Origin: Lactobacillus johnsonii
GTDB taxonomy: Bacteria; Bacillota; Bacilli; Lactobacillales; Lactobacillaceae
DNA: 64,000 nucleotides
Assembly (NCBI RefSeq): GCF_014058685.1
Contig: NZ_CP059055.1
Span: 992,001 to 1,056,000 of the forward strand
Direction of reading: 5' to 3'
Part shown: in pieces, positions 1 through 64,000 of the stretch
Layout of the letters: each line of letters opens with the position of its first letter
Numbering within the stretch: the stretch's first letter is position 1
Notes under the pieces: generated by a model
The model's input: the letters and a program-made list of their open reading frames with translations, nothing else
Told to the model about the DNA's origin: nothing
Database searches by the model: none
Position numbers and translations under genes: made by a program

Positions 1-1624
1 CTATGAGGCACCTCTCTTTGCAGCAATTGAACATCCTGGAGATGCGAGAATTGGAACAGCCTTTGCAGAATATGATTTCTGGAATTTAGCACGTAGTAGA
101 CAAGAACAAGCTGATATTTTAATTACTAATCATGCCTATTTAGCTAATCACTATATGGACTCAATTTGGGGCCAGAATCCGTTCCTAGTTGTTGATGAGG
201 CGCATCGTTTTGTTGAAAATGTAGCAAGTTCAAGAAATGATTCACTTCAATTTGAAAGCTTCTGGGGGATGTGTAGTCACTTACGTAACTTACTTTTTTA
301 TGCAGAAGATAGTGCTAAGGCACGTTTTGGTAATAATTTAGAATTCAAATTGATCTTAGATAAACTTGAAAAAGATACAAATGATTTAATTCATTCTATT
401 AACAAGATCCAGCAAGCCCTTTATGATAATCGAAAATTTGCTACCAGTTGGGAAGAGAAGAGACAAAATGCTATTAGTCTCGGATTTCAGGGACAGGATT
501 TGTTCAACAATATTGGGCACTTCAAGCATTTGTTAAATCTTATGCAAGATAATATTGAAATTGTGCGCCAAGAGACTAATCAACTCCTATTTTTGCTATA
601 TCATCAACAAAAGAATCTTTTAACGAGCGATGATGTTTTAATAAGAGATCTTCAGGAAGAAATAGATCAGTTAGATTATTACTCAGAGCAAAACTATCTT
701 TTACTTGATCAATTAAGTGACCCTAAAAAGTTAGACCATGAAGGATTTGTTTTAGAAATAAGTAATGAAGATGACCCACTATCTACTAATTTAACTTGGT
801 TAACACTTGATCCTGAAGAAGAAGTTAAACAGTTATATCATTACTTTGATAAAAAATTATTTATTTCTGCTACTTTAGCAGAACAAGACGACTTCTCATA
901 CACTATCAAAAACCTATATTTAGATCCTAAAAAAACACTTACTTATCGAGCAAAGCCTTCTTTCAAAGTTGAAAAGCATTTAAAAGTATATGCACTTTCC
1001 GATAATAATGCTCCGGAGGATCCAAACAGTCCTGAATATGAAACATTTATTAGTAATTTACTTACTCAAATTAAAGACTATAAGCATGTGTTAGTTTTAT
1101 TTACTAATTTAGATGTTATCCGGGATGTTTTTAGCAGATTAAGTGAAAACAGTAATGCTTTAAAGGACTATGAAATTTTGGCTCAAGGCTTAACTGGTTC
1201 TAATGAAAAAATTGCTAAACGTTTCGGAATTGCTGAAAAAGCCATTTTACTTGGAGCAAATAGTTTCTGGGAAGGAATTGATTTTAAACATAATGGGGTA
1301 GATCTTGCAATTGTTACGCGTTTACCTTTTGAGTCACCCGATCAACCCGAGGTAAAATTACGAACAGAATGTTTAAAAAAGCAAGTTGGAGCTGATAAAA
1401 TTTTTGAAGTGGATACACTTCCACGAGCAATTTTAAGATTTAGGCAGGGATGCGGTCGTTTGATCAGAAATGAGCGTGATCATGGAGTCTTTGTAGTTTT
1501 AGATCAACGAGTTTGGAATAAATCTTATGGCGAACAGTTTTTATCAGGACTACCTGTGAGTGCTAAAAAGGTTAGCAAGCAACAACTACTAAATGTTTTA
1601 AGGAATAGTAAACAGAATGAATAG
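1..1624 (+). CDS. dinG: DinG-family ATP-dependent helicase, C-terminal part
   Basis: The reading frame is open from base 2 and the true start lies before the window, so this is the C-terminal part (about 540 codons) of a superfamily 2 DinG/XPD-like DNA helicase. Motif II is seen as VVDEAHRF just after ILITNHAYL. Motif V is GANSFWEGIDF and motif VI is RFRQGCGRLIRNERDHG near the C-terminus, the usual order for this family. In Firmicutes the missing N-terminus often carries a DnaQ-like exonuclease domain; that cannot be checked here. The expected role is unwinding of damaged or R-loop DNA. The stop overlaps the next gene by 8 bases, suggesting co-transcription with it. Confidence 0.9.
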   Translation, partial: YEAPLFAAIEHPGDARIGTAFAEYDFWNLARSRQEQADILITNHAYLANHYMDSIWGQNPFLVVDEAHRFVENVASSRNDSLQFESFWGMCSHLRNLLFYAEDSAKARFGNNLEFKLILDKLEKDTNDLIHSINKIQQALYDNRKFATSWEEKRQNAISLGFQGQDLFNNIGHFKHLLNLMQDNIEIVRQETNQLLFLLYHQQKNLLTSDDVLIRDLQEEIDQLDYYSEQNYLLLDQLSDPKKLDHEGFVLEISNEDDPLSTNLTWLTLDPEEEVKQLYHYFDKKLFISATLAEQDDFSYTIKNLYLDPKKTLTYRAKPSFKVEKHLKVYALSDNNAPEDPNSPEYETFISNLLTQIKDYKHVLVLFTNLDVIRDVFSRLSENSNALKDYEILAQGLTGSNEKIAKRFGIAEKAILLGANSFWEGIDFKHNGVDLAIVTRLPFESPDQPEVKLRTECLKKQVGADKIFEVDTLPRAILRFRQGCGRLIRNERDHGVFVVLDQRVWNKSYGEQFLSGLPVSAKKVSKQQLLNVLRNSKQNE

Positions 1625-2111
1625 ATATGTAAAAAAAGGACTTAAAATCACTGGAATTGTGGTTGGAGTTTTGGCAGCAATTTATTTATGTCTTTGTATT
1701 GTGTTTTATATTGCAACTAAGCCAGCAAGTGACACAGTTAAAGAAACTAATAAGATTGCCCTTGAAAAGACCCCAATTACTACAGTTACCAAGAACTACC
1801 ATTTAAGTCGTAGCGTTGAGAGCAATAGTTTAGAAGGAATGAGTAAGAAGGGGAAAAAGTATTACTTCATTTATCTTCCAAAAAGCAAAAAAGCTTACCT
1901 TTATCAAGCAAATAAAGGTAAAAGTGAAGAACAGATTTTAAATACTTTTAATGATGAGCATCCTGGACACAATAACCCTAAATGCCAGCTAGGTTGGTAT
2001 AAGGGGATGCCAGTTTGGGAAGTAACATATAAAAAGAAAAATGGTAATTATGGCTATGTTCTTTATGATTTTAGAAATGGAAAAGAAGTAGTCTATGCGG
2101 ATAATTTATAA
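1617..2111 (+). CDS. YpmB-like membrane-anchored protein (DUF5590)
   Basis: A 164-residue protein with one N-terminal membrane anchor (about residues 9-33, ITGIVVGVLAAIYLCLCIVF) and a basic soluble part outside the membrane. Size, anchor and position between dinG and asnS match Bacillus subtilis YpmB, which sits in a dinG-ypmB-asnS-dnaD-nth cluster. The family has no established biochemical role. The start overlaps the end of dinG by 8 bases, so translation is probably coupled. The family name rests mainly on synteny and overall shape. Confidence 0.72.
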   Translation: MNRYVKKGLKITGIVVGVLAAIYLCLCIVFYIATKPASDTVKETNKIALEKTPITTVTKNYHLSRSVESNSLEGMSKKGKKYYFIYLPKSKKAYLYQANKGKSEEQILNTFNDEHPGHNNPKCQLGWYKGMPVWEVTYKKKNGNYGYVLYDFRNGKEVVYADNL

Positions 2112-2116
2112 ATTTG

Positions 2117-2146
2117 TTAAACTAAAGAGTGATTTTTTAGTATAAT
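2117..2146 (+). promoter_or_regulatory. Putative asnS promoter
   Basis: A perfect TATAAT (2141-2146) lies 33 bases before the asnS start, with a weak -35 candidate TTAAAC 18 bases upstream. No T-box leader fits in the 68 bases between ypmB and asnS, so tRNA-sensing attenuation is not expected. Confidence 0.45.
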
Positions 2147-2179
2147 AAAATTAAATTTAATTAAAAAGGTTGGTAAGTA

Positions 2180-3478
2180 ATGACAGAATTAATCTCAATT
2201 AAAGATTCTTCTAAACATGTAGACCAAGAAGTTAAAATGCATGTTTGGTTAACTGATAAACGATCAAGTGGTAAGATTATTTTCTTACAATTACGTGATG
2301 GAACAGCATTTTTCCAAGGTGTTATTCGTAAGAATGATGTTTCTGAAGAAGTTTTTGAAGCAGCTAAATCTTTGCGTCAAGAAGCTAGTTTTTACATCAC
2401 TGGTACTGTTCACGAAGATAAGCGCTCACACTTTGGCTATGAAATTCAAATTTCAGATTTAGAAATTGTTTCTAACAACGAAGGTTACCCAATTGGTAAT
2501 AAGGAACATGGTGTTGACTTCTTACTCGATAATCGTCATTTATGGTTAAGATCTAAGCGTCCGTTTGCTATTATGCAAATTAGAAATACTATGTTTAAAG
2601 CAACTGTTGATTTCTTTGAAAAAGAAGGATTCATTAAGTTTGATGCTCCTATCTTCATGCATTCTGCTCCAGAAGGTACTACACAATTATTCCATGTAGA
2701 ATACTTCAATAATGATGCTTACTTGTCACAATCTGGTCAATTGTATGGTGAAGCTGGTGCTATGGCTTACGGAAAAATCTTTACTTTTGGACCAACATTT
2801 AGAGCAGAAGAATCCAAGGGCCGTCGTCATATGACAGAATTCTGGATGATGGAACCAGAAATGGCATGGATGCACCAAGATGAGTCTTTAGATATCCAAG
2901 AAAGATACTTGGCTTACATGGTTAAACAAGTTCTTGAAAATAATGAATATGAATTAAAGATCTTGGGTAGAGATCCTGAAAAATTACGTCCGACTACTGA
3001 AGGTAACTTTACTCGTCTTTCATACGATGATGCTATTAAAATGCTTCAAGAAGCTGGTCGTGATATTAAATGGGGTGACGACTTTGGTGCACCTGACGAA
3101 GGATACATTTCAGAACAATTTGATCGTCCAGTCTTCATCGTTAACTACCCAACCACAATTAAGCCTTTCTACATGAAGAAAAATCCTGATAATCCTAAAG
3201 AATATTTATGTGCTGATGTAATTGCACCAGAAGGATACGGTGAAATTTTCGGTGGTTCTGAACGTGAAGGTAACTACGAAATTTTGAAACAACAAATTGA
3301 AGAAGCAGGTCTTAACTTAGAAGATTACCAATGGTACCTTGACTTGCGTAAATTCGGTGGTGTTCCTCACTCTGGATTTGGTATGGGATTTGAACGTACA
3401 ATCGCTTGGATTTGTAAGTTAGATCACATTCGTGAAGCTATTCCATTCCCAAGATTGATCAACAGAATGCAACCATAA
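2180..3478 (+). CDS. asnS: Asparagine--tRNA ligase
   Basis: A 432-residue class IIb aminoacyl-tRNA synthetase that charges tRNA-Asn with asparagine using ATP. The N-terminal OB-fold anticodon-binding domain covers about residues 1-105. Class II motif 2 is visible as [15 protein letters not shown] and motif 3 as [12 protein letters not shown] near the C-terminus. Length is normal for bacterial AsnRS, and the family-typical catalytic-domain block [12 protein letters not shown] is present. The ATG is preceded by a modest purine stretch (AAAAAGG). It has its own promoter and terminator, so it may be expressed apart from its neighbours. Confidence 0.97.
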
Positions 3479-3501
3479 TTGATAATCTAATATCATAAAT
3501 A

Positions 3502-3535
3502 TAAAAAGTTGAACTATTTTAGTTCAGCTTTTTTT
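3502..3535 (+). terminator. Rho-independent terminator after asnS
   Basis: AAAGTTGAACT and AGTTCAGCTTT form an 11-bp stem with one G-U pair and a short T-rich loop, followed by a run of T. It separates asnS from dnaD. Confidence 0.8.
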
Positions 3536-3549
3536 GAAAGGAAAATTAT

Positions 3550-4194
3550 ATGGCGTCTTTTTCGGCTATTCAAAATGAAGGTTTTACGGTTATTTCTAAT
3601 AGTCTTTTACGTTACTATCCCTCTTTAAAAATATCTGAAACTGAAGCAATGTTGTTATTGCAGCTAGAATCTTTCAAACAGGAGAAAAAGTTTTTCCCTA
3701 GCGATAACAATTTATCAGAGAGAATGAATTTATCTCCGATTGAGATTTCCCAGCTAATTCAAAACTTAATTGATAAAGATTTAATTGAATTGGGGCAAAA
3801 AAGGGATGGGGAAGGTCGCATAACTAATTTCTATGATTTAAATCATTTATATCAGAAATTAGATACGCTTATTGATGAGAGGGAAGAATCTTATCAAGAT
3901 CAAGCTACTTTTAAATCCTCTACATCTACTCAACAATCCGCAAATCCAATTCAAGAGTTGGTAAGACAATTTGAGATAGAATTTGGTCGTCTATTGAGCC
4001 CAATTGAAAAACAAGAGATTGCTGCTTGGATTAATATTGATCACTATGATCCAGAAATAGTCAAGCTAGCTCTTAGAGAAGCCATTTTAGCGCAGGTATA
4101 TAATTTTAAATATGTTGACAGAATCCTCCTAAATTGGCAGCGCCATGGCCTTACTACGCTAGATCAAATTAAAAATTTTCTTCAAAGAAACTAG
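3550..4194 (+). CDS. dnaD: DnaD primosomal protein
   Basis: A 214-residue DnaD-family replication initiation and restart protein. Residues 1-100 form the winged-helix DDBH1 domain (ETEAMLLLQLESFKQ, then a helix-turn-helix-like NLSERMNLSPIEISQLIQN). The C-terminal DnaB_2/DDBH2 domain (about 130-205) ends with YVDRILLNW, matching the YxxxIxxxW DNA-binding signature. In Firmicutes DnaD helps load the replicative helicase at oriC and stalled forks. The start follows GAAAGGA by 8 bases. nth begins 9 bases after the stop, so the two are probably one operon, as in other Bacilli. Confidence 0.93.
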   Translation: MASFSAIQNEGFTVISNSLLRYYPSLKISETEAMLLLQLESFKQEKKFFPSDNNLSERMNLSPIEISQLIQNLIDKDLIELGQKRDGEGRITNFYDLNHLYQKLDTLIDEREESYQDQATFKSSTSTQQSANPIQELVRQFEIEFGRLLSPIEKQEIAAWINIDHYDPEIVKLALREAILAQVYNFKYVDRILLNWQRHGLTTLDQIKNFLQRN

Positions 4195-4203
4195 GTAATT
4201 AAG

Positions 4204-4833
4204 ATGGAAGAATTATTATCAGACGATGAAGCACGATTGGTTTTAAAAAGGATTCTTTCTTTATATCCAGATGCTAAAGGAGAATTGAATTGGGACACAA
4301 AGTTTCACCTATTATGTGCTGTTTTAATGAGTGCCCAGACCACTGATAAAATGGTTAATAGAACTACACCTAAATTCTTTAAGGACTATCCAGATAGTGC
4401 CACTTTAGCCCAAGCAGATATCAAAGATATTGAAAATCACATTCGTACAATTGGTTTATATCGTACAAAAGCTAAACATTTAAAAGAGACAGCACAAATT
4501 ATTACTGAAAAATTTGACGGTCAGATTCCGAAAGATAAAAAGATTTTGATGACCTTACCTGGCGTGGGAGAAAAAACGGCTAATGTTGTTTTAGCAGAAG
4601 GCTTCAAAGTACCAGCAATTGCAGTAGATACACATGTATCTCGTATTTCTAAAAGATTTAATATCGTTAGTGCAAAAGCGACTCCTCATGAAGTTGAGCA
4701 GCGGCTTGAAGAATTGCTTCCAAAAGAAGAATGGATTCATACTCATCATGCTATGATTTTATTCGGCAGATATACAATGCCCGCTCGGACTAAAAATCAA
4801 GATCCGTATTCTTTCTTACCACCATTAAACTAA
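4204..4833 (+). CDS. nth: Endonuclease III, cluster-less form
   Basis: A 209-residue bifunctional DNA glycosylase/AP lyase for oxidised pyrimidines. The helix-hairpin-helix LPGVGEKTANVV carries the catalytic Lys, and the catalytic Asp is in AVDTHVSRIS. The C-terminus is unusual. Where well-studied Nth proteins carry four cysteines for a [4Fe-4S] cluster after GRYT, this one reads GRYTMPARTKNQDPYSF with no cysteine at all. The whole protein has a single Cys, near the N-terminus. Catalytic residues are intact, so activity is still expected. It is probably co-transcribed with dnaD. Confidence 0.95.
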   Translation: MEELLSDDEARLVLKRILSLYPDAKGELNWDTKFHLLCAVLMSAQTTDKMVNRTTPKFFKDYPDSATLAQADIKDIENHIRTIGLYRTKAKHLKETAQIITEKFDGQIPKDKKILMTLPGVGEKTANVVLAEGFKVPAIAVDTHVSRISKRFNIVSAKATPHEVEQRLEELLPKEEWIHTHHAMILFGRYTMPARTKNQDPYSFLPPLN

Positions 4834-4843
4834 TAAATAATGT

Positions 4844-4885
4844 AAAAAAGATCCCAAAGTCGTTTTAACGACTTTGGGATCTTTT
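4844..4885. terminator. Bidirectional terminator between nth and pbp1A
   Basis: A near-perfect hairpin: AAAAGATCCCAAAGTCGT pairs with ACGACTTTGGGATCTTTT around a 4-base loop. A-runs and T-runs on both sides let it end the convergent nth (+) and pbp1A (-) transcripts. Confidence 0.92.
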
Positions 4886-4904
4886 AATTTTAGTTTAATT
4901 TCAA

Positions 4905-7292
4905 TTATTGATTATTATTGGAGTTATTTCCCTGATTTTGTTGTTGATTTTGATTGTTACCCTGATTATTTGTATTCTGATTCTGTTGTGAATTATTGTT
5001 ATTATTTTCTGGTTGTTTTTCAGTCTGGCGATTATTATTTTGCGTTTGAGTATTGGAGTTGTTGTTAGAAGTAGAAGAAGATTGTCTTTGACTTGAAGAT
5101 TGTTCAGCACGACTCGATGATGAAGAACTACTGCTTTGGGAACGAGATTGGCCCTTAGAAGAAGTATCATCTTCTGTATCAACTCGTGTATCAATATCGT
5201 CGTCTTCCTCTTTTCGTCTATCAACAGTCACATCACTATACGGATTACTTGGTGCATGACCTTTAACAAATAATTGCCAGCTAGAATTACTTGCATTCGG
5301 AGAAACGACTTTATCTTGGGTACCATTAGCAATTCTGCGTCTAACAACTGTGCTTGGTTTTGACCAGTCTTTATTAGCTTTATCACTCATTAAATATGAC
5401 ATCATTTGCTTATATAGAAGTTGAGCAGACGATGAGCCAACACCTGAAGGAGTACCATCTTTCAGATTATCATATCCTGTCCAAATTCCCATTGAATAGA
5501 GTTTGGTATAACCAACAAACCAAGAATCTTTTGGTGAATTTTTGTATTGAGGATATCTTACTAACTCTTCATCAGAATATTTAACCGTTCCTGTTTTACC
5601 AGCTTCGTATAAGTTTTTAATACGTGCCTGTGTACCCGAACCTTTAGTCATAACCCCTTTAAGCATGTCGGTCATAATATAGGCGGTTGATTCCTTCATT
5701 ACTCTTGTACCACTACTATCATAATTTCTAGTCAAGCCGTCTGGAGTTTCAATTTTTGAAACAAATTGTGGTTTGTGGTAAATACCGTCATTAGCAAATG
5801 CACCAAATGCGCCTGCCATTTGAAGAGAGGATGCATTAGCACCAATTGCAACTGATAGACCAGAATCAGAAGGAACATTAACTCCGAGTTTTCTTGCAAA
5901 AAGAGAAGCTCTTGCCACTCCAACCTTGCTTAAAGTTTTAACAGCTGGAACATTTCTAGATTGTTCAAGAGCGTGACGCATAGTCATTTTACCCTCATAT
6001 TTATTGTCCCAGTCATAAAGTTGAATGTTAGTACCAGGGTAAACATATTTAGAGTCATCTAACATATGAGAAGTTGGCCAGTTAAGATACTCAATTGCAG
6101 GACCATAATCTAATACAGGCTTAACAGTAGAACCAGTTGAACGACCAGTTTGAACAGCACGATTTAAACCTAATTGAACTGCAGGAAGTTTACGTCCACC
6201 AATAATGGCAATAACATGGCCAGTTCGAGGATCAATAATTGTAGCTCCAACTTGCATCTTATCATTAGTAAATGGAACCGAACCATCATTTACTAAGTCA
6301 TAAAGCTTTTGTTGAGCATCTTGATCAATATTAACTGTAATCTTTAAGTTATCGTTGTATGGATTAAAGCCTTTACTCTTAACTTCATTAATTACTTCTT
6401 TGATGTATGGATCATCTACTTTTCGTAATTCAGAAGTAGAATTATTCTTCTTAGGCTGCAAGCCTTGAGTAATGGGCTCATTAACTGCTTGTTTATATTG
6501 AGCTCTTGAAATTTTATCATTTCTGAGCATTGCTTTTAATACAATGTCACGTCTATATTTTGCTTTTTCTGGATAAACATATGGATCATATGTAACCGGG
6601 GCATTAGGCATCCCAGCAAGTAGAGCAGTCTGAGCTAAATCAAGATCTTTTAGATCTTTCCCATAGTAATAGTCGGCTGCTGTACCCATCCCGTAATTAC
6701 CATAGTTCATATAAACTTTATTAATATAAAATTCCAAGATTTGTTCTTTGCTAAATTCTCGTTCTACCTTCATTGAAAGCCATGCTTCTTGAGCTTTTCT
6801 ACGAAGGGTTCTTTGAGAAGCAGCAGTGGAGAAGACCGATAACTTAACTAATTGCTGAGTAATAGTTGATCCACCTGCAGCTACGCCTTTACTTTTAGCA
6901 TTAACTAAGACAGACCCAATAATTCTAATTGGATCGAGTCCAATGCCTTCTTTATAAAAACGCCTATCTTCAACAGAGACAATGGCATTTTTAAGTTCTT
7001 TAGGGATTTCATTATTATCAACATAGGTTCTTTTTTCTGACCCTAGAGAAAGAAGAAATTTTCCATCACGAGTATACAGACTACTTGTCCCACCACTTTG
7101 AAGTTGAGCCTGTGAGATGCTTGGAGCGTCTTTAGCATAGTATGCAAATAAACCTACTCCAGAAACAACTACTAACATTGCTACGATAAAGAACCACTTG
7201 ATTATTTGTAGCCAAATTCGTTTACGAGGCTTACCTTTTGGGTGAAGCTTAGCCATTCTAGAATTACTTGGCCTTTGATTATTATCTGCCAT
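4905..7292 (-). CDS. pbp1A: Bifunctional penicillin-binding protein 1A
   Basis: A 795-residue class A PBP that polymerises (GT51) and cross-links (transpeptidase) peptidoglycan at the outer face of the membrane. A basic cytoplasmic N-terminus precedes one membrane anchor (about 26-52). The glycosyltransferase domain has VEDRRFYKEGIG with catalytic Glu108, GGSTITQQLVK, and KVEREFSKEQILEFYINKVY. The transpeptidase has STVK (Ser388), SRN (445-447) and KTG (566-568). From about residue 690 the protein becomes a low-complexity Ser/Asn/Gln tail of about 100 residues, presumably in the wall. The start is an ATG after AGGAAC, 10 bases after recU ends; the recU-pbp1 order matches B. subtilis recU-ponA. 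Confidence 0.96.
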   Translation of the reverse strand: MADNNQRPSNSRMAKLHPKGKPRKRIWLQIIKWFFIVAMLVVVSGVGLFAYYAKDAPSISQAQLQSGGTSSLYTRDGKFLLSLGSEKRTYVDNNEIPKELKNAIVSVEDRRFYKEGIGLDPIRIIGSVLVNAKSKGVAAGGSTITQQLVKLSVFSTAASQRTLRRKAQEAWLSMKVEREFSKEQILEFYINKVYMNYGNYGMGTAADYYYGKDLKDLDLAQTALLAGMPNAPVTYDPYVYPEKAKYRRDIVLKAMLRNDKISRAQYKQAVNEPITQGLQPKKNNSTSELRKVDDPYIKEVINEVKSKGFNPYNDNLKITVNIDQDAQQKLYDLVNDGSVPFTNDKMQVGATIIDPRTGHVIAIIGGRKLPAVQLGLNRAVQTGRSTGSTVKPVLDYGPAIEYLNWPTSHMLDDSKYVYPGTNIQLYDWDNKYEGKMTMRHALEQSRNVPAVKTLSKVGVARASLFARKLGVNVPSDSGLSVAIGANASSLQMAGAFGAFANDGIYHKPQFVSKIETPDGLTRNYDSSGTRVMKESTAYIMTDMLKGVMTKGSGTQARIKNLYEAGKTGTVKYSDEELVRYPQYKNSPKDSWFVGYTKLYSMGIWTGYDNLKDGTPSGVGSSSAQLLYKQMMSYLMSDKANKDWSKPSTVVRRRIANGTQDKVVSPNASNSSWQLFVKGHAPSNPYSDVTVDRRKEEDDDIDTRVDTEDDTSSKGQSRSQSSSSSSSSRAEQSSSQRQSSSTSNNNSNTQTQNNNRQTEKQPENNNNNSQQNQNTNNQGNNQNQQQNQGNNSNNNQ

Positions 7293-7302
7293 TCTTTTGT
7301 TC

Positions 7303-7914
7303 CTATCTATCTATAAAATTATCGATTGCATCCAAGTATGGGAGAGTTGGGCGAAATCCACTTTTAATCTCAATTGAATTATCAATTAACTCTTGCAAGG
7401 TCATTGAACTCTTATGTGGTGTCTTCCAAGCTTCAATCACAAAACTAGCAGGAGTTACAAAATATCGATTAAGAGTTACGAAGCGAATAATCGTAAAGCA
7501 AATTCCTTTTTGCTTTAAACATCTTTCAAGATGAATAATTTGGTGTTCATGGAAGTTCTTTAAAGGAAACAAGCTCTTATTTCTCGTTTCCTTAGCTTCA
7601 AAGTCCAAATAGCGTCCTTGATATACGCCATTATAGTCAGTTGTAGAAGCTTGCCTGAAGTAAGCTTCTTTTATAACTGCACGAGATCGTTTAGGATAGT
7701 CTACTTTAACAATCTGGACTGGGGTTGGCTTTTTATGAACAACGGCAATATCTTCAAGAAGATAATACTTATTAGACTCATTGATTTGTTGTTCTAGGCT
7801 CATTCCACGATCAGAAAATACAACATCTTTACGATGTTTTTGCTTTCTTGGATGTAAAAGGTCAGTTTGATCTTTAGTATAATGTGTTAAACTGCCTGTT
7901 GGATATTTTACCAT
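7303..7914 (-). CDS. recU: Holliday junction resolvase RecU
   Basis: A 203-residue RecU-family structure-specific nuclease that cuts Holliday junctions and supports chromosome segregation. Catalytic acidic residues sit in STTDYNGVYQGRYLDFEAKET (Asp, then the D-x-E-x-K core), followed by FPLKNFHEHQ typical of the family. The frame is open to a GTG at 7923, but that codon overlaps the AGGAG. The ATG at 7914 has AGGAG 8 bases before it, so I place the start there. It is the first gene of a two-gene unit with pbp1A and is divergent from ypsA, so the roughly 65-base gap must hold both promoters. Confidence 0.94.
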   Translation of the reverse strand: MVKYPTGSLTHYTKDQTDLLHPRKQKHRKDVVFSDRGMSLEQQINESNKYYLLEDIAVVHKKPTPVQIVKVDYPKRSRAVIKEAYFRQASTTDYNGVYQGRYLDFEAKETRNKSLFPLKNFHEHQIIHLERCLKQKGICFTIIRFVTLNRYFVTPASFVIEAWKTPHKSSMTLQELIDNSIEIKSGFRPTLPYLDAIDNFIDR

Positions 7915-7981
7915 CAACATCACTCCTGTTTAGCATTATAGCAAAGATTTTAAATCATTTTTAGAGAAAGGAAGGATCAGA

Positions 7982-8545
7982 ATGAAGCGACTATGGGTTA
8001 CCGGATATCGTTCTTATGAATTGGGAGTTTTTAGCGATAAAGATCCGAAGTTGACCGTAATTAAGTATGCTCTAAGCAATTATCTAAAGAGTTTACTTGA
8101 AGAAGGAAAGATTGACTGGGTAATTAGTGGGGCAAACCTTGGAACCGAACAATGGGGCCTAGAAACAGCAATTAGTTTGCAGAATGACTATAGTGTTCAT
8201 ACGGCTTTGATGACACCTTATTTAGAATTCTCAAAAGGATGGAATGATAGTAATCAAATGAAATATCAAAACCTTACTGAGCAGGTTGATTTTACAGCTT
8301 CTACTTCTGACTATCCTTACATGAGGCCAGTGCAGCTTAAAAACTATCAAAATTTTATGTTAGAACACACAGATCGAGCTCTTTTACTTTATGATCCTGA
8401 GCATCCCGGTAAAACAAAATATGACTATGAAGCCATTAAAAAGTATCAAGAAAAAAGTGACTATCAACTGGATATAATTGATTTTTATGACTTACAAGAA
8501 GCTGCAGAAGAATATGAAGAAAATCATCGAAAGAATTTTTATTGA
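7982..8545 (+). CDS. ypsA: YpsA / DUF1273 SLOG-family protein
   Basis: A 187-residue protein matching the YpsA (DUF1273) family. It opens with RLWVTGYRSYELGVF and has an internal ISGANLGTEQWGLE nucleotide-binding loop of the SLOG Rossmann fold. In B. subtilis YpsA lies beside gpsB and has been linked to cell division. The same gene order (recU-pbp / ypsA / gpsB / rnpB) is seen here. No catalytic activity is established for the family. The start has a strong GAAAGGAAGG upstream. Confidence 0.88.
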   Translation: MKRLWVTGYRSYELGVFSDKDPKLTVIKYALSNYLKSLLEEGKIDWVISGANLGTEQWGLETAISLQNDYSVHTALMTPYLEFSKGWNDSNQMKYQNLTEQVDFTASTSDYPYMRPVQLKNYQNFMLEHTDRALLLYDPEHPGKTKYDYEAIKKYQEKSDYQLDIIDFYDLQEAAEEYEENHRKNFY

Positions 8546-8615
8546 AAATAAATATACTCTTTAATTTTTTATATACCTAAGAAAATAAGATTTTTTTTAG
8601 ATGGTATTACTATTA

Positions 8616-8644
8616 TTGCTTGAAGGATACTTATAACTTATACT
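8616..8644 (+). promoter_or_regulatory. Putative gpsB promoter
   Basis: TTGCTT (8616-8621), a 17-base spacer and TATACT (8639-8644) form a good sigma-A promoter about 105 bases before gpsB, giving a 5' leader of about 95 bases. Confidence 0.55.
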
Positions 8645-8711
8645 AGTTGTATACGATAGAATGAGTGCCATTAAGCTATCAACTAGCTAACATTTTATCG
8701 CCTAAATTAAA

Positions 8712-8727
8712 ACAGACGTTAGTCTGT
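8712..8727 (+). promoter_or_regulatory. Leader hairpin just before gpsB
   Basis: ACAGAC-GTTA-GTCTGT is a perfect 6-bp stem with a tetraloop, ending 4 bases before the AAGGAG of gpsB (8732-8737). It has no T-run, so it is not a terminator. It may position or occlude the ribosome binding site. Function is inference. Confidence 0.4.
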
Positions 8728-8750
8728 AACTAAGGAGTTTGACGAAACCA

Positions 8751-9188
8751 ATGGCAAGTTTAAATGATATTCAATTAAATCCACAAAGTATTTTAAAAAA
8801 GCAATTTAGAACAAAAATGAAGGGATATGATTCTGATGAAGTAGATTCATATCTTGATACAATTATTTCAGACTACAGTACTTTTGCGACTATTATTGAA
8901 GATTTGCAAACACAAATCAGTGATTTAAAAGCTCAACAAAAACAGCAAACAGCTAAAAGTACTGCACCTAAGTTAGATTTTAAGAATGAGGAAATTGAAG
9001 ATGATGTTAAAACTTATACTCCTCAGAAAGTACAAAAAGCTGCTGTAAATAATACTAATGAAGACAAAGAAGCACCGGAATTAACTACTAATGTTGCTAT
9101 GATTCAACGTATTTCTACTTTAGAGCGTAAAGTTTACAACCTTGAACAAAGAATGAATCAACAAGATAGAACTTACCAAGCTAATTAA
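8751..9188 (+). CDS. gpsB: Cell division protein GpsB (DivIVA-like)
   Basis: A 145-residue GpsB/DivIVA-family protein. The N-terminal membrane- and partner-binding module is LNPQSILKKQFRTKMKGYDSDEVDSYLD, followed by a coiled coil (about 35-70), a variable linker, and the C-terminal trimerisation helix MIQRISTLERKVYNLEQRM. GpsB links class A PBPs to the division machinery, and a pbp1A gene lies close by. The start is uncertain. A TTG at 8739 would sit only 1 base from AAGGAG, while the ATG at 8751 has a long 13-base spacing. I prefer the ATG. The product is longer than B. subtilis GpsB because of the linker. Confidence 0.9.
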   Translation: MASLNDIQLNPQSILKKQFRTKMKGYDSDEVDSYLDTIISDYSTFATIIEDLQTQISDLKAQQKQQTAKSTAPKLDFKNEEIEDDVKTYTPQKVQKAAVNNTNEDKEAPELTTNVAMIQRISTLERKVYNLEQRMNQQDRTYQAN

Positions 9189-9202
9189 AACTATGGTATA
9201 AT
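9173..9202 (+). promoter_or_regulatory. Putative rnpB promoter
   Basis: A perfect TATAAT (9197-9202) just after the gpsB stop, with TTACCA 18 bases upstream as -35. Its position predicts a transcript start near 9209, matching the 5' end deduced from base pairing of the RNA. Confidence 0.6.
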
Positions 9203-9210
9203 AATTATTG

Positions 9211-9588
9211 CAAATTTCGAGCGATCGCGGTTAGCTTATGCTAGCTGAGGAAAGTCCACGCACGCACAAGCTGAGATGCTTGTAGTTTTTGTACTCAGCC
9301 CAATAAGCTGGGGAACTTGTTTTTACAAGTTACGGCGGAAAAAGCACTAAATCATTTTTGACATGTGTGACTATCCTGAAAAGTGCCACAGTGACGAAGC
9401 AGTGAAGGAAACTTTGCTGGTGGAACGAGGTAAACCCTGCAAGCGGGCAACCCAAATTTGGTAGGGGCGCTTTCGTCTAAGTAAATGAACTAAAGACGAG
9501 GTCATTTTTAATGAAGATAGATGGTCGCTGAAAATAGGAATTAACCAAATCCTATTGGAACAGAACGTGGCTTATAGAGATTTGTAGG
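9211..9588 (+). ncRNA. rnpB: RNase P RNA (rnpB)
   Basis: The catalytic RNA of RNase P, which removes 5' leaders from pre-tRNAs. It is recognised by the conserved block GAGGAAAGTCCACGC near the 5' end, by CAGTGACGAAGCAGTGAAGG in the middle, by GAGGTAAACCC, and by CAGAACGTGGCTTATAG near the 3' end. Helix P1 is visible: CAAATTTC (9211-9218) pairs with GAGATTTG (9577-9584). The layout is consistent with the Firmicute type B RNA. It sits between gpsB and a THUMP methyltransferase gene, as in many lactobacilli and bacilli, and has its own promoter and terminator. Ends are approximate to a few bases. Confidence 0.96.
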
Positions 9589-9592
9589 TTAG

Positions 9593-9619
9593 GGTTGAGC
9601 TTTGGCTCAGCCTTTTTTT
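9593..9619 (+). terminator. Rho-independent terminator of rnpB
   Basis: GGTTGAGC-TTTG-GCTCAGCC (8-bp stem with one G-U pair) followed directly by seven T. Confidence 0.93.
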
Positions 9620-9653
9620 ATAGAAAAATTTATATAGATAGAGAAAATATAAA

Positions 9654-10778
9654 ATGAAAGAATATACATTATATGCAACAATGGGCGCTGGATTTGAAAG
9701 TGTAGTTGCAAAAGAATTAAACAATTTAGGTTATGAAACAACAACTGAAAATGGCCGTGTATTTTTTAAAGGAACCCAAAAAGATATTGTAAGAACTAAT
9801 CTATGGCTGAGAAGTGCTGACCGCGTAAAGATCTTACTAAAAGAATTTAAGGCCACCAGTTTTGACCAATTATATGATGAAGTTTATAGCTATGATTGGG
9901 CAGAATTATTACCGGTAGATGCTCAATTTCCTGTAAAGGGAAGAAGCGTCCGTAGTAAGTTACATTCTGAACCTGATGTTCAATCAATTGTAAAAAAGGC
10001 TATTGTAGATAAGTTGACCGATCAATATCGAAGACGTGGATTTTTACCAGAAAGCGGGGCCGAGTATCCGCTAGACATCCATCTCTACAAAGACACTGCA
10101 CGTTTAAGCTTAGATACTACTGGTCAAAGTTTATTTAAACGTGGCTATCGTGTCGAGCATGGTGGAGCTCCTTTAAAAGAAAATTTTGCAGCAGGTTTGA
10201 TTGAACTAACTCCTTTTGATGGTTCTCATCCCTTTATTGAGCCTATGACTGGTTCCGGAACAATTGCAATCGAAGCGGCTCTTAAGGCAAAAAATGTAGC
10301 TCCTGGTATTTGGAGAAAATTTGCATTTGATAATTTTGATTGGTTTGATAAGAAATTGCATCCCGAATTAGTAGAAGAAGCTAAAGCACAAGAAAAAAAG
10401 GAGCATGCTCCAATCTTAGCTAGCGATATTGATCAATCAATTTTAGAAATTGCTAAAGTGAACGCGCATAATGCGGGTGTATTACAAGATATAAAATTTA
10501 AGCAAGTCGCTGTAAAAGACTTTTCAACTGACTTAGAAAATGGAGTTATTGTTGCAAATCCTCCTTATGGTAAACGGCTTAAGGATCGAGAAGCAGCTGA
10601 AAAGATCTATGAAGAAATGGGACAGACATTGCGTCCTCTTACTTCTTTTAGTCAGTACTACCTTACATCTGATCCTCAATTTGAAAAATACTTTGGTGCA
10701 AAGGCCACTAAGAAGAGAAAATTCTATAATGGTAATTTACGGACCGACTATTATCAATATTGGGCTAATAAGAGATAA
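9654..10778 (+). CDS. THUMP-domain class I SAM-dependent RNA methyltransferase (YpsC/RlmL-like)
   Basis: A 374-residue methyltransferase related to B. subtilis YpsC and the N-terminal half of RlmL. An N-terminal THUMP RNA-binding domain (about 1-160) is followed by a Rossmann methyltransferase with the SAM motif PFIEPMTGSGTIAIEAAL and the catalytic NPPYGKRL of N-methyltransferases acting on guanine or adenine. The likely substrate is 23S rRNA, though the exact base cannot be read from sequence. It follows rnpB and is 5 bases ahead of the next gene, so it shares that transcript. Confidence 0.9.
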   Translation: MKEYTLYATMGAGFESVVAKELNNLGYETTTENGRVFFKGTQKDIVRTNLWLRSADRVKILLKEFKATSFDQLYDEVYSYDWAELLPVDAQFPVKGRSVRSKLHSEPDVQSIVKKAIVDKLTDQYRRRGFLPESGAEYPLDIHLYKDTARLSLDTTGQSLFKRGYRVEHGGAPLKENFAAGLIELTPFDGSHPFIEPMTGSGTIAIEAALKAKNVAPGIWRKFAFDNFDWFDKKLHPELVEEAKAQEKKEHAPILASDIDQSILEIAKVNAHNAGVLQDIKFKQVAVKDFSTDLENGVIVANPPYGKRLKDREAAEKIYEEMGQTLRPLTSFSQYYLTSDPQFEKYFGAKATKKRKFYNGNLRTDYYQYWANKR

Positions 10779-10783
10779 CAATT

Positions 10784-12016
10784 ATGTTAACGCAAGATAA
10801 GAAGACTAGTTTTTGGGTTATTAGTGATACTCATTTAATTGCAGATAGCTTACATGATCATGGACAGGCTTTTTCACAAATGCAAAAAACTAGTCAGGGT
10901 AAAGATCTATACTATCAAGAAACTGCTTTAAGCGCATTTGTAAGAATGGCGCAAAAAAAGAAACCGGCCGCAATCATTGTTACGGGGGATGTAACTTTTA
11001 ATGGCGAGAGAGTGTCAGCAGAAAAATTCGCTGAGATTTTTAAACCTTTAGAAGAAACACAGCTTTTAGTTCTTCCTGGGAACCATGATATTTATGATGG
11101 CTGGGCCAGAGAATTCCGCGGAAAGAAACAATACTACGCTGGTCAAATTAGTCCTAGAATGTGGCGTAATATTTTTAAAACATCCTATAAAAATGCAGTT
11201 AGTGTTGATGATGAATCTTTAGCTTATAGTGTTCAGCTTAATCCTGATTATTTGTTGATTTTAGCTGATTCTAATGACTATGGTAAAGAAGAAGCTACTA
11301 CTGCACCTGCGACAGCTGGCTTTTTAGGAAGAGAGCAACGACGCTGGATTAAGGCGCAACTTCAATATGCTAGTGAGAATAATCTTCAAGTGATTTTTTG
11401 TATGCATCATAACCTCTATGCTCATAATCCAGCTGTAAACAAAGGATATGTTGTTGATGATTATCGTGAACTGCGTAAGTTATTAGCTCAATATAATGTG
11501 AAATTAGTTTTCTCTGGTCATATTCATGCTCAGAATATTATGTTGCCGCAAGATCCTTGCCCAGCTACCGAAGTTGTAACTGCTAGTTTTTGCTCCAATG
11601 ATCAAGGCTATGGGGTAGTTAAAGTTTCGCCGAAAGAAGTTAGTTATACTTGTCATCATTTTAAGATGAAGGACTATTTAACTGACAAAGAAAAACAAAA
11701 CTGGACTTTAACTCACTTTCATGATTATTTAGAAAATATTCAACTAGGAACTATTTCGGCAGAATTAATGCAGAAAAATCTTTATCAAAATCATGATGAT
11801 TTAGATACTGTCAGAAAAATGGGGCGTCTTTTCGGCGAAATGAATTATCACTTTTTTACTGGAAAAAATCATATTGAAAGTGAAGAATTGCAAAAACTTA
11901 AAAAGTCACCAATTTATCAACGTTTAATTGCGGACAACCCACATTATGAATTGTATTTACAAACGTTATACGATATGTCAAATCATGATAACTTGCATGT
12001 AAAAATTAAATACTAA
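10784..12016 (+). CDS. Calcineurin-like metallophosphoesterase
   Basis: A 410-residue protein with the full metallophosphoesterase motif set: VISDTHLIAD, VTGDVTFNGE, LPGNHDIYDG, FCMHHNLYAH and FSGHIHAQN. These bind a dinuclear metal centre in phosphodiesterases and phosphatases. It is larger than minimal cyclic-nucleotide phosphodiesterases and has an extra alpha-rich C-terminal region of about 120 residues. There is no signal peptide, so it is cytoplasmic. The substrate is unknown. It starts 5 bases after the methyltransferase gene and probably shares its transcript. Confidence 0.87.
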   Translation: MLTQDKKTSFWVISDTHLIADSLHDHGQAFSQMQKTSQGKDLYYQETALSAFVRMAQKKKPAAIIVTGDVTFNGERVSAEKFAEIFKPLEETQLLVLPGNHDIYDGWAREFRGKKQYYAGQISPRMWRNIFKTSYKNAVSVDDESLAYSVQLNPDYLLILADSNDYGKEEATTAPATAGFLGREQRRWIKAQLQYASENNLQVIFCMHHNLYAHNPAVNKGYVVDDYRELRKLLAQYNVKLVFSGHIHAQNIMLPQDPCPATEVVTASFCSNDQGYGVVKVSPKEVSYTCHHFKMKDYLTDKEKQNWTLTHFHDYLENIQLGTISAELMQKNLYQNHDDLDTVRKMGRLFGEMNYHFFTGKNHIESEELQKLKKSPIYQRLIADNPHYELYLQTLYDMSNHDNLHVKIKY

Positions 12017-12020
12017 AGAT

Positions 12021-12066
12021 AAAAAACTCTGACAACTGCTCCTAGTGGCAATTTTCAGAGTTTTTT
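12021..12066. terminator. Bidirectional terminator
   Basis: AAAAAACTCTGA and TCAGAGTTTTTT pair around a loop that holds a smaller CCTAGTGG-type structure. It serves the phosphoesterase (+) and the convergent acyltransferase (-), whose stop codon lies at its edge. Confidence 0.85.
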
Positions 12067-13192
12067 AGATATATAGGTGGGTATTTCTAGCTATCATTTT
12101 CTTTACTTTTGTCCACCACATATGTAAAAGATACGCAGATGAAAATGATAAGATCCAGGTTAATAACCAGCAACCAAATAAGGTTAAAAATGGATGGAAT
12201 TTTGCATGATATTGCATAGTTAATCCGTGCCAGATTAACTGATTCCAAAAGACATTAGCAAGATAGGCTCTATAAGCATAAATAGCTAAAAAATGGAATA
12301 TTTTCAAGCTATTTATTTGTCTTTTACGAACTTGATATAAACAGAAAGCAGCAATTAAGCAAATTACTGCCAAACAGTAAAATGTCATTGATGGTTTATA
12401 GTAAGGCGCATTATAGAAATTAAGAGGATAACCGAATTGACTTAATTCATAATTAGTCCAGATGAAGCAAAGAATAAAGATTACTACAATTAACCACCAA
12501 AACTTAGTTATAAATTCATTAAAGTACGATCTAAATTGCCATGCTAAACCACCAAAAACAGCATAAATAAAAAAAGAGATAAATACTCGATCTAATAAAT
12601 ACCAGTCATTTTGGTGAACACCATGAAAAACATAATAGTCGTAAAATGCTAACCAGGATAAGTAAAGAATTAAAGTAACAATTGCCACTGCAAAACCACG
12701 TTTAATATTATTTCTTACATAGCGACTAATTAACCAGAAAAACGGCATTAGGATAATAAACTGTAGCATCATCGTGTTATACCATAAGTGAGGTGCTGCA
12801 TTACCATTAATAAATTGCCAGCAAAAAGTACCAAAGCTATTAAACTTATTACCTTGCTGAAGCCATGGCATCCCTAATAAATAAATTAAAGTCCACCAAA
12901 TCGTTGGTACAAAGAGATTGGACCAATTCTTTTGCAGATGCTTGAAGTAAGAGAAATGACCGTTTAAGTCACTAGTCCTAATAGTCGTGTATAAAATACC
13001 AAAAATAAAGGCTGGAGCAGTATATTTAACTAGATTATAAAGAATACCAAAACCAACTTGCGTTTGCTGAGACTGGGGCAGATTAATAATAAGGCTCATA
13101 ATTGGCTGCGACATGACCGCCGTACAAGCAAAAACTTTTAAATAGTCACCAATATCTGCAATATCGTAACTAGAATATTTATATTTTTTCAT
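12065..13192 (-). CDS. Acyltransferase-3-like integral membrane protein
   Basis: A protein of about 375 residues with roughly ten hydrophobic helices, for example YTAPAFIFGILYTTI, IWWTLIYLLGMPWL and FWWLIVVIFILCFIW. The layout resembles acyltransferase family 3 (PF01757) proteins such as those that O-acetylate envelope polysaccharides. Aromatic-rich transmembrane segments and the YNTMMLQFIILMPFFWLI stretch support this. The substrate is not predictable. A GTG at 13201 is possible, but AAGAG is 8 bases before the ATG at 13192, which I use. Confidence 0.68.
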   Translation of the reverse strand: MKKYKYSSYDIADIGDYLKVFACTAVMSQPIMSLIINLPQSQQTQVGFGILYNLVKYTAPAFIFGILYTTIRTSDLNGHFSYFKHLQKNWSNLFVPTIWWTLIYLLGMPWLQQGNKFNSFGTFCWQFINGNAAPHLWYNTMMLQFIILMPFFWLISRYVRNNIKRGFAVAIVTLILYLSWLAFYDYYVFHGVHQNDWYLLDRVFISFFIYAVFGGLAWQFRSYFNEFITKFWWLIVVIFILCFIWTNYELSQFGYPLNFYNAPYYKPSMTFYCLAVICLIAAFCLYQVRKRQINSLKIFHFLAIYAYRAYLANVFWNQLIWHGLTMQYHAKFHPFLTLFGCWLLTWILSFSSAYLLHMWWTKVKKMIARNTHLYI

Positions 13193-13221
13193 AATTAGCA
13201 CTCTTAAAGTTATAAATTAAA

Positions 13222-13257
13222 AAGAGAAGCAAATTTAATAAAATTCTTGCTTCTCTT
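13222..13257 (-). terminator. Terminator after the first degV gene
   Basis: AAGAGAAGCAA and TTGCTTCTCTT form an 11-bp perfect stem, followed on the minus strand by a T-run. It lies between degV and the downstream acyltransferase gene, which therefore needs its own promoter. Confidence 0.85.
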
Positions 13258-13278
13258 AATTATATTAGTTAAATAGTA

Positions 13279-14202
13279 TCAATCTTCAACAACTTTTGAC
13301 TTAATATCCTTAATCGGCTTGCCATTTTCATCGAAATAAGAATCTAAATCTCTGCCCCAAATCATAGCCATAGTATGTTGTCCTACATGAACACCAACTA
13401 CTGGTCCGATAATACTTTGATAAATTTTGACCTTAGGAAAACTACTTTCATAATCACTAACCCATTCAGCTTCTCTTTCTTCATCATCAGCATGAAAAAT
13501 TGTTAACTGAATTGGATAAGGCATATCAGAAGTTAAACTATCAAAGTCTTTTTTAATATGATTATAGGCACGTTTATAATGTCTCTCTTTGGCAATTGCT
13601 GAAATTTTACCCTCATTTTGAACGTCCATAGATAAGATTGGCTTGATCTTTAAAATAGAACCTACGAAACTAGCGGCATTTGATAAGCGGCCTGTTCTTT
13701 TTAAATGATTAAGATTGTCTACCATAAATCTAACATCGGTAGTGTTTCTTAAATCCTTTAAGTCATGCATGATTAAATCAATGTCAGCCCCAGCCTTGAC
13801 TAGTCGACCAGCTAATATTGCAGCATTAGCTTCTCCTGCACAGGTTATTTTACAATCAAAGGGATGAATATTAATTCTGCTTTCTTCATCAGCCACACTT
13901 AAAACATTATTGTAAAAGCTAGAAATACCGCTTGAAAGAGTAATGATAATTAGATCGGTATAACCTTCATCAATATATTTATCAACATATTTTTTTACGG
14001 TTCCAGTTGAGGGTTGAGAGGTAGTGGGAAGAGTAGAAGAAGTGCTTAGCTTTTCATAGAATTCATGGAAACCAATATCAATTAAATCCAGATATTCTTT
14101 ATTATCCCAGATGATTGGAATTGGTAAGACATCAATTCCATATTTCTCGCATTGTTCTTTAGTTAAATAAGATGAACTGTCAGTTAAAACGCCGATTTTC
14201 AT
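13279..14202 (-). CDS. DegV family fatty-acid-binding protein
   Basis: A 307-residue DegV (FakB-like) protein that binds a fatty acid for phosphorylation by FakA kinase. It opens KIGVLTDSSSYL, has TTSQPSTG (the fatty-acid head-group Thr/Ser loop), ITLSSGISSFYNN and the conserved HLKRTGRLSNAASFVGSILKIKP, and ends with the domain-2 GPVVGVHVG motif. The ATG at 14220 is embedded in the GGAGG, so the ATG at 14202, 11 bases after GGAGG, is the likely start. A second DegV protein lies at 24453-25340; the two are clearly different copies. Confidence 0.9.
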   Translation of the reverse strand: MKIGVLTDSSSYLTKEQCEKYGIDVLPIPIIWDNKEYLDLIDIGFHEFYEKLSTSSTLPTTSQPSTGTVKKYVDKYIDEGYTDLIIITLSSGISSFYNNVLSVADEESRINIHPFDCKITCAGEANAAILAGRLVKAGADIDLIMHDLKDLRNTTDVRFMVDNLNHLKRTGRLSNAASFVGSILKIKPILSMDVQNEGKISAIAKERHYKRAYNHIKKDFDSLTSDMPYPIQLTIFHADDEEREAEWVSDYESSFPKVKIYQSIIGPVVGVHVGQHTMAMIWGRDLDSYFDENGKPIKDIKSKVVED

Positions 14203-14334
14203 GTTGTTATTTTCCTCCATATTCTTGTCTAATATTATAGTCTAGAACGCTATTTTAAACAAAAACGTAAATCTACTTGATTTTTGTTACAATAGAGGTA
14301 ATTAACAAATAGGGTGTGACCTAAATTCTAAATT

Positions 14335-14679
14335 ATGAAAAAACATTTTATTTTTTTAGGCGCTGCTGGTGTAATTTATTACTCCTGGCTCCTAGCACTA
14401 ATTTTTGTAGCCTTTATTGTCGGGTATGAAAGCAATAAAGCTATTAGCTATCCTGCACTTAGCTTAGGAGCTATTTTTGTGGTTATAGTTATTTATACCT
14501 GGTTTAATTCTTATTTTCAGAAAGAAGCAAGTGTTTACTGGCTAAAACTACCATATCGTCAGAAACTTCAGCTTCAAAATTTAAAGATTAAGTGGCAATG
14601 GAAGGCATTTGTTGTATATGAAGCAAAGAGTAAGATTAATACTTACTTGCTTTTAGCACTTAAAAGAAAGAAGGAATGA
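14335..14679 (+). CDS. Small membrane protein of unknown function
   Basis: A 114-residue protein with two clear membrane helices (about 8-30, [21 protein letters not shown], and about 42-60, [16 protein letters not shown]), followed by a basic C-terminal half. It overlaps fhs by 4 bases (ATGA-type), so it heads the fhs-lspA-rluD-car operon. It loosely recalls EbsA-type small membrane proteins of lactic acid bacteria, but I cannot confirm that. No catalytic motif is seen. Confidence 0.6.
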
Positions 14680-16355
14680 ATTTGAAGTCAGATATTGAAA
14701 TCGCACAAGACACTAAAGAATTACCTATTACAGAAATTGCAAAAAAAGTTGATCTTCAACCAGATGAAATTGAACTTTATGGTAATGATAAGGCTAAGAT
14801 TAGCTGGAAGGGAATTAACAGAATTAAACAAGGTAAAAAGCTTGGTAAGCTAATTCTTGTTACTTCAATTAGTCCTACGCCAGCTGGTGAAGGAAAATCT
14901 ACTATTACCATTGGTTTAGGGGATGCAATCAGCAACCAACTTCACAAAAATACTTTAATTGCATTAAGAGAACCCTCAATGGGTCCTGTTTTTGGATTAA
15001 AAGGTGGTGCAACTGGTGGTGGATATGCACAGATCATCCCAATGGAAGATATTAATTTACACTTTACTGGTGATATGCACGCATTAACTAGTGCAATTGA
15101 TACTTTGGCTGCTTTAGTTGATAACTATATTTATCAAGATAATAGTCTAGAGCTAGATCCTAATCGTATCTTATTAAAACGTGGAATTGACGTTAATGAT
15201 CGTACTTTAAGAAAAATCACTATCGGACAAGGTTCACGTTTTAATGGAATAGAACATGAAGCTAGCTTTGCAATTACTGTAGCTAATGAATTAATGGCTA
15301 TTTTATGTTTAGCAACTGATATTGATGACTTGAAAAAGCGCATTGGAAATATGCTAGTTGGCTTTTCTGTGAAAGATGAACCTGTTTATGTTAAAGACTT
15401 AGGGTTTGAGGGGGCAATTGCTGCGCTTTTATCAACCGCATTAAAGCCTAACTTAGTTCAAACACTTGAACATACCCCAGCAATTGTTCACGGCGGTCCA
15501 TTTGCTAACATTGCTCATGGTGCTAATTCAGTAATTGCTACTAATACTGCTTTACACTTAAGCGACTATGTTTTGACTGAAGCTGGTTTTGGGGCAGATC
15601 TGGGTGGCCAAAAGTTTATGGACTTTGTTTCTAACCATTTGGACAAACGTCCTGATGCTGTGGTAGTTGTTGCAACCGTAAGAGCGTTGAAGTATCAAGC
15701 AGAAGAGACAACTGATCACTTAGATGAAGAAAATATTCCAGCTTTAGAAAAAGGTTTTGAGAACTTAAAGCGCCATATGGAAAACATGGCTCATTATGGT
15801 GTACCTGTAATTGTACTAATAAATAAATTTGCTAGTGATACTGAACAAGAACTATCAAAATTGAAAGAACTTGTTAAAGCTGATGGTTTTGAATGTGAAG
15901 TGGTCTCTTACCATGATGAAGGATCAAAGGGCGGAATTAAGGCGGCAGAAAAAGTGGTTGAGTTAACTAATAAAGCTAGTGACTTTACCTCAGTATATGA
16001 ACCTACTGACTCTGTAGAAGAAAAAATTAGTAAAATCGCTCATAATATTTATCATGCCAAGGATATTGAATATTCTGATAAAGCTAAGGACCAATTAGCA
16101 GAAATTAAGAAAATGGGTAAAGACAACTTACCAGTAATTATGGCTAAAACACAGTATAGCTTTACTGATAAAAAGAGTATCTTAGGAGCTCCAAAAGATT
16201 TTACACTCCATGTTAAGAATTTAGCTCTTAAAAATGGAGCAGGTTTTATTGTGGTAGCTACGGGATCTATTTTAGATATGCCAGGATTGCCAAAATATCC
16301 AGCTGCCTTAGATATTGATGTAGATAATAACGGAAAGATTTCAGGATTATTCTAA
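14676..16355 (+). CDS. fhs: Formate--tetrahydrofolate ligase
   Basis: A 559-residue enzyme making 10-formyl-THF from formate, THF and ATP, supplying one-carbon units for purines and fMet-tRNA. The P-loop [17 protein letters not shown], the [22 protein letters not shown] block and [13 protein letters not shown] are family hallmarks. Length is normal. It overlaps the small membrane protein upstream by 4 bases, and its stop shares one base with the lspA start. Tight spacing continues into rluD and carA, so one transcript probably covers all of them. Confidence 0.97.
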
Positions 16356-16819
16356 TGAGTAAAGCTAAACAAGCCTTATATCTAATAGTTTCTTTATTAG
16401 TAATCATTGCAGATCAATTATTAAAGAATTATATAGTTACTAATTTTAAAATTGGTGATGAAAAGACCATTATTCCTGGTGTCCTTTCATTTACATATTT
16501 ACAAAACGATGGAGCAGCTTGGAATATCTTCAGTGGACAAATGATTTTATTTTATTTAATCAGTATTGCCGCTATTGCAGTTGTAATTTACTATCTTTTT
16601 AATCCCAAATATAAAAATGGCCTTTTTGATACAGGATTAGCCTTAGTTTTAGGTGGAATCATTGGTAACTTTATTGATCGTTTGCATCTAAAATATGTAA
16701 TTGATATGTTGCAACTAGATTTTATTCAATTTAATATCTTTAATATTGCGGACAGCGCAATTACAGTTGGAATTATCTTAGTTTTTATCTATCTAATATT
16801 TATAAGCGAAAAAGACTAA
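16355..16819 (+). CDS. lspA: Lipoprotein signal peptidase (signal peptidase II)
   Basis: A 154-residue membrane aspartyl protease that removes signal peptides from prolipoproteins. Four hydrophobic helices are visible. Conserved pieces are IIADQLLKNYIV, TYLQNDGAAWNIF, GGIIGNFIDRL and FNIFNIADSAITVG; the last two carry the catalytic Asp pair. Start and stop are tightly fitted between fhs and rluD (14-base gap to rluD), and lspA-rluD adjacency is widespread in bacteria. Confidence 0.96.
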   Translation: MSKAKQALYLIVSLLVIIADQLLKNYIVTNFKIGDEKTIIPGVLSFTYLQNDGAAWNIFSGQMILFYLISIAAIAVVIYYLFNPKYKNGLFDTGLALVLGGIIGNFIDRLHLKYVIDMLQLDFIQFNIFNIADSAITVGIILVFIYLIFISEKD

Positions 16820-16833
16820 AGGACGAAGAGTAA

Positions 16834-17748
16834 ATGACTAAAAATTATAAATTAGTAATTGATGACGAAAAAGGACGTTTAGATAAGGTAATCGCTGAGA
16901 AAATTACAGATTTAAGTCGAACTAAGATTAAGGAATTAGTTAATGATAAAAATATTTTAGTTAATAATAAAGCTGAAAAAGTATCTTATAAAGTACAGTC
17001 TGGGGATGTAATTGATGTTACTATTCCGCCTGTTAAACCATTATCATTAGAAGCTGAAAACTTACATCTTGATATTGTTTATGAAGACTCGGATGTGATT
17101 GTGGTTAATAAGCCTCAAGGGATGGTTGTTCATCCCTCAGCCGGTCATCCAGATCATACTTTAGTCAACGGATTACTTTATCATACACGTGATTTAGCTG
17201 ATAGTCCTGAAGGGTTTCGTCCAGGGATTGTGCATCGAATTGATAAAGATACCTCTGGTTTATTAATGATAGCTAAAAATGATAAAGCACGTGAAAGCTT
17301 AGAAAAGCAATTAGCAGAAAAGATAAATAAAAGAGAATATTTGGCAATTGTTCATGACAACTTTGAAGTAAAAAATGGCGTAATCAATGCTCCGATTGGT
17401 AGAAATCCAAATAATCGAAAGCAAATGGCGGTTAATCCAAAGGGGAAAGCTGCAGTTACACACTTTACAGTACTAGAGCAATTTAAAAATTATAGTTTAG
17501 TCAAATGTGTACTGGAAACGGGTAGAACGCATCAAATTAGAGTGCATATGAAGTACATCGGTCATCCATTAGCTGGCGATCCCTTATATGGCCCAAAGAA
17601 AACCTTGTCAGGTCATGGACAATTTTTGCATGCCAAGACTTTGGGATTTTATCAACCTTCTACGAATGAATGGTTGGAATTTTCTGCACCATTGCCAACA
17701 ATTTTTGAAAAACAATTAAAGAATTTACGACAAGAAATGAAGCAATAG
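16834..17748 (+). CDS. rluD: RluD-type 23S rRNA pseudouridine synthase
   Basis: A 304-residue RluA-family enzyme. An S4 RNA-binding domain (about 14-75, RLDKVIAEKITDLSRTKIKE) precedes the catalytic domain with GIVHRIDKDTSGLLMIAKND, whose Asp is the nucleophile, and with GRTHQIRVHMKYIGHPLAGDPLYG. It converts specific uridines of 23S rRNA to pseudouridine. The exact site is assigned by family only. It follows lspA by 14 bases and carA starts 3 bases after its stop, so translation of carA may be coupled to it. Confidence 0.94.
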   Translation: MTKNYKLVIDDEKGRLDKVIAEKITDLSRTKIKELVNDKNILVNNKAEKVSYKVQSGDVIDVTIPPVKPLSLEAENLHLDIVYEDSDVIVVNKPQGMVVHPSAGHPDHTLVNGLLYHTRDLADSPEGFRPGIVHRIDKDTSGLLMIAKNDKARESLEKQLAEKINKREYLAIVHDNFEVKNGVINAPIGRNPNNRKQMAVNPKGKAAVTHFTVLEQFKNYSLVKCVLETGRTHQIRVHMKYIGHPLAGDPLYGPKKTLSGHGQFLHAKTLGFYQPSTNEWLEFSAPLPTIFEKQLKNLRQEMKQ

Positions 17749-17751
17749 ATT

Positions 17752-18807
17752 ATGAAAAGATATTTAATTCTTGAAGACGGAACTGCATTTTCGGGACACG
17801 GTTTTGGTGCTCCCATTACTGCTACAGGGGAGCTCGGTATTCAAACAAGCAATTTTGGATATCAGGAAGCAATTTCCGACCCTGCCAACTTTGGTAAGAT
17901 TTTGGCTTTTACTACTCCAATGATTGGTGGAAGTGGTATTAATGCAATCGACTATGAATCAATTGATCCGAGTGTACGTGGAATAATTGCTAACGATATT
18001 GCTTTTCATATTTCTGCTAATCCAACTTTTCAAGATTTAAATGATTTTCTAAAAGAGAAAAGAATTCCAGCAATCTACGGTGTTGATACCCGCGCTCTAG
18101 TTCAAAAATTGAAGAATAAGCGAGTTATTAAAGCGTCTATTATGGATACAGATGATGCACATGCTTTCGATCAAATCAAGGCCCTAGTTTTACCAAAAAA
18201 TAAAACGGCACAAATATCTACAACGCATCCTTATGCTGCCCCAAATATTGGCAAAACTGTGGCTGTAATTGATCTTGGTTTAAAGCATTCACTACTGCGA
18301 TCCCTTTCTTTACGGGAAATTAATAGCGTAGTTTTACCATACAATGCATCAATTTACGACATTATTAATCTTCGAGCTGATGCAATTGTTATTTCTAATG
18401 GACCAAGTAGAGTAGAAGAAGTTGCACCATTTTTAAAACCAGTATTTGATAAGTTTTACGGGAAATTACCTATTTTAGGAATTGGCTTAGGCTTTTTAGC
18501 AATTAGTAATTATTTAGACCTAGAACTCTTGGACTTAATTCCAGCCTATAATGGTAGTAATTTTCCAGTTATTGAACAAACTAATAATCGAATTTGGCAA
18601 ACTGCAATGAATATTGATCAACTAGTAGTACCTGATAGTTTATCTTTGAATCTTTCACGTAAATATTTTGATTTAAGATCGGAGTTATTAGCAGGCTACA
18701 GTATCAAAAAAGATAAAGTTTTAGCAACTGCCTTTAATCCAGAAGGCTCACCAGGTAATTTTGATGCAGCCAGCATTTATGATCAGTTTTTGAATATGAT
18801 GGAGTAG
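17752..18807 (+). CDS. carA: CarA homologue with lost glutaminase triad
   Basis: A 351-residue homologue of the carbamoyl-phosphate synthase small subunit. The N-terminal domain is well preserved (LILEDGTAFSGHGFGA, GYQEAISDPANFG, GVDTRALVQKL). The C-terminal class I glutamine amidotransferase domain is not. The nucleophile elbow normally reads G-I-C-L-G-H-Q, but here it is ILGIGLGFLA, with Gly245 in place of Cys. The catalytic His of the HPE motif is Asn329 (AFNPEGSPG); only Glu331 remains. Length is full and there is no frameshift. Glutamine hydrolysis is therefore not expected. carB follows after 3 bases. Confidence 0.88.
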   Translation: MKRYLILEDGTAFSGHGFGAPITATGELGIQTSNFGYQEAISDPANFGKILAFTTPMIGGSGINAIDYESIDPSVRGIIANDIAFHISANPTFQDLNDFLKEKRIPAIYGVDTRALVQKLKNKRVIKASIMDTDDAHAFDQIKALVLPKNKTAQISTTHPYAAPNIGKTVAVIDLGLKHSLLRSLSLREINSVVLPYNASIYDIINLRADAIVISNGPSRVEEVAPFLKPVFDKFYGKLPILGIGLGFLAISNYLDLELLDLIPAYNGSNFPVIEQTNNRIWQTAMNIDQLVVPDSLSLNLSRKYFDLRSELLAGYSIKKDKVLATAFNPEGSPGNFDAASIYDQFLNMME

Positions 18808-18810
18808 ACT

Positions 18811-21800
18811 ATGCCTTTACATAATGAAATTAATAAAGTTCTTGTTATTGGAGCGGGGCCAAGTATTGTTGGAGAAGTAACAGAACTTGATATTCTTGCT
18901 AAACAAGCGTTAACGGCTTTTGAAGAAAGTAACGTACAAGTTGTATTGATTAATCCCAATCCTGCAACCGTCACAACAGATCCGCATCCTAATGTAAATG
19001 TATATCTTGAACCAATGACGTTGCCTTTTGTGAAGCGAATCGTTCGGATGGAGAAGCCAGATGCTATTATTCCGGCTTTTGGGGGCAAACCGGCTTTAAA
19101 ACTTACCAGTGAATTATTAGAGTCGGGCATCTTAACCCAAATGAATATTGAGTTACTAACTATTAACAGCTTGGCATTGAGTCTATCAGCTCCTCATAAT
19201 TTCTATAGTTTTCTTAAAGCAAATAAGATTGCGGTGGCCAATCAATGGCTGTTAGAAAAAGAAGAGGACTTAAGGCGAGTAATTGAACATGCTCATTTTC
19301 CTTTGCTTTTATCAAAAAAGCAGCATTATCGCCCCGATAGCATGATCTCTCTAGAAAATCTAGCTCAATTAGAACAATACTTCTTAGATGAAGAATCCGA
19401 TGACCATTTTAATTGGAAAGATTATCGTTTAACTGAAGATTTATCGAATTGGGAAGAATTAATTTTTGATATTGTTCGGGATAATAATGGAAACTTTGTA
19501 TTTGTAGGAAATATTGGCAGTTTAGAACCAGTTGGTATTAACTCTTCGGATTCTTTATTAGTGACGCCAATTTTAACTAGAAATAATAATCAAATTCAGC
19601 GCTTAAGAAATTGCTGTCGAAAGATTGCTAATTGTCTTAATTTACATGGAGCTTTGAGTATTCATTTTGCTGTTAAGCAAAGTGGGGAAGACTTTAATTT
19701 TAAAGTATTAAGTATTAAGCCCCGTTTGACTCAGAGTAGTTTGCTTTCTTATAGAAGTGGCGTATATTCTATTGGATATGTAACGGCCAAAATTGCACTT
19801 GGCTATAATTTAAATGAAATTACCGATCCACAATCTGGAATTTCTGCTTCTGTTGATCCCGTGCAAGATGCTTGCTTTGTAAAATTACCTTATTGGTCTT
19901 TCACAGAAGCTGGTTATAATCACTACACTCTTAATAATAAAACCACTTCCGGAGGCCAAGCTCTAGGAATTGGTCGTAATTTTGAAAGTGCATTTTTAAA
20001 GGCTCTCCAGTCAACTACTGGTTTTTCTAATAATGTTAAGACCTTTAAAAAGGAATATAAAAAAAGCGAAAAAGAATTATTGCAAGATCTATCGAAGCCT
20101 AATGAAATACACCTAATTACACTATTAGCCGCGATAGCAAAGGGAATTAATTACCACACTCTTCACCAGCTTTTACATATTCATTTAGTATTTTTGCAGA
20201 AGTTTAATCATATTTTGATTTTATTAAAGAAATTACGTAATGATGAACTTACAGCTGATTTAATGCTGAAAGTAAAGAAAAATGGTTTTTCTAATCGATT
20301 AATTGCTGAAATTACGCAGCGAGATGAAAAATCAATTGCTGATTTATGTAAAAAATGGTCAATTAAGCCTAGCTATATTGAAATTGATGGAACAGCTGGA
20401 TTAATTCATCCTAATATTCAAGCTGTTTACAGTAGTTATGGAATTGAAGATGAAATAATACCACTATCTAATTCGAAAAAATGCCTTCTTTTAGGATTAA
20501 AACCATTTCAAGTATCTCTAACTGGAGAATTTGATTATATGCTCTACCATGCTGCCAAGACCTTAAAAGAGCAAGGAATTAGTCCTGTGATTATTAGTAA
20601 TAATCCAGAAAGTGTGAGTGCAGCGTATGATGTATGCGATCGAATTTACTTTGAACCAATTACTTTAGAAAATATTCTTGAAGTTGCATGGAAAGAAAAT
20701 ATCAAAGAAGTGGTAACGCAATTTTCTGGCAAACAGATTAATGAATATCGCAGTTCACTCTTAGAACATGGGCTAACAATTTTAGGTCAGCCTAATTTGA
20801 AGGAAATTCTAAGGGAAGATCATGCAGACGAAGTATATCAGGCCGGCGTTAATCCAGTCCCAGCTCTTCAATGCGACAATGAAGAAAGCATTTTAGCTTT
20901 TGTTAAAAGAAATGGTTTTCCAGCTTTAATTGGTGGTACAAGTAACGGTAAGAAGCAAAAATCTGCTGTGGTCTTTGATTTACCAGCTTTACAAAGATAT
21001 ATTGCTGAAAATTCATTAGAGCATATGAATGTTTCGAAGTTTATTGAAGGTAAAAAGTATGAAGTGACTGCTATTTCTGATGGTAAAAATGTTACTATTC
21101 CCGGAATTATTGAACACTTTGAACAGACCGGCTCACATGCCAGTGACTCCATAGCTGTCTATCGTCCACAAAATTTATCAACTAATGATCAGCGTAGATT
21201 ACGTGATAGTGCAATTAGTATTGCCACTAAACTTAATTTAAGAGGACCAGTTAACTTACACTTTTTACTAGCTAATGATCAAATCTATTTATTACAAATT
21301 AAAAGTTACTCTGGACACAATGTAGCTTTTCTAACTAAAGCACTAAAAAAAGATATTACAGCTATAACAATGAAAGTTTTGTTAGGAAGTACATTGTCTG
21401 AATTAGATCTTCCAAGCGATATTTGGCCATCAAACGACTTAATTCACGTTAAAATGCCCGTCTTTTCTTATTTATCATATAGTAGTGAAAATACCTTTGA
21501 TTCTAAGATGAAGACCTCTGGTAGTGTGATGGGACGAGCCAAGCATTTGCCGACTGCCTTGTTTAAAGGATATGAAGGCAGTGATTTAATGATTTCAACA
21601 TATGGTACTGTCTTTATTTCGGTTAAAGATTCTGAAAAACATAATGCAATTAAAATAGCTGCACGTTTTCATCAGTTAGGTTTTAAGCTTTTAGCAACTG
21701 AAGGTACTGCAAATGTATTAGCTGAAGAGGGAATAACAACAGGAATTATTGAAAAGGTTCAAGAGGGAAGCAATAGCTTACTTGAAAAGATAAAGCAGCA

Positions 21801-21975
21801 TCGAATTAATCTAGTAATCAATGTAACCAGTTTATCCGACTCTGCTAGTCATGATGCAATTATGATTAAAGATGCAGCTTTAAGCACACATATTCCTGTT
21901 TTTTCTAGTTTACAATCAGCGCAAGATGTTTTAATAGTACTTGAAACTTTAGCAATGACTACTCAGCCTTTGTAA
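18811..21975 (+). CDS. carB: CarB homologue with degenerate ATP-grasp sites
   Basis: A 1054-residue homologue of the carbamoyl-phosphate synthase large subunit, with both halves plus the C-terminal allosteric (MGS-like) domain (FHQLGFKLLATEGTANVLA). Key ATP-grasp residues have changed in both halves. In half one the metal-ligand segment normally reads E-x-N-P-R, but here it is KVLSIKPRL (Ser301, Lys303), the preceding Gln is His285, and the Gly-rich loop is replaced by LSKKQHYRPDSM. In half two the matching segment is LLQIKSYSGHNVAF and the Gln is again His. The frame is intact and GGAG lies 7 bases before the ATG. A catalytic role is doubtful; a binding or regulatory role is possible. This is inference from motifs. 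Confidence 0.86.
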   Translation: MPLHNEINKVLVIGAGPSIVGEVTELDILAKQALTAFEESNVQVVLINPNPATVTTDPHPNVNVYLEPMTLPFVKRIVRMEKPDAIIPAFGGKPALKLTSELLESGILTQMNIELLTINSLALSLSAPHNFYSFLKANKIAVANQWLLEKEEDLRRVIEHAHFPLLLSKKQHYRPDSMISLENLAQLEQYFLDEESDDHFNWKDYRLTEDLSNWEELIFDIVRDNNGNFVFVGNIGSLEPVGINSSDSLLVTPILTRNNNQIQRLRNCCRKIANCLNLHGALSIHFAVKQSGEDFNFKVLSIKPRLTQSSLLSYRSGVYSIGYVTAKIALGYNLNEITDPQSGISASVDPVQDACFVKLPYWSFTEAGYNHYTLNNKTTSGGQALGIGRNFESAFLKALQSTTGFSNNVKTFKKEYKKSEKELLQDLSKPNEIHLITLLAAIAKGINYHTLHQLLHIHLVFLQKFNHILILLKKLRNDELTADLMLKVKKNGFSNRLIAEITQRDEKSIADLCKKWSIKPSYIEIDGTAGLIHPNIQAVYSSYGIEDEIIPLSNSKKCLLLGLKPFQVSLTGEFDYMLYHAAKTLKEQGISPVIISNNPESVSAAYDVCDRIYFEPITLENILEVAWKENIKEVVTQFSGKQINEYRSSLLEHGLTILGQPNLKEILREDHADEVYQAGVNPVPALQCDNEESILAFVKRNGFPALIGGTSNGKKQKSAVVFDLPALQRYIAENSLEHMNVSKFIEGKKYEVTAISDGKNVTIPGIIEHFEQTGSHASDSIAVYRPQNLSTNDQRRLRDSAISIATKLNLRGPVNLHFLLANDQIYLLQIKSYSGHNVAFLTKALKKDITAITMKVLLGSTLSELDLPSDIWPSNDLIHVKMPVFSYLSYSSENTFDSKMKTSGSVMGRAKHLPTALFKGYEGSDLMISTYGTVFISVKDSEKHNAIKIAARFHQLGFKLLATEGTANVLAEEGITTGIIEKVQEGSNSLLEKIKQHRINLVINVTSLSDSASHDAIMIKDAALSTHIPVFSSLQSAQDVLIVLETLAMTTQPL

Positions 21976-22013
21976 AATTAAATATTATTTATTATGTAAA
22001 TTTAGAGACTATA

Positions 22014-22046
22014 GAAAAAGCGCTCATTTTGATATGAACGCTTTTT
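22014..22046. terminator. Bidirectional terminator between carB and rqcH
   Basis: GAAAAAGCGCTCAT and ATGAACGCTTTTTT pair with a single mismatch around TTTGAT. It ends carB (+) and the convergent rqcH (-). Confidence 0.88.
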
Positions 22047-22047
22047 T

Positions 22048-23739
22048 CTATATTCTTTTTTCTAAAATATCTTTTTCATTGGGAGTGACTTCGATTGAAT
22101 TCTGACCAGTATAAATGACAAAACCTGGCTTAGCTCCATTAGGCTTTTTAATTCTTTTAACTTGCACATAATCAACTGGGACGTGACTAGAATTCTTTCC
22201 TTTAGAGAAATAGGCAGCAATTTCAGCTGCTTCTTTGATATCTTCATCACTTGGGGCACTATCTTGTAAAATGACATGAGAACCGGGCATATTTTTAACG
22301 TGGAACCAGTAATCACGTTTATCCGCCTTCTTTAAAGTTAGCCAATCATTTTGATAATTATTTTTACCAACTAATACTTTTTTACCATCACTTAGTTTAA
22401 AAGTATTCAAATTTTTTTCACTAATCTTTTTCTTCCGATGACGATTATGATTTTGCTCTTTTAGATAGCCTTGATTAATTAATTCATCGCTAATTGCATC
22501 AATATCTTGTGGATCCGCATTATCAATTGCAGTTTGGATAGAATCAAAGTAATCTAAGTTCTCATTTGCTAATTTAATTTGTTCATTAACATGTTTAATT
22601 GAATTACGTAATTTTTGATAACGAGTAAAGTATTTTTGGGCATTTCTAGCAGGTGAAAGTGCGGGATCAAGTTTTATTTTTAAGGGCTTATTATTTTCAT
22701 AATAATTTGGTAGATCAATACTTGTCATCCCAGCCTTTACTTCATGAAGATAAGCATTAAGTAATTCACCCTTAATTCGATATTCTTCAGAATTCTCGGC
22801 TTGATCTAATTGCTTACGTAACTTAATAATCTTCTTTTTAAGTTTTTTAAGCTCATTATTAACAATATTTTCAATTCTTTTAGATTTTTGCTTTACCCAT
22901 TCACGATTAGCCTGATCACGATAAAACTCGTCTAATGTTTTATTGACATCGTCATTAGAATAAATCAAATTTAATTCTAGATGATATGGTAGGTAAGTAT
23001 ATACACGATCCTTATGCTTAATGGTCTGTAGCACATATCCTTTTGGCCTATTAAATTGATTAAAAAATGTCTGTAAAGAACTATATGAAAAATCGTCTTC
23101 TAAGTAACCAGTAAATTCTTTTTTATCGTCTCCGTCTAAACCATTAAATTGTCTTACAAAATCTGCTGGTTCAGGATACTTTTCCTTTAAGTCATTGAAG
23201 TTGTCAGCACAAAGATCAAAGCCATTGATTCCTGGAAGAAGAGGAGGCAGTTCATAAGGTGCATGTGGAAGTAATAAGCGTGCGCGGTTTTCATCAGGAT
23301 TGATTCTTTTAAGCAAATCAATAATTTTATTATTATCCGCATTATATAAAATCACATTACTATGTCGTCCCATCAATTCTACCGATAAAATAAGCTGCAT
23401 TTCATCTCCTAATTCATTTCGATTAGAAAAATGAAAGTTAACTATTCTCTCAACACCGATTTGTTCGATTTTTTGAAGAACTGATCCTTCTAAATATTTC
23501 CGCAAAACCATAACAAAAGTAGGAGCAACGTCAGGATTTGCAATTGTATCATTTGTAATATAAAAGCGTGGATTTTGAGCATTAGCAGAAATCAGCAAAC
23601 GCTGATTCTTACGATCTTTCCTGAAATTTAAAACTAAATCTTGTTCAAATGGTTGGTATATTTTAGTAAGTTTTCCTCCAACCAGAGTAGGGGAGAGATC
23701 TTGCAGAAGACTATGAATAAATAAACCATCAAAAGCCAT
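22048..23739 (-). CDS. rqcH: RqcH / NFACT family (Rqc2 homologue, FbpA)
   Basis: A 563-residue NFACT protein. The N-terminal NFACT-N domain (MAFDGLFIHSLLQDL, then SVELMGRHSNVILYN) is followed by helix-hairpin-helix and long coiled-coil regions (about 260-430) and the NFACT-R domain with RDYWFHVKNMPGSHVIL near residue 470. In B. subtilis RqcH binds stalled 50S subunits and adds C-terminal alanine tails. Older annotations call the family fibronectin-binding protein A. There is no signal peptide or sortase motif, so a primary cytoplasmic role is favoured. It is a single-gene unit with its own terminator. Confidence 0.92.
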   Translation of the reverse strand: MAFDGLFIHSLLQDLSPTLVGGKLTKIYQPFEQDLVLNFRKDRKNQRLLISANAQNPRFYITNDTIANPDVAPTFVMVLRKYLEGSVLQKIEQIGVERIVNFHFSNRNELGDEMQLILSVELMGRHSNVILYNADNNKIIDLLKRINPDENRARLLLPHAPYELPPLLPGINGFDLCADNFNDLKEKYPEPADFVRQFNGLDGDDKKEFTGYLEDDFSYSSLQTFFNQFNRPKGYVLQTIKHKDRVYTYLPYHLELNLIYSNDDVNKTLDEFYRDQANREWVKQKSKRIENIVNNELKKLKKKIIKLRKQLDQAENSEEYRIKGELLNAYLHEVKAGMTSIDLPNYYENNKPLKIKLDPALSPARNAQKYFTRYQKLRNSIKHVNEQIKLANENLDYFDSIQTAIDNADPQDIDAISDELINQGYLKEQNHNRHRKKKISEKNLNTFKLSDGKKVLVGKNNYQNDWLTLKKADKRDYWFHVKNMPGSHVILQDSAPSDEDIKEAAEIAAYFSKGKNSSHVPVDYVQVKRIKKPNGAKPGFVIYTGQNSIEVTPNEKDILEKRI

Positions 23740-23832
23740 AAATATCCTCCTTTAAAACAGTATATTTAATTATACTCTTTAATCTCTTGAATTTCCTTGA
23801 TAAATATATATGTGATTTTTTCACTAATATTG

Positions 23833-23863
23833 TTAATTTTTCACGAATCTTGTGAAAAATTAA
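23833..23863. promoter_or_regulatory. 31-bp operator palindrome before the marR gene
   Basis: TTAATTTTTCAC, a 7-base centre, and GTGAAAAATTAA form a perfect 12-bp inverted repeat 63 bases before the MarR start. There is no T-run on the gene side. Symmetry and place fit an autoregulatory MarR dimer site that could also affect divergent rqcH. Confidence 0.65.
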
Positions 23864-23926
23864 ATTATGTCTTAGAATTATTGTTGATTAGAAAAATGGG
23901 AAAATTAAGTATAGGTGGTAAATAAA

Positions 23927-24337
23927 ATGAATGTCTTAATATTTAATAGCGTTAGTGAGAATATTAAGCGAGTGATTAATAAAAAGTGTGGATTAAACCT
24001 CTCTCAAACTCGCTTATTACTATTCTTTGATCATCATCAGAACGAGACTTTGACGATGGGAGAATTAGCACAGGCATTAAGTATATCTCTTTCGACCCTA
24101 AGTAGACAAATCAAGCAGAAAAAAACTGCTTCTTTAATTAAAGTAGAACGTTCAAAGAAGGATTCTAGCAAATCTTTAAATTTAAACAATGAAGGATTAG
24201 CTAAAGCCCAAGAATTAAAAAAAGTTCTTTCTCAAATTGAAGCACAAATTTTTTCTAGTTGGAGTGAAGAAAAAATACAGGATTTTGATAGTAAATTACA
24301 AATTATTGTTAATAACCTTGTAACAGATGAAGTATAA
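23927..24337 (+). CDS. MarR-family transcriptional regulator
   Basis: A 136-residue winged-helix repressor-type protein. The DNA-binding core is TMGELAQALSISLSTLSRQIKQ (recognition helix SLSTLSRQIKQ), followed by the wing and the typical terminal dimerisation helices. A GTG at 23915 is in frame, but AGGTGG (23913-23918) covers it. The ATG at 23927 has 8-base spacing and is the better start. The strong palindrome upstream suggests autoregulation. The ligand is unknown. Candidate targets are itself, rqcH and the downstream degV gene, from which it is separated by a 115-base gap with a hairpin leader. Confidence 0.85.
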   Translation: MNVLIFNSVSENIKRVINKKCGLNLSQTRLLLFFDHHQNETLTMGELAQALSISLSTLSRQIKQKKTASLIKVERSKKDSSKSLNLNNEGLAKAQELKKVLSQIEAQIFSSWSEEKIQDFDSKLQIIVNNLVTDEV

Positions 24338-24401
24338 ATCATCGATTATGTTTAAAAAACGTTGGATTTTATGATATAATTTCATTTTGATAAGTAGTAT
24401 T

Positions 24402-24423
24402 GCAGCATGCAACTTAATGCTGC
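24402..24423 (+). promoter_or_regulatory. Leader hairpin before second degV
   Basis: GCAGCAT-GCAACTTA-ATGCTGC is a perfect 7-bp stem in the leader of the degV gene, downstream of a TATAAT-like box (24375-24380). A loose T-rich tract follows (ATTTTAATTTTAAG), so it may be a weak attenuator or a 5' stabilising element. Confidence 0.35.
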
Positions 24424-24452
24424 CATTTTAATTTTAAGGTAGGTTTTCACAC

Positions 24453-25340
24453 GTGAAGATAGCACTCATTACAGATAGTACTAGTGATATAAGCCCAGAA
24501 GAAGCCAAGGCCAATGATATTACAGTAGTACCTATTCCGGTTATTATTGGAGATAAGCAATACATGGATGGGGTAGATATTACTGCAGAGAAGCTTTTTG
24601 AGCTAGAACGCGATGGAGCACCTTTTCCTAAGACTTCGCAGCCTAGTCCGGGTACTATGCTTGAATTATGCCAAAAATTGAAAAATGAAGGTTATGAAGC
24701 TATTATTGCTATTCCCTTAACATCTGGTATTTCTGGCTTTTATAACAGTTTAGTTACTTTAGCTCATAATCATCCTGAATTTAATCTTTATCCTTATGAT
24801 CCAGCAATGACCGTTCGTTCAATGGGAAATCTAGTGCTAGCAGCTGCTAAAATGATTAAAAATGGTTGGGAACCTAAAGAAATTCTATCTAAGTTAGACG
24901 AAATTAGAGATACAATTGATGTTCTTTTCGTTGTAGATGATTTAAATAACTTAGTGCGCGGCGGCCGTTTGAGTAATGCGAGTGCTTTTATTGGTACCAT
25001 GCTTCAAATTAAGCCACTTTTAACATTTAAAAAGGATGATTATCAAATCGTAAGTTTTGATAAAGTTCGTTCCATGAAGAGAGCTGTTAAGAAGGCTGAA
25101 AATATCACTATTGAGCGAATTAATAATTCGCCTATTAAGGATAAATTGTCATTAGCAGTTTATAATTCTAATGATTTAGAGCAGGCTACTAAGGTTAAAA
25201 ATGATTTTCAAGCTGCTTTCCCTAATATGACCATTAAAATGTTCAATTTTAGTTCCGTAATTGCTACCTATTTAGGAGAAAAATCTCTTGGTATTACTTG
25301 GATGGCAGACATAGATAAAATGGACTTTAGTAAAAAATAA
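24453..25340 (+). CDS. DegV family fatty-acid-binding protein (second copy)
   Basis: A 295-residue DegV/FakB protein. Motifs: KIALITDSTSDIS at the start, PKTSQPSPGTM for fatty-acid head-group binding, IPLTSGISGFYNS, and NLVRGGRLSNASAFIGTMLQIKPLL. The start codon is GTG with AAGGTAGG 9 bases upstream. Different loop residues from the copy at 13279-14202 (for example PSPG versus PSTG) suggest the two may prefer different acyl chains, a division known for FakB paralogues in other Firmicutes. Here that is inference. It has its own terminator. Confidence 0.92.
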   Translation: MKIALITDSTSDISPEEAKANDITVVPIPVIIGDKQYMDGVDITAEKLFELERDGAPFPKTSQPSPGTMLELCQKLKNEGYEAIIAIPLTSGISGFYNSLVTLAHNHPEFNLYPYDPAMTVRSMGNLVLAAAKMIKNGWEPKEILSKLDEIRDTIDVLFVVDDLNNLVRGGRLSNASAFIGTMLQIKPLLTFKKDDYQIVSFDKVRSMKRAVKKAENITIERINNSPIKDKLSLAVYNSNDLEQATKVKNDFQAAFPNMTIKMFNFSSVIATYLGEKSLGITWMADIDKMDFSKK

Positions 25341-25348
25341 TCATATCA

Positions 25349-25384
25349 AAAATAGGAGAGCTAAAGTTGCTTTCCTATTTTTTT
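25349..25384 (+). terminator. Terminator after second degV
   Basis: AAAATAGGA and TCCTATTTTTTT form the stem, with inner AGC/GCT pairs and a T-run after it. Confidence 0.82.
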
Positions 25385-25424
25385 AATAAAGTAAATTACA
25401 TGAACTTAAAACGAGAGTGATTAA

Positions 25425-26537
25425 ATGAAAAATAAGTTTTTAAAAATATTAGGACTAGTCGCTGGTATTGGTCTAGGACTGGTAATCGTTTTTCAAGTTA
25501 TATTAGCTATGAACACAAGTGCTATTAAAAGTAGTAGTCCTACCGCTGTTAATTCTGCTACAAGTAATAGTAGTGACAAAGAAATTATTGCAGAAGCACT
25601 CAATACCGATTTCAAAAGCTATAAATTTAATGTAAAGAATTCACCCGGAATTCAAGCTACAAGAACTTGGACTGGGGAATATCAAAATGATCCACTTAAG
25701 GCACAAGCTAAAGTTGATAAGACATCTATGTGGCTAAATGAAGACAAAGTATATCAAAAAATGTGGGATAATACTGGTAGTCCAAAGTGGAAAGCTTCTT
25801 CTACTATGACTCCTAATAAAGTAGTTAGCCAATTCGACCCAGCAATTATTTTAAGCGGAAGTAAAGCAATTAAAGGTGATATGAAACTTAAGAAATCTGG
25901 CTCTATCTATCGCGTTAGCTACAGTGGTAATAATCTAAAGTTCTGGAATAAGACCCACAGTAAGCTAATTAAAAAGCTTAAAGGTAATGCATCTGGATTA
26001 GATAATGAGGGAGCACTTAAAAGGTTAAAGGTTGAATATACCTTAAAAGAAAAGGGCGGCCACTTAGTCTTGACGAGCTTTTCATTCTACTTGCGTTTTG
26101 CTTATGCTGGATACGATATTTCTCAAGAGGGGACATATACAGAAATCAATGCAATTAAGGTAAGTACTCCAAAAGCATTGAGAGCTAAGACAGCCACAAA
26201 GAAGAGTCATAGAGTATACCATCCAAAAGCTGATGATAGTTTTGATATTGATATTGATTCTGGAAATTCAAATACTCAATCTAGTCAATCAAGTGAAAGT
26301 TCTTCAAGTAGTAGCCAACAATCTAGTTCATCGCAAAGTAGCAAATCAGAAGAACATAACGAGGAAAGTCAACATTCTCAAAGTCAAAGTAGTACATCAA
26401 CCCAATCCTCTGATAATAAAGAATCTAGTCAACAATCACAAGCCAATAATAGTAACAACAGCTCAGATACTAACCACAATAATCAAGGACGAGCACAAAA
26501 CAACCAACAATCTGCTGCTAGTCAGCAAAGTCATTAA
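25425..26537 (+). CDS. Secreted or membrane-anchored protein with Ser/Gln/Asn-rich tail
   Basis: A 370-residue protein of unknown function. An N-terminal hydrophobic segment (about 6-28, LKILGLVAGIGLGLVIVFQVIL) has no lipobox Cys, so it is an uncleaved anchor or signal peptide. Residues 50-245 form a globular basic domain rich in Lys, Trp and Tyr (RTWTGEYQNDP, KMWDNTGSPKWKAS). From about residue 275 the chain is almost wholly Ser, Gln and Asn, as in wall-spanning linkers. There is no LPXTG motif. The tail resembles in composition the tail of PBP1A in this window. It stands alone between two terminators. Confidence 0.75.
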   Translation: MKNKFLKILGLVAGIGLGLVIVFQVILAMNTSAIKSSSPTAVNSATSNSSDKEIIAEALNTDFKSYKFNVKNSPGIQATRTWTGEYQNDPLKAQAKVDKTSMWLNEDKVYQKMWDNTGSPKWKASSTMTPNKVVSQFDPAIILSGSKAIKGDMKLKKSGSIYRVSYSGNNLKFWNKTHSKLIKKLKGNASGLDNEGALKRLKVEYTLKEKGGHLVLTSFSFYLRFAYAGYDISQEGTYTEINAIKVSTPKALRAKTATKKSHRVYHPKADDSFDIDIDSGNSNTQSSQSSESSSSSSQQSSSSQSSKSEEHNEESQHSQSQSSTSTQSSDNKESSQQSQANNSNNSSDTNHNNQGRAQNNQQSAASQQSH

Positions 26538-26539
26538 TT

Positions 26540-26585
26540 AAAAAACGATTTGAAAATCTTTTTTAGATCTTCAAATCGTTTTTTA
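26540..26585. terminator. Bidirectional terminator
   Basis: AAAAAACGATTTGAA and TTCAAATCGTTTTTT form a 15-bp perfect stem. It lies between the convergent secreted-protein gene and the LysR gene. Confidence 0.92.
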
Positions 26586-26593
26586 TGTATAAA

Positions 26594-27475
26594 TTAATTT
26601 TTGCTTTTTATAGAATCTCGTATCAGTTTAAGAAATAGACTTGCAACATTTGATAGTTGATTTCTTGAACTCCAAATCAAACGATTATGGTCAATAATTT
26701 TAGGCTCAAGTGGTAAAAAGCATAAATTACTCTTATCTAAAGGAAGCAAATCTTTATATATCAATAGGCAATAAGGTCCCTTGTCTACGAGATACTGCAA
26801 ATTATCAGGTAAGTTAAATGTAGCCACGATATTTAACTTTTGTGGCTCAGTATACCAATCTCTAAAGTTATCAGAATCAGCCGTATGTTTTGACATAATG
26901 ACAGGATAATTTTGTAAATCTTCGGCAGTAACACAGGAATGATCAGCTAATGGGTGATTTTTACTTACAATCACACCATATTCATTAATTTCAGGAAGGG
27001 TCAGACTATTAAAATTTTGAGTAGTATCATATTGGCCCATTGTAATTCCAAAGTCTAATAGTCCGCGCTCAAGCTTGCTTTCAATCATGGATGAATTTCC
27101 ATTAAAGAAGTGAATCTTCACTTGAGGATAGTTCTGTAAAATTTGATGGATAATATCCATTACACGTTTAGTTGCAATACTTTCTCCTGCTCCGATGTAT
27201 AATTCACCAGATATAATTTGAGAGCGTTTTAGATTTTGTTGTGTTTTATTGGTCAAAGAAATTATTTCTTCTGCATGTTCCTGAAGATAATATCCTTCTT
27301 GAGTAAGAGTAATTTCCTGATGTCCACGATAAAACAAAGTTACGCCAAGTTCAGCCTCTAAATTTTTCAATTGGCGTGAAAGCGATGGTTGACTAATATG
27401 AAGAGCTTCAGCTGCCTTTGATATATTTTTTGCTTCACAAACCGCAAGAAAATATCTTAAAACTCTTAATTCCAT
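26594..27475 (-). CDS. LysR-family transcriptional regulator
   Basis: A 293-residue LysR-type regulator. The N-terminal winged HTH reads LRYFLAVCEAKNISKAAEALHISQPSLSRQLKNLEAELG, followed by a linker helix and the periplasmic-binding-like effector domain from about residue 90. The effector and target are unknown. The start is an ATG after GGAAGGAA. It lies 70 bases downstream of xerS on the same strand and could be read from the xerS transcript, but no direct link in function is implied. Confidence 0.9.
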   Translation of the reverse strand: MELRVLRYFLAVCEAKNISKAAEALHISQPSLSRQLKNLEAELGVTLFYRGHQEITLTQEGYYLQEHAEEIISLTNKTQQNLKRSQIISGELYIGAGESIATKRVMDIIHQILQNYPQVKIHFFNGNSSMIESKLERGLLDFGITMGQYDTTQNFNSLTLPEINEYGVIVSKNHPLADHSCVTAEDLQNYPVIMSKHTADSDNFRDWYTEPQKLNIVATFNLPDNLQYLVDKGPYCLLIYKDLLPLDKSNLCFLPLEPKIIDHNRLIWSSRNQLSNVASLFLKLIRDSIKSKN

Positions 27476-27545
27476 GAAGTGTTCCTTCCTTTTTACATAA
27501 AGTATACACTTTTATTATAGGCTAAATAATGAGATTAGAGTTGAA

Positions 27546-28616
27546 TTAATCAGAAGATTTATATCTATTTATTTTATTTAGTGCCGCTTTTTGTTTTTTT
27601 TGATCTACATGAGTATATAAATCAGTAGCTGTTGTTCCTTTCTGACCCAATTGCTGTGCTACTAACACTTGATCCTTAGTTACTTCATAAAGTTCACTAG
27701 CTAGCGTATGGCGTAACTTATGGGGAGTAAGAGGTTTCCCAAAAGCTGCAGAATACTTGTTAACCATTTTCTCAACTGCATTAGTGGTTATCCTTTTAGT
27801 CTTTCCATGCCATCTAGTTAAAAAGAAAGCAATATCTTCTTTTTCAGCATGATAATGATCGGCACGTATTTCCCTATATTTCTTTAAATAAGGAATCGTC
27901 CATTCAGCAATGGGAACACTATCTTTTTGACCACCTTTGCGTGTAACATCCAGCATAGCATCTTTTAAATTAATATTACGCATATTTACGCCAACACATT
28001 CAGAAACTCTAATTCCAGTTCCTAAAATCAATGCAATAATCGCCATATCTCGCTCGTGATTCTTTTTAAAGGCAGGTAGGGACTGCTTATTACATTTATG
28101 TATATATTCATTTTCAATAAAATCTAAGAATTGGTACTTTAAATCTCCCATATACATATGTGACTCTAAAACATGAGCTCTATAATTTAATGTCTTAGTG
28201 TCATTTAATGAATTGATTTTTAACATGACATTACGGTCAAAATATGGTTCACCATGATTATTGTCAGAAGTAATCGTTAAGAACTTATAGAGGGAGCGTA
28301 GAGCATTAATAGAACGATTAATGGTAGTTGGCGAATTTAAGCGACCTTGTTGATTTTTAGTATGTTTAAGATGATGAATGTACAGCATAACATCATTTCT
28401 TTGTAGATTTTCCAACGTCGTTACTTCAATCTCTTTATTAGAAGAAACTGAAGCAATATTATTTTGTCTTAGCCAGTCGAAAAAACGTCGAATTTCAGTT
28501 AAATATTGATAGGTTGTAGTTAATGAATGAGAAGTTCCTAGATTGTATTCCTTTACAAAATCTGGCATATTAGCCAATTCTTGCTTAATAAGTTCTAAGT
28601 ATTTATTAGTTTCCAA
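27546..28616 (-). CDS. xerS: XerS-type tyrosine recombinase
   Basis: A 356-residue single-protein Xer recombinase. Length and many blocks match streptococcal/lactococcal XerS (GEPYFDRNVM, KNHERDMAIIALILGTGIR, DVTRKGGQKDSVP, TPHKLRHTLASELYE). It should resolve chromosome dimers at dif during division. Catalytic residues: Arg203, Lys227, His299, Arg302, Tyr334. The position normally His in the L-G-H motif is Gln325 (QQLGQKGTT), which is odd. The start is TTG with GGAG 8 bases upstream. Its place at the gene-direction switch next to a gene-free stretch with a dif-like palindrome supports a terminus role. Confidence 0.9.
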   Translation of the reverse strand: METNKYLELIKQELANMPDFVKEYNLGTSHSLTTTYQYLTEIRRFFDWLRQNNIASVSSNKEIEVTTLENLQRNDVMLYIHHLKHTKNQQGRLNSPTTINRSINALRSLYKFLTITSDNNHGEPYFDRNVMLKINSLNDTKTLNYRAHVLESHMYMGDLKYQFLDFIENEYIHKCNKQSLPAFKKNHERDMAIIALILGTGIRVSECVGVNMRNINLKDAMLDVTRKGGQKDSVPIAEWTIPYLKKYREIRADHYHAEKEDIAFFLTRWHGKTKRITTNAVEKMVNKYSAAFGKPLTPHKLRHTLASELYEVTKDQVLVAQQLGQKGTTATDLYTHVDQKKQKAALNKINRYKSSD

Positions 28617-29173
28617 ATTATAGTCTCCTCGAACGTAGGTTTGTATAATATTATATCTTATTTATTGACCTAAAAAAAGTTTTGTTACTGTCCCCTAGCA
28701 GGAGAGAGGGGAGACAAGCTAGTATACTATGGAAAAGGCTGGTAATTAGTTATAACGCGTATGGAATTTAGATCAATTTACAACTAACAGGATCAGAACA
28801 ATAAATTAATCTAAAAAGAACGGATTTTTAGTATAAATAAAGGGTATTTAAGAAAAATCATTAAGTAAAAAGCAATTATTGCTGTAAATAAGCGTAGTTT
28901 CAAAGCATGAATAATAAAATTAACTATAATGTATGAGAAGTTAAGGTTAAAATAGGAGATAAACATAAGCTGAATAAGAGTATTAAAGGAGAATAAAAAG
29001 TATTAGTTCAAAAATGATATAGTAAAATATTTAAATATCGGACTGAATTACATATGGTTAAAATAAATTTGTAGCTGTTGGGATCAAAACAAAATTTTAA
29101 AAGTTAACTTTAAAAGAAAAAACAGATCGATTTGAATGAATTAAAAATCCATATTTTATAGGATATACATCTA

Positions 29174-29209
29174 TACCTTTCATTAAAACAATAATTTTAA
29201 TGAAAGGTA
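29174..29209. other. Candidate dif site for XerS
   Basis: A perfect inverted repeat: TACCTTTCATTAAAA (29174-29188), a 6-base centre CAATAA, and TTTTAATGAAAGGTA (29195-29209). Two recombinase-binding arms around a 6-bp centre is the architecture of Xer dif sites. It lies 558 bases upstream of xerS, in the gene-free stretch where gene direction and GC skew switch. A partial extra copy of the right arm (AATTTTAATGAAA) follows at 29209-29221. There is no T-run typical of a terminator. The streptococcal difSL has, from memory, a similar A/T-rich centre and right arm. Confidence 0.55.
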
Positions 29210-29852
29210 ATTTTAATGAAAAATCATGTATTATTGCCCCAGCCAGGAGTAATATTGTCCTAATTTATTACTCTATGTATTACCATAATCATATTCAGTA
29301 AGAACTATAAAATCTAGCAATCCCTTATATTTCAATTATTTTCAAAATATCATAAGTTCAAGATAAAATATACTTATCCTATCTAAGCTTTTATCTGAGA
29401 ATACTTGTACAACTAGCTTAAATCCACAAATAAGCTCTGGCAATAGCAAACATTTTGCATAGGACATATAACAGAAAATTTAAATCAAATCGATTAACTG
29501 CTAACCAATAATTATTTTAAAAGCCATAGAATGGCCGCCACAGCATCACAAAGTTATAGATAAGAGATAGACATAGCTATAAAAATTTTTACTTAAGCTT
29601 ACAGTGAAGATTCAAAATAAAAATCCTTAACTTATATTTTTTAGTTAGTAAGAATCTAATTAACCCAGAAAAATTATTTTAGATATGTTGATAAAGATTT
29701 AACTGCCTAAAACATAATACATATAAACAAGGTACTTTTGATATATTCTATAATTTTTATATACTACTTTACATAATATACATTATACGAATTTATACTT
29801 TTATGATTTATTAGCTCCTTTTTTCTAATCCTTACCACTTATTTTTTCTAAA

Positions 29853-29910
29853 TAAAAAATCTCACTAGATTGAACTGAGGATTCACCGGTTTAATCTAGT
29901 GAGATTTTTA
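29853..29910 (-). terminator. Terminator of the DUF1275 gene
   Basis: AAAAATCTCACTAGATT and AATCTAGTGAGATTTTT form a 17-bp perfect stem with a 21-base loop that can itself pair partly. It lies directly after the stop of the minus-strand DUF1275 gene. Confidence 0.88.
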
Positions 29911-29934
29911 AACATGTACTAAAAATTTTAACGA

Positions 29935-30630
29935 CTAGTCATTTTTGAAATTTAATTTTTTTCGTTTACTTAATGAAATTGTATAAACAATATTAATAGT
30001 TCCCAGAAGTAATACTGCAAACCATATAGTTTTTAAGAGAAATACTTTTTGAAGTAATGCTGACACAATGGCTCCAAATGCAAAAGCAATAACTAAAAGC
30101 ATGTAGTTAACAGCTGCATTATGCTGAGATTTATCTTCACCAAAGAAATATGCACTCCAGGCAACGACAGATTTTTTTAAATTACCAGTTGTAAATGCAT
30201 TATTATACCCCATACCTTCGATCTTACTAAAGGAAGCATTTTGAACAGCCAGTCCAAAGGCAATTACGGGCACGACATAATAATTCGGAACAGTTTTAGG
30301 AACAAAGCCTACTCCTAAGCAAATAAGTAAAATTGGAAATAGACAAAATACCCGCCAATAATTACTTTTTACGTATTTATGAAAAAGACCTACCAGTAAT
30401 AACCCTAAAGTAAATGCAATAAATGTAGTTGCTCTATTTAACATACCAGCTATATTGTGATCCGCAAATGCTGAAGCAAAGAAGATAACATTTCCTGTTT
30501 GCCCTGCAGATAAAGTATGTCCTCGTTGAATATAAGTATAAGCATCAATAAAACCAGCTGAAAAAGTTAAGGATGTAGCTAAAATACGTGATTCTGATGG
30601 CCGATACTTATCATTAGTAAATATATTCAT
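29935..30630 (-). CDS. YoaK/DUF1275 family membrane protein
   Basis: A 231-residue polytopic membrane protein with about six helices. The family signature is the N-terminal block LATSLTFSAGFIDAYTYIQRGHTLSAGQTGNVIFFASA and the central GLAVQNASFSKIEGMGYNNAFTTGNLKK. DUF1275 (YoaK) proteins are widespread in lactic acid bacteria and have no proven transport substrate. The ATG follows GGGGG, a usable ribosome binding site. It stands alone between terminators, the first gene on the far side of the proposed terminus. Confidence 0.88.
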   Translation of the reverse strand: MNIFTNDKYRPSESRILATSLTFSAGFIDAYTYIQRGHTLSAGQTGNVIFFASAFADHNIAGMLNRATTFIAFTLGLLLVGLFHKYVKSNYWRVFCLFPILLICLGVGFVPKTVPNYYVVPVIAFGLAVQNASFSKIEGMGYNNAFTTGNLKKSVVAWSAYFFGEDKSQHNAAVNYMLLVIAFAFGAIVSALLQKVFLLKTIWFAVLLLGTINIVYTISLSKRKKLNFKND

Positions 30631-30658
30631 ATTTAACCCCCGTGTTATAAGCCCAAAT

Positions 30659-30690
30659 TAAAAACATGATCAAGGTAGACCATGTTTTTA
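30659..30690 (-). terminator. Terminator of ppiB
   Basis: AAAAACATGATC and GACCATGTTTTT pair around a short loop. On the minus strand it follows the ppiB stop and runs into T-rich sequence. Confidence 0.75.
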
Positions 30691-30696
30691 ACCGAA

Positions 30697-31284
30697 TTAA
30701 TCTTCAATCTGAATGTTCTTAATAATTACATCTTCTTTAGGCTTATCATTTGCCTTATCACGTGGAACCTTTGCAATTTCATCAACGACATCCATACCAT
30801 CAATTACTTGACCAAAAACTGTATGACGACCATCTAACCATGGGGTTCCACCCTGTTTATATGCTTTTACAATTTCTTTTGGATAGCCAGCTGCATCCAT
30901 TTCCTTAATCATTCGTTTAGGCACATTCTTATTTTGAACAATAAAGAATTGACTACCATTAGTATTAGGACCAGAATTAGCCATGGAAAGTGCACCACGT
31001 AAGTTAAAGAGTTTATTTGAAAACTCATCTTCAAAAGGATGTCCCCAGATACTCTCACCGCCAGTACCGTCACCCTTTGGATCACCACCTTGGATCATAA
31101 AGTCACTAATTACACGATGAAAAGTAGTATTATCATAGTAACCCTTTTTAGCTAAACGAACAAAATTTTCTACAGTCATTGGAGCATCTTTTTCAAATAA
31201 TTGAACTTTAATATCTCCATGATTAGTTTTAATTACTGCTTTTGGACCTTTTACATTTTCAAGGTCTAATTGTGGATATTCCAT
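30697..31284 (-). CDS. ppiB: Cyclophilin-type peptidyl-prolyl isomerase
   Basis: A 195-residue cytoplasmic cyclophilin that speeds cis-trans isomerisation at proline. Signature stretches: [24 protein letters not shown] (catalytic Arg and the F-M-x-Q-G-G motif), [20 protein letters not shown], and [17 protein letters not shown]. There is no signal peptide. The start is an ATG with AGGAGG 6 bases upstream. It sits 61 bases downstream of recQ on the same strand with no terminator between, so read-through is possible. Confidence 0.95.
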
Positions 31285-31345
31285 TTTAGTCCTCCTATTT
31301 TTAATCTGTTCTAGTCTATTCTACTATTTATTACTAGACACTTCA

Positions 31346-33142
31346 TTAATCTATTTCTTCTTTCAAATATTTTCTAATGGTATCAAGCATAATTTGCCCA
31401 TATGCTTTTAATTTTGCTTGACCAACACCTGAAATATTCAAAAAGTCTGTTTTTGTTTTAGGTTTTTGAAGTGCCATATCTCTTAATGATTTATCAGAGA
31501 AAATATAAAATGCTGGTATTCCCTGCTCTTTAGCTAACTCTAAGCGTGTTTCCTTTAAACGCAAGAATAGATTATTCTCCTTTTCTGAAATTTGATTAGT
31601 AAGTTGTATTGATTTTCTGATATTTTTTGAAATCTTTTGACTTACTTGCTTTTTATCATCTAAAACGTCCCATCCTAAATTAGTTACATGAACTACAGGA
31701 TATTGAGTATCTGTTAGCTCCAAGTAGTTATGACTGATTAGATAATTAATTAAGTCTAAGGCAGCCCTCTTCCCCAACTTCAAACTACCATAATTTTTAA
31801 AATTAGATGCCCGAATTTCTCGCATGCGCTGATTATTGGCACCTGTAACTACATCGGCAACTACATTTTTGCCAAAACATCCATCAAGTTCATAAATTGT
31901 TGAAATGATTTTTTTGCTTTCTGCAGTAATATCTTTTTCAATAAATGTTCCCAAACAATTAGAACATTTGCCACATGGAGAGCAAGTCTGACCAAAATAT
32001 CTGACGATAAATTGTTGTAAACATTCCGTTGTATTGACGTACTTAGTAATTGCAGCTAATTTCTGATATTGAATTTTTTGGTATTCATCATCTAAATCAG
32101 ATTGTTCAATAAACCAACGATATAGTCTAATATCTTTCGGGTGATAAATTAATATTCCTTCACATGGCTCTCCGTCTCTGCCTGCTCTCCCGGCTTCTTG
32201 ATAATATGATTCTAAGTTTGGAGTACTATTAGCGTGAATTACAAATCGAACATTTCTTTTATCAATTCCCATACCAAAAGCATTTGTTGCAACAATCACT
32301 TGGACCTTATCAAATTGAAAGGCATCTTGTACATCGGCTCTTTCTTTATTAGATAGCCCAGCATGATAACTCGCTGTTAAAATTCCATTTTGAGCTAAAT
32401 AGTCAGTCAACTCTTCAACATTTTTTCTTGTACTCGCATACACAATCCCTGATTGATTGGGATGCTTTTTAATATAATCTAAAAGATATAAGTTAGTATT
32501 TTTAGGATTATCTACTACCTTGAAGCTCAAATTTGGCCTTGCAAATGAAGTAATAACATAATTTTCAGCCGGAATATTTAATTGATCTGCAATATCTTTC
32601 TGCACTGAAGGGGTTGCCGTTGCTGTTAAAGCTAAAATGTTAGGCTGGCTTTTAATTGACTTTACTCCCTCCATAATTTGGCGATACGCAGGTCTAAAGT
32701 CATGGCCCCATTGAGAAATACAATGGGCTTCATCTACTGCAACTAAAGAAATATCCAAAAAGTTTAATTGATAGCGAAAATAATCCATTGCTAGTCGCTC
32801 AGGAGTTATGTATAAAAGTTTTATTTTTCCTTCATAGGCTTGTCTCAAGATTGGATTTACTTCTTCTTGAGGAGTTGCTGAATTTAAAGCAGCAGCATTA
32901 ATGCCATTTTGTTTTAGAGAGTCTATCTGATCCTTCATTAAGGAAATTAAAGGAGATATTACCAACGTTACACCAGGGTTAACCAATGCTGGTATCTGAT
33001 AACACATTGACTTTCCTGCTCCAGTTGGCATTACAGCTAAAACATTTCTTCCTTTAAGAACTTGCTCAATAACTCGTTCTTGTCCGGGACGAAAAGTTGT
33101 ATAACCAAAAACATTCTTTAGTACTTCTATTGATGATTTCAT
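31346..33142 (-). CDS. recQ: ATP-dependent DNA helicase RecQ
   Basis: A 598-residue 3'-5' helicase. Motif 0/I is FRPGQERVIEQVL and MPTGAGKSMCYQIP, motif II is VDEAHCISQWGHDFRP, and motif VI is YYQEAGRAGRDG. The RQC zinc site is seen as the Cys group in CLQQFIVRYFGQTCSPCGKCSNC. A winged helix follows, and an HRDC domain ends the protein (KLRDMALQ-like block and ISGVGQAKLKAYG). It acts in recombination repair and fork restart. Length and domain order are standard. The ATG has GAGGAAA before it. Confidence 0.96.
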   Translation of the reverse strand: MKSSIEVLKNVFGYTTFRPGQERVIEQVLKGRNVLAVMPTGAGKSMCYQIPALVNPGVTLVISPLISLMKDQIDSLKQNGINAAALNSATPQEEVNPILRQAYEGKIKLLYITPERLAMDYFRYQLNFLDISLVAVDEAHCISQWGHDFRPAYRQIMEGVKSIKSQPNILALTATATPSVQKDIADQLNIPAENYVITSFARPNLSFKVVDNPKNTNLYLLDYIKKHPNQSGIVYASTRKNVEELTDYLAQNGILTASYHAGLSNKERADVQDAFQFDKVQVIVATNAFGMGIDKRNVRFVIHANSTPNLESYYQEAGRAGRDGEPCEGILIYHPKDIRLYRWFIEQSDLDDEYQKIQYQKLAAITKYVNTTECLQQFIVRYFGQTCSPCGKCSNCLGTFIEKDITAESKKIISTIYELDGCFGKNVVADVVTGANNQRMREIRASNFKNYGSLKLGKRAALDLINYLISHNYLELTDTQYPVVHVTNLGWDVLDDKKQVSQKISKNIRKSIQLTNQISEKENNLFLRLKETRLELAKEQGIPAFYIFSDKSLRDMALQKPKTKTDFLNISGVGQAKLKAYGQIMLDTIRKYLKEEID

Positions 33143-33157
33143 TTTCCTCTACTAAAT

Positions 33158-33195
33158 AAAAAAACAAGTATGAAAGGATCATACCTGTCTTTTTC
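33158..33195 (-). terminator. Terminator of ppaC
   Basis: On the minus strand ACAGGTATGA and TCATACTTGT form a 10-bp stem with one G-U pair, then a run of seven T. Confidence 0.85.
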
Positions 33196-33212
33196 TAAAT
33201 TAAACCAAATAA

Positions 33213-34148
33213 TTAAGCTTCAAAAGCATTAGTTAAAGGAGGAACAACTTGCTTCTTTCTTGAAACAACGCCTGGTAACTTAACCTCTGAATCTGATAAT
33301 TTAGCGTTAAATGCTTTTTCAAATTTAGCCTTTGATTCATCACTACCTACTACTAAAGCTTCTGAATCTGAATCAAGAATGTTGGTAATTAAAAGCATAA
33401 ACATATCGTAGCCTTCACGCTTAGAAGCTTCATCCATAGCCTTTAAGAAAGCGTCTTTACGTTCTAAGGCTTCTGGTAAATCAACAACGTTAATTTGTGC
33501 TACACGAACGTTGCTACCGTTTAATTCAAAACTCTTAGCATCTAAATCAATTAGATCTTCTTCTGACTTGTCAGCAATATTAGTACCAGCTTTAAGCATC
33601 TTAAGACCGTATTCTTTGTAGTCAACACCAGCAATGTTTGCTAAAGATACTACAGCTTCTTTATCTTGGTCAGTAGTTGTTGGTGACTTTAAGAGTAAAG
33701 TATCTGAGATAATAGCTGAAAGCATAATTCCTGCAATATCTTGTGGAATTTCAATTTCTTTTTCGTTGTACATTTGCCACATAATGGTACTGGTACAACC
33801 AACTGGAGCTGCACGGTAGTATAAAGGATCAGCAGTATTGAAGTTCATAATACGGTGGTGATCAACTACATGAGTTACTTTAACCTTATCAATGTCAGAA
33901 ACACTCTGTTGAGGTTCGTTATGGTCAACAAGCATTACTGCATCAACTTCATTTGAAGCAGTTTTAATAACACGAGGTGCGGTAAAACCAAATTTATTTA
34001 AAGCATACTTAGTTTCATCATTAGCTTCACCTAAAGCAACAGCTTCGGTATCGTAACCTAACTTATTTTGTAAGTATGAGTATGCAATTGCTGTTCCGAT
34101 TGCATCTGTATCAGGATTTTGGTGACCAAAAATCAATTCTTTTGCCAT
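33213..34148 (-). CDS. ppaC: Manganese-dependent inorganic pyrophosphatase
   Basis: A 311-residue family II (DHH) pyrophosphatase that hydrolyses PPi and drives biosynthesis. Metal ligands lie in [25 protein letters not shown] and VVDHHRI. The C-terminal DHHA2 domain ends with [10 protein letters not shown], where the family Arg-Lys pair binds substrate. There are no CBS domains, so this is the unregulated short type. It has its own terminator. Confidence 0.97.
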
Positions 34149-34227
34149 TATATAGAGCTCCTTTAAAATTATATCTACCTAATTATTTTAGATTAAAAGT
34201 TAAACTTAAGCAAATCTATCACGCATT

Positions 34228-34264
34228 AAAAAGGCATCCTTTTACTATAAAAAGAATGCCTTAA
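34228..34264 (-). terminator. Terminator of the second LysR gene
   Basis: AAGGCAT and ATGCCTT with additional A/T pairs (CTTTT/AAAAG) form a hairpin on the minus strand, then TTTTT. It lies just after the LysR stop at 34267. Confidence 0.78.
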
Positions 34265-34266
34265 AA

Positions 34267-35220
34267 CTAAATACTAACTTTAATATCCTCTAGTCTACTA
34301 TCATAATCTTTTTCTTCAATAAACTTATCCCACTCTTTTAAGAAGTTGACTAGTCGAGGTATTTCACTCTTATTTTTACGATAAATAAAACAACTCTCAA
34401 AGTTTGTCTCACTTTTTGTCTTTACTGGAGATAATGTAATTTCAGCTTTGTGTGCCTTATAAAAACTCTTGGAGACATAAGTGTTATAGTCGGTTTGCTC
34501 AGCAAATTTGATTAATTGATATGGAGCAGTAAATGTTACCGTAGTATTTAATTCATTGTTTGGAAACTCACTAGCATAAAAGCGACGAACAATTTGTGGT
34601 AAGTAGTAGTCCTTAGGATAAGCAACCCATTTATGCTGAGTTGTTTTATTAAACTCATCTTCTGGATCGTGAGTTAAGAAAATAACTTCTTCAGGATAAA
34701 TTTGTTTTGCCATATACTGTTTCATGTTCTTCACAGTTGAATTATGATCTGGCATGTAAAGAACTGCTAAATCTAATTGATTATTATCTAGTCTATCCCA
34801 AAGTTCTGTCCTATTATAGAAACCCACATGTAATGTTATATCAGGATATTTATGGTTGAATTTAACTAAGAATTGATCAATTACTCTTGCCTCAATAGTA
34901 GATAATATTCCTAAAGAAATAGTTCCGGTATCTGATTTAGTGTATTGCTGAATACTGTCTACAGCATTATTAACTGTTGAAAATAGTGCTTTTGCTGTCT
35001 CTTCCATCTTTAGGCCAGCATCAGTTAAATATAATTTTTTGCCCATTTGGCCAAATAATGGTGACCCAACTGCTCGTTCAAGCTTTTTAATTTGTTGCGT
35101 TAAGGCCGGCTGAGTAATACCTAAAATTTGAGCTGCTTGCGTATAACTCATATTATCAATTAATTGAAGAAAGTAACGTAACGATTTCGCGGATAAAACC
35201 GCATCAGTATTTGTTTTCAT
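34267..35220 (-). CDS. LysR-family transcriptional regulator
   Basis: A 317-residue LysR-type regulator. The winged HTH is LRYFLQLIDNMSYTQAAQILGITQPALTQQIKKLERAVG, with an effector-binding domain from about residue 100. It resembles regulators that many lactic acid bacteria keep beside housekeeping genes; target and inducer are unknown. It is flanked by terminators, so it is monocistronic. A symmetrical T-N11-A box lies about 150 bases upstream. Confidence 0.9.
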   Translation of the reverse strand: MKTNTDAVLSAKSLRYFLQLIDNMSYTQAAQILGITQPALTQQIKKLERAVGSPLFGQMGKKLYLTDAGLKMEETAKALFSTVNNAVDSIQQYTKSDTGTISLGILSTIEARVIDQFLVKFNHKYPDITLHVGFYNRTELWDRLDNNQLDLAVLYMPDHNSTVKNMKQYMAKQIYPEEVIFLTHDPEDEFNKTTQHKWVAYPKDYYLPQIVRRFYASEFPNNELNTTVTFTAPYQLIKFAEQTDYNTYVSKSFYKAHKAEITLSPVKTKSETNFESCFIYRKNKSEIPRLVNFLKEWDKFIEEKDYDSRLEDIKVSI

Positions 35221-35371
35221 AATTGAATACCTCTTATATAAATCTGGAATAATAGCTAATGAATAAGATTTTTAAATACAACTAATTATTTTCTGATAGT
35301 CCTTTATTAAAGCTTAATATTCATCTCACACTTTTTATAATAACACCTGTGCCAATAATAATAAAAAATTT

Positions 35372-35384
35372 TGCATAAAATGCA
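35372..35384. promoter_or_regulatory. LysR-type T-N11-A box
   Basis: TGCAT-AAA-ATGCA is a perfect palindrome with the T-N11-A spacing of LysR regulator sites. It lies in the 240-base gap between the LysR gene and the parC terminator. Autoregulation is inference. Confidence 0.35.
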
Positions 35385-35413
35385 TACTATTTTCCTATAA
35401 TTCTTATTTTAAT

Positions 35414-35456
35414 AAAAAAACTAAGGATAACAGTTCAATCATTATCCTTAGTTTTT
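35414..35456 (-). terminator. Terminator of the parE-parC operon
   Basis: AAAACTAAGGATAA and TTATCCTTAGTTTT form a 14-bp stem, followed by T on the minus strand. Confidence 0.9.
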
Positions 35457-35462
35457 AACTAA

Positions 35463-37943
35463 TTAAAATAAATCTTCAGTTTTATCTCTTCCATCTGCAA
35501 TTGGTCGGCCAAGCGTTAACGAGACAGGAGTCCTATCTGTCATTGGGTCTAGTACAAAAGATCCATTTGAATAGCGGTCGCCCAATGGGAATTCAGAAGT
35601 GTTAAGTTCAATATGACGATCACTAGAAGTATTCAGATGGAGAATATGATTTTCACCATAACTACTGATTGCCATAATTCGATGAGGCTTAGTCTTAAGT
35701 TCACGTAGTACAAGGACACCTCGTTTTGCACGCGTAACTTTATTTATAAGGCTAAGTTTTAGTTGCTTAAACGCTCCCCGTTGAGTGATGATTCCAATCT
35801 TAATTAAATCAATATATTTAGGATCAGCTAAAACATAATTTACTATGTAGTCATCATCTTTAAGGTTAACGGATTTAACACCAACTGCTTTTGAGCCGGA
35901 TGTAGGTATCTCACTAATATCAAATCTTACTGCATATGCTTGGTTAGTAATTAGAGTTATTTCTTGCTTACTATCAGGTTGAACTTGATCAATGCGGACA
36001 ACTTTACTGTCATTACTCTTAAGCTTAATAGCAGTAATTGCACGAGACTTATATGTTCTAGTAGGTTGTAAATCTGCTAATGTAACTTGTTTAATGTATC
36101 CATCGTTGGTAGCAATCAAAAAGTTTAAATTGGCCTTTAAATCATTAACTTCAAACACCCGAATAATTTCTTCATCACTATCAAGACCAATTTCTTGAGA
36201 CAGGTGCTGCCCCGTTTCTTTCCATTTCGTTTCAATTAATTCATGTACCGGACGATAAATTAGATTTCCTTTATTAGTAAAAATATAAAGGTTATCCAAG
36301 GTAGACATTGTCTTTTCAAACACAACCTTATCACCAGCAGGTAATCCATTATCTTCATCATCGGTTGATTGGAATGAACGAAGAGATGAACGCTTCAAGT
36401 AGCCGTCTTTACTTACTAATACTCGTACATCTTCATCAGCTACTAGAGCTTTTTCATTAATTTCAATTTTAGCTGCTTTAGCAGTAATTTCTGTTCTTCT
36501 TGGTGAACCGAATTCTCTTTTTACCGCATTTAATTCTTTAACTACAACTCTTTCAAGAACCTTATTATCACTTAATATTTCATTGAACTTTTCGATTTTT
36601 TTATTTAAATCTGCTTGTTCCTTTTTAAGTTGGTTAACATCAGTATTAGTTAAACGGTATAACTGCAAAGAAACTATAGCTTCCGCTTGATTAGGAGTGA
36701 AGTCATACTTAGCAATTAAATTCTTTTTAGCATCTTTTTTATCTTTAGAAGATCTAATAGTCTTGATTACTTGATCTAAAATATCTAAGGCATGAATAAG
36801 ACCTTCAACTATTTCTAGACGCTGTTTAGCTTTCTTTAGATCAAATTCTGTTCTCTTAGTTACAACATCTTTTTTATGTGCTAAATAAGAAGATAAAATA
36901 CGCTTTAATCCAACTTGTACGGGAGTCATACGATCAATAGCAACCATATTGAAATTGTATGAAACTTGTAAGTCAGTGTTTTTAAATAGATAGTTCAAGA
37001 TGTTTTGACTATCAGCACCCTTTTTAAGTTCGATTACAATTGAAAGGCCGTGACGATCAGTTTCATCTCTTACTTCTGAAATACCGTCAATTTCCTTATT
37101 TAAACGGATTTCGTCAATTTTCTTAACCATCATTGCTTTATTTACGCCGAAAGGTACTTCGGTTACAACTATTTGCTGACGATGGCCTTTAATTTCTTGA
37201 ATTGTAGTCTTAGACCTAACTTGAATTCTTCCACGACCAGTTTCATAGGCCTCTTTAATGCCCTTAGTTCCTAGGACAATGCCACCTGTTGGAAAATCAG
37301 GTCCCTTAACAAATTTCATCAAATCATCTGTTGTAGCATCGGGATGCTTTAGCAGATAAACAGCTGCTTCAATAACCTCAGCAAGATTATGAGGTGGAAT
37401 TTCAGTTGCGTATCCAGCTGAGATACCTGTTGATCCATTAACTAATAAGTTAGGAAAGTGGGCCGGTAAAACTGTTGGTTCATACTCTGTATCATCAAAG
37501 TTCAAAATCATTTGAACAGTTTCTTTATCAATATCTTGTAAAAGTAAATTAGAAATTTTACTTAAACGAGATTCGGTATAACGCATGGCTGCTGGACCAT
37601 CCCCATCCATCGATCCATTATTACCGTGCATTTCGATTAAAGGTTCACGCATTTTCCAATCTTGCGATAAGTGAACCAAAGCCCCATAAATAGAACTGTC
37701 ACCATGAGGGTGAAAGTTACCCATGACATTACCGACAGCTTTTGCCGCCTTCTTATAAGGCTTATCATATGTATTATTATCTTTATACATCGCATAAAAA
37801 ATACGACGTTGAACTGGTTTTAAGCCATCTCGAATATCTGGGAGAGCACGTTCTTGGATAATATATTTTGAATATCGTCCAAATCTTTCACCCATAACTT
37901 CTTCAAGAGGTAATTCCCTAATTCTTTCATTTGTTTGTGTCAT
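35463..37943 (-). CDS. parC: DNA topoisomerase IV subunit A
   Basis: An 826-residue type II topoisomerase subunit that cuts and rejoins DNA to unlink daughter chromosomes. The active-site Tyr lies in AAMRYTESRLS. The N-terminal ERALPDIRDGLKPVQRRIFYAM and the quinolone region FHPHGDSSIYGALVHLSQDW are clear. The residue equivalent to E. coli ParC Glu84 is Gly87 here, while the Ser80 equivalent (Ser83) is kept. The C-terminal third is the beta-pinwheel, with repeats such as EDVRVLVSKDGYLKRS and NLYIFTNKGNLIYR. parC follows parE after 16 bases, a standard order. Confidence 0.96.
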   Translation of the reverse strand: MTQTNERIRELPLEEVMGERFGRYSKYIIQERALPDIRDGLKPVQRRIFYAMYKDNNTYDKPYKKAAKAVGNVMGNFHPHGDSSIYGALVHLSQDWKMREPLIEMHGNNGSMDGDGPAAMRYTESRLSKISNLLLQDIDKETVQMILNFDDTEYEPTVLPAHFPNLLVNGSTGISAGYATEIPPHNLAEVIEAAVYLLKHPDATTDDLMKFVKGPDFPTGGIVLGTKGIKEAYETGRGRIQVRSKTTIQEIKGHRQQIVVTEVPFGVNKAMMVKKIDEIRLNKEIDGISEVRDETDRHGLSIVIELKKGADSQNILNYLFKNTDLQVSYNFNMVAIDRMTPVQVGLKRILSSYLAHKKDVVTKRTEFDLKKAKQRLEIVEGLIHALDILDQVIKTIRSSKDKKDAKKNLIAKYDFTPNQAEAIVSLQLYRLTNTDVNQLKKEQADLNKKIEKFNEILSDNKVLERVVVKELNAVKREFGSPRRTEITAKAAKIEINEKALVADEDVRVLVSKDGYLKRSSLRSFQSTDDEDNGLPAGDKVVFEKTMSTLDNLYIFTNKGNLIYRPVHELIETKWKETGQHLSQEIGLDSDEEIIRVFEVNDLKANLNFLIATNDGYIKQVTLADLQPTRTYKSRAITAIKLKSNDSKVVRIDQVQPDSKQEITLITNQAYAVRFDISEIPTSGSKAVGVKSVNLKDDDYIVNYVLADPKYIDLIKIGIITQRGAFKQLKLSLINKVTRAKRGVLVLRELKTKPHRIMAISSYGENHILHLNTSSDRHIELNTSEFPLGDRYSNGSFVLDPMTDRTPVSLTLGRPIADGRDKTEDLF

Positions 37944-37959
37944 TTAAAAATATAACCTC

Positions 37960-39918
37960 TTAATCTCTACTTGTTTCTAGAATTGATCCGTCTTCACCCA
38001 TACGGAATTTAACGTTTTCATCAATCCATTTTCTTCTAGGAGCCACTTTATCTCCCATTAAGGTTGTTACACGCTTTTCAGCAAGTTGAGCATCGTCAAT
38101 CTTAACTCTAATTAAGGTACGAGTTTCAGGATTCATAGTTGTTTCCCATAATTGATCAGCATTCATTTCACCTAAACCTTTGAAACGCTGCAAAGCAAAA
38201 CCCTTACCCATGTCTTTAGAGTCTTCGCTCAATTCTTCATCAGTCCAAGCATATTTAATCTTGGCTTTTGCTCCGTTACCTTTTTGTAATTTGTATAAAG
38301 GAGGCAGAGCAATATACACACGACCCGCTTCAACCATTGGACGCATATATCTGTAAAAGAAAGTTAAAAGCAAAATTTGAATATGGGCACCATCAGTATC
38401 CGCATCTGTCATGATAATGATTTTATCGTAATTTGCATCCTTAATCTGAAAATCTGACCCAACACCTGCACCAATCGTATGGATCATGGTGTTGATTTCT
38501 TCATTTTTAAAGATATCTTGTAACTTAGCTTTTTGCGTATTTAAGACCTTGCCTCGTAATGGCAAAATAGCTTGGAACTTTCTATCTCTTCCTTGTTTTG
38601 CGGAACCACCGGCTGAGTCCCCTTCGACTAGGAATAACTCATTTTTCTTTGGATTACGTGATTGAGCAGGAGTTAATTTTCCTGAAAGAATCTCCTTCTT
38701 TCGTCTCTTTTTACCACTTCTGCTTTCATCTCTGGCCTTTTTAGCAGCTTCACGTGCATCCCTTGCTTTTTGTGCTTTCTGAACTAAGCTTTGAGCAAAT
38801 TCTCCGTTTTCCATTAAATAGTATGAAAGCTGTTCATAAACAATGCTGTCCACAACACTTCTAGCTTGCGGAGTTCCAAGTTTTCCTTTAGTCTGTCCTT
38901 CAAATTCTAGTAATTCTTCTGGAATCTTAACAGATAATACTGCACTTAAGCCTTCACGATAATCACTACCTTCTAGACCCTTATCCTTATTCTTTAATAG
39001 CCCTTGCTTTTTAGCGTAATCATTAAAAGCTTTTGTAAACCCACTACGTGCCCCAGCTTCATGACTACCACCATCAGCTGTACGAACATTATTTACAAAT
39101 GAAACAAAGTTTTCGGAATATCCATCATTGTATTGGCCTGAAAATTCAACTTCAATTCCATTTTGTTTACCAGAAAAGTAAAAAACATCTCCCATTGTAT
39201 CTTTGTCTTCATTTAAATAAGATACAAATGACTTAATTCCATCTTCATATAAAAACTCATCATGATGTTCTGGTTCGCGTTCATCAGTTAGTGTGAACTT
39301 AACACCCTTTAATAGAAAAGCTGACTCACGAATTCGTTCTTGAATGGTTTCGTAATTATATGTGGTAGTAGAAAAAATAGTTGGATCTGGTTTAAAAGTA
39401 ATAGTAGTACCATTTTTATCCTTAGTCTTGCCTAAATGCTTAAGCGTACCAATTGGATGACCACCATTTTCAAATTCTTCTTCATATGCTTGACCGTCTC
39501 TGACTACTCTTACTTTTAAGTAAGAAGATAGTGCATTTACAACAGAAGAACCTACTCCATGTAAACCACCAGAAGTTTGATAATTCTTTTCGGTAAACTT
39601 ACCACCTGCATGTAGCACAGTAAGGATAACTTCAATAGTTGGAATTCCTGATTCATGCATTCCTGTTGGCATTCCACGTCCAAAATCTTGAACCGTAACT
39701 GAGTTATCTTTATGAATAGTTACATTGATTTCTTTACCATAACCAGCCATTGCTTCGTCAACTGAGTTATCAACGATTTCATAAATCAAGTGATTTAACC
39801 CATGCCGATCCGTTGAACCGATATACATTCCTGGACGTTTTCTTACTGCCTCTAGCCCATGAAGAATCTGAATCGAAGAATCATCATATGAACTGGTAGT
39901 TTTATTTGCTTTAGCCAA
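37960..39918 (-). CDS. parE: DNA topoisomerase IV subunit B
   Basis: A 652-residue ATPase subunit of topoisomerase IV. GHKL ATP-binding motifs are YEIVDNSVDEAMAG, DFGRGMPTG and GGLHGVGSSVVNAL. The TOPRIM motifs are LVEGDSAGGSAKQGRD and IIMTDADTDGAHI. The frame is open up to a TTG at 39945, but GGAGG lies 7 bases before an internal TTG at 39918, giving the N-terminus MAKANKTTSSYDDSS. I take that as the start, so it uses a non-ATG codon. parE is divergent from plsY across about 100 bases. Confidence 0.95.
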   Translation of the reverse strand: MAKANKTTSSYDDSSIQILHGLEAVRKRPGMYIGSTDRHGLNHLIYEIVDNSVDEAMAGYGKEINVTIHKDNSVTVQDFGRGMPTGMHESGIPTIEVILTVLHAGGKFTEKNYQTSGGLHGVGSSVVNALSSYLKVRVVRDGQAYEEEFENGGHPIGTLKHLGKTKDKNGTTITFKPDPTIFSTTTYNYETIQERIRESAFLLKGVKFTLTDEREPEHHDEFLYEDGIKSFVSYLNEDKDTMGDVFYFSGKQNGIEVEFSGQYNDGYSENFVSFVNNVRTADGGSHEAGARSGFTKAFNDYAKKQGLLKNKDKGLEGSDYREGLSAVLSVKIPEELLEFEGQTKGKLGTPQARSVVDSIVYEQLSYYLMENGEFAQSLVQKAQKARDAREAAKKARDESRSGKKRRKKEILSGKLTPAQSRNPKKNELFLVEGDSAGGSAKQGRDRKFQAILPLRGKVLNTQKAKLQDIFKNEEINTMIHTIGAGVGSDFQIKDANYDKIIIMTDADTDGAHIQILLLTFFYRYMRPMVEAGRVYIALPPLYKLQKGNGAKAKIKYAWTDEELSEDSKDMGKGFALQRFKGLGEMNADQLWETTMNPETRTLIRVKIDDAQLAEKRVTTLMGDKVAPRRKWIDENVKFRMGEDGSILETSRD

Positions 39919-40017
39919 ATAAATGCCTCCATTTTTAACAGACAATCAAAATCAACCCCACAGCTATTATAATCTTTGTTAAAATAGCTTTAGATTTTAA
40001 ATGGGGTTGAACAGTGA

Positions 40018-40674
40018 ATGTCTACGTTGAATTATTTACTAATTTTTATTTTAGCATACTTGATTGGATCCTTTCCCACAGGTGTGTTAGTCGGAAAGAT
40101 ATTTTTTCATGAAGATATAAGAAACTTTGGATCAGGAAATATTGGTACAACCAATTCATTTAGAGTAATGGGACCTGTAGCAGGTAGTGCAGTTTTAGTC
40201 ATTGATGTATTAAAAGGGACACTTGCAACAGATTTACCATTAATTTTCCACCTAAAGGGACCAAAGTATTTATTACTAATTGCTGGTGCCTGTGCCATTC
40301 TAGGTCACACCTTTTCCATCTTTCTAAAATTTAAAGGCGGAAAAGCGGTAGCAACTAGCGCCGGCGTCTTTCTGGGTTACAATTTAAAGTTCTTTGGACT
40401 ATGTGCCTTAGTATTTTTACCAATGCTATTTATTACTTCATATGTAAGTTTATCAAGCTTGGTTTCAATAGTTATCATCTTCATTTGTTCCTTCTGGTTT
40501 CATGATATCTTTCTTACAATCATTACAGGAATTATGATGATCTTGCTCTTTGTAAGACACCGCTCCAATATCAAGCGCCTAATTAACCATGAAGAAAATA
40601 TCGTTCCTTTTGGCCTATGGTATTGGTACAAAAAGTCTCATGGATTACTAAAAAAGAATGCTAAAAATAAATAA
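40018..40674 (+). CDS. plsY: Glycerol-3-phosphate acyltransferase PlsY
   Basis: A 218-residue integral membrane enzyme that moves an acyl group from acyl-phosphate to glycerol-3-phosphate, the first step of phospholipid synthesis. Five hydrophobic helices are seen. The three PlsY motifs are GSGNIGTTNSFRVMG, GHTFSIFLKFKGGKAVATSAG and the late RHRSNIKRLI. It lies divergent from parE, an arrangement found in many Firmicutes. It has its own terminator. Confidence 0.96.
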   Translation: MSTLNYLLIFILAYLIGSFPTGVLVGKIFFHEDIRNFGSGNIGTTNSFRVMGPVAGSAVLVIDVLKGTLATDLPLIFHLKGPKYLLLIAGACAILGHTFSIFLKFKGGKAVATSAGVFLGYNLKFFGLCALVFLPMLFITSYVSLSSLVSIVIIFICSFWFHDIFLTIITGIMMILLFVRHRSNIKRLINHEENIVPFGLWYWYKKSHGLLKKNAKNK

Positions 40675-40681
40675 TCAGAAC

Positions 40682-40720
40682 AAAAGACTGTTTAGGGCAA
40701 ACTCCTCAACAGTCTTTTTT
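40682..40720. terminator. Bidirectional terminator after plsY
   Basis: AAAAGACTGTT and AACAGTCTTTTTT form an 11-bp stem; it serves plsY and may also stop the convergent acetyltransferase transcript. Confidence 0.85.
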
Positions 40721-40777
40721 CATAAGTATTATACTTTATTTGAACAAATGTTCGCAAGATGCAATTTTAGCATCTAA

Positions 40778-41392
40778 TTAATATGGATAATTATCTAGGT
40801 GGTCTTTCTCAGTGATTTTTCTAACTACTCGGCCTGGAACCCCCAAAACTAAAGAGTTGTCTGGAATATCTTTTGTAACTACGCTGCCAGCTCCAATAAC
40901 GCAGTTGTTTCCAATCGTTACTCCTGGACAAACAGTTACATTACTAGCTAACCAGCAATTATCCCCAATTGTAATTGGTGCGCCATATTCAATATCTGCT
41001 ATCTTCCCATCTGCTTGCAAGCGCGCATTTCTTTGCTCTGGCAATAAGGGATGCAGCGGCGTTACTAATGAAGTATTAGGACCACACATTACATTGTCGC
41101 CAATAGTAACTGGACAAGTATCTAGAATAGTCAAATTAAAGTTAGCATAAAAATTTTTACCTAATTTTGTAAATTTACCGTAATCTACTTCAATTGGTCC
41201 TTGAAGGTAAACTCCTTCTCCATGCTCTGGAAATAAATTATCAATAATTGCTTTTCTTACTTCCTTATCTTCATCTGCTGTTTGATTATAATCACGGCTT
41301 AAGCGATGCGCCTTTGTCGAAATAGCTCTTAACTCTTCTGTGTCGGGACGATAAGGTAATCCTGCTAGCATATTTTTAGTATTTTCTTCCAT
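40778..41392 (-). CDS. Maltose/galactoside O-acetyltransferase family protein
   Basis: A 204-residue left-handed beta-helix acetyltransferase of the Maa/LacA/NodL type. The N-terminal Maa-type cap is NMLAGLPYRPDTEELRAISTKAHRL. Hexapeptide repeats run through TIGDNVMCGPNTSLVTPLHPL (with the catalytic His), TIGDNCWLASNVTVCPGVTIGNNCVIGAGSVVTKDIPDNSLVLGVPGRVVR. It transfers acetyl from acetyl-CoA to a sugar hydroxyl. The precise sugar is unknown. Confidence 0.92.
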   Translation of the reverse strand: MEENTKNMLAGLPYRPDTEELRAISTKAHRLSRDYNQTADEDKEVRKAIIDNLFPEHGEGVYLQGPIEVDYGKFTKLGKNFYANFNLTILDTCPVTIGDNVMCGPNTSLVTPLHPLLPEQRNARLQADGKIADIEYGAPITIGDNCWLASNVTVCPGVTIGNNCVIGAGSVVTKDIPDNSLVLGVPGRVVRKITEKDHLDNYPY

Positions 41393-41466
41393 TTCTTACA
41401 CCTTACTTTCTTATGGTTTTGATTATCTTTAAAATATCATATTTGGGATTAAGATTATAGTGAATA

Positions 41467-41506
41467 AAAAAATAGATAGAAACATAAACCATGCTTCTAT
41501 CTATCT
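41467..41506 (-). terminator. Terminator of the first aldo/keto reductase gene
   Basis: AATAGATAGAA-CAT and ATG-TTCTATCTAT pair around a short loop; on the minus strand a T-run follows. Confidence 0.78.
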
Positions 41507-41527
41507 CTATTGTCTTAATGTTACTGA

Positions 41528-42403
41528 CTATTCTGAATCACGTAATTGCTTTAGGCTTTCTCCGAAAATATCATCAATTACTGCTGGGTCACGGTGGTCA
41601 AAGAATTGACTTACGCCCTTATCTAATCCTTTAATCTTATCCATTTCATCTTTAGTTAATTCAAAGTCAAAAATATCAAGATTTTCTTTTTGACGTTTTT
41701 CATGAACAGATTTTGGAATAACAACAATATCTTGTTGGGTTAGCCAACGCAAAATAACTTGAGCAGTAGTCTTGTGGTGAGCTTCAGCAATTTCTTTCAA
41801 TGTCTTATTATTGAAAATATCATGTTTACCTTCTGCAAATTGAGCCCAAGCTTCTACAGCTACATCTCTTCCTTGAAAGAATTTAACATCGTTAGTTTGT
41901 TGGAACCATGGATTAATTTCAATTTGGTTAATTGCTGGCTTATCTTCATGAGCAAGCTCTAAGTTCATGTATTGATCAGGATAAAAGTTTGATAAACCAA
42001 TTGAACGAACTTTACCAGCGCGCTTAGCAGCAGCTAAAGCGTTCCAAGCGCCGAATGTATCGCCATATGGTTGGTGAAGTAATACTAAGTCTAAATAATC
42101 AGTTCCTAATTCTTTTAAGTCATGATCAATTGCTTTAGTAGCTTTTTTAAATGACATGTTTGAAACCCAAATTTTTGTAGTTAAGAAAATATCGTCTCTA
42201 TTAACTGCACTCTCTGCAATTGCTTCACCTACAGCAATTTGATTTTCATATACTTCTGCAGTATCAATCATGCGATAACCGTTTGCTAACGCCATCTCTA
42301 CTGTTTGTCTTGCTTTTTCATGATCTGGTATTTGGAAGACGCCTAAACCAAGTAAAGGCATTTTATTGCCATCATTTAATGTAATAGTTGGAACTTCTGT
42401 CAT
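41528..42403 (-). CDS. Aldo/keto reductase (AKR5-like)
   Basis: A 291-residue NADPH-dependent aldo/keto reductase. The catalytic tetrad is visible: Asp in MIDTAEVYEN with the Tyr four residues on, Lys in LTTKIWV, and His in LVLLHQPYG. The NADPH site is IPKSVHEKRQKENLDIF. It resembles 2,5-diketo-gluconate/glyoxal reductases of lactic acid bacteria. The physiological carbonyl substrate is unknown. A related enzyme is encoded at 46274-47095. Confidence 0.93.
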   Translation of the reverse strand: MTEVPTITLNDGNKMPLLGLGVFQIPDHEKARQTVEMALANGYRMIDTAEVYENQIAVGEAIAESAVNRDDIFLTTKIWVSNMSFKKATKAIDHDLKELGTDYLDLVLLHQPYGDTFGAWNALAAAKRAGKVRSIGLSNFYPDQYMNLELAHEDKPAINQIEINPWFQQTNDVKFFQGRDVAVEAWAQFAEGKHDIFNNKTLKEIAEAHHKTTAQVILRWLTQQDIVVIPKSVHEKRQKENLDIFDFELTKDEMDKIKGLDKGVSQFFDHRDPAVIDDIFGESLKQLRDSE

Positions 42404-42482
42404 TTATAAGTCCTCCCTTTTCTACTCATTCTCCTTCATTCTAAGTCTAAAAATGCAATAAATACAATAATAAACACTGTTT

Positions 42483-43199
42483 TTAATTATTATTATCATT
42501 TGAGCCAAAAATAGTTAAGAATTGCAAAAATAGGTTAACAAAGTCTAGATATAACTGAAGAGCTCCCATAACGGCTAATCCATTCGCAGAAACTTCACCA
42601 CCAAATTGTAAATAGATGTTCTTCATTCTTTGTGCATCCCAAGCAGTTAAAACAGTGAAGATAATAACTGCAATGAATGAAAAGATGTAATTAGCTGCTG
42701 AACTCTTTAAAAACATGTTGATTAACATCGCTACAATTAAACCAATTAATGCTGCTGACGCGTAGGAGCCCCACCTACTTAGATCTTTCTTAGTAACTGT
42801 ACCTAAAATGGCCATGACTACGAAGACCGTTGCAGATGCGACAAAAGCAGAAGCAATATCTTGCCCTGTATATGTGCCTGCAATAAAAGCAAAAGTTACT
42901 CCATAAATAATCGCTGTCACCATCAGTAAAATAAAACTTGCTACTGGATTTCTTGTTGCCTGAAAATTAATTGCAAATGTTAGAACAATCGGAATTAATA
43001 ATAAAAGCCACATCGTCCAGGGATGATGAACCATTAAAGAAACCATTTGTCTAGCAAATACAGTCATCGTTAAGTAAGCACTCAGAGCAGATACAAAAAC
43101 AGCGAGAGCCATATAGCCGTAAATTTTACTTAAAAAGCTATTTAGTCCAGCTTCATCAACTAAGTGACGCCGCTCTGGTTCTTGATCGAAATTATACAT
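42483..43199 (-). CDS. Bax inhibitor-1/YccA family membrane protein
   Basis: A 238-residue protein with seven hydrophobic helices and the BI-1 family layout: FLSKIYGYMALAVFVSALSAYLT at the start, GSYASAALIGLIVAML in the middle, and a closing AWDAQRMKN...LYLDFVNLFLQFL block. Related proteins (YetJ) leak Ca2+ in a pH-dependent way; others act on FtsH. Its role here is unknown. The start is an ATG with GGAGG upstream. Confidence 0.93.
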   Translation of the reverse strand: MYNFDQEPERRHLVDEAGLNSFLSKIYGYMALAVFVSALSAYLTMTVFARQMVSLMVHHPWTMWLLLLIPIVLTFAINFQATRNPVASFILLMVTAIIYGVTFAFIAGTYTGQDIASAFVASATVFVVMAILGTVTKKDLSRWGSYASAALIGLIVAMLINMFLKSSAANYIFSFIAVIIFTVLTAWDAQRMKNIYLQFGGEVSANGLAVMGALQLYLDFVNLFLQFLTIFGSNDNNN

Positions 43200-43289
43200 A
43201 TTAAGTCCTCCAATCTACCTATATTCTTTCATTTTTAATGTATCACTTAGTAAGCATGAATAGAAATATGAGCTATTATTTTATGCACA

Positions 43290-43332
43290 AAAAAAGCAAT
43301 CAACAGCATGAATGCTGAAGATTGCTTTTTTA
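43290..43332 (-). terminator. Terminator of the small acidic protein gene
   Basis: AAAAAGCAATC and GATTGCTTTTT form an 11-bp stem with an inner AGCAT/ATGCT stem. It closes the minus-strand amidohydrolase/small-protein pair. Confidence 0.87.
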
Positions 43333-43560
43333 CAACATTTTATGTTTTTTCATTCGTTCTTCGAAAATACCGTTCACTATTTTTTTCATTTCTTCTTTTT
43401 CTTCTGCACTAGCTTCTTCTTCAAAAGCTTTATATAAATCCGGATGCTCCTTAGCAATTAATTTAAAAGTATTTTCAGTTGCGTGCTTACGAAAAATCTT
43501 AGGTATTTTATTTAAATATTCAGGCTTAACTAGTGCGATAATTTTTTCATTTGCATTCAT
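43330..43560 (-). CDS. Small charged helical protein of unknown function
   Basis: A 76-residue soluble protein that I do not recognise. It is rich in Lys and Glu, with a predicted helical C-terminal half (YKAFEEEASAEEKEEMKKIVNGIFEERMKK). A GTG at 43569 is in frame, but the ATG at 43560 has better spacing from GGGAGAG. It starts only 17 bases after the amidohydrolase gene and ends at a clear terminator, so it looks like a real second gene of that unit. Confidence 0.65.
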   Translation of the reverse strand: MNANEKIIALVKPEYLNKIPKIFRKHATENTFKLIAKEHPDLYKAFEEEASAEEKEEMKKIVNGIFEERMKKHKML

Positions 43561-43577
43561 AATACTCACTCTCTCCC

Positions 43578-44489
43578 TTATTGTCTCTCAAGCATATGAT
43601 AATAATTAGTTTCAAAGATCTTTTTATCATATAAATCCGAGATATCTAGATTTTCAATTGCATTAGATACAATCTCATCAGCTCCTGCTGGCATCACTGC
43701 AAACGGAGCATCAGTTCCAAACAAGACATGATTAATGCCAAAATAATCTATTGTTAATTGTAAAGCTGGCGTATTACCTAAAATAGCCGTATCAACATAA
43801 AAATTCTTAAACATCTCAGCATGCTCTGGATCTAAAATATGATTAATTCTACCACTAAAGAATGGAACCATAGCCCCTGCATGGTGAACTAAAATTTTCA
43901 AGTCAGGTGCTTTTTTGAAGATATCACTTTGTACTAGTTGCAACATAGCCTGCGATAGTTCATATTCCCAAGAAAATACTAGATTATTATCTGGTTTTCG
44001 ATTATCAAAAACGGGATGTAGCCATAAAGGAAGATGTAGTTCAGCTGCTTTCAACAAAATTGGTTCAAATTCAGAATCAGCAATGCTTTTACCTAAATGA
44101 CGAGTAAAAATCTGTGCGCCAACTAAGTTTTTATCGGCCTTAATCTTCTCTAAGATTTTGAGCGAAGCAGGAACGTTATTTAGCGCTAGCATCCCTACTC
44201 CCGCTTCAAAATAATCAGGATAAGAAGCTATGATAGTAGACAGTTCTTGATTTGCTTCTTGTGCAATTTGACTAGCTTTCTCTTCATCTACAAAGTCTTC
44301 TGGATTGATATTAGCAAATGAAATTACCTGCTTAGTATTTTTATCCGGCCAATTAGCTATTCTTTGATTTAAATCAACGAGAGTTTCTATCTTTATAAAA
44401 GGATATTTTTGTGGAATTGTAGCATCAATTTTTAACATGGTCTGATAAAAATCAGGCGTTAAAATATGTGCAAATGCGTCTATTTTCAT
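43578..44489 (-). CDS. Amidohydrolase (ACMSD-like TIM barrel)
   Basis: A 303-residue metal-dependent amidohydrolase related to the ACMSD/decarboxylase group. Expected metal-site pieces: AFAHILTPDFYQ at the start, PLWLHPVFD (His), LVHHAGAMVPFF (His), and VLFGTDAPF (Asp). The first of the two N-terminal His (H-x-H) is Phe here (D-A-F-A-H). It could hydrolyse or decarboxylate a small aromatic or cyclic substrate, but which one cannot be told. It is paired with the 76-residue protein downstream. Confidence 0.84.
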   Translation of the reverse strand: MKIDAFAHILTPDFYQTMLKIDATIPQKYPFIKIETLVDLNQRIANWPDKNTKQVISFANINPEDFVDEEKASQIAQEANQELSTIIASYPDYFEAGVGMLALNNVPASLKILEKIKADKNLVGAQIFTRHLGKSIADSEFEPILLKAAELHLPLWLHPVFDNRKPDNNLVFSWEYELSQAMLQLVQSDIFKKAPDLKILVHHAGAMVPFFSGRINHILDPEHAEMFKNFYVDTAILGNTPALQLTIDYFGINHVLFGTDAPFAVMPAGADEIVSNAIENLDISDLYDKKIFETNYYHMLERQ

Positions 44490-44543
44490 TATATTACCTT
44501 CTTTTCTCTTTCACCTTCATTTTAGCATAATTATTAAAATGAC

Positions 44544-45806
44544 CTACTCTCCATATTCCTTACCATAAATATATTTATGAAGTTTCAAATATTGTTGTTC
44601 GAGCTTTTTCTCATTAATATTATCTTTTGCAAAATAATATCTTTGACCTTCAAGCCCCTTAGGCATGTAATTTTGTTTTGCAATTTGAAATGGTTGTGTA
44701 AATGGATTATCTATCAACCCACCACCTGTTATTTCTTCTGAATGCTTATAATGCATATCTCGTAATCCACGTGGCATGGGATGCTTATTAGGATGAATAG
44801 TATCTTTATCTAGCTTTGCCCAAATTTCATCAAAAGCACCTGACTTAGGGGACAAACACATTAACATAGTCGCAAACATCAAAGGATATTTTGCCTTTGG
44901 CATCCCTATTTTTTCTGCCTGATTAGCTGCAACTACTATTTGCGTTACTTGTTCTGGATTGGCTAAGCCAACATATGTGTATGGAATTTCTCGCAAACGC
45001 CGTACTACTGACGGTAGATCTCCGTTTTTAAGTAAGACGGTAAGATAATACAAGGCTGCATCAGTATCGGACCCAGCCATTGAATCGGAATAAGCTGCTA
45101 AATAATCATAATGTTTAGTTGCTTTTCTGTCATAAGCAAAATGTTGACCTTTTACAAACTCCTTAACATTTTTAGCTGAAATTTTTTCTCCATTAACTGC
45201 ATGAATAGTTTCTAATAAATTTAATGCTACACGCAAATCTCCATCAGCTGAACGAGCAATAATATTAATTGCTTCTTTATCTATTTGTTTTTCATCTAAA
45301 TGAAATACTTCTTTTAGAGCTCGGACTAAAACCTCACTAATATCCTTATCGTCTAAAGTCTCAAATTCAAAAATCTGACAACGTGAGCGGACAGCAGGAA
45401 CAATTGACATAATAGGATTTTCAGTAGTTGCGCCAATTAAAAGAATTTGTCCGTTCTCTAAATAAGGCAAAAGATAATCCTGCAATGTTGTCGTCATGCG
45501 ATGAATTTCATCAATCAGTAGAACAAATGATTGATAAGGATAAGTATTAATGATTTGCATCAGCTTTGCTTTATTATCAATCGAAGCATTAAAAGTGGCT
45601 AGCGGATAATCATATTCTCGAGCAATAATTTGCGCTAGACTTGTTTTTCCTGTTCCAGGCGGTCCCCATAATAAGAGCGAAATTGGAACATGATTTTTGA
45701 TAATCTGATAAAGGAGCTTTCCTTCAGAAATTAGCTTAGTTTGACCTACAAATTGCGATAAATTTTTTGGCCGGATCAAATCTGCTAGTGGCTTTTTGAT
45801 AGGCAT
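44544..45806 (-). CDS. rarA: Replication-associated recombination protein RarA (MgsA)
   Basis: A 420-residue AAA+ ATPase related to clamp-loader subunits and RuvB, acting at stalled forks with SSB. Walker A is LLWGPPGTGKTSLAQ, Walker B is VLLIDEIHRM, and sensor 1 is LIGATTENP, with SRCQIFEFE after it. The C-terminal tetramerisation region has DAALYYLTVLLKNGDLPSVVRRLREIPYTYVGLA and PMPRGLRDMHYKHSEE. Length is slightly shorter than E. coli RarA. The start follows AAGAAGG. It is divergent from a LysR fragment. Confidence 0.95.
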   Translation of the reverse strand: MPIKKPLADLIRPKNLSQFVGQTKLISEGKLLYQIIKNHVPISLLLWGPPGTGKTSLAQIIAREYDYPLATFNASIDNKAKLMQIINTYPYQSFVLLIDEIHRMTTTLQDYLLPYLENGQILLIGATTENPIMSIVPAVRSRCQIFEFETLDDKDISEVLVRALKEVFHLDEKQIDKEAINIIARSADGDLRVALNLLETIHAVNGEKISAKNVKEFVKGQHFAYDRKATKHYDYLAAYSDSMAGSDTDAALYYLTVLLKNGDLPSVVRRLREIPYTYVGLANPEQVTQIVVAANQAEKIGMPKAKYPLMFATMLMCLSPKSGAFDEIWAKLDKDTIHPNKHPMPRGLRDMHYKHSEEITGGGLIDNPFTQPFQIAKQNYMPKGLEGQRYYFAKDNINEKKLEQQYLKLHKYIYGKEYGE

Positions 45807-45840
45807 AAAATCGACCTTCTTACTTATAGTAAAGTGTTAA

Positions 45841-46185
45841 GTTTTATCTATTATTATCACAATTATTAGTTCAAAACAAATTTATATAACCCCAAGCTCT
45901 ACTCAAATCATTTTAAACACTTTGTCCGATTGTAAGATTACCCCAACTGATTTAACGGTTGCAAACAGCAATTTAGCTTATACTGCGTCTCTTTTAGCTG
46001 GTGAAGGTCATAGCGTCCAAATTTCTTATAATAATTTATATGATAAGAAACTAGAAGGCTTAACTGCTCGCCCTCTTTCTCCCCAAATTACTGATCCCAA
46101 TATCGTTATTTGGAAGAAGAATCGAAAGCTATCTAATTTAGGAAACTTATTTTTAGAAAAATTACGAGACTCGCTCAATAATTAA
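45841..46185 (+). pseudogene. LysR-family regulator, C-terminal remnant
   Basis: The frame from 45841 (after a stop at 45838-45840) to 46185 reads as the last 114 residues of a LysR effector domain (ITPSSTQIILNTL, DLTVANSNLAYTASLLAGEG, PLSPQITDPNIVIW). The HTH and the first two-thirds are missing, and the fragment butts onto the rarA promoter region. The end (LSNLGNLFLEKLRDSL) parallels the LysR protein at 26594-27475 (LSNVASLFLKLIRDSI). A TTG at 45922 could start an 87-residue peptide, but it would lack any DNA-binding part. Confidence 0.82.
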
Positions 46186-46193
46186 GTGAGTAA

Positions 46194-46249
46194 TAAAAAA
46201 GAGTAATTGTCTATCTCATACCATCTATGAGACTACAATTACTCTTTTA
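46194..46249. terminator. Bidirectional terminator
   Basis: AAAAAAGAGTAATTGT and ACAATTACTCTTTT form the main stem, with an inner TCTCATA/TATGAGA stem. It lies between the LysR remnant and the convergent aldo/keto reductase. Confidence 0.9.
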
Positions 46250-46273
46250 TGTTTTTATATTATGTTTTTCAGC

Positions 46274-47095
46274 TTAATAATCCTCATCTTCTCGCATTTC
46301 TGCTGGCCAACCATCAATTGGCTTGCGCTCATCTAAAGCACGAAGCTGCTTAAGATCCTCTTTATCTAACTCAAAATCAAAGATATCAATATTAGCTTTA
46401 ATATGGGCTGGATTAGTAGAGCGAGGAATAGTTACAATGTCATTCTGGACTAAATACCGTAAAATCACTTGGATTGGTGATTTACCATATTTTTCACCAA
46501 TTTTTTGTAACACTGGATTAGTCATCAGATTTTGTTGACCGTTACCTAACGGACTATAGCTTTCATGAATAATATTTTCTTTTTTCAAAAATTCGTGCAT
46601 TTTCCATTGTTGTAATAAAAGATGTGTTTCAATCTGATCAACCATGGGCCGAATTTCTGCATGATTAATTAATTCTAAAGTTTGTCGACTATTAAAATTA
46701 CTGATACCAATAGCTCGCGTTTTACCAGCTTTATATGCTTCTTCTAGAGCGCGCCAAGTATCTAAATCGTGGCCCATTGGCCAATGAATTAAGACTAAAT
46801 CAAAATAATCTAAGCCACTTTTATTTAGAGATTCATCTAGTCCCTGCTTAGTCGCTTCATATCCATCAGTCATGGTCTTTGTAGTAATGAAAACTTCATC
46901 CCGATTAAGATTACTTGCGCGGACTGCTTCTCCTACCTGCTGTTCATTTTGATAATATTGTGCTGTATCAATTAAACGGTAGCCATCTTTAAAAGCAGAT
47001 AAAACAGCTTCTTTTGTTTGGTCTGGGCTAATCTCGTAAGTTCCAAAGCCAAAAATTGGGATTTTAACACCGTTATTTAACGTTAAATGTTTCAT
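46274..47095 (-). CDS. Aldo/keto reductase (second copy)
   Basis: A 273-residue aldo/keto reductase. The tetrad: Asp in LIDTAQYYQNE with the following Tyr, Lys in ITTKTMTDG, and His in LVLIHWPMG. The NADPH-binding loop is IPRSTNPAHIKANIDIFDFE. It is clearly related to, but not a recent duplicate of, the enzyme at 41528-42403. The substrate is unknown. Confidence 0.93.
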   Translation of the reverse strand: MKHLTLNNGVKIPIFGFGTYEISPDQTKEAVLSAFKDGYRLIDTAQYYQNEQQVGEAVRASNLNRDEVFITTKTMTDGYEATKQGLDESLNKSGLDYFDLVLIHWPMGHDLDTWRALEEAYKAGKTRAIGISNFNSRQTLELINHAEIRPMVDQIETHLLLQQWKMHEFLKKENIIHESYSPLGNGQQNLMTNPVLQKIGEKYGKSPIQVILRYLVQNDIVTIPRSTNPAHIKANIDIFDFELDKEDLKQLRALDERKPIDGWPAEMREDEDY

Positions 47096-47183
47096 AATTA
47101 CCTCTATGTTAATTCATTATTTTACTTCCATATGATAATCATATCCTAAAAGAATAAATAAAACTCTTATTTTAATTTATACA

Positions 47184-47213
47184 AAAAATAGCGACTTAAA
47201 AGCCGCTATTTTT
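47184..47213 (-). terminator. Terminator of the ABC exporter gene
   Basis: AAAAATAGCG and CGCTATTTTT pair around a 10-base loop; it lies immediately downstream of the ABC gene stop. Confidence 0.8.
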
Positions 47214-47218
47214 ATCTA

Positions 47219-48970
47219 CTATTTTTTAAATTGATTATGAACGTATTCTGCATAAAGAGGTGTTGATTTTACTAGTTCATCATGAGTACCTGAGCCGGAA
47301 ACAGTTCCATGATCAATGAAATAAATTTTATCTGCATCAACAATTGTACTTAAACGGTGAGCAATTACTAAAGTCATTCTATTTTTCATCAGACTTGCTA
47401 AGGCTTTTTGTACCATAGCTTCAGATTCTGAATCAAGACTTGCAGTAGCCTCATCAAGCATTAAGATTTTCGGATCACGCAAAAAGGCCCTCGCAATTGC
47501 AATTCTCTGTCTTTGTCCACCAGACAGCTTAACACCTCGTTCACCAATCTGTGTTTCTAAGCCATCTTCTGCCTCTTTTACAAATTTATCTGCATATGCC
47601 ATCTTTAAAACATGCCATAATTCATCGTCACTAACTTTTCTTCCTAAGCCATAAACCAGATTTTCACGAATAGTTCCGGGCATTACTGATGAATTTTGAC
47701 CTACAAGTCCAATTTGTTTACGCCAATCAGTTAAATCAATCTCTTCTATATTTTGACCACCAATAGTTATCTTTCCCGAAGTTGGTTTATAGAAACGTTC
47801 TATTAGTGAAAAAATTGTTGATTTTCCACCACCTGATGGACCAGCAAAGGCGACAACAGTGTTAGGCTTAGCCGACACATTGATATCATGTAGAATTTGC
47901 TTTCCTTTTTCATATGAGAAACTTACATTCTGCAGCTTCAATTCTTTTCCAGCAATATCAACCTTTTGATTATCGGCAGATACTTCAATTGGTTCATTAA
48001 GCATTTCGCCGATACGTTCAGTTGAACCTGACGTCTTAGCTAATTCATTGAAAAATTGACTAATTATGATTACTGGACCCATCAATTGAAATAGATACAT
48101 TAAGAAGGAAATAAGTGCACCCATAGTAAGTGTACCTTGCATAACACGAATAGCACCGTAAGTTAAAATACCAATTACTAAAATCATCATTAACATATTA
48201 GAAATTGGCTGCATCAAGGAGTTAATCCAGGATTCCTTTACCCCAATTGCATAAAGTTTAGCAATTCTTTTTGTTCCAGTAGCAAGCTCTTTCTTCTCTG
48301 AATTACTTGATTTTACCAAACGGATTTCACTTAAAACATTAGTTGACTCACTAGAAAATTTTGCCAGTTCATCTTGACGTGCCCGGCCAATTTTTCCTGA
48401 CAATCTCATAAATGGTAATAGAACGAATATCACCAAAGGAACGGCAAGAACCATGATTAAGGACATCTGCCAATCCATCATAAACATGATGACGACAGCA
48501 CCAAAGAATTGTAATAAAGAAGTAATTGCATTAGGTAAGGTATTAGCAAGTAAATTCTTGACTTGTGACGTGTCATTAACTAGTCTTGATGAAATTTCAC
48601 CTGTCGAAGTATTATCAAAATAACTAACTGGCATCTTAAGTAAGCGAGCCCAGAGATTATCACGAAGTTTCGAAACCACATGCTCTCCAAAAACTCCCAA
48701 AATATAACCAGATAAGGCACTAATAATTACTCCACCAAAAAATACTATTCCAGTAATAATTACCAGGTTTATATTTAAATGCTTAAAGTTATTAATAATT
48801 CTTTGTGCAAATTGAGGAACAATTAAGTTTGCTCCCATGGCAATTAAGCCAGCCAGAATACCAACAATTAATTGCCAATATTTGGGATGCACTCGATTTA
48901 TTAATTTAAAAAAATCTTGAAAACTAAAACTATGTTTTCCTTTTTCAATCTGGGGTCTTCCTCTATCCAT
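47219..48970 (-). CDS. ABC-type multidrug exporter (fused permease/ATPase)
   Basis: A 583-residue half-transporter. The N-terminal membrane domain (about 30-320) has six helices. The ATPase domain has Walker A GPSGGGKSTIFSLIERF, Q-loop IGLVGQNSS, signature LSGGQRQRIAIARAFLRDPKILMLDEATASLDSES, and the H-loop IAHRLSTIV. It belongs to the BmrA/LmrA/MsbA-like exporters and probably works as a homodimer in drug or lipid efflux. AAGGAGG lies 8 bases before the ATG. A MarR gene precedes it on the same strand, and palindromic sites lie in its promoter, so MarR control is likely. Confidence 0.93.
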   Translation of the reverse strand: MDRGRPQIEKGKHSFSFQDFFKLINRVHPKYWQLIVGILAGLIAMGANLIVPQFAQRIINNFKHLNINLVIITGIVFFGGVIISALSGYILGVFGEHVVSKLRDNLWARLLKMPVSYFDNTSTGEISSRLVNDTSQVKNLLANTLPNAITSLLQFFGAVVIMFMMDWQMSLIMVLAVPLVIFVLLPFMRLSGKIGRARQDELAKFSSESTNVLSEIRLVKSSNSEKKELATGTKRIAKLYAIGVKESWINSLMQPISNMLMMILVIGILTYGAIRVMQGTLTMGALISFLMYLFQLMGPVIIISQFFNELAKTSGSTERIGEMLNEPIEVSADNQKVDIAGKELKLQNVSFSYEKGKQILHDINVSAKPNTVVAFAGPSGGGKSTIFSLIERFYKPTSGKITIGGQNIEEIDLTDWRKQIGLVGQNSSVMPGTIRENLVYGLGRKVSDDELWHVLKMAYADKFVKEAEDGLETQIGERGVKLSGGQRQRIAIARAFLRDPKILMLDEATASLDSESEAMVQKALASLMKNRMTLVIAHRLSTIVDADKIYFIDHGTVSGSGTHDELVKSTPLYAEYVHNQFKK

Positions 48971-48991
48971 TAATACATTCCTCCTTAATAG

Positions 48992-49003
48992 TTAGGTACC
49001 TAA
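48992..49003. promoter_or_regulatory. MarR operator copy 1
   Basis: TTAGGTACCTAA is a perfect 12-bp palindrome between the promoter and the ribosome binding site of the ABC exporter gene. Confidence 0.7.
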
Positions 49004-49021
49004 TAATAATTAACGCTTAGT

Positions 49022-49050
49022 ATTAAAACATGTAGATACCTAACTGTCAA
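49022..49050 (-). promoter_or_regulatory. Promoter of the ABC exporter gene
   Basis: On the minus strand TTGACA, a 17-base spacer and TTTAAT. The spacer contains one copy of the MarR operator, so a bound repressor would block RNA polymerase. Confidence 0.68.
49033..49044. promoter_or_regulatory. MarR operator copy 2
   Basis: TAGATACCTAAC, a variant of TTAG-R-TACCTAA, lies within the spacer of the exporter promoter. Confidence 0.62.
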
Positions 49051-49054
49051 GTCA

Positions 49055-49492
49055 CTAATTATTTCGAACTTGTTGGTTTAGTTCCTTCAGGAGTGGAATT
49101 AATTGATCTAATAGCTTTTCGTCTACTCGACTAGAAAGTTTTTTTAATATCAAGTTAAAGCTTTTTTTCATCTCAATAACTTGTTTTTCTCCTAACTGGG
49201 TAATATAAATCCGTTTAATTCGAGCAGACTTTTCATCTTGCTTGCGTTGAATATATCCATCACGTTCAAGATTTTTCAACATATTAGTTACACTGGCATT
49301 ACGTAAATGAAAATTATCAGCTAGTTCCCTTTGAATCATACCGGGATGCTCTTGAATATACATCAAAGTTCGTCCTTGCTGAGGAGTAAGTTGACTAAAT
49401 TTTACTTCTTCCCCATAAAATCTTTTAGAAAAGTTGAAGTATAAACGGAATAAATCCATCATTTCTTGATATTTTTCTACTTTATCTGTCAT
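49055..49492 (-). CDS. MarR-family regulator of the ABC exporter
   Basis: A 145-residue winged-helix MarR protein: QEHPGMIQRELADNFHLRNASVTNMLKNLERDGYIQRK is the DNA-binding core, followed by the wing (DEKSARIKRIYITQLG) and the dimerisation helix. AAAGGGG lies 7 bases before the ATG. One operator-like palindrome lies upstream of it and two lie between it and the exporter gene. It is therefore probably an autorepressor that also represses the exporter and is relieved by a transported compound. The inducer is unknown. Confidence 0.92.
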   Translation of the reverse strand: MTDKVEKYQEMMDLFRLYFNFSKRFYGEEVKFSQLTPQQGRTLMYIQEHPGMIQRELADNFHLRNASVTNMLKNLERDGYIQRKQDEKSARIKRIYITQLGEKQVIEMKKSFNLILKKLSSRVDEKLLDQLIPLLKELNQQVRNN

Positions 49493-49529
49493 CTTTTAAC
49501 CCCTTTGTTAATAGTTAGAATGTATACTG

Positions 49530-49541
49530 TTAGATACCTAA
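49530..49541. promoter_or_regulatory. MarR operator copy 3
   Basis: TTAGATACCTAA lies 38 bases before the marR start; the same half-sites as the two copies before the exporter gene point to autoregulation. Confidence 0.66.
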
Positions 49542-49566
49542 TTATAAAATATGCCACAATAAAACA

Positions 49567-49598
49567 AAAGGAAGTATGTAGTAAATCATACTTCCTTT
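49567..49598 (-). terminator. Terminator of mgtA
   Basis: AAAGGAAGTATG and CATACTTCCTTT form a 12-bp perfect stem with an 8-base loop, then TTTTG on the minus strand. Confidence 0.88.
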
Positions 49599-49623
49599 AA
49601 AAATAGATTTAATATTAAAACAA

Positions 49624-52302
49624 TTAGATTAAACATTTCTCTGATTTTAGATACCATTTCTTTACTAACATCGTTAAAGCAATGTATAAAATCAATAAAA
49701 TAAATACAATTCCTAAAAAATATACTGGAATTGGACCAAATTTCACTGCTTTTGCGACAGGAATAATAAATGGTAACATAGTCCCAATTGCAGCCATACC
49801 AATCGTTGCCCATGTAACAATTGCTGTAGCATGCTGTTTAATAAATGGGAGGCCTGGATCTCTAAGTGCATGAATAACCATTTCTTGGGTCCAAAGCGAT
49901 TCAATAAACCAGCCAGTACAAAAGACAGCTGAAAAAAGTAATTTTTGTGAAGCAGTTGCTCCTGCATAGCTACTTCCGATAATTTGTGGACAAACTATAA
50001 AGAACAGTAATGCAAAAGTTATGATGTCAAAAATCGAAGATGTAGGACCAAAATAGAACATAAACTTAGGAAGCTTCTTAGTACTCCACTTTCTTGGTTC
50101 AGATAAATAATGTTTGTTCATTGTATCGAATGGAATTGATAGACAGCTGGTACCGTACATTAAATCTAAAATGAGAAGTTGAACTGGAAGCATTGGAAGA
50201 AAAGGAAGAAATGATGATGCTACTAAAATTGATAAAATATTACCAAAGTTAGATGAAAGTGTAATTTTAATATATTTCATCGTATTTCCAAAGACTTGCC
50301 GACCAATTTGAACAGCTTTCTCTAAAATCATTAAGTCTTTATGTAACAAAATTATATCAGCAGATTTTTTAGCAATGTCTACGGCTGTATCAACGGAAAT
50401 AGCAACATCGGCTGCTTTCATAGCCGGCGCATCATTAATTCCGTCTCCCATATAAGCAACAGTATGGTTATTTTCTCTTAATAATTGAATAATTTGTGCC
50501 TTTTGTTGTGGGGATAGTTTTACAAAAATATCACATTCTTCAACCATTTTCTTCAATTCAGCTGAACTTTTATTTTCTAAGTCCTTTCCCTGATACACGC
50601 AATTAATATCTAACCCAACTTGTTTGCCAACATTTCTAGTGACAGCTTCATTATCTCCAGTTAAGATTTTTACAGTAATTCCATCCCTCTTTAAAGCAGT
50701 TAATGCAGCTTTAGCACTATCCTTTGGTGGATCTAAAAATGCTAAAAATCCAGTTAAAATTAGTTCTTTCTCATCATCAACACTGAATTCACCAACAGGA
50801 GCAGGATTTTTCTTATAGGCTAGCAATACCACCCGTAACCCATCTTGATTCATTTGATTGATCTTATTTAAAATTTCTTGTCTCTGCTCTTGATCAAGCA
50901 TGGTAATTTTATCGTTAATTTCCAACCGATTAGAGCAAGCAAGCATTTCTTCAGCAGCTCCTTTTGTTACTAATAAGTGTTCATGCTTCTTATTCATTAC
51001 CACGACACTCATTCGTCTTCTTTTAAAGTCAAAGGGAATCTCATCAATTTTTTGATAATTTTGGTTAATTTCTTCTGTATCTAATTCATCTTTAGCTGCA
51101 TTAATGATTGCCTTATCAATTAAGTCTTTCATCCCTGTTTGATAGTAACTGTTCAAGTATGATAGTTCTAAGACTTTTGATTTTTCTTCTAAATTCAAAT
51201 CATAGTGACGTTCTAAAACTACTTTGTCTTGAGTTAAAGTCCCAGTTTTATCTGTGCAAAGAATATCTGCAGATCCGAAGTTTTGAATTGAATTCATTCT
51301 TTTAACAATGGTTTCGTGCCTTGCCATTTCAACTGATCCCTTAACTAGATTGCTTGTAACAATTACAGGAAGCATTTCTGGAGTTAGTCCCACAGCTGTA
51401 GCAATAGCAAAAATCAATGCATTAAGCCAATCCCCTTTGGTTAAACCATTAATTAAAAATACAAGAGGTGCAATTACGGCGGTCATAATCAATAAAATCT
51501 TTGAAACATTTTTGATTCCAATATCAAAAGTTGTTTCTTTATTTTTATTCTTGCTAAGAGTACGTGCTAAATTACCAAAAACTGTCTCATCACCTGTAGC
51601 AAATACAACGCCCATTGCAGAGCCTGAAACAATATTTGTTCCCTCATATAAAATATTCGGATAATCTAAATAGTTATCATTTTCCTTTGGCTTTTCATTT
51701 GCTAGTTTTTCAACAGGACTAGATTCACCATTTAATGAACTTGCTGAACAAAAGAGATCCTTACTTTTTAATAAATACAGATCTGCTGGTACCAGATCCC
51801 CAGCAGTTAGATTGATAATATCACCAACTACAACATCTTTAGTTGGCAATTCCTGATCTTTTCCATCTCGTTTGATATTCGTGGTTACAGATACCATATT
51901 TAATAGTGAATCAACTGCGTCACTGGTTTTAACATTCTGGATAAAACTAGTTATTCCAGAAATTAAAACCATTGTAATCATAATAATGACTGTACTGAGA
52001 TCCTTTTGATCTGCAGGAACAAAAAGATAGTTAGTCAAAAAAGATAAAAGAGCTAAAAACAGTAATACTCCTGTAAATGGAGTCATGAAAGCATCAAATA
52101 AAAAATGCAATTTTGGATGACACTCTTTATTTGATACTTCATTTAACCCATCGCGCTCTAAACGCTTTTTTGCTTGCGCAGGGTTTAACCCATTAATTGA
52201 CGTATCTAATTGCTTTAATACTTCACTCTTTTCTTTTCCAGCAATTTGCTTAGCTAAAGTCGCATCAGTTACTACACGATCTTTAGAGTTGAATTTTAAC
52301 AT
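49624..52302 (-). CDS. mgtA: Magnesium-translocating P-type ATPase
   Basis: An 892-residue P-type (IIIB) ATPase. The phosphorylation site is ILCTDKTGTLTQDK, the hinge is MGDGINDAPAMKAADVAISVDTAVDIAKKSADIIL, and about ten membrane helices are spread in the usual pattern. It imports Mg2+. Frame extension to 52362 is possible, but GAGGGAGAG precedes the ATG at 52302, giving MLKFNSKDRVVT, and the extension would run into the riboswitch terminator. The Mg2+-sensing M-box in its leader confirms the substrate. Confidence 0.95.
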   Translation of the reverse strand: MLKFNSKDRVVTDATLAKQIAGKEKSEVLKQLDTSINGLNPAQAKKRLERDGLNEVSNKECHPKLHFLFDAFMTPFTGVLLFLALLSFLTNYLFVPADQKDLSTVIIMITMVLISGITSFIQNVKTSDAVDSLLNMVSVTTNIKRDGKDQELPTKDVVVGDIINLTAGDLVPADLYLLKSKDLFCSASSLNGESSPVEKLANEKPKENDNYLDYPNILYEGTNIVSGSAMGVVFATGDETVFGNLARTLSKNKNKETTFDIGIKNVSKILLIMTAVIAPLVFLINGLTKGDWLNALIFAIATAVGLTPEMLPVIVTSNLVKGSVEMARHETIVKRMNSIQNFGSADILCTDKTGTLTQDKVVLERHYDLNLEEKSKVLELSYLNSYYQTGMKDLIDKAIINAAKDELDTEEINQNYQKIDEIPFDFKRRRMSVVVMNKKHEHLLVTKGAAEEMLACSNRLEINDKITMLDQEQRQEILNKINQMNQDGLRVVLLAYKKNPAPVGEFSVDDEKELILTGFLAFLDPPKDSAKAALTALKRDGITVKILTGDNEAVTRNVGKQVGLDINCVYQGKDLENKSSAELKKMVEECDIFVKLSPQQKAQIIQLLRENNHTVAYMGDGINDAPAMKAADVAISVDTAVDIAKKSADIILLHKDLMILEKAVQIGRQVFGNTMKYIKITLSSNFGNILSILVASSFLPFLPMLPVQLLILDLMYGTSCLSIPFDTMNKHYLSEPRKWSTKKLPKFMFYFGPTSSIFDIITFALLFFIVCPQIIGSSYAGATASQKLLFSAVFCTGWFIESLWTQEMVIHALRDPGLPFIKQHATAIVTWATIGMAAIGTMLPFIIPVAKAVKFGPIPVYFLGIVFILLILYIALTMLVKKWYLKSEKCLI

Positions 52303-52337
52303 AGTAATCTCTCCCTCTAAAAAATCGGCAAACAAAC

Positions 52338-52371
52338 AAAAAGACCAACGCAAAAACTGCATTGGTCTTAT
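52338..52371 (-). terminator. Riboswitch-controlled terminator before mgtA
   Basis: On the minus strand AAGACCAATGCA-GTTTT-TGCGTTGGTCTT followed by TTTTT. It sits between the M-box aptamer and the mgtA start, as an attenuator closing the gene when Mg2+ is high. Confidence 0.85.
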
Positions 52372-52384
52372 AATAGCGATTTAA

Positions 52385-52550
52385 TACTCGTCGTTCAGTT
52401 TTAACACTACGTAACGTAAAGTTTTTTCAACTAGCTGACTGGGAAAAGCCTTAACTCGACAGTTCCTGTTTGACCCGTTGGCATCTCTGGATGTTCCTGG
52501 GCATCAGCATATATTTACGTAGGAGTCTCACCTAACAGTTTATTTGCTTC
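52385..52550 (-). promoter_or_regulatory. M-box (ykoK) magnesium riboswitch
   Basis: On the minus strand the conserved M-box core is present in order: GTTAGGTGAGACTCCT, then TGCTGATGCCCAGGAAC, then GCCAACGGGTCAAACAGG and AACTGTCGAGTTAAGGC. A long-range pairing CTACGTAA (52515-52522) with TTACGTAG (52407-52414) closes the fold. M-boxes bind several Mg2+ ions and promote termination. The downstream hairpin and mgtA complete the circuit. Ends are approximate. Confidence 0.9.
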
Positions 52551-52683
52551 TTTATTTAATTGACGACTATAGCCTAAACGACTATTTTTTATTATTCAAC
52601 CGTCTTTATAATTTCTTTACTTTCTTAAAAAAATCGAAATATTTTACTTCAAGTATTCTTTAAAGAAATTATCAAGTTTACTA

Positions 52684-52719
52684 AAAAAGTTAAGCACTAC
52701 CATTAGCACTTAACTTTTT
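52684..52719 (-). terminator. Terminator of the cupin gene
   Basis: AAAAAGTTAAGCACTA and TTAGCACTTAACTTTTT-type halves pair around a short loop downstream of the minus-strand cupin gene. Confidence 0.82.
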
Positions 52720-52756
52720 ATACACATCAATTTATTAATTATGAAACTTTATAAAT

Positions 52757-53170
52757 TTAACCTAACTTGTCATATTCTTCATCAGAAACTGGCTCAAGCC
52801 AAGTGGTTTTACCGTCTCCGACCATTACTGCTACATGAGCAAACCATGAATCCTTGGTAGCACCATGCCAGTATTTAGTATTAGGGTTAACAATTACAAC
52901 ATCCCCGGGAACCATCTTCTGTGCTGGTTTACCTTCTTCTTGATACCAACCTTCACCTGCAACGGCAATTAGGATTTGAGGAATTGAGTGCATGTGCCAA
53001 TCATTACGACAACCAGGCTCAAAACTTACATTACTTACACCAGTTTTAGCCTCTTTACTTGATGCTAAAGGATTGAGGTAACTCTTTCCTTGAAAGTATT
53101 TTGCGTATGCTTCGTTAAATTTACCAAAGCCAAAGACACTATTTTTTACTTCTTCTTCATTTTTTGCCAT
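52757..53170 (-). CDS. Small cupin-domain protein
   Basis: A 137-residue single-cupin protein. Metal-binding motif 1 is RNDWHMHSIPQILIAVAGEGWYQEEG (two His and a Gln/Glu set), and motif 2 is PGDVVIVNPNTKYWHGATKDSWFAH. Such stand-alone cupins in lactobacilli are often annotated as carboxymuconolactone or mandelonitrile-lyase relatives, but the reaction is unknown. The frame is open to 53206, yet GGAGG lies 8 bases before the ATG at 53170, which I use. Confidence 0.85.
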   Translation of the reverse strand: MAKNEEEVKNSVFGFGKFNEAYAKYFQGKSYLNPLASSKEAKTGVSNVSFEPGCRNDWHMHSIPQILIAVAGEGWYQEEGKPAQKMVPGDVVIVNPNTKYWHGATKDSWFAHVAVMVGDGKTTWLEPVSDEEYDKLG

Positions 53171-53366
53171 TATTTTTTCCTCCGTAAAACTCTTTATTTC
53201 TCTCATCTATTAGTTTATATCTACCCTTTATAAATTAAAAATAGTTATTTCTACTAGACATCTATGCATTTAAGGTATGGTATTTTACTACATAGGCTAA
53301 ATATTTAAGATACCTCCTATAATTTGCTATATTTAAGATAATAAGAAGAAAGAGAGGGTATAACTT

Positions 53367-53861
53367 ATGAAAATCACTTTTAAAGGTAAAGAAGTTAAAT
53401 TAATAGGTACTCCGCCAGCAGTTGGTGAAGAAATGCCTAATTTTGCAGTACTAAATAAGAACAATCAAGAATTCACTAAGTCTGATTTGTTAGGTAAATT
53501 TAGTTTAATTAGTGTAGTACCAGATATTAATACTCCTGTTTGCAGTATTCAAACCAAAACTTTTAATAAAACAATGGATAAATTTCCAGAAATTAACTTT
53601 TTGACTATTTCCACTAATATCGTTGAAGACCAACAAAATTGGTGTGCTGCTGAAGATGTTAAAAATATGCAATTGATGTCTGATAAAAATTTGTCATTTG
53701 GTAAAGCAACTGGCTTATTAATTCCAGAATCTGGCATTCTTGCTCGTTCCGTTTGGGTCCTTGATCCTAATGGTAAAATTCTATACCGTGAATTAGTTGA
53801 TGAAATTACACATGAGCCAAATTATGATGCAGTATTAAACGAACTAAAACAATTACATTAA
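53367..53861 (+). CDS. tpx: Thiol peroxidase Tpx
   Basis: A 164-residue atypical 2-Cys peroxiredoxin that reduces hydroperoxides with thioredoxin. The peroxidatic Cys is in PDINTPVCSIQTKTFN. The resolving Cys is in ISTNIVEDQQNWCAAEDV. N-terminal VKLIGTPPAVGEEMPNFAVL is typical of Tpx. A TATAAT box (53320-53325) lies upstream. It fits a catalase-poor lactobacillus that needs peroxide defence. Confidence 0.95.
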   Translation: MKITFKGKEVKLIGTPPAVGEEMPNFAVLNKNNQEFTKSDLLGKFSLISVVPDINTPVCSIQTKTFNKTMDKFPEINFLTISTNIVEDQQNWCAAEDVKNMQLMSDKNLSFGKATGLLIPESGILARSVWVLDPNGKILYRELVDEITHEPNYDAVLNELKQLH

Positions 53862-53882
53862 GATTAACAAAATTAGTTTATA

Positions 53883-53930
53883 GAAAAAGTGTTTACCAGA
53901 TTTTAAAGTCTTGATGGTAAACACTTTTTT
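53883..53930 (+). terminator. Terminator of tpx
   Basis: AAAAAGTGTTTACCA and TGGTAAACACTTTTTT form a 15-bp stem followed by T. Confidence 0.92.
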
Positions 53931-53993
53931 CTTGATTAAAATTTAATATAAAATGGTTAAAGAACTACTACGAATAATTAAGGAGGATTAGAT

Positions 53994-54326
53994 ATGTCAT
54001 TAACAGTTAATCTTTACTACACTGGTAAAAATGGAAGCGCTCGTAAATTCGCTGAAGAAATGGAAAGCAGCGGTGTAGCCGACCGTATTAGGAAAGAACC
54101 AGGAAATGAAAAATATGAATATTTCATTCCATTAGATGATCCTGAAACTATTCTTCTAATTGATAGCTGGAAAAACCAAGAATCTCTTGAAGCTCACCAT
54201 GCTTCACCAATGATGCAAGAATTAGCCGACCTACGTAAAAAGTATGATCTTCATATGCGTGTAGAACGTTATATTTCTGACGAGAATGGTATTCCAAGCA
54301 GTGATCAAAAATTTATTCGAAAATAA
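53994..54326 (+). CDS. ABM-domain protein, putative monooxygenase
   Basis: A 110-residue protein with an antibiotic-biosynthesis-monooxygenase fold: MSLTVNLYYTGKNGSARKFAEEM, YEYFIPLDDPETILLIDSWKNQESLEAHHASPMMQELADLRKKY. These small ferredoxin-like proteins act on quinones or other small substrates, sometimes in stress defence. The reaction is unknown. AAGGAGG lies just upstream of the ATG. It is next to tpx, consistent with a redox role, but has its own unit. Confidence 0.85.
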   Translation: MSLTVNLYYTGKNGSARKFAEEMESSGVADRIRKEPGNEKYEYFIPLDDPETILLIDSWKNQESLEAHHASPMMQELADLRKKYDLHMRVERYISDENGIPSSDQKFIRK

Positions 54327-54355
54327 TAGATTTTTAACCATATTCAAAGACTAAT

Positions 54356-54404
54356 AAAAAGGCGCATGCCTAATATCTAAAAAGATATTGGCCTACGCCT
54401 TTTT
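54356..54404. terminator. Bidirectional terminator
   Basis: AAAAAGGCG-ATGCCTAATATC and GATATTGGCCTACGCCTTTTT pair along about 20 positions with small bulges. It separates the ABM-domain gene and the convergent unknown gene. Confidence 0.88.
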
Positions 54405-54845
54405 CTCTATATAAACTTCTAAAAATGTACTATTGTTGAACCTACTATTAGTAACATAAGAACTAGAATCAGACTTTAGGACAATCATTAAAGCGTTAGA
54501 TTCACCATAGTTCGCATCTTCCCATGGCATATAAATATTTTTAGTTTTTCCAGATTTAAAAATCAAATCTACATCAACTAAATCATGGAATTTAGCTATC
54601 CGGTCAGCTAAATTATATTCTTCCGAAGTTTCAATGGTATTTACTTTATCCCAGTCAGCAATCATAGTAAACCCATCACATTCAAGGCCTGTTTTAAGGA
54701 TATCACTATCTTCCTCTTCATGGCCCCAGCGATGGCTTAAGTTAGTATATACATTTTTAAAATTAAAATAAGGAATATACTCAATTGGAATTTGCTCAGA
54801 CTCACAATTTTCAAAATTAAATTGAATTGCTTTTAACTTTTCCAT
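54393..54845 (-). CDS. Unknown soluble acidic protein
   Basis: A protein of about 150 residues that I do not recognise. It is acidic, has no signal peptide or membrane helix, and contains HRWGHEEEDSDILK and FTMIADWDKVNTIETSEEY. A TTG at 54866 is in frame but lies in the ribosome binding site (GAGAGGA); the ATG at 54845 is the likely start, with a rather long 12-base spacing. It lies between the ABM gene and the IS30 element, in an accessory stretch, and could be a stand-alone acquired gene. Confidence 0.6.
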   Translation of the reverse strand: MEKLKAIQFNFENCESEQIPIEYIPYFNFKNVYTNLSHRWGHEEEDSDILKTGLECDGFTMIADWDKVNTIETSEEYNLADRIAKFHDLVDVDLIFKSGKTKNIYMPWEDANYGESNALMIVLKSDSSSYVTNSRFNNSTFLEVYIEKKA

Positions 54846-54994
54846 ACTATGCTTACATCCTCTCAAACTTTACTGAATTGCCACTTTATTATACAAAATT
54901 ATTTAACAATTTTAACTAATTAACAAGGATGAAAAATATATAGGCTTCAATATAATACTTTTTATCTTCTTTAGATAATTTGGTCATAAGAACC

Positions 54995-55024
54995 CCCCCG
55001 AAATTCGTGTCCGAATTTCGAGGG
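54995..55024. repeat. GC-rich palindrome
   Basis: CCCCCGAAATTCG, a TGTC loop, and CGAATTTCGAGGG form a 13-bp stem with one mismatch, after a run of seven C. It is far more GC-rich than the flanking DNA and carries no T-run. It may be the end of a decayed mobile element or a small MITE-like relic; this is unproven. Confidence 0.5.
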
Positions 55025-55082
55025 TCACTACAATTCTTAGATTGGCTACTTCTTATTAACTATTTATTTTATTTAATCGCTG

Positions 55083-56261
55083 ATTGTAAAATTAAATTGA
55101 ACACTTGATAAAAAATAAAAAGTCCATTCGGACCTGTTTGATAGAATGTTAATAACCACAAAAACTTTCTATTGGAGGTCAAAATGGACTCTTTACATTC
55201 TACCATGAACCAGCACGTTAAAGGCAAGCATTTATCATTTGAAGAGCGAGTTATTATTCAATTGCGTTTGAAAGATGGCTATTCTTTGCGTGCAATTGCC
55301 CGTGAACTTAACTGTTCTCCTTCTACTATCAGCTATGAGGTTAAGCGTGGCACTGTAAAACTGTATCATGGTAAAGTCAAAAAATATAAGGCTACTCAAG
55401 GGCATGATGCATATAAAGCTCATCGTAAAAATTGTGGGCGCAAATCAGACTTTCTCAGGAAAGCTCAATTCATGCGCTATGTCCACAAGCATTTTTTTAA
55501 AGATGGCTGGTCGCTTGATGTGTGCAGTAATCGTGCTACTGCTGTTGGCGAATTCGCTAGCAGCGATGTTGTCTGCACCAAAACTCTTTATAATTACGTT
55601 GATCAAGGCTTATTAGGAATTTATAATTACGACTTGCCAGAGAAGCTTAAACGCAATACTAAGCTTCATCGTATTCGCAAAAATAAGAAAAAACTTGGCA
55701 GAAGCATTGAAGAACGTCCTAAAGAGATCAATAAACGTAATGAATTCGGTCATTGGGAATGCGATTTAGTTCTCGGACATAAGAGCAAAGATGATGAGGT
55801 ACTGCTAACCTTATCTGAGCGTATGAGTCGTGAGTTTTTAATTCTTCGTATTCCTGACAAGACTTCTGTCAGTGTCATGCAGGCCTTTAAAGAACTCCAA
55901 AGGCAATACAGCGAACATTGGAATGATATTTTTAAAACCATTACCACTGATAATGGCTCAGAGTTTGCAGATCTTTCCAACCTAGAAAAAGTATCCAATA
56001 CACTGGTTTACTATGCCCATCCTTACACTTCTTGTGATAAGGGAACAGTTGAAAGACACAATGGTCTTATTCGCAGATTCATTCCTAAGGGAGAAGCAAT
56101 AGCTAACTATTCTTTACAAGACATCATTAATATTGAAACCTGGTGCAATTCTTTGCCAAGAAAGATACTGGCCTATCATACACCAGATGAAATCTTTGAA
56201 AGAGAATTAGATCTAATCTATCAAGCAGCTTAACTAAAAGTGTTCAATTTATTATTGCAAT
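55083..56261 (+). mobile_element. IS30-family insertion sequence
   Basis: About 1.18 kb. The left inverted repeat begins at 55083 and the right ends at 56261. Both, read inward, are ATTG-Y-AA-W-A-W-TAAATTGAACACTT (24 bp, 3 differences). The ends enclose one transposase gene. A 13-bp direct repeat TATTTTATTTAAT lies 5 bp outside each end (55065-55077 and 56267-56279), but no perfect short target duplication abuts the ends. The element looks intact. Confidence 0.92.
55184..56233 (+). CDS. IS30-family transposase
   Basis: A 349-residue DDE transposase. The N-terminal HTH reads LSFEERVIIQLRLKDGYSLRAIARELNCSPSTISYEVKRG. The catalytic triad is visible: Asp in GHWECDLVLG, Asp in TITTDNGSEF, and Glu in CDKGTVERHNGLIRRFIPKGE, the IS30 hallmark. 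The ATG follows GGAGGTCAAA. Full length and uninterrupted, so probably active. Confidence 0.95.
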   Translation: MDSLHSTMNQHVKGKHLSFEERVIIQLRLKDGYSLRAIARELNCSPSTISYEVKRGTVKLYHGKVKKYKATQGHDAYKAHRKNCGRKSDFLRKAQFMRYVHKHFFKDGWSLDVCSNRATAVGEFASSDVVCTKTLYNYVDQGLLGIYNYDLPEKLKRNTKLHRIRKNKKKLGRSIEERPKEINKRNEFGHWECDLVLGHKSKDDEVLLTLSERMSREFLILRIPDKTSVSVMQAFKELQRQYSEHWNDIFKTITTDNGSEFADLSNLEKVSNTLVYYAHPYTSCDKGTVERHNGLIRRFIPKGEAIANYSLQDIINIETWCNSLPRKILAYHTPDEIFERELDLIYQAA

Positions 56262-58780
56262 TTGCGTATTTTATTTAATTTAAACTGATCGACATAATCT
56301 GCTAAATACTTCACGGTCAGGCTGTGCGGATCTTTAATTAATTCTAATGGTCTACCTTTAGCCACTAACTTTCCTCCATTTTCACCACCACGTGGCCCTA
56401 AATCAAGCATGTAGTCAGTATTAACGATTAAGTTAAGATCATGCGTAATAGTAATTATAGTTGCGCCTTGATCAAGAAGTTTTTGCATTACATGAACTAA
56501 TACCTTTACATCTAAGGGATGCAGACCAATAGTAGGTTCATCAAAAACAAATAAGGTATCGTCTTGTCTCTGACTTAAGTGTGTTACTAATTTTAATCTC
56601 TGCGCTTCCCCACCAGACAAAGTTGGTGTACTTTCTCCTAAGTGTAAATAATCAAGACCTACTTCTTTCAATAAAAGTAGATCGCGTTCAATTTTTGGAA
56701 TCTCTTTAAAAATTGGAATAGCTTCGTTTATATCCAGGTTAAGAACATCAACAATCGAAAGATCATGCCATTTAACTTTTTGAATTTTTTGATTATATCT
56801 ATCTCCATGGCAAGTAGGACAGGTTTGCTGCATATCAGGCAAAAACTGAATATCTAAAGTAACGATTCCTGTACCACCACAAGTTGGACAAGCTCCTTCT
56901 TTATTATTATAAGAAAAGTAACTTGGAGTATAATGCTTTTCTTTGGCTAAAGGTTGCTGAGCAAAGAGCTTACGCAAATTATCCATAATCGAAGTATAAG
57001 TTGCGACTGTTGAACGCGTACTCTTTCCAATTGGAGAAGCATCCACACTTACAACATGGTGCACAGGAGAATTAAATTCTTTAACTTGCTTTGGTAAAGG
57101 CTCTCCCTTATCTTGGGCCTTAATTGCTGGAACAATAGAATCTAAAATTAAACTAGTCTTACCTGCTCCTGAAAAGCCAGTTACAGCAGTAATTTGATTT
57201 ACAGGAATGCCTGCTTTAATATCATGTAAATTAAAATAGTGATCTACTTCAAAAGTAATTTGGTCGGAATTAACTTGATCACTAACTTTACGAGCCATTA
57301 AATCGGCTTTGCCATCTAAATAAGGTGCAATTAAAGATTGAGGATCTTTTTCAATTTCTAAAGGAGTGCCTTGATCCAAAATTTCTCCTCCAGCTTCACC
57401 AGACCCAGGACCGATTTCAATAATTTGATCAGCTGCTTTTATAATATCAACATTATGATCAACGACCACAAGGGAATTACCTTGTGCAACTAATTTACGC
57501 AATACTTTAATTAATCCATCAACATTAGCAGGATGTAATCCAATTGAAGGTTCATCTAAAACGTATAAAACTCCGGTAGTTTCTGTACGTAAAGTTCTAG
57601 CAAGTTGGATTCTTTGTAATTCACCAGTAGACAAGGTATTCCCAGCTCGTGCCATGGTTAAATAATCTAATCCTAAATCCAGTAATGGCTGCAAATTATT
57701 AATAAATTCATTGAGTAGGGCTTTAGCCATGGGATGCATATTTTCTGGCAGACTAACGAGAACTTCTTTACTCCATTTAGGCAAATCGCCTAGTTGCATA
57801 TGTTGAACTTGATCAATATTTTTTCCATTAACTAACTGATTAAGTAGTTCTGGACGAAGACGCGTTCCATGACAAACCGGACAAGTTGAATAAGTAAAAA
57901 ATTCTGCAAGACGTTTCTGTGCTCGTTCACTTTTACTACTTTCAGCTGATTTTAAAACGGCTTGATGCGCATTTTCATATAAAGCATTAAAATTATGAAA
58001 AACTCGACCGGTTCCTGACAAAAAATCCATCTGGTACTTCTTTTCAGGACCATTTAAAACAAAATCTTTCTCTTTCTCAGTTAAATCCTTATAAGGAATG
58101 TCAATTCTAACGCCCGCATGTTCAGCCACATTTGGCATAAAGTTCCTTCCTGGTAAATTCCAAGAAGCTACAGCACCGTTTCTAATCGAAAGATTGGGAT
58201 CGGTAATTAATTTACTTTCGTCTAATTGGCGTACCTTACCAGTTCCACTGCAACGCTCACAAGCTCCATCAGAATTAAAAGAAAAATCTTCCGCACTTGG
58301 AACGTGAAACTTTACACCACAAGTTGGACAAGTAACCTGCCCCATCTCATCTCCGGACTTAGACATTGCTTCTGCAATATCTAAACTTGGGGCAACTCGG
58401 TGTCCATTCGGACAGACCGGTGAACCTAATCTTGAAAAAATTAGCCGTAAAACATTATATGTTTCAGTAGTTGTTCCAACAGTCGCTCGTTCATTAGGAA
58501 CACTTGGTCTTTGGCGCAAGGCTAAGGCAGATGGAATATGTTTTACACTAGTTACATCCGCTTGCGCACCTTGCTTAATTCGTCGACGCATATAGGTAGA
58601 TAGAGCGTCCAAGTAGCGCCGCGACCCTTCTTCATATAAAATTCCCATTGCCAGGGATGACTTTCCTGACCCCGAAAGTCCTGAAATAGCCACAAACTTA
58701 TGAAGTGGGATATCTACATTAATATTCTTCAAGTTATGAACACGTCCATCACGAACTTCAATCTTTTTTGGGACTGCCAT
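56252..58780 (-). CDS. UvrA-like ABC ATPase (UvrA2/drug-resistance type)
   Basis: An 842-residue UvrA paralogue. Two Walker A motifs (GLSGSGKSSLAM and GFSGAGKTSLIL), two signature motifs (LSTGELQRIQLARTL and LSGGEAQRLKLVTHL) and several CxxC zinc pairs (CERCSGTG, CPVCHG, CPTCGGTG) are clear. It is about 100 residues shorter than UvrA. The gap lies after CPNGHRVAPSLDIAE, where UvrA carries its UvrB-binding domain, so it probably does not recruit UvrB. Such proteins are linked to tolerance of DNA-binding drugs. Its last two codons and stop fall inside the right end of the IS30 element. Confidence 0.86.
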   Translation of the reverse strand: MAVPKKIEVRDGRVHNLKNINVDIPLHKFVAISGLSGSGKSSLAMGILYEEGSRRYLDALSTYMRRRIKQGAQADVTSVKHIPSALALRQRPSVPNERATVGTTTETYNVLRLIFSRLGSPVCPNGHRVAPSLDIAEAMSKSGDEMGQVTCPTCGVKFHVPSAEDFSFNSDGACERCSGTGKVRQLDESKLITDPNLSIRNGAVASWNLPGRNFMPNVAEHAGVRIDIPYKDLTEKEKDFVLNGPEKKYQMDFLSGTGRVFHNFNALYENAHQAVLKSAESSKSERAQKRLAEFFTYSTCPVCHGTRLRPELLNQLVNGKNIDQVQHMQLGDLPKWSKEVLVSLPENMHPMAKALLNEFINNLQPLLDLGLDYLTMARAGNTLSTGELQRIQLARTLRTETTGVLYVLDEPSIGLHPANVDGLIKVLRKLVAQGNSLVVVDHNVDIIKAADQIIEIGPGSGEAGGEILDQGTPLEIEKDPQSLIAPYLDGKADLMARKVSDQVNSDQITFEVDHYFNLHDIKAGIPVNQITAVTGFSGAGKTSLILDSIVPAIKAQDKGEPLPKQVKEFNSPVHHVVSVDASPIGKSTRSTVATYTSIMDNLRKLFAQQPLAKEKHYTPSYFSYNNKEGACPTCGGTGIVTLDIQFLPDMQQTCPTCHGDRYNQKIQKVKWHDLSIVDVLNLDINEAIPIFKEIPKIERDLLLLKEVGLDYLHLGESTPTLSGGEAQRLKLVTHLSQRQDDTLFVFDEPTIGLHPLDVKVLVHVMQKLLDQGATIITITHDLNLIVNTDYMLDLGPRGGENGGKLVAKGRPLELIKDPHSLTVKYLADYVDQFKLNKIRKLQ

Positions 58781-58949
58781 TTTATTTCCTTCTTTATCAT
58801 TTCTATAATTTACATCTATATATTATAGGAAACTTTTTACTCAGTTGTTAAATTATCGTTTTTAACACATATTTATGTGGAGTTTTCTCTATTACAGTTT
58901 ATAGCTATTGTTTACTGCTCCTTACCCGATCTTTCTAAAGTGGAAAAAT

Positions 58950-58998
58950 GTTATAAAAAGTTATAAAATTAAATAAAAGTTATAAAAAGTTATAAAAA
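58950..58998 (+). repeat. Phased decamer array 1 before the AAA ATPase gene
   Basis: Four copies of GTTATAAAA start at 58950, 58960, 58979 and 58989. They form two pairs with a 10-base period, offset by 19. The array ends directly before the ribosome binding site GAGGTG of the ATPase gene. The 10-bp phase puts all sites on the same face of the helix, as for cooperative binding by a multimeric protein. Confidence 0.85.
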
Positions 58999-59011
58999 GA
59001 GGTGTAACTAA

Positions 59012-60095
59012 ATGGAAAATCCTTTTAATCCTAGTTTTGGAAAAATGCCCAGTGTTTTCTTAAATCGTGATTCATTAACTCAACGTATAGTTACTGAATT
59101 GAACCGAGTGGGATCGCCTTTTCAAACATCCCTTCTTTACGGGCAACGTGGTTCGGGAAAAACTACATTGATGACAGAAGTTTCTAATTTAATAAGTAAA
59201 GATAAAAATTGGTTAGTAATCAATTTAGTTCTAGATGATGATCTCTTAATCTCCCTAATAAATCAATTACAACGACATCTTCTTAACTTGAAGATTATAA
59301 AAAATATCGACCTAAAGATGAACTTCTTTGGACTAGATATGAGTGCTAGTTTCCATCAACAGGCTGAATCTAATTTTCAATTATTATTCCAAGATGCCTT
59401 AGAGAAACTAACAAAAAAAGGGTTTCATGTTTTAATTAACATTGACGAAGTACATTTAACACCATTATTAAAAAAATTTGCTAGTTGTTATCAAATTATG
59501 ATTCGAAACAATCTTAATGTTTCTTTACTTATGGCAGGTTTACCAGAAAATGTTTCAGAAATCCAAAATGATGATGTTCTTACCTTTTTATTGCGTGCCA
59601 ATCGAATCGTTTTGAATCCTTTAGATATTGAAAGTATAAAAAATAGTTATCAGCACATTTTTAGTAAAGCTAGCTATACATTTTCGACTGAAACTCTTTT
59701 ATATATGACTAAACAAACTCAAGGATTTGCTTACGCTTTTCAATTATTGGGCTATCATTCATTCCTCCAATAAGACGATTTCTATATCTGATATAAACAA
59801 CATCTTAGACATCTATATTAGTGAATTAAATAGAAATGTTTACTTCAAAGTTTATAGTGACATGTCTGAACGTGAAAAAGAATTCGTACAAGCTATGGTT
59901 AAATCTAAGCAACACAAGGTTAAAAGTCAGGTTATTGGTAATCTTATGGAAAAAGGACCTAATTACATTGCTGTCTATCGCCGGAAATTAATTGATGACC
60001 AAATTATTAAACCGAATGGTTATGGCTATGTTAGCTTTTTGTTACCTTACTTCGATAAATTCGTTGAACAAGAGATGATTTTAGATGAATTTTAA
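59012..60095 (+). pseudogene. AAA+/winged-helix ATPase, frameshifted
   Basis: Two reading frames (59012-59773 and the frame continuing to 60095) together match the intact ATPase at 60422-61501 along its length. Part 1 has the N-terminal ENPFNPSFGKMP, Walker A YGQRGSGKTTLM, Walker B VLINIDEVHL, and QTQGFAYAFQLLG. Part 2 has the C-terminal winged-helix region (KSQVIGNLMEKGPNYIAVYRRKL). The frame breaks at a tandem ATTCATTC (59757-59764). Removing one ATTC restores an open frame of about 360 codons. It may be a recent pseudogene or a phase-variable gene. Confidence 0.85.
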
Positions 60096-60157
60096 AATTA
60101 ATCTAGAACTTTTTAGTTTCTCTCTTTCTTATCCCTCATGATTTAACTAAATATAAA

Positions 60158-60210
60158 TAAAATGAGCAATAGCTTTCCTACAGTTCATATAGAAACTATT
60201 ACTCATTTTA
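60158..60210 (+). terminator. Terminator after the first ATPase gene
   Basis: AAATGAG-AATAG-TTTC and GAAA-TATT-CTCATTT halves pair with two mismatches, followed by TTTATTTT. Confidence 0.65.
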
Positions 60211-60224
60211 TTTTACATTCATAT

Positions 60225-60380
60225 CTAAGCTTGCTTTAGTGCTTTATATACTTCAGTCGCAAAAGATAAAATCCTATCAACATTAATGCACTTATGCAAA
60301 ACAATTCTAGAATCACCTAAAAAGTATAATGAAGTATAAAATTGTGCCGCAAAGTATAATGAAGTATAATGAAGTATAAA
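60225..60380 (-). pseudogene. Possible 3' remnant of a minus-strand gene
   Basis: Read on the minus strand, the frame ending with TAG at 60225 gives FLGDSRIVLHKCINVDRIL and continues SFATEVYKALKQA. Its composition looks like a protein C-terminus. Upstream it runs into the decamer array, whose repeats read FYTSLYF, until a stop. It has no start or ribosome binding site. It may be the tail of a gene displaced when the array formed. I do not recognise the family. Confidence 0.3.
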
Positions 60381-60410
60381 ATCATGCCGCAAAGTATAAT
60401 GAAGTATAAT
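60321..60410 (+). repeat. Phased decamer array 2 before the intact AAA ATPase gene
   Basis: Nine decamers in strict 10-base register. Seven contain AAGTATAA (starting at 60322, 60332, 60352, 60362, 60372, 60392, 60402). Two, at 60341 and 60381, are spacers of the type AT-NN-TGCCGC. The order is A A x A A A x A A. Five of the seven include a perfect TATAAT. The array ends one base before GAGG of the ATPase gene, the same geometry as array 1, but with a different unit. Confidence 0.9.
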
Positions 60411-60421
60411 GAGGTTTTAAA

Positions 60422-61501
60422 ATGTACAGTGAAAATCCATTTGATGCGGAATTCGGTGGAATTCCTGAACTATATCTTGATTTTAATAATGATGCTGTCA
60501 AATATGCTAAAAGAGCACACCGTTACAAAAAACATCCCACTTACTCACTTTTTATTACTGGTGTTCGTGGTTCAGGTAAAACAGTTTTTATGAACAAAGT
60601 TGGCAAAGAACTTAATAAATATGATGATACAATCGTAGTAACTCTTCATAATACTGAAGATTTATTTCGTATAATGTACATTAAGCTAGCCCCAATGCTT
60701 AACAAATTAAAAAAGTGGTCTTCGTCTGTTTCAATTAACTTACCATTCGTTTCTATAAATTTTGCTGAGGCAAATGAAAAACATGATGAAATCTACTATA
60801 AAACTGAAATTACTAAAATTTTAAAATTATTGAAACAAGCTAACATGCGAGTCGTATTTTGTATTGATGAAGTTTCTAATACACCAGCAATTCAAAAATT
60901 AGCTGAAGAATTTAATAATTGGAGCTTAAGTGAACTGCAAGTTTCTGTTATCATGACTGGATTGTTGAAGGAAGTGGCGGAACTTTCTAGTTCGCATAAT
61001 TTAACTTTTTTAGTACGCGCTGATAGGTTTCACGTTAATAAATTGCAAAAATTATCAATTGCTCAAGCGTATATTAAAGTATTTGACATTACAAGTGACC
61101 AAGCTGAAGAAATGGCCGAGATGACACAAGGTTATGCTTATGCTTTTCAATTAATTGGCGATTTGATGTATGAAGAGCTATCTACTGGTAAAAATTTTGA
61201 AGAATCCTGGAATTATACTAAGTTAGCTTTTAAAGATACGCTTTTCAATCAAGCGTATGATGTCATCTCACATGAATTAACAGAAATTGATTTTCAATTT
61301 CTCTACGAGATGTCAAAAAATAATAATATTAGTGCAATTATTGAAAAAATGGGTAAAAGCAAGCAATACGTAAATATGTATCGTACTAAGCTAATTAAAT
61401 ATAATTTAATCAAAACAATCATTCGCGGTAAATTAGGATTCACCCTACCTTTATTTAGGGAATTTATCCAAGCAAAATATGATGAATTAAATTGGGGATA
61501 A
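60422..61501 (+). CDS. AAA+ ATPase with C-terminal winged helix
   Basis: A 359-residue P-loop ATPase. N-terminal signature YSENPFDAEFGGIPELYLD, Walker A ITGVRGSGKTVFM (about 46-57), Walker B VVFCIDEVSN (about 144-153), sensor-like SVIMTGLLKE, and LVRADRFHVNKLQKL. After the AAA lid comes TQGYAYAFQLIGDLMYEE and a C-terminal winged-helix-like domain (about 285-350). The architecture recalls archaeal-type ATPases and Orc1/Cdc6-like proteins: an ATPase plus a DNA-binding domain. Its own decamer array is the obvious candidate site. It is a paralogue of the frameshifted gene upstream. Function is unknown. Confidence 0.85.
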   Translation: MYSENPFDAEFGGIPELYLDFNNDAVKYAKRAHRYKKHPTYSLFITGVRGSGKTVFMNKVGKELNKYDDTIVVTLHNTEDLFRIMYIKLAPMLNKLKKWSSSVSINLPFVSINFAEANEKHDEIYYKTEITKILKLLKQANMRVVFCIDEVSNTPAIQKLAEEFNNWSLSELQVSVIMTGLLKEVAELSSSHNLTFLVRADRFHVNKLQKLSIAQAYIKVFDITSDQAEEMAEMTQGYAYAFQLIGDLMYEELSTGKNFEESWNYTKLAFKDTLFNQAYDVISHELTEIDFQFLYEMSKNNNISAIIEKMGKSKQYVNMYRTKLIKYNLIKTIIRGKLGFTLPLFREFIQAKYDELNWG

Positions 61502-61594
61502 AAAAACTGAAATGATCAAATCATGTCCAGTATTGTTTTGTAATTATTTACTTTTTAAAATAAAATTCGTTTTAACCTAAATAATAAATAAACT

Positions 61595-61628
61595 AAAACG
61601 GGTGGAGCCAATCAACTTCACCCGTTTT
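61595..61628. terminator. Bidirectional terminator
   Basis: AAAACGGGTG and CACCCGTTTT with an inner AG/CT form the stem. It lies between the ATPase gene and the convergent choloylglycine hydrolase gene. Confidence 0.85.
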
Positions 61629-61669
61629 ACTTTGTCAAAATTTACTACTAAATTATTTTAAACTAACTT

Positions 61670-62647
61670 TTAATTTTCAAATTTAATGGCTTGATCCTTA
61701 AATAATTCATAGGTAATCAAGTCAGAAGTATCCAAATTTTCATTATTCATATCCACAGCATTAATTTGGTTATTATCGTAAGTAGTAAAATATAAAATTC
61801 CCTTATCCAAATTCATACAGTCTGAATACATGGTAAATTCAAATACATTATCTTCAACTTCATCGGTACCCTTTGCTTGTTCAACCGAATGTAAAATATG
61901 GAAGAAATTAGTTACATTTTCAACTTCATCATTACCTTTTGGTGAATGAGCTAATACAAAAGATGCCTTAATAAAGCGAGAATTTGAATCTGTTCCGCCT
62001 GGTAAATGATGGGTCCCTAATCCACGACTATACAGATTAATATCTGCATTAGGTACAAGTGTATTTTTAGGTTGAGCTGGAGAAACCGAAGCAAAGTTAG
62101 CCAAGGTTTCAACTTGAGCTGGAAAGACAGGATTATTTGTTAAAGTATTAACTGGGTTGTCATAAACGTGTAAACCAGTTTCTGTTGATTCAATAACTAT
62201 ACTCTTACCACTTTTATCACCCATTAACCAATGAAGAGTAGTAACTGGTAAATCTTTAGAGAAACTTTCATCAGTAATATTAGTTTCAGACAATAATTTC
62301 TTTACATCTTCAATAGTTTCACAACTGCTTAGTAAATATGGGATCAGTTCAAAAGAAGTAACATTCTTTTTGCTTTCATCTACAGCAAAATATTTACCAG
62401 GACCAGTGAAATTTAATCCGGCTATTCCTAATCCTTTTTCATTGATAGCATCACAATACAATGGATAGTCATTGGCAACTACTGAAACACCGATCATTGC
62501 ATAATGAGTATCTTGTGTTGGTAAATGACGATAATTAAGTTGATAATTTCTAGGAGTAATTACCACTTTCTGACCATAGGCAATTTCATAATCTAAATTT
62601 CTACCAAAATAATTATCTTTTGGACTATATAAAATTGATGTACACAT
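61670..62647 (-). CDS. bsh: Choloylglycine (bile salt) hydrolase
   Basis: A 325-residue Ntn hydrolase of the choloylglycine/penicillin V acylase family. It opens MCTSILYSPKDNYFGRNLDY: Cys2 is the nucleophile after Met removal, and Arg16 and Asp19 are the conserved active-site pair. Asn79, Asn171 and Arg224 complete the family set. There is no signal peptide, so it is cytoplasmic. It cleaves glycine/taurine conjugates of bile acids in gut lactobacilli. Bile salt activity fits better than penicillin V acylase on overall resemblance to lactobacillus BSH proteins, but specificity is inference. Confidence 0.93.
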   Translation of the reverse strand: MCTSILYSPKDNYFGRNLDYEIAYGQKVVITPRNYQLNYRHLPTQDTHYAMIGVSVVANDYPLYCDAINEKGLGIAGLNFTGPGKYFAVDESKKNVTSFELIPYLLSSCETIEDVKKLLSETNITDESFSKDLPVTTLHWLMGDKSGKSIVIESTETGLHVYDNPVNTLTNNPVFPAQVETLANFASVSPAQPKNTLVPNADINLYSRGLGTHHLPGGTDSNSRFIKASFVLAHSPKGNDEVENVTNFFHILHSVEQAKGTDEVEDNVFEFTMYSDCMNLDKGILYFTTYDNNQINAVDMNNENLDTSDLITYELFKDQAIKFEN

Positions 62648-62922
62648 CTTAATTTCCTTCTCTTCTCAAAAATCTTTTCACTTTCTATTGTAGTCTTAAA
62701 ATGTAATAAATTCCCTTAACTTGTCTTGGATGCAACTTTAAATAAAAAAAGTAGAACATGAATTAAGAAGAGTAACCTTTATTCTCATACGCTAAGTGCA
62801 TAGTATTTTTTACTACTTACTAAGAAAAAGTTAACTTTCACTAAAAATATATAACTATTTCACCATTAATTATTCACATCTCCCAAATGAACTTGTTGTC
62901 GAATGGAGGTGATAACAGTTAC

Positions 62923-63411
62923 ATGAAAAGTGTCAGAAAAACAATTAAGCTCTTTCTTCTATTAGGTCTTGTTTCTGTAAGTGTTAATACTTATAAGAAT
63001 AATCCTACTGTTCGCACGGCTACTAACGATTCAATTAGTACATTAAAGGAAAAAATATCAACCTTAGATGCTAGCGATCTTAATCCATTAAAGATAGTTC
63101 CACCTAAAGTTTCCGATCGACCTTCTGATCAGACGCTATCCTCGGAATCAGATAACCAATAGCCAAATCAGCCAGTAACTTCTAATTTTAGTGAAGGACA
63201 AAATCAAGAGACTTCCAGCAACCAGACTTGGAACCATGCTAAAGCAAATGTCTTTATTGATATTTCAAATAATGATGAATTAGGTCATGCAATTGGCTTA
63301 CAACATACTAATATAGCTTCTGTAATGTATCCGGCAGGATCCTATTATTCTATTCAAGAGCAAGATATTAATGCCGCTAGAGATTTATACAAATCCGCAT
63401 ATGCGGCATAA
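62923..63411 (+). pseudogene. Decayed matrixin-type zinc metalloprotease
   Basis: The frame starts at an ATG with GGAGGTGAT upstream and has a signal-like KTIKLFLLLGLVSVSV segment. A TAG at 63160-63162 interrupts it, then the same frame continues to 63411. The continuation has DELGHAIGLQHTN and VMYPAGSYYSI, the matrixin zinc site and Met-turn. The usual first His of H-E-x-x-H and the segment before it are missing, so VFIDISNN joins directly to DELGH. I infer an internal in-frame deletion plus a nonsense mutation. No active protease is expected. Confidence 0.85.
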
Positions 63412-63467
63412 AAAGAGTTTCGTAAACAAGTCTTAATTTGATTTAAAACATAACTCTTTAGAAAGTA

Positions 63468-63517
63468 AAAGCACTGATATATCAACGTTTATTTAACGAT
63501 GATTATCAGTGCTTTAT
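63468..63517. terminator. Bidirectional terminator
   Basis: AAAGCACTGATA and TATCAGTGCTTT form a 12-bp stem with AT-rich loop. It lies between the protease relic and the methyltransferase gene on the other strand. Confidence 0.87.
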
Positions 63518-63544
63518 TTTAATGTTTTTCCCTGGATACTTTTA

Positions 63545-64000
63545 TTATTTTTGACACTTAAAGAACCAGCGAGTTGCCTTTTTATCTTTCATTTCTAGAC
63601 TAAAGTCAGATCCAACTTCAATTGAGTTAAATCCAGCATGTTTCAATAACTGTTTAATGGTATCTAAATCATATGCTCTTTCATAGTGAGTTTCAGATAA
63701 ACGATCATATTCGCCATTGGGTAGACGATTAAAGAATGTTAGATCATGGATCACCCCATGTTCGACATCATCATTGGCATAACTCTGCCACATAAATGCT
63801 CGACGATGATCATCATCTTGATAATTGTACATATAGCCTGGGTAAATATCGTCAGTTTGATGAGGTGTAATTACATCGAAAAGAAATACACCATCATCTT
63901 TTAAATGATTGGCGACCTCAGAAAATACTTGAAACAAGTCAGCTTCGTCATCAAGATAACAGGAAGAGTCCGCATAGCAAGTAATTACATCGAATTTTTC
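63545..64000 (-). CDS. Class I SAM-dependent methyltransferase, partial
   Basis: A minus-strand frame open to the right edge of the window, so the N-terminus is missing. 151 residues are visible: EKFDVITCYADSSCYL (post-motif II region), LKDDGVFLFDVITPHQTDD (motif III-type), and the C-terminal beta-strands with KATRWFFKCQK. It fits small-molecule methyltransferases common in lactobacilli. The SAM-binding GxGxG motif lies outside the window. The substrate is unknown. Confidence 0.87.
   Translation of the reverse strand, partial: EKFDVITCYADSSCYLDDEADLFQVFSEVANHLKDDGVFLFDVITPHQTDDIYPGYMYNYQDDDHRRAFMWQSYANDDVEHGVIHDLTFFNRLPNGEYDRLSETHYERAYDLDTIKQLLKHAGFNSIEVGSDFSLEMKDKKATRWFFKCQK

Follow-up and report, generated by a model that had tools for sequence, protein, structure and literature searches.

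Two ATPase genes and their upstream arrays

The window, i.e. the whole 64-kb stretch of Lactobacillus johnsonii DNA that was analysed, contains two related ATPase genes on the + strand, each preceded by an array of short direct repeats. Gene 2 (60422..61501, +) encodes a 359-aa ATPase of the STAND/AAA type with a C-terminal winged helix. Gene 1 is frameshifted in this genome: the ATPase part (59012..59773, +; 253 aa up to the frameshift) is continued in a different frame by the winged-helix part (59727..60095, +), and in at least three relatives the gene is a single intact frame of 366 aa. Both proteins (approx. 30% identity) have an NPF..FG..P start, GxRGSGKT, IDEV and QG(F/Y)AYAFQL in common; the two ATPase genes are thus related, as stated in the initial annotation, with the correction that gene 1 is not intact. 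The genome carries an intact third paralogue at another location (gene match 583625-584689), likewise with an array of its own (unit AGTATAAAAT), and the 1.95-Mb chromosome bears, with the window pair, three different arrays in all.

Array 1 (58950..58998, +) consists of four direct GTTATAAAA(A/T) units, starting at 58950, 58960, 58979 and 58989 (spacing 10, 19 and 10), and its 3′ end adjoins the ribosome binding site of gene 1. Array 2 (60322..60411, +) consists of seven direct AAGTATAA(TG/AA) units, starting at 60322, 60332, 60352, 60362, 60372, 60392 and 60402, i.e. seven units in a 10-bp grid of nine slots, with other sequence in slots 60342-60351 and 60382-60391. These are the copy numbers that had been given before, and the 10-bp register that had been read into both arrays is kept throughout the grid of array 2 but not strictly in the 10-19-10 spacing of array 1. 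For each gene, the 150-base upstream region was dinucleotide-shuffled 2000 times and the chain scores were compared; the arrays scored 6.4 (array 1) and 11.2 (array 2) against shuffle maxima of 6.2 and 6.6, and 0 of 2000 shuffles reached the score in either case. When the window was scored in 852 tiles, the top four were all located on arrays 1 and 2, and no other strong array was found in it.

The structural model of gene 2 (pLDDT 91) was confidently assigned to a predicted STAND/Orc-like ATPase plus winged helix. STAND NTPases are defined by Walker A and B motifs, a GxP motif, an NLR-like domain order and C-terminal sensor repeats. In the family, the Walker residues G47, R49, G52, K53, T54 and D149 are invariant and E150 is conserved in at least 90%; G237 is likewise invariant, within GYP in eight of nine actinobacterial rows of alignment A1, whereas nearly all lactobacillar sequences, gene 2 among them, have GYA, GFA or GYS. 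The domain order is NLR-like (nucleotide-binding, helical, winged-helix), and neither the Pfam scan nor the model contained superstructure-forming sensor repeats at the C-terminus, the protein ending after the winged helix, which is why the family is called a minimal STAND-like core here. Against a gathering threshold of 33.2 bits for PF01637 (ATPase_2), gene 2 scored 24.4, gene 1 27.7 and the third paralogue 42.5 bits, and the gene 1 fragment remained below the NB-ARC cut-off (15.5 bits). Five proteins, one of which (L174:2345-3391) was delimited about 12 codons early at both ends, were also scanned against anti-phage models (PADLOC), where the matches were weak and mainly due to the P-loop (best E 3.3e-6), and against a phage library, giving no clear assignment (best match PHROG 6841, function unknown).

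Arrays and promoter elements across the family

Homologues were collected as 237 matching frames, of which 195 had a start and 125 were retained as non-redundant; entries were removed when their protein, or the last 60 bases of their upstream region, was identical to that of another, while close relatives and a few truncated or broken copies stayed in the sample. With spacings of 9-11 and 18-21 allowed only, an own phased array was detected at p<0.05 (shuffle p floor 0.02) in 109 of the 125 homologues, which span Bacillota, Actinomycetota and Spirochaetota and are not all independent. The comparison of homologous upstream regions, proposed in the initial annotation, thus revealed phased repeats in most members and not a general lack of them. 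A frequent layout is one of unit pairs 10 bp apart that recur every 29 bp (spacing peaks at 10, 225 cases, and 19, 98 cases), each subfamily having its own unit.

A chain score of at least 6 was reached by 88/125 homologues vs 11/400 control upstream regions; six control matches of at least 6.5 were listed, and five of these were the same ATPase arrays on the opposite strand. A lag test was positive (p<=0.05) for 95/123 homologues vs 15/250 controls, with 29 bp as the best lag in 54/123 vs 7/250. Among held-out genes of the core family, all three that were scored by script had seven to eight units (p=0.01), and in a fourth an array was recognised by eye. The array test was failed by 16/125 homologues. 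L031 and L137 have long open frames and were negative; L173 fails probably because its 17-bp spacing lies outside the allowed range. Four of five phage-like relatives pass with just two to four units, and no array was found in the four held-out members of a divergent NPYxPGAG-like clade.

The units appear to be private to their genes. In the own genome, tandem unit pairs matched before the cognate ATPase in 7/7 and 2/2 cases; in a search of ten genomes, matches occurred in six, 11/11 of them before the cognate ATPase, and no tandem unit pairs were found elsewhere in the searched genomes.

Promoter-like sites (TTGNNN located 16-18 bp before.A...T) were present in 68 of 123 upstream regions vs 26.9 expected, and 55 were without such a site. 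The spacer was 17 bp in 48 of the 68 predicted promoters, and the predicted -10 began at a unit in 53 and at the second unit in 36; many predicted -35 elements match the consensus poorly. TTG was located nine bases before unit 1 in 23/68 first pairs vs 6/69 later pairs, a count restricted to pairs with a spacing of exactly 10 bp, as present in 68 of 90 first and 69 of 87 later pairs. In members with a clear promoter, the -10 box is formed by unit 2 and the spacer before it contains unit 1, and the first unit pair would thus often supply the promoter, as judged from sequence. For gene 1, the predicted promoter (58941..58969, +; TGGAAA, 17 bp, TAAAAT) places the -10 in unit 2 and is weak (9/12 consensus matches); such sites are not enriched in this stretch (9 vs 9.4 in shuffles), so that the call rests on the family pattern. 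For gene 2, the predicted promoter (60342..60370, +; TTGTGC, 17 bp, TATAAT) has its weak -35 (3/6) in the third, non-unit slot and TATAAT inside a unit; it was picked in the family scan for L095 (gene 2) and its orthologue L007, and is absent from a stricter scan.

Covariation of unit letters with the winged helix

Covariation was analysed in 90 of the 125 homologues (p<0.03, at least four units, near full length); L009 and L011, in which a register step put the units out of phase with those of close relatives, were omitted from the tallies of residues and letters. In the predicted structure of gene 2, the recognition helix comprises residues 314-326 (61361..61399, +) and the wing residues 330-340 (61409..61441, +). 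Within the recognition helix, residue 314 covaries with unit position 2 (and 1), 318 with positions 3-4 and 319 with position 4, and within the wing, residue 335 covaries with position 1 and 338 with position 3; the top pair overall is 335/position 1 (z 7.3), followed by 314/position 2 (z 5.1). Lys or Arg is present at residue 314 for 24/27 units with G at position 2 vs 1/61 without it, and residues 318-319 correspond to position 4 as NP to G (11/11), AQ to T (9/9) and SQ to C (8/10).

Co-change along a tree of the ATPase part was ranked over 342 columns. Residues 335 and 314 rank first and second for position 1, 338 and 318 first and fourth for position 3, and 319 and 318 second and third for position 4, where the top column is residue 168, outside the winged helix; for position 2, residue 314 is fourth and residue 77 first. 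In a shift test, the contact residues (312-320 and 333-339, a set chosen after the first results and guided by the model) ranked fifth among 341 placements. The winged helix was not singled out by a crude whole-domain test, in which the correlation with unit distance was 0.34 for the ATPase part vs 0.28 for the winged helix (partial correlations 0.24 vs 0.12). The coupling is localised by the column-wise tests and not by whole-domain distance correlation.

The covariation with the winged helix that the initial annotation had suggested looking for was accordingly found, e.g. at residues 314 and 335, and its view that proteins and sites diverged together agrees with unit letters that track residues of recognition helix and wing. 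Its central proposal, that each ATPase binds its own array, withstood the computational comparison (109/125 arrays, covariation), and binding is predicted on these grounds.

An origin of the repeats by slippage in AT-rich DNA, with no role in binding, appears extremely improbable. Tandem slippage would be expected to leave close relatives with different unit numbers, as is the case for orthologues of gene 2 (7 vs 6), but it is opposed by the covariation with predicted DNA-contact residues, by unit pairs that occur before the cognate ATPase alone in the searched genomes, by the arrays of GC-rich Actinomycetota with units such as GACTCACA, and by L010, where the array beside a broken gene is down to about one unit. 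It is very unlikely, too, that the array acts as RNA, its leader repeats being bound by the protein in translational or attenuation control; later unit pairs would indeed lie downstream of the predicted transcription start and end near the ribosome binding site. Units 1 and 2 at clear promoters, which as -35/-10 spacer and -10 box should not be transcribed, nevertheless share the consensus of the later units, and the covarying residues belong to a recognition helix and wing of the DNA type.

Proposed autoregulation and comparison with known systems

Taken as a reading of a DNA site by the protein encoded next to it, the data make it quite likely that each gene encodes a self-contained minimal STAND-like ATPase which reads a private direct repeat of 9-11 bp in its own promoter region. 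The initial annotation had left the choice between an autoregulator and a partition- or origin-like complex. Autoregulation is favoured, since -35/-10 elements and the first unit pair often fall together and unit pairs were found nowhere else in the searched genomes, whereas the origin or partition alternative received no support. We infer that protomers would bind head to tail, one per unit, and that the ATP-controlled oligomer built along the array in this way would occupy the -10 box, the spacer between it and the -35, and the transcript start, thereby repressing its own gene; judged from its position, such autorepression is likely. The oligomer would be released or rebuilt in response to a signal altering the nucleotide state. 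Paralogues in one cell would keep different units and therefore should not cross-regulate.

The archaeal STAND-like ATPases PABY2304 and SSO1545, whose structures are known (2QEN and 2FNA, respectively) and which belong to Pfam ATPase_2 (PF01637), share 14% identity with the proteins described here. Compared with the NB-ARC cores of NLR, CED-4 and Apaf-1 proteins, no effector or sensor domain was found, and the winged helix appears to read DNA. To our knowledge, very many proteins of the STAND/ATPase_2 type are without known ligand or role; here, the predicted DNA ligand would be readable from each gene's own upstream region, and most family members would therefore come with a testable target. 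The covariation would amount to a first residue-to-base code for this winged helix, of use in predicting or swapping specificity. NLR and Orc cores have this same fold, and the family may therefore illustrate DNA reading by an NLR-type winged helix and reveal how assembly on DNA is controlled by ATP. More tentatively, and rather doubtfully at present, the genes may represent a single-gene class in which an NLR/Orc-like ATPase forms an ATP-driven filament solely on its private promoter array by means of a winged-helix residue-to-base code. If so, each paralogue would act as a DNA-bound switch that is self-addressed and orthogonal to the others, perhaps as a sensor assembling on its own promoter, and NLR and Orc winged helices may have worked in this way ancestrally.

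With the STAND transcription regulators AfsR, IniR and MalT, the family shares a STAND-type ATPase tied to promoter DNA, and with AfsR also the direct repeats. Those regulators act as activators at target promoters and contain further domains, one of which serves DNA binding separately; in the present family, by contrast, recognition of the gene's own promoter would fall to the winged helix of the core itself. For AfsR, activation proceeds from direct repeats that overlap the -35 (PMC10936776), and the promoter targeted by IniR, likewise an ATPase of this kind, is bound and induced by it (PMC5760070). These precedents and the poor -35 elements of many members speak for autoactivation from the array, a positive feedback switch as with MerR-type or STAND activators; it is nonetheless an unlikely reading, given that the spacer is of the optimal 17 bp in most predicted promoters and that protein bound to the array, which spans the -10 and the first part of the transcript, would be expected to obstruct the polymerase.

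Haloarchaeal Orc1/Cdc6 initiators resemble the present proteins in fold, in the location of the gene beside its own specific repeats (there ORBs) and in the different repeats of paralogues (PMC3528665). An initiator or partition-type protein, with the array as an origin- or centromere-like site and the promoter overlap incidental, is yet decidedly improbable. Inverted ORBs flank the AT-rich unwinding element of an origin, while the units here are short direct repeats on the coding strand that often overlap the predicted promoter elements of the gene; the Orc1/Cdc6 model TIGR02928 was not passed (12.5 and 14.4 bits vs a cut-off of 181.3); and at E 1e-5 a match to gene 2 was present in only 15 plasmid records out of 72,556 and in none of the phage records. 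The window copy is chromosomal, on a chromosome with three different arrays, and the gene pair is located approx. 30-35 kb from a GC-skew switch that we take for the terminus region. For the binding protein StbA of plasmid R388, too, short direct repeats (the 9-bp stbDRs) lie around the promoter of its own gene; the stbDRs are plasmid-borne, spaced by two bases, arranged in sets of five and also present at other plasmid promoters, and the excerpt of PMC3098194 does not describe StbA as an ATPase, whereas the proteins here are of the ATPase type. Literature searches of open-licence papers returned, among the matches listed, no description of arrays of this kind.

A multi-gene system was considered and is unlikely, because the largest cluster of neighbours in 80 genome loci (ATP-binding cassette-like proteins) covers 10 of them; nine other clusters of at least three loci comprise three to four loci each, several reflecting synteny of close relatives. 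A search of 75 genomes of the genus for an empty site of the window locus gave no simple filled/empty pair among the matches listed. For gene 2, dN/dS was roughly 0.05-0.09 in two comparisons with dS near saturation, a third giving infinite dS. Patchy occurrence, broken copies and the strong constraint on intact copies suggest, as a guess, a conflict-type or selfish role and not a housekeeping one. Turnover is evident at a second locus, where one relative has an internal deletion in its orthologue of the third paralogue, with a member of another subfamily approx. 4 kb away.

Repeat arrays at the ATPase genes

Two related ATPase genes lie adjacent on the + strand of the window (source genome 1.95 Mb), gene 1 starting at 59012 and gene 2 at 60422. 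Array 1, upstream of gene 1, consisted of four units starting at 58950, 58960, 58979 and 58989, and array 2, upstream of gene 2, of seven units over nine 10-bp slots (60322–60411). For each array, 0 of 2000 shuffles scored as high, and the top four of 852 scored window tiles all fell on these two arrays; the arrays of 4 and 7 units reported in the initial annotation are thus upheld. Gene 2 had an intact reading frame of 359 aa. Gene 1 was frameshifted in the window copy into a frame of 253 aa and one of 122 aa (frameshift region 59727–59773, with an early frame end and the remainder in an overlapping frame), and an intact gene 1 of 366 aa is kept in at least three relatives. Since array 1 is still intact, gene 1 was probably broken recently. 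Elsewhere in the same genome lies a third paralogue, which is intact and has an array of its own. The gene pair is preceded by an excinuclease-like gene, upstream of which lies a transposase-like ORF of 353 aa, putatively of IS30 type (55172–56233). GC skew switched from mostly positive to negative at 24000–28000, which suggests that the replication terminus region lies within the window.

A genome-wide search for tandem unit pairs gave 7 matches for array 2 and the third array taken together, every one before those two genes, and two for array 1, both inside array 1; reversed-pattern controls for the three arrays gave zero matches in the whole genome. For the unit of one other subfamily, searched in 10 genomes, 11/11 matches lay in front of its ATPase (reversed control: 2 matches). 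Judged by tandem unit pairs of the subfamilies searched, the arrays are, as sequence patterns, private to their genes.

Homologues with a recognisable start (n = 125; none identical, many related) were screened for the phased upstream arrays that the first reading had led one to expect, and a unit chain was found at p < 0.05 in 109/125. Chain scores of ≥6 were reached by 88/125 homologues vs 11/400 control upstream regions, sampled from 511. Five of the six control matches listed (score ≥6.5) were homologue arrays seen from the opposite strand, and the remaining one was a separate repeat in front of a methylase gene. Its source was eight near-perfect 10-bp repeats, GCGTTAAAAA, at ~1368–1452 of homologue locus L131, with a 448-aa ORF on one side and a SpoU methylase gene on the other; they are unrelated to the ATPase family and perhaps the array of a different protein. 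A self-similarity test (lags 9–11, p ≤ 0.05) was passed by 95/123 homologues vs 15/250 controls. Unit spacing was mostly 10 and 19 bp and the best lag was 29 bp in 54/123 homologues vs 7/250 controls, so that 10-19-10(-19-10) is the most frequent layout; other subfamilies had 9-18-9, 11-20/21-11 or, as in gene 2, 10-20-10-10-20-10. The unit sequence varied by subfamily, e.g. ACAGTAAAG, AGTATGAAA, GTTCTAAAA, AATGCAAAA and GTTGTCAAG, with GACTCACAGG or TTTCACC in GC-rich Actinomycetota. Nine stretches with held-out relatives were obtained once the analysis was complete: the three core genes scored by script all carried arrays of 7 or 8 units (p = 0.01), an array was visible by eye in a fourth, 0/4 members of a divergent NPYxPGAG-like clade passed the array test, and one stretch contained fragments only.

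Autoregulated DNA-binding proteins are a known kind. Passages of PMC3528665 describe initiator genes adjoining their own ORB repeats, and passages of PMC3098194 repeat-binding plasmid proteins. In the literature searched, no solitary STAND-like ATPase with a private, co-evolving direct-repeat array in its own promoter region was found, in agreement with the earlier statement that no named system is known to have this layout. A private array in the promoter region appears to be a family rule across at least three phyla.

Covariation of protein and units

A nine-base unit served as the common register for 90 strong-array homologues, and residues were numbered after the gene 2 protein. Over all residue–unit pairs, corrected mutual information was highest for wing residue 335 and unit position 1 (z 7.3), followed by recognition-helix residue 314 and position 2 (z 5.1), which bears out the proposal that array units covary with the C-terminal winged helix. 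After two mis-registered rows were dropped (n = 88), Lys/Arg314 was present with 24/27 units carrying G at position 2 vs 1/61 without, and Tyr335 with 27/30 units carrying G at position 1 vs 11/55 carrying A. Residues 318–319 paired with position 4 as NP with G (11/11), AQ with T (9/9) and SQ with C (8/10). When 342 columns were ranked for co-change using a tree from the ATPase part alone, position 1 had residue 335 in first and 314 in second place, position 2 had 314 in fourth, position 3 had 338 in first and 318 in fourth, and position 4 had 319 in second and 318 in third. Against coupling to the winged helix counts a crude domain-distance test, with a partial correlation of 0.24 for the ATPase part and 0.12 for the winged helix; the contact residue set ranked only 5th among 341 placements, and columns 77, 157 and 168, outside the winged helix, were also high in co-change, both of which likewise count against coupling. 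At the level of sequence, protein and unit letters change together.

Array position and predicted promoter

A TTGNNN–16–18 bp–(.A...T) site was present in 68/123 upstream regions (26.9 expected), 48 of the 68 with a 17-bp spacer; the predicted −10 began at a unit in 53, and at the second unit in 36. TTG stood nine bases upstream of unit 1 in 23/68 first pairs vs 6/69 later pairs, and in the first-pair alignment unit 2 with the following base read TAAAAT, which together account for the 17-bp spacer. From this geometry, unit 1 of members with such a site is predicted to occupy the spacer and unit 2 to form the −10 box; later pairs would lie in the transcribed leader. The array is thus often the predicted promoter of its own gene. 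The predicted promoters of gene 1 (TGGAAA-N17-TAAAAT) and gene 2 (TTGTGC-N17-TATAAT) were weak.

Given the array position, the most likely mode of action would be repression, in which protomers would occupy units head to tail, an ATP-controlled oligomer would form over the core promoter and polymerase would be blocked. A unit of its own would keep the regulation of each paralogue private.

Turnover and distribution

Gene 2 was strongly constrained (dN 0.13–0.17, dS near saturation). Broken copies occur despite this constraint, as in the frameshifted gene 1 and in L. johnsonii ATCC 33200 (locus L010), where the gene 2 orthologue is stop-broken and the array down to about one unit; the latter case suggests joint decay of gene and array. 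In one relative the third-paralogue orthologue is internally deleted (L036:803–1175, compared with L038), and ~4 kb from it lies a member of another subfamily that has an array of its own, so that family members seem to come and go at this locus. No neighbour gene recurred in more than 10/80 loci. A putative glutaminase lies near the ATPase in L108, L109, L131 and L151 (four loci, two genera), perhaps a shared insertion spot. Based on the birth-and-death pattern of family members, our guess is a conflict or selfish role.

Family matches were found in 31/75 genomes of the genus Lactobacillus, to which the source genome belongs, and, at order level, in 12/295, 9 of these 12 belonging to the genus. 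In a Bacillota sample, 150/398 genomes had some match; among the matches listed, most spanned the P-loop part alone, and full-length relatives occurred in at least 6 genomes outside the genus. A scan of 84,980 species genomes yielded 407 stretches encoding relatives, of which 80 were retained, from lactobacilli, Lachnospiraceae, Erysipelotrichaceae, Acholeplasmatales, Coriobacteriaceae, Alloscardovia, Treponema, streptococci and others. At E 1e-5, few plasmid records (15/72,556) contained relatives, and none were found in the phage records searched. Nine phage-like contigs code for distant relatives, and 4/5 of those tested passed the array test, with 2–4 units. In the viral contigs L184, L185, L187 and L188 (~20% identity), the repeats were shorter and less regular, e.g. 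TAAGGT in L184.
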